A DNA stretch of 27,277 nt. It comes from Haplosporangium gracile. Taxonomy: Eukaryota; Mortierellomycota; Mortierellomycetes; Mortierellales; Mortierellaceae. Each line of letters begins with the position of its first letter. Within the stretch, counting starts at the first letter, position 1. Positions 1 through 27,277 of the stretch are shown one piece after another. The stretch lies in contig JAAAUF010000575.1 in assembly GCA_015499985.1 (NCBI GenBank), positions 1-27,277 on the forward strand, given 5' to 3'. The position numbers and the translations under genes were made by a program. Under the pieces are notes generated by a model that worked only from the letters and a program-made list of their open reading frames with translations, did no database searches and had not been told where the DNA came from.

Positions 1-1180
1 TTTTTTTTGCCATATATTGTCCCCTCCCATTTTCTTTAAAAAAAGAAAGCAGGCGGATTTGTAAACGTATTATTTATCACTCTTGTCGTTTTCTCATTTT
101 CTTTTGTTCACCCTCTCGCCATGGTCCTTCCTAGTTTGTCTGTCTGTTAGTTAGTAAGCGAGCCTATCTATTGGTTTCTGGACAAGTTTATTGTTAATTG
201 ACGTACAGTCTGTCAAGAGAGATTCTTTAATGATTGGCGAGGGAATCTACTCTCTGTTTATTTGTGTCCGTTTGTGCTTCTGCCTGCACAATCCATTTTA
301 CGCCTAGTTTGATTGTACGCTTGTGTGTTTGTAATTTTGCCACTGTCTGTCCACGCCTCGCCCACCTTTATATAATCACACTGATATAACCGCAAGTAAA
401 CAGAATTCAATGAGTCCCAGCTAAAAACGAGGGCATTTGATTTGATGTTGGCGGGCTGTAAGCCGTACGACATGCCACACATACCGACAGTACATATTTT
501 TTCGTATCGTCGTCAAACCTCTCGCCATTTGCACGTAGATATACATACACCCCTCGGGCGAGTATTAGTCCTCATTCGCGACTAGATCGTCCCTCGAAAC
601 CAGATAATCCTCGTGCAGCCTGTTACACTTCATAGAGTAGGGTTCCTTTTGTCTGTTTTCATTTATTTTTCTTTTTCTTTTTCTTTTTTATGGCATACCA
701 TCGTTCTATGTGCCTTATTTTTTTATCTGTTTGAGGAAGAGAGGGCAGAAACGAAAAGAAAACAAACGTGTTTTGGCTACATGAGCAGTTGCGACTGTTG
801 ACCAAAACAAGAAAATAAAACGCGTAAGAGCCAAAGCATCCGATTTGCCGAGCCCAAAATACGGTTCGAGAGCCCAAGGAGAATAGAGTGAGGCCTCTGC
901 TAATAGTCACGAGCCTGATCGTTTATAGTTGTCGTTATTTGATTAGATAAGATTAGATGTCACTTGATCTTTATGCAAAAAACAACTAATACTACGATTT
1001 GGGGAACCAGTAGAAATTGGAGGAGAATGATACAGGCGCGTTAAAACACACGAGAGAAAGGTACAAAAGTAAGAATGGGAAGATACAATGGCGAAGGGTC
1101 AACAAAGACTAGTGGAAAAGGACAAGACGGCCAGGCTGAGGCTACGCGGGGAAAGCATGGCGACGCGGCAATGGCATGAT
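1..1180. other. intergenic, downstream of paralogue A
   Basis: No convincing gene is visible. The stretch is AT-rich with homopolymer runs of T and A. The short open frames have no coding-like codon use and match nothing recognisable; the best is 74 codons on the minus strand ending at 258. The part next to 1181 would be the 3' trailer of paralogue A. I could not find in it the 3' block shared by C, D and F. Confidence 0.5.
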
Positions 1181-1444
1181 CTACTCCCCGGTAAAGTCAA
1201 CAATGACATCCTCATCGACATATGCGATGTCTTGATCGAACTCGGCTTGAGCAGTCGTGGCACTAATACTGAGAGCATGGAAATGGATAGTGAGATCGTC
1301 TTGAATGACGGGAGATTGGTCCGTGACAGGTTCGGCGATCACGTTCTCGGTGTATGAAATGATCGTGACTGGGAGAGGCGACGGATCGATGTTAGACTCA
1401 GCATGCCTCAGAAATCGGAAGAGTCGTGCAAAGTTGAACACCAT
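1181..1444 (-). CDS. paralogue A: small protein of the six-member array
   Basis: An 87-codon open frame runs from an ATG at 1444 to a TAG at 1181-1183. I do not recognise the protein from any known family. It is assigned to the local family because residues 12-45 carry the shared pattern: LRH at 12-14, then NIDPSPLP, then the core TIISYTE at about 27-33, which E has almost identically (TIISYSE). The C-terminal half is acidic (FDQDIAYVDEDVIVDF) and lacks the VQxQL helix of C, D and F. There is no signal peptide or membrane segment. The ATG is chosen because it sits about 115 bp after a good TATA box and its length to the PR/LRH motif (11 residues) matches B and E. The 5' UTR is rich in CAACAAC. 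The frame is open further upstream to 1693, but that extension crosses the TATA box. Function unknown. Confidence 0.62.
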   Translation of the reverse strand: MVFNFARLFRFLRHAESNIDPSPLPVTIISYTENVIAEPVTDQSPVIQDDLTIHFHALSISATTAQAEFDQDIAYVDEDVIVDFTGE

Positions 1445-1559
1445 TGCTGAGATAAATGTATTTTGCTGTAGTTGTTGTAGTGGTGTCGCTGTGTTGTTGT
1501 TGTGGCGATGGTGGTTGTGGCGGTTGTTGCGTCCTTTCTTTTCCGGGGGCACAGTACGG

Positions 1560-1569
1560 TATTTATATA
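1560..1569 (-). promoter_or_regulatory. TATA box of paralogue A
   Basis: Reads CTATATAAATAC on the minus strand, about 115 bp upstream of the ATG at 1444. The same 12-mer precedes paralogue D (10031-10040). Confidence 0.6.
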
Positions 1570-3430
1570 GGCATGTGCAATGTGCAGTCTCTAACTGTCC
1601 CACCATTGGCGAATGTGTGAAATACGCAAAAGAGGAGCAGCTATGCTTTCCCTCATGATGCTCTTTGATGGGAAAAAGCTTTCGGTTGTACATTTCGGTT
1701 GATAAAGGGCTACAGGAAGTACAGGGCTATGCTAGCACATGTGTTTGCGATGCGTGAGAGACAACCGCTTTGTCAGTTGTGGACATATGTTTTAGTATAC
1801 GTATACTCTCTTTTGACACCTGACTTTGCACTACGTCTGTGTGCAAGTTAGAGTACCATAGCGCAAGTAGAGATGGAAATTTCGACTGCTGGTGCATACA
1901 AAAAGAAAAGGAGGTGCTGAACACACATCCTCCCCTCATGCCATCGCTCTCTTTTTTTTGTGGAAATAAAATTTCATTTCAAAAAGATGGTGCGCTTGCA
2001 CAGGTCCGCATCGTTCGTGCTGGGGCTCAAACCCTCTTTCCGGATTTTTCTCCAATTGAAGTCGACAGTCTAATTGCACCAGCTCACAATCATGCAACTT
2101 TATATACTCTAGTGAATATGACTTTTATTTTTCGCTCATGAAAACCATCTCGCAAGAAAAGAGGAGGCAAGGAGGGAAGAGAACATAGAAGAGAGCTTTT
2201 GTTTATTTGCACATCTCGCAATTGCTACAGTGCTTTGCTAATCATCCATCCACCATTGATCAGCACAATTCTTGATGGGCTAGCACCCCATTGCTTCTCA
2301 TCCTTAGTGTAGACCTGTATTGTTGAGAGTGATGGAGCAGAGGAACAAGAGGATGCATACACCCTCACTTCGCGCCTTTTTAATTTCTTTTGTTGGCATT
2401 TTAAAATAGTTCATTATTTCCACGATTGAAGGAAGGTGTGCGAAAGGAGGGAGCGAGGAGGAGAGGGGAGAGGACGCAAACATGTAAACACAACCCGAAC
2501 TGATGTGAGTAGAAAACGGTTTGGTAATATTATGTCGCCTGATCACCTTCCCTCAGAAGGTGAATGAGAGGTCAGACTTTGAGGAACGTCTTATACAATT
2601 CTCCTTTCCATTCCGATGCGCGAATATGGTCAGCGACGGTCTCTTTGTCGTAATCCCTACTCTCACTTCCCTATCAACCACACTCTTCATACAACTTTAA
2701 CCACGATAAGCAAATGACGGAGAACAAAAAAAAGTGAGATTTAATCCAGGTAAAGATAAAGAGGTGAATCTTTTTTATGAACTCTGTTCTCATTTCGCGC
2801 TGTGTTGAGCCATGATTTCAAAGTACAGGAGAGATACTCTCCTGTCCTCTTTCACCTTGAGTCAACAAGCACAATCGAACCTTTCCCTCAATACCCTGTT
2901 TCTTTCTTTTTTTGTTTTTTTTTTTACTTTCTGTATTTTTCCTCGTTCTTCTCCTCTCTTCCTCTGTCTGATAAACAGAAAAGTAAGAGCAATTGAGCCA
3001 TTGACGAGGTGTCAGAAGTCAATAGTGTGTGAATGACAAGTGTTGTGAAGAGAGTGATGAGGAAGCGTGAATGCACATTGCTGGAGATTCAGAAATGAGC
3101 AAGTTGGTCATGGGTACATGCTGTGAATTTTTAAAACTAAAGGGAAGTACTCATTAGCGGTACTGTTTTGGCGTGAGTATGGAAAGAAGGAGTCCTGCCA
3201 GCGGAGCCACAATGCTATATCGAAAGGAAAGGCGAAGGCAAGGGAAAACGAGAGTGAAGAGCAAAAGAGAAGTGGAAGGGAGATGAGACTCGTCGTCACT
3301 CGTTTCAACATGCAATTTTATTAGCATCAAAGAGGGAAAAAACGTGACCTGGTTGAGCGTGGACCATGAAAAAGAAAAGCGTGACACAAAAAAAAGTAAC
3401 AAGTGATAGGAGCTCGACGGCCTGCCATTG
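1570..3430. other. intergenic between A and B
   Basis: About 1.9 kb without a supportable gene. It holds the upstream region of A and the presumed 3' trailer of B. A T-rich stretch lies at 2900-2950. Two short segments (about 2845-2880 and 3018-3040) resemble segments in the same order downstream of E. Open frames here are low-complexity Ser/Phe/Leu translations of pyrimidine tracts. Confidence 0.5.
3018..3040 (-). repeat. 3'-flank repeat shared by B and E, copy 1
   Basis: GTCAATAGTGTGTGAATG here matches GTCAATAGTGTGTAGATG at 12422-12439, with AATGACAAG/GATGACAAG close by in both. Each copy lies 330-410 bp past the stop codon of its paralogue, so it is probably a remnant of the segment duplication that produced B and E. 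Confidence 0.5.
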
Positions 3431-3811
3431 CTACACCTGCTCTGGCTCCTCAGTCTCCAGGCCGTCGGTTTGATCAACTATTATATCATTCTTATTCTCA
3501 TCCCCGACCTCCGCAGCAGGAATGTCTTGCTCGGCATCATCGTCTTGATCAACAGCATCGTCGTCTTGATCGGCTACATCTTCTCCTTGATCGGCATCTT
3601 CTTCGTCTTGATCGACATCATCTTCTTGTTGATCAGTGGCAACGGTCAAAGCATCAAGCTGCGCTTGAATCGTAGTCAACTGGGCTTGGATTGCAGGCAG
3701 GTCAGCAAGTGGGGGATTGTCGTACGACACGATGACACCTGAAAGAAACGAAGGAGAGTTGTTGTCCACTTGCCTTGGAGTGTGACAAAAGAATATATCG
3801 TGATGGGACAT
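3431..3811 (-). CDS. paralogue B: small acidic-repeat protein
   Basis: A 126-codon frame runs from an ATG at 3811 to a TAG at 3431-3433. Residues 12-33 (PRQVDNNSPSFLSGVIVSYD) align without gaps to E (PRHIDNNEPMILPNTIISYS), both with 11 residues before the PR, which supports this start. Next comes a helix-like QAQLTTIQAQLDALTVA segment (about 42-58), equivalent to the VQxQL helix of C, D and F. About five copies of a seven-residue D-Q-x-[DE]-[DE]-x-[AV] unit follow (about 60-95), giving a strongly acidic tail. No signal peptide, membrane segment, cysteine motif or known domain is visible. A TATA box lies about 75 bp upstream. A possible acceptor (CTTTCAG) inside the frame near 3740 leaves a small chance of a spliced 5' end. 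Function unknown. Confidence 0.65.
   Translation of the reverse strand: MSHHDIFFCHTPRQVDNNSPSFLSGVIVSYDNPPLADLPAIQAQLTTIQAQLDALTVATDQQEDDVDQDEEDADQGEDVADQDDDAVDQDDDAEQDIPAAEVGDENKNDIIVDQTDGLETEEPEQV
3541..3640 (-). repeat. 21-bp coding repeat in B
   Basis: On the plus strand, TTGATC recurs about every 21 bp (near 3546, 3567, 3588 and 3609), each followed by similar CTTCTTCGTC-like sequence. The repeat is in frame with B and encodes its seven-residue acidic unit. Confidence 0.75.
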
Positions 3812-3885
3812 TAATACGTAAAAGAATGCGTCAGTGTTTTCTTATATTCTTGCTTGATTACTTGAGAAACAGGACATTCATGGGC

Positions 3886-3893
3886 ATTTATAT
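3886..3893 (-). promoter_or_regulatory. TATA box of paralogue B
   Basis: Reads CATATAAATGCC on the minus strand, about 75 bp upstream of the ATG at 3811. Confidence 0.5.
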
Positions 3894-4199
3894 GAAAGAA
3901 GACCAAAAAAGCAAAGGAAAGGTGAGGCATGGCCATCCCGTCGTCGATTCCTCTGTTGGCAAAGGCAAGGGACGACAGCCATTTTTTTTTTCGTTTACTC
4001 CAACTCAATGCATCCCCGAAGCATAGACCCTTTTACCAAGGATGTCAGAAATGAGGGACTGGACTTTGTGCCACGGTACATATAGACAAGAGACTAGCTC
4101 GTTCACATGCCCAAGTAATTAAAATAAATTTTCACTTTCCAATAGACTGCGCGCAAGGTGTAAGGGGCTAATCGTTTTTTTCCAAGGTCGCTCTTCTCA

Positions 4200-4450
4200 T
4201 TCCATCGTTCCCCTCTTGGTTGGACATGCCGCAAAGGGAGAGAGTCTTTCTCCAGGGCCATTCTTCTCGATACTTTTTTTAGGCTGGCCTGCAAGGGCAC
4301 AAAAAAAGAAAAAAGGAAGAAGAGCTGTCCAAAATGAAATGAGCAAAAAAGGGGAAGATCAAAAATGAGGAGGACGCGTGGGTGATCTCTTCAAATATGA
4401 AACAGAGGGGCAACAGCGCACGCTATTTATGAAATTGGATGAAACTTGTG
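4200..4450. repeat. duplicated segment, copy 1 (partner 8755-9000)
   Basis: Order and spacing match 8755-9000 at an offset of about 4.55 kb. AGAGAGTCTTTCTCCAGGG pairs with AGAGAGTCTTTTTTCAGGG, GCCTGCAAGGGCACAAAAAA with GAGCTACAAGGACATAAAAA, and TTTATGAAATTGGATGAAAC with TAATCATGAAACTGAATGAG. Neither copy keeps a reading frame, so it is probably non-coding or long dead. Confidence 0.55.
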
Positions 4451-5289
4451 CTTCAGGAACCACACGATTTCAGGTTCAACCTTGCGGATTCTTGTTGTTT
4501 GAGCGCCGCATGGTTTCCACAAGAGGACTCAACAATACAATATATGATGAAATTAAAATAAAAAAAGACCAAGAACGGATGGAACTCGTTAAACGTTACA
4601 CTTGGAAGCGAAAGAGAGGATCGGAGGAGAAGGAGATGAGATTAACAGGAGTTAGAAAAGAGAAAGCACAGGAATGTAGTGAGGAACTAGCAGAAGAACA
4701 GCATTGAAGAAGGCATAGACAAATTAGGATGAAGAAAAGACCAATCATCCTATTGCAAGTGTGTTGTATTGAGGCGTATCTTTCCGACATGTTTGAAAGG
4801 AACATATTCGCCTTTGGCCTATTTGTTTCAATCTATACCAGTCTACCATGCAATATTAACATTTTGTCCAGTTGGGCCAAGATGATGGACCATTTTGGGT
4901 AGGGGAGACATGCCGTACAGATAGATAAGGGCTTGTTTTCCCTCTCTCTCTCTTGCAGCAGTACTTGCATCCACCCCCATGCACACTCGCATTGCGTCCT
5001 TGCCCCTAAAGCGCTGAAATTAGCATCTGCCAACGTGTTGTCGAGGTTAGAACGGGAAACAAAGCATCAAAATCGCCAGCATTTCGTACAAATCATTTCA
5101 TGCTTGACCAGCGTGATGCCCTTACATAGACTGCATGCAAAGTAAGATACACAGAGGCAAAGAATAAAAATAGAGATGGAAGGTAAGAGAGCAAACAAAA
5201 TAAAAATAAGACCTAGTCGCGGATCACAGCTCTACAAGAAGACATGCGAGAAAACTATGCGACAAAAGTCGGAGAAATACTAGAGACAG

Positions 5290-5360
5290 AGTCAACAAAT
5301 CGTGGAGAGTGATCATCAATCAATGAGTATCAATACTTTATTTGTCTCGGCCAAATAAAG
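5290..5360 (-). repeat. conserved 3' tail block, copy downstream of C
   Basis: Contains GTCAACAAATCGTGGAGAG, GATCATCAATCAA and CAATACTTTATTTGTCTCGG on the plus strand. Read on the minus strand it carries AATAAAGTATTG. Near-identical blocks lie at 9015-9080 (after D) and 15310-15385 (after F), each about 600 bp past the end of its paralogue. A polyadenylation region is the simplest reading; that is inference. Confidence 0.55.
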
Positions 5361-5991
5361 AATTAAAAAAACAGCGGAAAAGAAGCACTACATGCTAACA
5401 AAAAGAAATAGATGAGAAAAACATACTAAGCAGACACCGACAGCCAAAAGCGAAGCAATGAAAGAAATGAAGGTTGTTGGAGTCACCAGTTGGAAATTAA
5501 ACAAGACAAAAAAAAAGTTGCACAAAATCAATCGAAAAAGGTGCGAAAAGAGAGGTATTGGGTTTAGATGAGTGAGATGGTACGGTGTGTGTCGTGGTGT
5601 GTTGGTCCAATGAGTGTGTCTGTGGGAGACACAGAAAGGAAAGGGAAAGCAAGGTAACAGCAGCAAGGAAATAAAGGGGGGGAGGTTAGGCAGGAAGGTT
5701 AGATGAACAAGAGAATTGAGGCGTTAAGAGAGACAAATGGAGTCAGGTTGGACAAATATAAGAAGTGGGACAAAGGAGGGGAGATGAAGTAGGCGGATAA
5801 CAAAAGATGGTATAGGCGAATGGATAGCGCGACAAAACCGAATGGGCTACATAGAAGGGGGGTTGGCCAAGACAACAGGGAAGGAAGGCGGACAAACCGG
5901 CAGGACTGATGGACAAATATAGAGGATAGGTTGGGCCGTCAAGAGGAGACACTTTAACCAACATGCACGGCAAAAATATGATTGAGGCGGA

Positions 5992-6285
5992 TTACTTCTG
6001 TTGTGGCGCCTCGAACCCAAAATCATCCTCGACATGATTGAGCATTGCGTCCTCGACTTCGACGATGTTACCTTGTTCGACATCGTGTTCTTGAGCGGCA
6101 CCAATGGTCGGGACATCCAGCTGGTCTTGAACGGCGACCAGCACACCTTGGAAAGGGGGCTGTTGAATGAAGGAGGAATTGTCGTATGGGACGACGATGT
6201 CGATAAGTGAGGAAAGGGTTTCCACTCCTCTTCCTCTAACTGCAAGCTCGCCGGCGAACCATCCCAGGGAATGAACTGGATTCAA
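5992..6285 (-). pseudogene. paralogue C, 5'-broken copy
   Basis: A minus-strand frame open from 6285 to a TAA at 5992-5994 (97 codons) has no ATG; its first usable codon is TTG. From about 6227 down it is clearly a family member: TLSSLIDIVVPYDNSS aligns with D (TLTSLSDTVILYDDTP), followed by LVAVQDQLDVPTIGAAQEHD and an acidic VEVED segment ending FGFEAPQQK, like F. An ATG exists where the family start should be (6260-6262), but its frame is shifted and hits TAG at codon 9. No TATA box is found at the expected distance; the DNA there (6240-6503) looks instead like a coding fossil on the other strand. Loss of the start by an indel or rearrangement is most likely. Rescue by an upstream spliced exon is possible but unsupported. 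Confidence 0.55.
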
Positions 6286-6707
6286 AGACCATCTATTCCG
6301 ACACCCCTGTAAATCCTAGCGTTCAACCTCTTGCCGCCGCTTACTATCACCTACGACAGAAATGACGCCGTACCTTCTGAGACACTTATTCGGAAATTAG
6401 TCCAGGCCAGGCCAAAACAACCCTCCAATTCTATATTCAACAACTAACATCAACAAATACTGTACTCGATGGTCAAAGTAAACGGAAGCGTGCATGCTCA
6501 CCAGTAAGTACCTACCATTCGCCTCACTACAGGAACATCCTCCCATCCTCCTTGTGCTTCATGTCAACCCTTTAACCACAACAGATACATAACGGAAAAT
6601 GCCAAGTTAAACAAACATCACTACCATCCTTTTTGCTTTTGTATTGTCAATCCTCCTCCTACTCTGCCTATTTCGCTCATCTCATGTCAATTGACACGAA
6701 AAATTGA
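6240..6707 (+). pseudogene. coding-like fossil, two exons, unidentified
   Basis: One plus-strand frame reads GNELDSKTIYSDTPVNPSVQ and on to YYHLRQK. It meets TGA at 6363-6365 and TGA at 6378-6380, then stays open (DTYSEISPGQAKTTLQFYIQ) to a good donor, CCA|GTAAGTACC, at 6504. An acceptor CCACAACAG with an upstream CTTTAAC branch-like motif gives an 81-bp intron (6504-6584), phase 0. The frame then continues open from 6585 to TGA at 6705-6707. No start codon is identifiable; a stop lies at 6237-6239. I do not recognise the protein. Both internal stops could come from CGA codons by one transition. A second plus frame (6330-6440) is also open, so the frame choice is uncertain. It overlaps the 5' part of paralogue C. 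Confidence 0.3.
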
Positions 6708-7246
6708 TTAAAAGGTAAGCTATGGCGCTTGTCCTTTTTTGGTGGTGATGGGGATGCAAGAGGTGGAGGTAAATAAGCCGTGAGTACAGTACGTTTATGT
6801 TGCATGTGTGAAGATGAGTGTGATATGAGAAAGGTGGATGTGGTTGATGTGTGATGCAAAATGAGAGGCTGGTTATTGGTGCATTTGGTGATGGTCAAGA
6901 TTGCCGGTAACTGGCATAAAAGCACCGTCTCGCAAGCCCGTTTTAGTTGTGCTTGCCTCAAATAAAAAAAGAAAAAAAAATAAAAGAGTTTCAAACCAGG
7001 TAGTTCATGTCAAAGAGGTGCCACCCTTTCTTGATTTTTTTTTTGAGTGTTATTTATTTAACCGTGTAGCGAGGTCATACATAACGTACGCAATAAACTG
7101 CAAAGTGACATTCCACCGGAATATCTCCCACTTACTGTTGACACCACCCGTTAGTGCGACGATCCTGGAGGTTCCGTTGTCGTTGTCTGCGAACTTCGTG
7201 TTCCCTTTGTCATGTTCTTGTCACCGATAGGGTGGAGTTGTATGAA
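6708..7246. other. intergenic before the secreted-protein pseudogene
   Basis: Nothing certain, with A/T runs around 6960-7040. On the minus strand, the stretch 7246 to about 7140 still looks coding. One frame continues directly past the TAG at 7247 (FIQLHPIGDKN); another reads NTKFADNDNGTSRIVALTGG. It may therefore be the degraded 3' end of the neighbouring gene. Confidence 0.4.
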
Positions 7247-8405
7247 CTAGTTTTTGTGAACCCAATCCCAGACCATCCACCTTCTGTGCTGGTTGAACAA
7301 GACAAGCAAGTGTTCGTACCCACTGTGATCCGGAAACAACGTCATACAGCTCACTCCACAACTCGCGACCTTGTTCGAAAGGGTCTTCTTGCCAAGGTCA
7401 GCTTCGTCGTTATGGAAGAGGACCTTCTTGATAGCCATCGCCGACGCCACATCCGAGTTCTGAGTGCCAAGATGGTGATGCAATCAACTTTCCTCCATTG
7501 AATGTCCATATCCATAGGGGTTGATGAATGACCGCCTCCAGTCGTAGTCGTCGCAGGTTGATCAGGTTCAAATGCAGAGTAAAGCTTGACGATGCGTCCG
7601 TGCATTGTGATCAGATGCTGACGCGGCTCTAGACTCTCGTACTTGACAACACTGTCAGGGTTGATTCGAACACACTCCCTGGCCATCTTGCGTTCAAGAC
7701 TTGGCGATGCACGGAATTGATTTATCATCCAGTTGGAGAGACAGGCCATGGGTGTCACTGGTACCCTCACCTCAACGACCTTGAGCATCAGCCAAACGCC
7801 AAGAATATGCGAATCAGTGGCATTATTGACCCAGGGACGAGCACGCTTTTAAAGCGATGACAACGACGACACACATGCCTCCAATAGTATTCTCGGGGTA
7901 TGCCTGATCTCGACCACCTGCGTCATTTGCATTATGTCGCGGGTGAAGGGATGGTACCAGGGCTGGGCCTGGGGGCGGGTCTTCTTATCCTTCTCCCAAA
8001 CATCGCTGCCGCAACGAGTGATGGGGTTGGTCAGATGGGGCAAGTTGTAGAACAAGATCTCGTGGTCATGAGGACAAGGGTCGTTACCGTTGCTTTTGTA
8101 GGGGACGGACTTTGAACGGTGATCATCGAGGCGGAAATGGCGATGTGAAAGGCTCGATCCATGTTATATATCGGGGATCCCATGCGGATACACTGGGCAC
8201 CGGCGGCGGCTAGAGCCTCTGGGTCGGTCTCAAAGTACTGTGTCTCGAAAAGTTTGATCCTGTGGAGGCGATGACGGTCAAACTCGTCCAAGGAGGAAGG
8301 AGACGATGGGAGGGAGGACTGGTGGCCCCCTGCGACCACGGCGAACTCGGTGAAGACTAAAATCTGTGACGTCAGCAGCAGCAGAGGCAGCAGGGAGGTA
8401 GGCAT
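7247..8405 (-). pseudogene. secreted protein gene with frameshifts and a stop
   Basis: An ATG at 8405 opens a frame with a good signal peptide (hydrophobic LLPLLLLTSQILVFTEFAVV, cleavage probably near residue 26). It continues through LFETQYFETDPEALAAAGAQ to about 8125. Strong coding bias then moves to another frame (HDHEILFYNLPHLTNPITRC, EKDKKTRPQAQPWYHPFTRD). That frame meets TAA at 7849-7851 and resumes in the same frame (ARPWVNNATDSHILGVWLML, VVKYESLEPRQHLITMHGRI). Near 7485 the bias moves again (ASAMAIKKVLFHNDEADLGK) and ends at TAG 7247-7249. Introns bridging these breaks would be only about 27-35 bp with poor consensus, unlike the 94-397 bp introns elsewhere here, so two frameshifts and a nonsense codon are more likely. 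A TATA-like AAATTATATG lies about 105 bp upstream (8511-8520). I do not recognise the family. Sequencing error could explain some breaks. Confidence 0.5.
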
Positions 8406-8754
8406 CGTCGGTGGCGTTAGCGTGGTCGGTAAGGGGGGCAGGCTAAACCAAGACGAACCCCCAGGGCGGCGTCCTTAAGGCCATCGTCTTCCAGTCTCTT
8501 TCTTTAAGACCATATAATTTGACCAGTTGGTATAAGTGTAGGTGTTTCCTGGTATTTTATTTTCATGTTCCCCCAAGGAAATGAAACTTTCTTTTTGTGT
8601 ACCTCCCGTGCTTTCTGCAAGTAAAAAAAAGTAAAGCTATTTGCTCCAAACAAGGCTGGGGTGACATGCTCTAACAAACATCATCATAAAAAAAATAAAA
8701 AATGGGCATTGGAAAATCGCTTACTTTCTTACATTGATGCCTCTTTTTACAACA

Positions 8755-9000
8755 GTAGTATTGGAGCTCATCAACGTACAAGGAGAAAGAGAGTCTTTTT
8801 TCAGGGGGCTGCTATTCTCGGCCCTCCTTTTTATGAGCTGAGCTACAAGGACATAAAAAAAATCGGGAGGGAAGGACATTCAAATAATGAAGTGAACAAA
8901 AAAGGATAAGAAAACAACACGAGAGGGACGTCTGATAATTTGAAACACGATGGAAATCAACGCGTGTTAATCATGAAACTGAATGAGACATCACATGAGA
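8755..9000. repeat. duplicated segment, copy 2 (partner 4200-4450)
   Basis: Second copy of the segment described at 4200-4450. Here it runs almost directly into the conserved tail block (9015-9080). In the first copy about 840 bp separate it from the next tail block (5290-5360), so DNA was gained there or lost here. Confidence 0.5.
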
Positions 9001-9014
9001 AATCGAGGGACCAA

Positions 9015-9080
9015 GTCGTCTATTCGGGAGAGAGAGATCATCAATCACCCAAGGTCAATATTTTACTCGCCTTAATGAAA
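9015..9080 (-). repeat. conserved 3' tail block, copy downstream of D
   Basis: AGAGATCATCAATCACCCAA and GTCAATATTTTACTCGCCTT align with the blocks after C and F. The AATAAA of the other copies is degenerate here (GTAAAATATTG on the minus strand). Confidence 0.5.
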
Positions 9081-9477
9081 TAAAAAAAGAAGCAATAAGA
9101 AGAAAGAGAGTCGCAGCCACTATAAAATAAATAAAAATGAAGTCTTGGTAAAGAGGCACACTATGGGTATTGATGGCAGAAGTGATAGAACAAATTTAAC
9201 GCTATTGGGAACATGAGAGGTACAGGACATAAAAAAAGTAAATGGCTGCACAAAATTCTTTGCTGGGAATAAAATGTGGGTGATGAGAGGAGAGAGGAAG
9301 CATGGTGTGTTTTTAGATTGTCCAGACAAAGAAACTATACGCGTGAGACGGAGAGAGAGAGAGAAAAGGAGAGCAAGAAAAGAAAGACGGGAGAAGGTTG
9401 AAAAAAATTTTGAGTTACCATTTGAGATGAAAAATAAGTAGAAGAAGAAGCTCGTTTGCCACCACCTTAGACGCAAA

Positions 9478-9541
9478 TAAAGAAAAATAAGAGACCCAAA
9501 AAAAGAAAAATAAGAGATCCAAAAAAAGAAAAATAAGAGCT
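9478..9541 (+). repeat. 24-bp tandem repeat, about 2.7 copies
   Basis: The unit AGAAAAATAAGAGA plus CCCAAAAAA is repeated three times, with one T/C change in the second copy and a partial third copy ending in GCTCG. Confidence 0.85.
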
Positions 9542-9691
9542 CGTTTTAAGGATCCGCCAACAGCCTTAGGGACAAGACGAAAAGACAGACAGAGACGGCA
9601 AGATGAATTTTGCAGACACCGGAGGGGCTAGCGTGCGTGACAGAATTTTTTTGGCTGAGGCGACTACTTGCCTTGCGCGTCCTCTTCGAAC

Positions 9692-9943
9692 TCAATTGGT
9701 AGCAGCATGATCGCCCTGCATGTTCTCGACTTCGACAACGCTGCCTTGTTTGACACCTTGTTCTTGGGCAGCACCAGTGGTCAAAGTTTCTATTTGGACC
9801 TGAACGGCAACCAGTGCATCCTGGAGAAGACGTGGTTGGATGAGGGGAGTGTCATCGTATAGTATGACAGTGTCGGAGAGTGAAGTAAGGGTATGGTCAG
9901 TGTGCCAACGGAGCCGAAGAATGTGCCTGAGATTGTGTGGCAT
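9692..9943 (-). CDS. paralogue D: small protein, C-terminus shifted
   Basis: An 83-codon frame runs from an ATG at 9943 to a TGA at 9692-9694. Residues 1-22 (MPHNLRHILRLRWHTDH...) match the start of F (MPRNVRLILQLSRHTNH...). The core DTVILYDD (about 24-31) follows, then LVAVQVQIETLTTGAAQEQG and VVEVENM, matching C and F. The stop comes about ten residues early. Removing one T from AATT just before the TGA would restore a tail ending EFEEDAQGK then TAG, like EFMFEEGTQKK in F and FGFEAPQQK in C, so a one-base insertion in D is likely. The rest is intact and the promoter is good, so it may still be expressed. Function unknown; no known domain, signal peptide or membrane segment is visible. Confidence 0.6.
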   Translation of the reverse strand: MPHNLRHILRLRWHTDHTLTSLSDTVILYDDTPLIQPRLLQDALVAVQVQIETLTTGAAQEQGVKQGSVVEVENMQGDHAATN

Positions 9944-10030
9944 GTTGAAACCGTGGGTATGTGTTGTTGTGGATGAAGGTAGTCGTTGCGGCTGTCTTTT
10001 CTTTTTTCAAAAAAATAAGTAACAGTTTGG

Positions 10031-10040
10031 TATTTATATA
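10031..10040 (-). promoter_or_regulatory. TATA box of paralogue D
   Basis: Reads CTATATAAATAC on the minus strand, about 90 bp upstream of the ATG at 9943, identical to the box of A. The 5' UTR after it contains CCACAACAACAC, like other members. Confidence 0.6.
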
Positions 10041-10865
10041 GCCGCGCGCAAAATGGACCATATGCGACATACAGTTCTTGTGGGCACTCATCGAGTTTGT
10101 GGCAGAATCTGGCCTTGAATCAATGCATGATTTGCAAAAAAAAAAATTGCACGGGGACCCCTGGATTATTGAATAAAAGGAGGTGAGAAAACGCATTAAT
10201 ACATTATTAAATTAACGGAACCGATCAGGAAAGGGAGGAAAAGAAGAGGTCGTTTAGGCCCGTCCTATCCTCCCTCATATTACGAGGGACGTTGGTTTCT
10301 ATGAACGGAACCAGCATCAGAACCGAAAGTAGCAAATGGAGGGAAATATGTGATAAACATTCATCTCCCTTCCAACTTGAAACACGGGGCTGCCTAATGA
10401 TGTCAAGTCAGTATAATTCCACGCCCCATGCCCCATCCCTCATTCCCTTGTCCAAATTCCTTAAGTGTCCCCGCCACGAATGAGTTAGGCTTAATTTAAA
10501 TTTTGTTTTAATTGTAGACATGGGAAGAATGGATATTGCTTTTCTTGTTATGGCGAAGTCGCTCAAATTGTTCTTTGTTCAGTTGATAGAGCAAGGGAAC
10601 AAAGAAACGAGAACTAAATGCCAGAGAGAGGGACGCGGCATGAGCAAAGACAAGAAAATAAAAAAGTAAACCAACAGCAAACAGCATTTTCGCATCTAAT
10701 TCTTCCCTCAACATGCGTGGAGCAAATCACACCGAGTCTGGAGTATGTCTGGTAGCTGTTACTACATTTCACAAGATGTCGGCATCGCATACTCCATTTT
10801 TCAGTTATAACCATCACCATCATGTATTCCTCCTACCTTCTTGGTCGGATCTGAAACGAATAGAG

Positions 10866-11213
10866 TACAGACGAACATCGTTTTTGCGTCCAGTTTGATA
10901 GTGAAATTGAACGCAAAAATGAATTCGAATATTTGAATTGACCTCCACAAAAGATTATTCTTAACCAGTGCCAAATATATAGCGCACGAGACAGAAGACG
11001 CTGAGCCGTAAGTCTTACTTCACTCCCAACATAAAATGAGGTGAAGTGGGAGACGTGTTGATGGAAGTAAATTTACGACTCAGCGTCTTCTGTAAGTTCT
11101 GTCTCATGCACTGGTTAAGAATAATCTTTTGTGAAGGTCAGTTCAAATGTTCAAATTAGTTTTTCTGATCAATTTCACTATCAAAATGATCATAAAAACC
11201 AGATTCGACTGTA
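10866..11213. mobile_element. MITE/foldback element, 348 bp with TA ends
   Basis: The two halves are inverted copies over almost their full length. Left end TACAGACGAA pairs with right end TTCGACTGTA; TTTGATAGTGAAATTGA (10894-10910) with TCAATTTCACTATCAAA; a 26-bp arm at 10946-10971 pairs perfectly with 11108-11133; and ACAGAAGACGCTGAG (10991-11005) with CTCAGCGTCTTCTGT (11079-11093). The outer TA on each side fits a TA target-site duplication, as in Tc1/mariner-type elements. There is no coding capacity, so it is non-autonomous. Confidence 0.8.
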
Positions 11214-12421
11214 CTTGTTGATTTCCACACTTTTCTCTTCTCTCCTCTTCAGCTTTGCTTCTTTCATTTCCCCTAGGCTCGTCTTCATTTCCCCCTCTCT
11301 TTTTTACCTTTCCTAGCTGCGAAAATCCATACAATACTTGCCTTCCTTTACCCTTCACTCATCCCCCTTCCCTCATACTTTTCTTCTTCTTTCTCCATTC
11401 CTATTTGCTACTCATCATCTCCTGCCCCTTTTATCCCTCTTTTTTCCCTCCCATGCTCGTTCTCTCATTCTACTCTTACTCTTTCTTGCTCATTCTTATT
11501 TATTTCCACTCCTCTACTTTCTCGAAGAAACCACAAATAATACGCACCACTCAACAGCCCTCACTTCGTCCTGCGGCAACCAACATCCATCCCCATACAG
11601 TGTACATCGCATCGATCATCGGTTATATATTATTTTTTTTTCACCAAGCATTGGACTCCTGCATTCTTGCTCATTTTATCGTTTTTTACCTAGCTGCCTA
11701 TATCGCGCTCTCTTTTATTGTTTTCATAATAACAACATAGCGTCATTCAACCACGCCGCAGAAAACCGGATGAAGAAAAATGGGGAGCCAGTTTCAGACT
11801 GTACAAGCTAAGAATACGGTACATTTTTACATTTGTTTGCATTAATACTGGCCCCTGGCTTTCAAGGAAAGAGGATCAGTGCTTCTTCCCTATCCTCCTT
11901 CACCCTTAATCAACTAGCTAAGGTAGAATAATTTTACCCCTATTGTTACTGTTCTCCTATGACTTAAGAATTTAATCCATTAGACCTGGAGACTTTTTTT
12001 CGACAAGCACACAGTGTTGATGTGATGTAATAGATGAGAGTGAGTGAGTGAGTGCATGTTGTCTAAATAATGCAGTAGTGAGCGGGTCGACCATGGGTGC
12101 ATGCTGTAATGATCGAGGCGAAGAGGGCTGAGCAGGGTTGATGTTGTTGTAGTTTTATAGCGGGTGTGAAGTTGAAAAATCCTGGTCGGTTAAGGAGAAA
12201 GGTCGCTTTGCAATGTGTACGAAAGTGAGCGATAGGAATATGTCTATCCCCTTTGAAAAACGTTAAATACAACGATGTGGCTAAGCGATATTGGCACATT
12301 GGAATATCTTAGAACCGGGCTGTGCGTAATATATATAAAAATAGAAAGCTTAAATCCCCCACTTACTTTGTTAATTGAACCATCATTTTAGAGACTTCAT
12401 AGAGGCGACAAGATGACAAGT

Positions 12422-12439
12422 GTCAATAGTGTGTAGATG
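12422..12439 (-). repeat. 3'-flank repeat shared by B and E, copy 2
   Basis: GTCAATAGTGTGTAGATG, the partner of 3018-3040. A second weaker match (CCTCCTTCACCCTTAATCAAC near 11900 with CCTCTTTCACCTTGAGTCAAC near 2850) lies in the same order. Confidence 0.5.
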
Positions 12440-12753
12440 TGTAGGCGATGTAATTAGTTTAATAGGTGTAGTTTGAGGAGGAAGAAAGGGAGAAAGTGAG
12501 AAAGCGAGTGGGTGAAAAGGATAAGTGGCGATGGCGATAAAGAAAACCGCGATCTTTATGGCACGCAGCAGAGGGGCGCTGAAGGTGGCTAGGCTCATTG
12601 CTTGCTGCCCCAAAATGAAGGAGGGATTATGGTCTGTGCGAGGTGTGCGCTGTTCTTGAGCGGTGTACTCGCAGACCTATGTCTCCGTACAATGGCTCCG
12701 TCCTAGGTGTCTGAGCCAGAAGAGTTGCCATGACCGACGTCTCCTTGTCTGGA

Positions 12754-12993
12754 TCAAAGGTGAACCATCCGAAGTGCGAGAAGGACTCGAATAATAATTA
12801 GTCGACAGGGGACGGAAACTGGATCGGCTTGGATGATGACCATCTGAACTTGGCCGGTGTTGTTGCTGCTGCTGTGTGAGGGCTGGACAAAGGGGTGTTC
12901 GCTGTACGAGATGATCGTGTTCGGGAGGATCATTGGCTCGTTGTTGTCGATGTGTCTTGGGACTCCGTAAATGCGCTCGATGTTGCGTGGCAT
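12754..12993 (-). CDS. paralogue E: small protein, divergent C-terminus
   Basis: A 79-codon frame runs from an ATG at 12993 to a TGA at 12754-12756. The start MPRNIERIYGV agrees with F (MPRN) and D (MPHN). PRHIDNNEPMILPNTIISYS (12-31) aligns with B residue for residue, and TIISYSE with TIISYTE in A. A Ser/Asn run (about 40-45) and QVQMVIIQADPVSVP occupy the place of the VQxQL helix. The remainder (RLIIIRVLLALRMVHL) is basic and hydrophobic, not acidic as in other members, and a second frame stays open beneath it to about 12610. A frameshift after about residue 60 is therefore possible. A TATA box lies about 130 bp upstream. Function unknown. Confidence 0.6.
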   Translation of the reverse strand: MPRNIERIYGVPRHIDNNEPMILPNTIISYSEHPFVQPSHSSSNNTGQVQMVIIQADPVSVPCRLIIIRVLLALRMVHL

Positions 12994-13121
12994 GATGTAG
13001 AGTAGTACTGTATGGAGATGGCAATTGTTTTGTTGTCGTTTTTGTCGTCTTTGTTGAACTAAGTGAGGGTAAGATGAAGAACAGAGAAAGTAAAAGCTGG
13101 GAGAGGAGGGCTACATTGCAT

Positions 13122-13131
13122 CCTTATATAA
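13122..13131 (-). promoter_or_regulatory. TATA box of paralogue E
   Basis: Reads CTTATATAAGGA on the minus strand, about 130 bp upstream of the ATG at 12993. Confidence 0.55.
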
Positions 13132-15309
13132 GAGAATCAAAGTCGGTTACTGGCGACCATGACATTAGTGGACAATACCTTTGTTGAACCCTGATGAGCG
13201 ACCTGGTCTGATACCTGATGGATACCGCACAGTTGCTGTCACATCTCTTTCGCTAATTAATCGCACCTCCATGTTTCCCCAGCCATTTATTGTTACACGG
13301 CATGGAAAGTTAATCGTTATGGCGGTCATGTTGCACAAAAAGGGGTACAACAACTAATTTGCTAAGTATTGTCTGTTCGCCTTTTTGCGAACCCACTTGC
13401 CTTGTCCCTTAATTTGTCCTCCAGTATACCCCATCCCTTAATGTTATGCTCATTGGTCTTCACTCAAAATTTCCAACAATTGGAGCTATTTGTCCTTTGT
13501 TTGGATGCATCCTAGATAAACAACAAGAGAGAGAAGAAACGGCGACCTGTTTGAACTTTTAAAAAGGAGCGTGTCTGGTGTGCATAATACATCTCTATGT
13601 GTGTTTGATTCGTCTTCGCCGTCCGTCAACGGCAGAACTATTTTCGTTGCACTTTGAAGTATAGAGGGGGCGAAGGCAAGAAAGAGTGTAGAAGTGAAGT
13701 TGAAGAAGGGTTTATCAAGCAAAAAAAAACTCAATCACTACCAAAAAAAAAAAGAGCGAAAGCAACCATGCGCCTGTTGGTCGATGCAGGCGTCGGAGAA
13801 GAAATGGGATAAAATAAAATAGAAAAGAAAGGGGAAGAAAAAGGGGCAAAAAATGCTGAACGGAAAAACAAAAGGAGTAAGAAGGGATGCGAGGGATGCT
13901 AGGGATACAAGACAAACGAGAACGGGGAAGTGAAAGTGAAAACTTCTAATCGCTTCCAAGTATTTTTCGCTCAACCAGAGCAAAAAAGGCGAAGGCTTGT
14001 TTGTTGTGCAGAGGGTTCACGCACTGGCATGGAGAAGTACACCGATCACGGTTGCTATGTACCAACTAACTGATGAAAGAACAAACAAAAGACGACAGAA
14101 AAGGCACCGGGCTACATTTCACTAGTGCAATATACAGAGGAAAACAACTATTTTTGCCAAACAACTGTTGTTGACATCCTTTCTTAAAATATACATGAAC
14201 CAGTAGAAGCAATGGCCGCTTTTTGGTTCTGCGGCGAAGATTTAAATTTTCCGTTCAAACCCAATGAATTAATGCAAAACCATGCCCGCCAATGCAAAAG
14301 GGATAATCGAACATAAGGAGAAAAATGGCGAAGGGATGGCGGTAGGACAAAAAAGAGGGGAGAAGTAAGGAGGACAAACAACGAGGGATAGATAAGGATA
14401 AAGGGAAGGAAGAACAAAAAAAGGGAGGAAGGGAGGCAGAGAAGGGGAGGAGTTGATGAAACACTTACAAACAATTGGTGACCAGGTCAAAACAAAAACT
14501 GAGCAATCGAGATCGGGGTCAAGATCGGGACCAAAAAAGAGGATAAATGTCGAAAAAAGATAAAACAAACAGAGGAGAGAATGGATCACATCATCCATGG
14601 CGGTACAAGACATATGAACAATCCCCTAAAAATAGAGTGAGGTTTTCTTTCGGTAAGTTATTCTTAGGCAGAGCTGGATTCCCTATTTTTTTTGTTTTTA
14701 AGAAATTTATTGCGTTGTGGGTGTGCGTGCAGTCAGAGCTGGATCCCTTTGCAAACATAAAATCACGTGTGTAGCCTGGGTATCCTTGAGGTGTTTTTTT
14801 GCTCTCTTTGCATGAACGGGATGGTCGATCCAGCCCACCAACAGTTCTCAAATAAAGAAGTATCTTCCTTCTTTGTTTTTTTCTCACGCATGGCTCCAAC
14901 CATCGCATAAGAGGTGAAGAGAAGGAGGGTGCATAAGCTAGTCAGGCAATAAAAAGGTGATTTCACTGCAAGACGCTGCTCCTGGGACAATAATGTAATG
15001 ATGTCACTCTTGGGTACCGATGTACATTCGCTCATATACGAAAATGTAATTGGTCGACGTTTGAAGATCTCCATTGCGCGTCAATGGGTGTTTTTTTATC
15101 TTAATGTACAAAGAGAAGAAGATAATGTTTGTTCAAAAGGATGTACTCATATGAGCTGCATACGAAAGAGACGGAACTGAGTAGGAGAGTAACGATAGGG
15201 ACGGAGTGCAAGAGCGAGAGCAAAAAAATGAGATGTGGATTTGAGTTACAGACTAAGAAGAGAAAAAGAGACGCGAGAAATACTGAGCTTAAAAAAGTGA
15301 CGCGAAAAT

Positions 15310-15385
15310 GGAGGAGAAATTCAACGAATCACGGGTAAGAGTGATAATTAACCAACAGTGACCAATAGTTTATTTATCTCAGTCG
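15310..15385 (-). repeat. conserved 3' tail block, copy downstream of F
   Basis: TTCAACGAATCACGGGTAAG, AGTGATAATTAACC and CAATAGTTTATTTATCTCAG align with the block after C. The minus strand carries AATAAACTATTG. It lies about 570-630 bp past the end of F. Confidence 0.55.
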
Positions 15386-15949
15386 ATGGAAGGATGTGAC
15401 AGATGGCTTAAAGTGGAACGACTGGAAGAAAGGATGGGTGACGGAGAGGGGACTTCAAGGTAAAATGGTGAAGAAAGGGGGTATGGTTTTACAAAAATTG
15501 TTCGCAAGCTACAAGATCTGAGTGAAGGAGATGGAAAGAGCAATAATACGTGTACGTTTGTGAGAAAGAGGATGATGCATGTTATTGTGTGTCAAGGCTA
15601 TGAGAGCGACAATGCGTATAAGAAAGTGGGGGAAAGGTGGACGAGAAGGTTGAATGAACAAGAGGGCTGGATACTCGAGAGAGACAATGAGGGCAAGATG
15701 GACAGGTATTTCAGGAGGGACAAAAGAGGACGGTATGAGACATGCAGATAAGGCAGACAACAAAAGGCAGATGGAAGGCACGACAAGGACGGATGTGCGC
15801 CAAAGAAGTGTAAATAAATAGGACGAGAGGGAAGGCAGACCAGATGACAAGACGGCAGGGCGAACGGACAATTAGAGAAGGCAGGGTGGACCTTGCAGAC
15901 ACAGGGGCGTTGCTTGGGCGAACATTCAAATCAAATTTTTAAAGATGAA

Positions 15950-16231
15950 TTATTTTTTCTGTGTCCCTTCCTCAAACATAAATTCATCATTAATATGGTC
16001 GATCATCATGTTTTCAACCTCGGCGGCGCTGGCTCATTCGACACCTTGTTCTTGAGCAGCACTAATGGACAGAGTACCCAATTGGGCTTGCACCACAGTC
16101 AGTTGGTTCTAGAGAGGAGGCGGTTGGATGAGGAGGGACTCATCATATGAGACAACAGCGTCGGAAAGTGTTGTAGGGACATGGTTAGTGTGTCGAGAAA
16201 GTTGGAGAATAAGTCGTACATTGCGAGGCAT
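15950..16231 (-). pseudogene. paralogue F with two nonsense codons
   Basis: The ATG at 16231 opens MPRNVRLILQLSRHTNH and the core DAVVSYDE, closest to D. Codon 41 is TAG (16109-16111) where the relatives have a residue before the helix; CAG by one transition is the likely ancestor. Reading on in the same frame gives NQLTVVQAQLGTLSISAAQE, then TGA at codon 66 (16034-16036), then AEVENMMIDH and a tail EFMFEEGTQKK ending in TAA at 15950-15952. Homology to C and D on both sides of each stop shows that these are disabling mutations in a 93-codon gene, not chance. The TATA box is retained, so it may still be transcribed. A 40-residue product is the most it would encode without readthrough. Confidence 0.75.
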
Positions 16232-16310
16232 TATATGTGTAAGAGTATGTGCGTTTTCTATTAGTACTTTTGTTTGTATTGTTAATATTTTTTTTTCGTT
16301 CGCCTTTTGT

Positions 16311-16319
16311 CTTTTATAT
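16311..16319 (-). promoter_or_regulatory. TATA box of paralogue F
   Basis: Reads CATATAAAAGAC on the minus strand, about 80 bp upstream of the ATG at 16231. Confidence 0.5.
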
Positions 16320-16650
16320 GTTCCTGAAAAAAAAAACGAGTTCGTGTGATGACATCCTGCACATAAACTGACTTCACTGTGCGTCCATGTACCAATTCGA
16401 AAGGCGCTCTATTCCCTTGGGAAACAACTATATTCTGTGTAGGTCTGGCGCTCGTTCTCCTCGCCAAAAAAAAAATAAACTTTCTTTTGATTTTTCTTGG
16501 CGGAGGCTGTCAGCGAAAACCGTCCATTGGTCTGGGTTCTAGACTGATTCGGAAGGTGCTCTTTTCGCCTGTAAGTCTAGGCTCTATTCCAGCCCTCTCT
16601 AATTGTTATGACCTTGGTAAAATGAATTTGCCTTTTAAGGACACGCAATG

Positions 16651-16750
16651 TACAGTCGTAAGTGGTTTTTATGGCCATTCTGATAGTGAAAACGGCCATA
16701 AAAACCACTTTCGACTGTAAAAACGTATCTAAAAACTACTTTCGACTGTA
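16651..16750. mobile_element. miniature foldback with an extra terminal copy
   Basis: TACAGTCGTAAGTGGTTTTT (16651-16670) and its inverted partner ending TTTCGACTGTA at 16719 form a 29-bp inverted repeat with two mismatches around a loop CTGATAGTGAA. A third terminus, AAAAACTACTTTCGACTGTA, ends at 16750. TACAGTCG ends, TTTTTATG and TGATAGTGAAA are shared with the ends of the 348-bp element at 10866-11213, so both belong to one family. It is far too short to code for anything. Confidence 0.75.
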
Positions 16751-17149
16751 AGTCTATCCCTTCGTGTGTAGGCCTTTTTCAACTATTTTTCATTTATGAA
16801 GGGTATGCTTGGGATCGTTCTTTTCCATTTTTTTTCTTCGCCGCATGTTGCCCTCTTAAACGCAAAAGAGAGGCATGAGAATACGGAACATGCTCATCCA
16901 CTTTTTTTTGGAATCCGACATCATCGTTATTGTCTAAAGCTTCAATGATTGGGAGGCCTCAAAACTGATGAAGCTTCTTCATTGCAGCATTCACTTAATG
17001 CGAATGATGTGGGAAGGGAAAAAAAATTGGATGCTGATGAGGGTCTCGGTGAGGTCTCTCTTCTTCGCTTAAGAATAGGGGTGAGCATTAGTGTTTTGTT
17101 TTGTAAATAGGGAGCGGGCGTCTGACTCGTGCTATTACGTGAAAAATAA

Positions 17150-17165
17150 CGGGCAAATTTGCCCG
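17150..17165. repeat. 16-bp perfect palindrome
   Basis: CGGGCAAATTTGCCCG is its own reverse complement. It could be a protein-binding site, or transposon debris. It lies 260 bp from the 3' end of the GH5 gene. Confidence 0.8.
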
Positions 17166-17423
17166 TCTAACGCTCCAAGGGATACTCCAAAGGAAGATTG
17201 TTGGTTAATGTTCTGACTATGGCCAAGCAAATTTTAGGGGGGCTTTTGCCAAGCTGTGCTGCACGACACGGTCTTCCACCCAAAAGTCCATAACTTTCAT
17301 GCCATGAAATTGATGCAACGAAACAAAATCAAATAACTGAGGGTTGCACATTCAATTAGAAAGGGACCTTCTTCTAAAATATGTAATTGACAACCCAGGA
17401 ACCAGAATGAAGAGAAAAAAAAT

Positions 17424-20400
17424 CTACTCATTCCACCCAGACCACATCTGCATACTCGCTCTCAGCCCATGAACGTGCATAACCTCCAACTGCTCACATC
17501 TATGACAGAACACCACCCCCTTCCCGGGCATCCCCACACGCTCCCTCCACTTCTGCTGCAGCTCCTTCAATTTCAATTTCCTCCTCTCCTCCCTCGCAAC
17601 ATCCTCCCCCTTCGCCCCTCCTCTTGACGGAGAACAACCACCAAAACAGGAAAACAGCGAAAACGGCGTAACGGACGCCTCGGCAGCCGCATCACCTCTT
17701 TGCATCTCCGTCCACAACCGGCGCACCCACCCCTGCTCAGTCTTCGTACTGATCCCCTCGAGACCGTCCCATCCTATGGCGAAGAGTCCCCGGATGCGAG
17801 CCTCGACGGTGTCAAAGAATGCGGCTGTGTTGGAGAGGTTGTCATGCGGGTTGAACTGTGCTTGTGGGGATGTCCAGAATTGGGCACGTTGGTGGGTGGG
17901 TTGGACAATGACTTTGCCGTCGGAGGTTTGGATGTCCATACGGTGCCAACGTCCCTTTTCGCGTTTTGAGCGTAGTGTGGAGAGTTGTGACTGCGTAAGT
18001 GATGGTTCCTGAATTATTTGCTGGACGATTTGGAGTGACTCGAAGTGGTCAGTGTTGAGGGGCGAATCGAGGGCGAAATGGAACCGAGGCAGGAAGACAT
18101 CTGTTGATGGTGATGATGATGTAGTATCGTCGGTACGAGTGATGGTATCCCCGTTGCTGTTGCTGTTGCTGTTGCTTCGTCCACTGCAGGTTTGGCTATC
18201 GATATCCCGATCAGAGCGACGGTCACATGCAAGAGTGAAAAACAGCACAAACCGATTCTCCCAGCTGCTAACATCCCCCGTCTTCTTCTTGGCCAGATCA
18301 TAATCCTTCGTCAACAGCTGCGAATCCGAAATCGGACGACCAGGCTCAAAACGGTAATGAAGCGGCTCCCCCCAGACAGCCAGAGGGTACGCTCTCACAA
18401 ACGACTCGCCGACTCGGAGACCGCTATAAAATTCTTGTCGACCACGTTCAATCTGCAAAGAGAGAGGGAGAAGATCCTGCCAAGTCTTAAGTCTTGCAAG
18501 TAGAGGAGTTGGTGCTGATTTGGCGGCTTCGACAAGTCGAGTTGACGACGAGGAGCCTAGAGGGTTGGTGGTCATCTCGGACATGGTAGTAGGTTCCGCA
18601 GAGATGACGACCAGTCGCTTCGGTGCCGCACGCTGGGTCCAAATATGGTTCTTGGGTCGACAGCACCACCAGATGAGGCCTTCACTACACCCCACCGTCT
18701 CCTTCCCGGATCCAAAATCAACCTCCAGCTCCGTCAGCGTCACAGTAGGTCTCGTACCAGCCGAAGGAGGCGGGCGCTGCATCTCCTTCATTCGTCCCAG
18801 GATCACCTCTGTACTACCCGGGAAATCGGATGGCAGAAAGGCATTCTTCTCAGGCGACCAGACACTAAAGTCCTCTCCGTTCCATCTATCGCCCCACTCG
18901 TTTGAATTGTCATCACAATAGTTCCAGAGCGTAAAACTCAGCATGCTGGCATCCATCGCATCAAGCAACATCTGGAGGGCAAACTCTTGTTTGGGAGATC
19001 CGTACCGGTGCTTGAAGCTAGCCTTGTCGTGCATGTCCATCGGCAAACCCGTTTCACCCATAAGGATGCCGTGGTGTGGACCCATTGCAAAGCGGATGTC
19101 GGACTGGATGCCATGGACTTGATCCTTCCATGCACCTCCGACATTTGACCAGCCCAACTTTAGAGCTCCAAGAACCGACCAGTAGATACCGCGTTTATAG
19201 CCAAGGAAATCCAGAGTGAAGGGGACAAAGTCGCGAGTAACATTAGAGTAGCCATCGTAAAAGTGAGGTGCAACGACGATATTGTCGCTGACATCGCCGA
19301 GAGGGTCGAAGATCGGATGCTGACACGCATTCTCGTACAGATCGTCCTCCACATCCCGCGACGCCATCTGGTCCTTGTCGAGATCTGGATCACCGCTACT
19401 GCTGTTGTTACTGCTCCTTGTAGTCCCATTGGTGACAGCTGGAGGCACGGCACGTCGACTGACAGCTGCAGTAGTGTGCTGAGTATGGAATGACTTTGGA
19501 GACTTCCATCTCACCAGGGACCGAAACATATTCGCCAACTGATCTGAAGCTCCACCAATCAACATCTTCTGCAATCGGAACATGGGTGGCGCCTCATTGA
19601 TAGGCGGCTCAACAAAGATGGTCAGTCTCGGATCCTGCTGTCGGAGGCGGAGCGAAAAGGTGTTGACAAAAGGTAGCCAGAAATCACGCTTCCATTCGAC
19701 CTCCTTGCCTGGTTGGAACCCTGGCGGGATGTAGCCCTTGGTCGGTATCCGTTGGAAGTAGTTGGGTTGGAGTAGCTTGCCTGTCTCAGGATCCCAGACT
19801 TTGTGATCAGCCCAGATGCAGAGGTTGCTATAGCCTGCGGGATCAGGCCAACCAGTCTTGGAGATGTGAGATTCTGTCACATCACTGGTTGCCGTGGTTT
19901 CGCCTGTCTGCTTGGATCCGCGACCGCCAAGCAAGGATGTGATTGCAGACTGTGCTGCCGAAATCTCGAGTTGAGAGACAACATGGAAGGGAGCCGCCAT
20001 GCGGTGATAACCTCTGTTGTCATGAGAAGGTGCCATAGGTGGCACCGAAAGTGCGTGGATCCTGTGTTCGCCAATCGCGTCTGGATCACGATAATGTTGC
20101 TTGTGATGCTTGTTCGATTTCCAGTAGGGTCGCTTCCAGAGGTTGACGTTCTCGGTGTTGACCTTGACTGTACCCTTCTTGCCTGGTCCCAAAGCACCTG
20201 TCGCCCAGACCTGACACTCGACCGTCTTTCCCTGCGCCAGCTGCATACCTTGGATAGGTGTAGGGCAAGTCCCAATCTGAAGATCCTCCAACTCGAGCAA
20301 CTTGTTCAAATCCGGATGGTTAAGGTATCCAGCGGTCGGCTCATTCAAAGAATCAAACCCCATCACAGTCCCCGAAGCCATCAACGCAATCTCTCCAGCC

Positions 20401-21902
20401 CTACCGCTCTTCAAAACTTTCGCATCATCCTTCTGTATCCGATCAGCAAGGTGCGCAAACGCCTCCATGAAATGGGCCTGCAAGAAATGCTGAATATTAA
20501 CCTGCCCCCGCTGGACAAACTCCACATCAACCCTCGGGATCTCGACAAGGTTCTGGATAGGCGAGGGGGCCTTGACGCCACCGTTCATCCCGCGACGGAA
20601 GGCCTCGTCCGAGACGACAGTGGAATGAACTTTTCGAAAATGGTCAAGGACCGTCTGAGAAAGGGGGACCACGGCTTGGGGAGCAAAGATCTGGCCAGCA
20701 AAGAAGAGGGTGTACATGGTTGCTGATGCGACCTTGCTGTTGTTGGTTGCCCAGATCATCTTCGGGTAATTTCTCTTGTCCTTGTACGTCTATTGTATGT
20801 GTTTTAAGTATTGCGTTAGTTGAGATATAATTGAAAAGAGACATGGAGCACGGACATTCCTCTAGAACGATAAGAAAACTTACGTTCTGGGTGATGGCAG
20901 ATCCTGTGGGCTCTAACTTGGTAACATCCATCCCTGCGAGCTCAATAGTCCATCCAGGCCTATATGCACGAAATGAGGGCACATTAGTAAGTTGACGCAG
21001 GAGCAATGATAGGGCGGCGAATAAATCATTTTCGCTGTGCGACAGTGGACAAACAAAGACCATAGACATGGACGACTTACATTCCAGAACCACCAGTGAA
21101 TCGACTCCAGCAGTCGACATGAGGATCGAGGAAGCATTTAAGTCCAAACTTGGCTGCGATCTTAAGCAGCTGGATGAGGTAGTCAATGTATTCTTCGTCG
21201 TAGATACCACTATAATAGTAGAATATGTATGTTAGGAGACAAGAACAACAAAGGAAAAAATAGAACGAAAAAGTGTCAATATACAAACAAACAAACAAAC
21301 AAACAAACAAACAACATGACTTACGGTCCAGAATGCTCGAGTGCCTCCCAAGGCACCAAGACTCGGAGGATCTGACACCCCCACCGAGCAAGCCTCTCAA
21401 AGTGCATCTCAGCCTCGACCAAAGGAAACGGCCGATTGACAAACGAGACACTCCGGTGCTCAAAAAAATGCTTCTCCTTATACGAGTACATCACTCCAGG
21501 AATCTCGCCCTTATTCCTGGTCCTTTCACTGTCTGTCGTCGACGTTGAAGAACTTGACCCTGATGCCACGTGTTGTCCTCCTCCTGCTGACGATTCCTCC
21601 GATGACGATGGTGACAAGGGTCCAGTGGCTGTAGGAGTGGCTCCATAGTAGACTGGCGACCCCGGTGCAAGGCTACTACTCATCGCACTAGATCGGATAT
21701 TGGCCTCTACGATCTCTTCGGCGACTTGTGATGCAGCAGCCTTGTAGAAGGGCACCTTGGTGGCCCCTGACATGTTGACTCCATGGAGGATGATGACCCT
21801 GTTCTGTGGATCGAGGATCCAGCCGTCCTTGGCTGTTAGTCGACTTGATTCCCATGCGTTGTTGTAGTGCGATATGTATGCTGATTCGGGTATTAAGGTC
21901 AT
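17424..21902 (-). CDS. GH5 (subfamily 12-like) steryl-glucosidase/glucocerebrosidase
   Basis: Four exons (21902-21325, 21209-21081, 20959-20884, 20789-17424) joined at GTAAGT...TAG sites give 1382 aa in phase. Diagnostic segments are GLKCFLDPHVDCWSRFTGGS (215-234), MPGWTIELAGMDVT, the exon 3/4 join QNTYKDKRNYPKMIWATNNS (260-279), and FTLWNYCDDNSNEWGDRW. The acid/base is Glu411 in SLNEPTAGY and the nucleophile Glu840 in MGETGLP. The family (fungal EGCrP1/EGCrP2, GH5_12) hydrolyses glucosylceramide or ergosteryl glucoside; which one cannot be told from sequence alone. No signal peptide, so cytosolic or vacuolar by analogy. It is much longer than the usual roughly 750-900 aa because of Ser/Gly- and Asn-rich insertions near 75-130, 700-735 and 1130-1155, all in frame. 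The distal region (RAYPLAVWGEPLHYRFEPG) fits the C-terminal beta domain. A TATA box precedes the ATG by only 25 bp. Confidence 0.9.
21283..21315 (-). repeat. (TTTG)n microsatellite in GH5 intron 1
   Basis: About eight AAAC units on the plus strand, read as TTTG repeats on the coding strand, start four bases after the donor GTAAGT of intron 1. Copy-number change here could affect donor use or intron length. Confidence 0.9.
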
Positions 21903-23341
21903 GTTCGTTGTATGTGATAAATTGGGTATATATAGTGGTGAGAGGTTGGAGTCGTACTATGGGCGCGATGGTGCTGAGAAGAACGGGAGAAAGAAAATAC
22001 TGTGAGAAATGTGCGACAGATAGGCAGGCAGATACAAGTGAAAAATTAGGCAAAGCAAGTATGTGCAATGAGAGGAAAAAGGAAATATGAGCGGGAAGCG
22101 AGAAGAGTTCACGAGGGAATAAAAGGAGCGAGGGTGCTCTCGTTTACCGAAATCAAGTCAAGTCCAAATCGTAATGTGCTTGTTCTCGAGGGAAAGAAGG
22201 AAAGAGTGTGAAAGCAAAGAAGCTATGTTTCTATGTATTTCGGCCAGGGTTTGTTCGAAAAACGATGCAAGGAGTACAATATGTACAAATAAGGGGGATG
22301 AAGGCAGGAGAAGAATGTGAATGAACGAAAATGTGAAGATGGGAATCAGATTCTACAAAGAGAAAACTCTTTAGATAGACATACACGTTTCTCGGCGCGT
22401 TTAAGTGCTAGTTCTGGAAGGGACCGAAATAATCGCGATATAGATCGAGGAATGTAACAAGAATCGAAGGTTGGAACTATTGTTGACTAAGGAGGGATGA
22501 ACTGCTGTGTGGAGTGGGTCAATGGTCTCGGCCTTGGATGAGATGTAATGGAGAGAGAGTAGGGGTCCGAGGTTTGAAAGAGAAGAAGTACAGTATAGTA
22601 AGTGCAGGAGGGAATTGGTAAACAGATGAAAAAGAGGACGCATCCCTGCCCTTTATAAAGGAAGGAATTATGGCACAGGCGGCACAACAATGACCCTTCC
22701 CCTACTTCCTTCTCTTCTTCTCTCTCACTTACTGCCTTTTCTCGTTGTTGCGTGCCTGACTGCTGTTTGTTTGTTGGTAGATATGTGTGTTTACTCCTCT
22801 CTCTCCACACAGCCAGACGTCGGTCAGGATAAACAGGCGGACAAGCGCTCGTCAAACCAGATGATCTTAGCCCTTGTCTGTCGGCCTGTCTGGCTGTCGG
22901 TTCTGTCCACGCTTTAAACACTAATTGTCAACCGCACTTGTTTGCTTGGACCTCGTGGTCATAAATATTCGTCTCTCCTGAATCTCTCGGCTGTCGCCCT
23001 AACCCCTCCTTATTTTTTCTCGGTCCAGGCATGAACCACCCCTAGGTTTTTTATCATCCAACAGAAGGCCCTCCCCTATAATTCTCACTTTCTCCTTATT
23101 TGACAACACACATTTCTGCAGACAGTTCATGAAATAGAAACACTTTGAAGTAGATTTACGCCCACCGCAGCCACACTCTCACCGTAGGAGCCTAGTTGAT
23201 GACAGTAAAAGCAGTATGCAATATCAATTGCCCATGGTATGAAAAAAAAGGTGATTCTTTGTTTTATAAGCAACGACCATGAACAAACAGAATTCAGGTA
23301 TTGTAGTGGTATGTGTGTTTTTGAGTGATGGTGGATCGTAT
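21903..23341. other. spacer between GH5 and GLTP
   Basis: Contains the GH5 promoter and the 3' end of the GLTP gene. A second TATA-like site, CCTTTATAAAGG at 22651-22662, is palindromic. On the minus strand it is followed by a pyrimidine-rich 650-bp stretch that could be a long 5' leader of the GH5 mRNA. An 80-codon minus frame from an ATG at 22643 (stop at 22401) could be an upstream ORF in that leader, but has no other support. Confidence 0.45.
21927..21934 (-). promoter_or_regulatory. TATA box near the GH5 start
   Basis: TATATATA with its proximal edge 25 bp before the ATG at 21902. This is very close for a TATA box feeding this ATG, so transcription may instead start farther upstream. 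Confidence 0.45.
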
Positions 23342-24880
23342 TTACAACTTGTTGGCAGTGTAGAACTGCTGGATCTCGCCAACAACCTTGCGGAGACCGG
23401 CCAACCAGGCAGTCAAGTCCTGCTGAACCAAGCCCTGGTCAGATCCCAACTTGGCGTAAAAGTCAGCACGGTAAGGGCAAGCCTTCATAGCCATCTATAA
23501 GTAAAGATGATATATGGGGTTTGTTAGTAACTATGTGATAAACATCATGGGACCAGGGCAAGGGTGAAAATAGGAGAACAGGGGAATAGGGGCAGTGATG
23601 CTGAGAAGGTGGGAAATAAGGAAAGATAGGAGTCTATGCATGATCCATTGTTCTTCCCCAACAAACAAAAGCAACAATCCCAGCGTTGGTAAAGGAGACG
23701 TACAGCAAAGACGGGGCGGACGAGCATGCCGTGGTATTGGCGGAGGGTGCCCTCGTAACCCTTGGTGAAGGAGACAGAGAGCTCCTCTGAGGGGTTGGCC
23801 TCGCTGCGCTCCAAGGACTGGAGGGTGAAGTCAAGGCCACTATATGTAACAAGATGATGGCAAGAAAGGGTGTTAGTTGAGTACTTGATAGAAGGAATGA
23901 GTGCTGATGTGTTTCAATTGGATCTCGACAAGTCCTTTTCTTGGCTGCAGAAATGAAAAATAAAATATAAAAATAAACTTGAAATCGTACGATATGAATA
24001 ATGATACACACAGCCATCATATCCCACGGTCAGCTACTCCTCTCGTCCCCTTCTTCCTTCTATCCTTTGGCAAAAAAAAACATACCGAGTGAGCCACAAG
24101 AGACCCTCGGTGGCGGTCTTCTTCTTCTCGACGATCTCGCCCTTGACCAAGTTCTGGAGGGTTGAGTTGGCGGCAGGGTTCTGGAGGAAACGCTCGCGGA
24201 TTTTCTATTGTCATCGTCCAATGTTGATTGTTGGTGTAGTTGTGAGCCACCAATGAAGTGTGCAACTGGAGTTAGTCAAAAGAAAGTTCAATTGCATTGG
24301 GTTTGGTAGAATTGGGTCTTGGAGAAGGAAACGACTAAAATAGAGTGTCCTTGTACTCCACTTTTTTTTCTTCCATAGCGTAAAAAAAGATGTTGCCATG
24401 AACAAGGCATAAGAGGGACATTAATTCCTATCTCTCTTGATCGTGGAAAGTCAACGGAAGCGACTTGTTCTGACATTGCTATCCTTGTGCTGCTGTTTTC
24501 CGCTGTTGACGGGTGGTCGCGTCCTTTTTTGATCGCCCTGTCTTTTGTGTGTCAATATCCTGCTTCTAGAGGCGTGAGTGTCATTGGCTGTCGGTCATTA
24601 CCTTGATGTTTCCGTTCATATCGTTCTGGACAACAGAGAAGACGGAGCCGAAGAGGTCTATTATACATAGGAAATACATGTTATGAGCGGGTTGTGTTTG
24701 AAACTGGAGGGAGAAATGAAGACCGTTAAGGATGAGAAGCGAGATGAAAAAGAAGTGTAAAATACCAAAGATCTTGACGAGACCCTCGGTGGCCTGGAGG
24801 AACTCGTCAGTGTTGATACCCTCAGGAGTGACGGTGACGTCGGTGTAGTTGCGGGCGGTGGTCTTGAAGTAGGTGGTCAT
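23342..24880 (-). CDS. glycolipid transfer protein, HET-C2-like
   Basis: Five exons (24880-24766, 24657-24602, 24204-24086, 23839-23704, 23494-23342) join in phase to 192 aa ending in TAA. The start MTTYFKTTARNYTDV and EGINTDEFLQATEGLVKIFD match the fungal HET-C2 type. All glycolipid head-group contacts known from human GLTP are present: Asp51, Asn55 and Lys58 in VVQNDMNGNIKKIR, Trp94 in EGLLWLTRGL, His133 in RQYHGMLVRPVF. The family binds one glycosphingolipid such as glucosylceramide in an all-helical two-layer fold and moves it between membranes in the cytosol. The length is close to the usual 200-210 aa. Introns are 108, 397, 246 and 209 bp. Exon 5 (MAMKACPYRADFYAKLGSDQ...) supplies the C-terminal helices. 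In Podospora the homologue het-c acts in vegetative incompatibility; no such role is implied here. Codon use is strongly C/G-ending, suggesting good expression. Confidence 0.93.
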
Positions 24881-25479
24881 TGTGTCTTGTTGTGTTGTGT
24901 AGTGAGAGATGAAGAACGAGTGATGAAAGAAGAAAGAACAAGTAATGGGAATAAGTTGGTTTTTCGTGAATACTTTAATCGCATGGGCTGCGTCTTATTT
25001 GCCCTGGACTGGAGAGAGAAATGAAACGGTTCGATCCACGCGCCCGATCCACACCCAGGGATAAAGAAGAGAGAGAAAAGTAAGCGTGCGCAGTCGTCGT
25101 AGGAGTACCATTGCTCTAGTAAACTATCATCCATCCCACCATGCTCTTGGAACCATATATCTTATCCAAGAAGAGAAGATCTCTTGGCTATCGTTTCTTT
25201 TCTTGCAGGCTGTTCAATTACTCGCTTACCATCAATGCGTTCTTTCCTCGCGGTGTGAATCAACGAGGGTCTAGACCCTACATTTGCAGCTTTGCATTGA
25301 CTTTTATACACGCACACAAACACACGCTGCGCTGTTTTTCGACTCAGATTGTGCCGACTTCCGGTCCACAGAAAATTATATAAGGCGGCACACGCCCACT
25401 TTTTCTTTTTCCCTACAACTCTTCCCCCTCATTCTCTCCCTTCACGCAAACACACACGCACAACTACCAATTGCTTAAC
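24881..25479. promoter_or_regulatory. divergent promoter region, GLTP / methyltransferase
   Basis: 599 bp separate the two start codons. The methyltransferase side has TTATATAAGG at 25376-25385 about 95 bp before its ATG, then a C/T-rich leader with ACACACGC repeats. No clear TATA box is seen on the GLTP side. Confidence 0.5.
25376..25383 (+). promoter_or_regulatory. TATA box of the methyltransferase gene
   Basis: AAATTATATAAGGCGG, about 97 bp upstream of the ATG at 25480. Confidence 0.55.
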
Positions 25480-26556
25480 ATGAACAGCGATACTCAAGCA
25501 ATCGTCCAGCAGACAGGTAACAACTACTCACATACTCTATGTCTGTCACTTTACCTTCACTCGCTTGCATTGACGTTCCTCATTCATACTCACTAACCAC
25601 AACCACCTCCCTCCATCTCTCATTCCCTTCTCTCCTTACTTCCCCGGAACCACGGACCCTCAAAAACAAACAGACGGCTGGAACGAGCTCTGGCGCCGCG
25701 AAATCCACCCCTGGGACAAGGGCGTCCCCAGCCCCGCCTTGATCGAAGTCATTGAGAAGAAGCCTATCTCAGTGCAGATCCCCAAGTCTGGTAACGTCCT
25801 CGTCCCTGGATGCGGACGTGGCGTCGATGTCTTTTACCTCGGCAATGAGAACCGCAAGGCCTATGGACTTGATATCAGTCCCATTGCTGTCCAGCAGTGC
25901 AAAGATGTAAGTTGAAAGAAGAAAAGGGGGGCTGATATAAAGAGGACGATGAACAGAGAAAAGGACGCGAAGACGCGAGGATCTCAAGTGTGCGCTGAGC
26001 GTAGTGACAAACAGTGGAAAAGGTCAGGAAAGCACACGCGTACTAATATTTAAAAACACAAATCCCTGACGCTTCATGACAATTAGATCCGCACCGATAA
26101 GGGCATCTCCGAGTCGGTCGCCGAGTTCATTGTCGGCGACTTTTTCAAGTTTGACACCCCTGCTGGCGGCTTCCAGCTCGTCTATGACTATACGTATGTC
26201 ATCATTGCTTTAAGGCTTTTTGTTATTAATTGAAATCCTCTTCATTCTTTCAAGGCAACCCAATCTCACCATATTTTTTTTGTGTCCCATTGGCTAATAG
26301 CTTCTTCTGCGCAATCCCTCCAACACTCCGTGCTGACTGGGGTCGTCGCATGGGCGAGATCATCCCCAAGGACGGTATCCTGATCACATTGATGTACCCC
26401 ATCGGTAACCACACCGACGGACCTCCCTTCGCCGTCAGTGTCGACCATTACCACTCCTTCCTCGATACCAACTTTGACTGCCTTCTTGTCGATGATTGCT
26501 CTTCGTTTGAGGCGCGTCAAGGAAAGGAGAAGGTTGGTGTCTGGCGTCGCAAGTAG
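25480..26556 (+). CDS. TPMT-family thiol/thiopurine S-methyltransferase-like
   Basis: Four exons (25480-25516, 25674-25906, 26087-26193, 26301-26556) with GT-AG introns of 157, 180 and 107 bp join in phase to 210 aa ending in TAG. The order of motifs fits the SAM-dependent TPMT superfamily: the entry WNELWRREIHPWDKG (15-29), SAM motif I VLVPGCGRGVDV (54-65), the acidic motif II GLDIS (77-81), IVGDFF (105-110), then YDYTFFCAIPP (123-133). The last is typical of the fungal and plant thiol or halide methyltransferase branch. The C-terminal half (LITLMYPIGNHTDGPPFAVS) shapes the acceptor pocket. The enzyme probably methylates small thiols, sulfide or halides in the cytosol; the actual substrate cannot be read from sequence. 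The first exon is only 37 nt; the ATG is supported by the TATA spacing and a C/A-rich leader. Confidence 0.9.
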
Positions 26557-27204
26557 AAAGATAATTTAGATCCTTAAAGTCCACACATAAAGAATAAACA
26601 GATGCCATGAATCAAGCTTTAAGAGAGCAGTTGCTGTGGAAGCATAATTATCGAACGCAACCTGGGCAAGGGAGACATATGCACCCTTAAGTGCCGCGTC
26701 GACTGCTTTTACAACAAGATGAAGAGAACCTTCTCGTTCACTTGGGACCTGCTTCTCTCACGTAATGCCCTATGGACAATGGCGTCCTGCTTACTTTCGA
26801 GTTATGGCCATTCAGGGTGGTTTGATATCTGTGCTTTCAGGAAGTTTTGGAGACGTCCTTGTGTGGGACCTGTTCTTAGTCAGAACGCATCTCCAATGCT
26901 TAATCAGATAAAGATTTCTAAGCCACCCGTTCACCCAAGCTTAGTCAACGCTCATTGGCTATTGTTCATCGCATTATCAACTGAAAAGAGGAAAGGAGCG
27001 GCAAAAAACTATAAAAGCAACCCACGTCTGACACAGCTCCTTTCTTCATCTCAACAAAAAACAGCCTTATCCTTACTCGACTACTACAAACAGTCTTTTT
27101 CATCTTTCCCATTCACTCAACTACTCTTACCTCTTACCTCTACAGCAACAACAACAGCAACAACACCAACAACAACACCAACAACAACGAGTCAACTACC
27201 CAAA
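26557..27204. other. spacer upstream of the pirin-like gene
   Basis: Holds the 3' end of the methyltransferase transcript, with AATAAA near 26592, and the promoter of the next gene. A CATTGGCT (inverted CCAAT) lies near 26954 and a TATA box at 27010-27017. No other gene is visible. Confidence 0.5.
27010..27017 (+). promoter_or_regulatory. TATA box of the pirin-like gene
   Basis: ACTATAAAAGC about 190 bp before the ATG at 27205. The leader contains a (CAA)n-rich tract at about 27144-27188. Confidence 0.6.
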
Positions 27205-27277
27205 ATGGCTGCTACCTCTACTTCCACTCCCCTCTCCCGATCCATCACAAAGTCAGTCCTCTCAAGGGAACAATCCG
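27205..27277 (+). CDS. probable pirin, 5' end only (runs off the window)
   Basis: An ATG after a CAA-rich leader opens a frame of 24 codons that is still open at the window edge. After a Ala/Thr/Ser start, SRSITKSVLSREQS resembles the beginning of pirin family proteins, where a similar R-x-[IV]-x-K-x-x-x-[AS]-x-E-x-x-E stretch precedes a conserved GARVRRSIG motif that would lie just beyond this window. Pirins are nuclear or cytosolic bicupin metal-binding proteins linked to transcription and quercetin dioxygenase activity. With so little sequence the call rests on one short match and may be wrong. Confidence 0.5.
   Translation, partial: MAATSTSTPLSRSITKSVLSREQS

Follow-up and report, generated by a model that had tools for sequence, protein, structure and literature searches.

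Organisation of the locus

The window analysed here corresponds to the whole of contig C713 (27277 bases) in the assembly of Haplosporangium gracile, a species assigned to Mortierellaceae in NCBI taxonomy; the assembly comprises 37.5 Mb in 1157 contigs. Six similar stretches, A to F, lie on its minus strand, and their positions agree with those at which the initial annotation had placed an array of six small paralogous genes (Table 1).

Table 1. Position, strand and character of the features of the array and its surroundings (numbering from the first base of the window; offsets of TATA boxes are relative to the start codon)
Feature	Position	Strand	Remarks
Member A	1181..1444	-	87 aa, ATG start, intact; five relatives, 56-83% identity
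TATA box of A	1562..1569	-	TATATAAA, -125
Member B	3431..3811	-	126 aa, ATG start, intact; relative BGX30_002439, 57% identity
Tandem repeat in B	3534-3634		21-nt unit
TATA box of B	3885..3892	-	TATAAATG, -81
Direct repeat, first copy	4239-4358		upstream of B; 68-69% identity to second copy
AATAAA 3' of C	5337..5342	-	in a block common to F and, less exactly, D
Member C	5992..6285	-	TTG in place of ATG; core and tail preserved; probable pseudogene
Broken duplicate of a larger gene	7068-8288	-	between C and D
Direct repeat, second copy	8788-8911		downstream of D
Member D	9692..9943	-	83 aa, ATG start
TATA box of D	10033..10040	-	TATATAAA, -97
Inverted-repeat element	10864-11215		near-palindromic, MITE-like
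Member E	12754..12993	-	79 aa, ATG start
TATA box of E	13123..13130	-	TATATAAG, -137
AATAAA 3' of F	15369..15374	-	in a block common to C
Member F	15950..16231	-	ATG start, two in-frame stops (TAG, TGA); probable pseudogene
TATA box of F	16311..16318	-	TATAAAAG, -87
Inverted-repeat element	16651-16719		near-palindromic, MITE-like; related to 10864-11215
GH5-like gene	17424-21902	-	probably at least two exons

The array had been described as standing alone in gene-poor DNA. This description is correct only in part, given a broken duplicate of a larger gene and two inverted-repeat elements located in or next to the region. An 824-aa open frame on another contig of the assembly (C359) matches the duplicate at 35-78% identity; the match falls into four pieces that are not all in one frame. 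Part of the duplicate also shows a match to contig C143 at 36%. By eye, the start of the 824-aa frame resembles an F-box; a Pfam search with this frame returned nothing at E 0.01. The longer of the two inverted-repeat elements has matches on six other contigs (C709, C513, C1070, C328, C1006 and C900). The direct repeat is perhaps a remnant of another duplication.

The GH5-like gene includes a large frame (17424-20759, minus strand) which is 100% identical, over 90% of its length, to a recorded Haplosporangium gracile protein. With 37.3 bits the recorded 1276-aa GH5-like protein scores above the cut-off for the Pfam cellulase family, which the large frame by itself fails to reach (16 bits). Judged from the GH5-like protein, the nearest species to H. 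gracile are Linnemannia elongata (86%) and L. gamsii (85%), with Dissophora, Podila and other Haplosporangium proteins at 50-61%. We found no conservation of the A-GH5 neighbourhood among 45 GH5-like matches, none of which lists a contig as long as any of those recorded with the relatives of A and B (24055, 10049, 137897, 10273 and 11934 bases); since the clusters list the longest contig only, this comparison is weak either way.

Similarity among the six members

For the leave-one-out profiles C, D, E and F were removed singly, whereas A was taken out jointly with all five of its relatives and B jointly with its single relative. The profiles were used to search every open segment of at least 25 codons in the six frames of the window, 724 in total. 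All six members were recovered, at E-values from 1.4e-5 (A) to 1.6e-13 (D), with 2.5e-9 for B, 2.6e-8 for C, 2.4e-12 for E and 9e-10 for the portion of F before its first stop; the scores of C, D and F depend in part on this trio, because each of the three profiles still contains the other two members. The best non-member across the six runs had an E-value of 1.2. The similarity among A-F is therefore real and exceeds that of the controls. A seventh copy was not found with the full profile in the 724 segments (best non-member E 5.7).

Pairwise relationships were examined by blastp against a database of the six members only, without filtering. C, D and F form a close trio with 46-54% identity (D/F 54% over 79 aa, E 1e-26; C/F 47%, E 1e-18; C/D 46%, E 2e-17). 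B and E link to F (B/F 40%, E 2e-8 to 7e-8; E/F 39%, E 4e-7), while A links to E (41%, E 3e-6). Other pairs were more distant: B/C (E 6e-6 to 5e-5), B/E (2e-5), B/D (5e-5) and A/F (2e-4). A/B (E 0.5 and 0.04, one per direction), A/D (E 0.25) and C/E (E above 7) were not significant in this search, and A/C and D/E were absent from its listing.

State of the individual copies

Conserved and decayed copies stand side by side in the array. A and B look intact. The ATG of B is immediately preceded by an in-frame TAA, and the tandem repeat within B encodes part of its acidic tail. D is shortened: compared with C and F it has a gap of 2 nt, through which the common C-terminal tail is lost. In E the family match is limited to the first 40-56 residues or so and the tail is unrelated. 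The first 20-odd residues of C do not match the family. F is not an open frame because of the TAG and TGA inside it. The array had been read as six open frames and six genes; with two in-frame stops in F, the first of these readings fails, and with no ATG in C and both of these copies pseudogene-like, the second is not supported.

Relatives and distribution

Two profile searches of a set of 5.8 billion proteins returned six proteins besides the A and B of the window, five of them A-like and one B-like. The A relatives are BG015_009608 of Linnemannia schmuckeri (83% identity to A), BGX30_002440 of Mortierella sp. GBA39 (67%), EC957_011924 of Mortierella hygrophila (61%), P0050 (59%) and BGZ89_002320 of L. 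elongata (56%). They are hypothetical proteins of 85-87 aa, known here from protein records alone; all share the start of A, and four of the five are equal to it in length. The B relative, BGX30_002439 of Mortierella sp. GBA39, has the conserved start and the acidic tail in common with B. Unlike B, it is marked partial and has 14 additional residues ahead of the conserved start. All five relatives with an assigned species belong to Mortierellaceae and represent four species (NCBI taxonomy). Relatives of A and B thus exist in related genomes.

The two GBA39 proteins have consecutive locus tags, and the contig listed is 10049 bases long in either case. We read their genes as neighbours, which is also the arrangement of A and B in the window. 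Because GBA39 has one relative of A and another of B, the split between A and B predates the separation of H. gracile and GBA39.

Neither L. gamsii nor L. zychae, both present in the protein set, appears by name among the matches. The search relies on shared exact words and on called proteins of similar length, and relatives in these two species may be hidden by missing gene calls or by 90% clustering. The expectation that such short genes would be skipped by gene callers has fared unevenly: A- and B-like proteins are already public as hypothetical proteins, but no match specific to C, D, E or F was found. Scans for the A subfamily gave 116 pattern matches in viral contigs and 102 in prokaryote genome contigs, none of them confirmed.

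The H. gracile assembly was searched with six protein queries (D, the L. schmuckeri and L. elongata relatives of A, the start of E, B and C), the best candidates only being scored. For all six queries significant matches were located on C713 only. A match of B on contig C859 (26%, E 0.043), ranked above D, was taken as chance, because the family profile fails there (best E 0.71) and the alignment lies inside a large other frame.

None of the 11 members searched (F left out) had a Pfam match above the curated cut-off or an NCBIfam match at E 0.1. Weak Pfam matches of B to CDC45 (0.095) and CPSF100_C (0.83) and of P0004 to DUF7093 (0.26) were below the cut-offs and fell on the helix and acidic tail. 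Two matches from a PDB sequence search (E 0.47 and 0.61) were taken as chance. Among the papers listed from an open-licence library we recognised nothing as the A-F family; the species names and five locus tags gave no papers. The array represents a real paralogous family, with significant matches in its own assembly only in the array and no counterpart among the Pfam or NCBIfam families.

Upstream and downstream regions

A TATAWA motif, picked after the sequence had been read, is present in five of the six 160-nt upstream regions (all except that of C) at -81 to -137 from the start. On the same strand, 10.9% of stretches with a length of 160 nt contain the motif, and 4.2% of those with a length of 60 nt. 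Flanks were compared in 15 pairs each for the 5' and 3' sides, with 60 block shuffles each. The 5' flanks of A and D align (-136..-40 with -108..-9, z 8.6), and the remaining 14 pairs showed no similarity standing out from shuffles. As this is the only 5' pair above shuffles, promoter likeness beyond the TATA motif can be claimed for A and D only. A bacterial-type promoter scan of 200 bases found nothing.

On the 3' side, similarity is strongest between C and F (z 22.8), followed by C-D (z 5.6) and D-F (z 4.6). A local similarity above shuffles was also seen between the 3' flanks of B and E (z 5.4), for which we have no explanation. Within 900 nt past the stop codon, four members (A, B, C and F) have an AATAAA, and two (D and E) have none.

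The similarity of C, D and F runs about 550-880 nt beyond the stops, which could be taken to mean that each frame is just one exon of a longer spliced gene with its remaining exons further downstream; the tail of E, lacking a family match, could by eye conceal a splice site. However, the aligned 3' DNA is rich in gaps and, in C and F, contains AATAAA, both of which would suit an untranslated region, and the relatives of A are recorded as proteins of about its own size with the same start. We consider the spliced-exon reading quite unlikely. In the reading we favour, each working copy is a separate short gene, in which a TATA box is followed after 80-140 nt by the start codon and then by a single uninterrupted frame of about 80-126 codons. 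C, D and F additionally have several hundred bases of 3' DNA in common, in which C and F carry an AATAAA.

Selection on the reading frame

dN/dS was estimated over the aligned codons of the three pairs within the C/D/F trio. It was 0.34 for D-F (77 codons; bootstrap 0.15-0.64), 0.39 for C-D (60 codons; 0.17-0.79) and 0.39 for C-F (71 codons; 0.11-0.76), all three values being rough because dS is 0.84-1.03. The two shifted frames of the same pairs gave 0.68-0.90. Selection acted on the frame during much of the period after C, D and F split, though C and F now look broken.

Protein features and possible role

Five members are acidic (pI 4.05-5.3), E being the only one that is not acidic overall (pI 8.0). 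The two AlphaFold models, of A and of B, were of low confidence (mean pLDDT 58.6 in one and 54.4 in the other, pTM 0.22 and 0.13 in that order) and too weak for a fold search. With the same low confidence they place a helix at residues 38-71 of B and at residues 45-49 and 51-73 of A. The helix of B (IQAQLTTIQAQLDAL) has hydrophobic residues at heptad-like spacing and much of it is kept in C, D and F. All five A relatives have prolines at the position of the would-be helix, which counts against a helix there.

An amphipathic N-terminal helix suitable for membrane or mitochondrial targeting was considered and rejected, as the hydrophobic moment of residues 2-15 was no better than that of shuffles. 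Among 12 sequences p ranged from 0.03 to 0.49, and only C, the start of which is unrelated, fell below 0.05.

The product may be an intracellular, mostly disordered, acidic protein. The conserved [IV]xxY[DST][DEN]-like stretch would then act as a short binding motif. The helix that follows it in four members (B, C, D and F) might pair either with a partner or with itself. As a molecular role, an intracellular disordered acidic protein that binds a partner via a tyrosine-centred motif, with a helix in some members, is our guess from the sequences and a doubtful one. An elaborated version, in which the array consists of young, fast-changing binding proteins of this kind specific to the Linnemannia group, tandem duplication varies one tyrosine-centred motif plus helix, and A and B persist as two distinct partners that are conserved, we hold to be unlikely.

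Small size, duplication and fast change could also be expected of effector-like proteins acting extracellularly or on a partner organism: A has 56% identity to its L. elongata relative, while the neighbouring GH5-like protein has 86% to an L. elongata protein, albeit one of another locus-tag series. However, no signal-peptide-like start is visible by eye, and an effector-like function seems quite improbable to us.

History of the array

The repeated stretches are hardly likely to be decayed copies of a transposable element rather than a host gene family: several copies are broken and two related inverted-repeat elements, the first of them dispersed over other contigs, lie in or near the region, but significant protein-level matches are confined to one array, another fungus seems to have A and B next to each other too, the reading frame shows constraint, and a DNA search with D and its flanks gave only F besides D (an incomplete test, as it also missed C).

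We favour a history in which one lineage-restricted protein family multiplied by local duplication to form a tandem array. The array would now be in birth-and-death turnover, with A and B retained, D shortened, E carrying an unrelated tail, and C and F being probable pseudogenes. The relatives of A and B in other sources speak for such a course, while the finding of relatives outside the window for these two members only counts against it, as do the pairs A/B, A/D and C/E with their non-significant similarity. This history of the array is very likely when taken by itself, and the explanation as a whole, that of a lineage-restricted tandem family in birth-and-death turnover in which A and B are kept and the others decay, is likely.

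The locus presents copies of one small gene next to one another in intact, shortened and broken states, and so offers a useful view of the birth and death of a family. With its start, core motif and promoter layout defined and relatives at hand, the family can be traced and tested in other Mortierellaceae.

Birth-and-death tandem histories are ordinary in fungal genomes. No characterised lineage-restricted tandem birth-and-death family matched A-F in sequence. The likeness to this class lies in the pattern: local copies at different stages, intact and broken, with the named relatives in one fungal family. A-F is an undescribed protein family with a familiar evolutionary kind of history.
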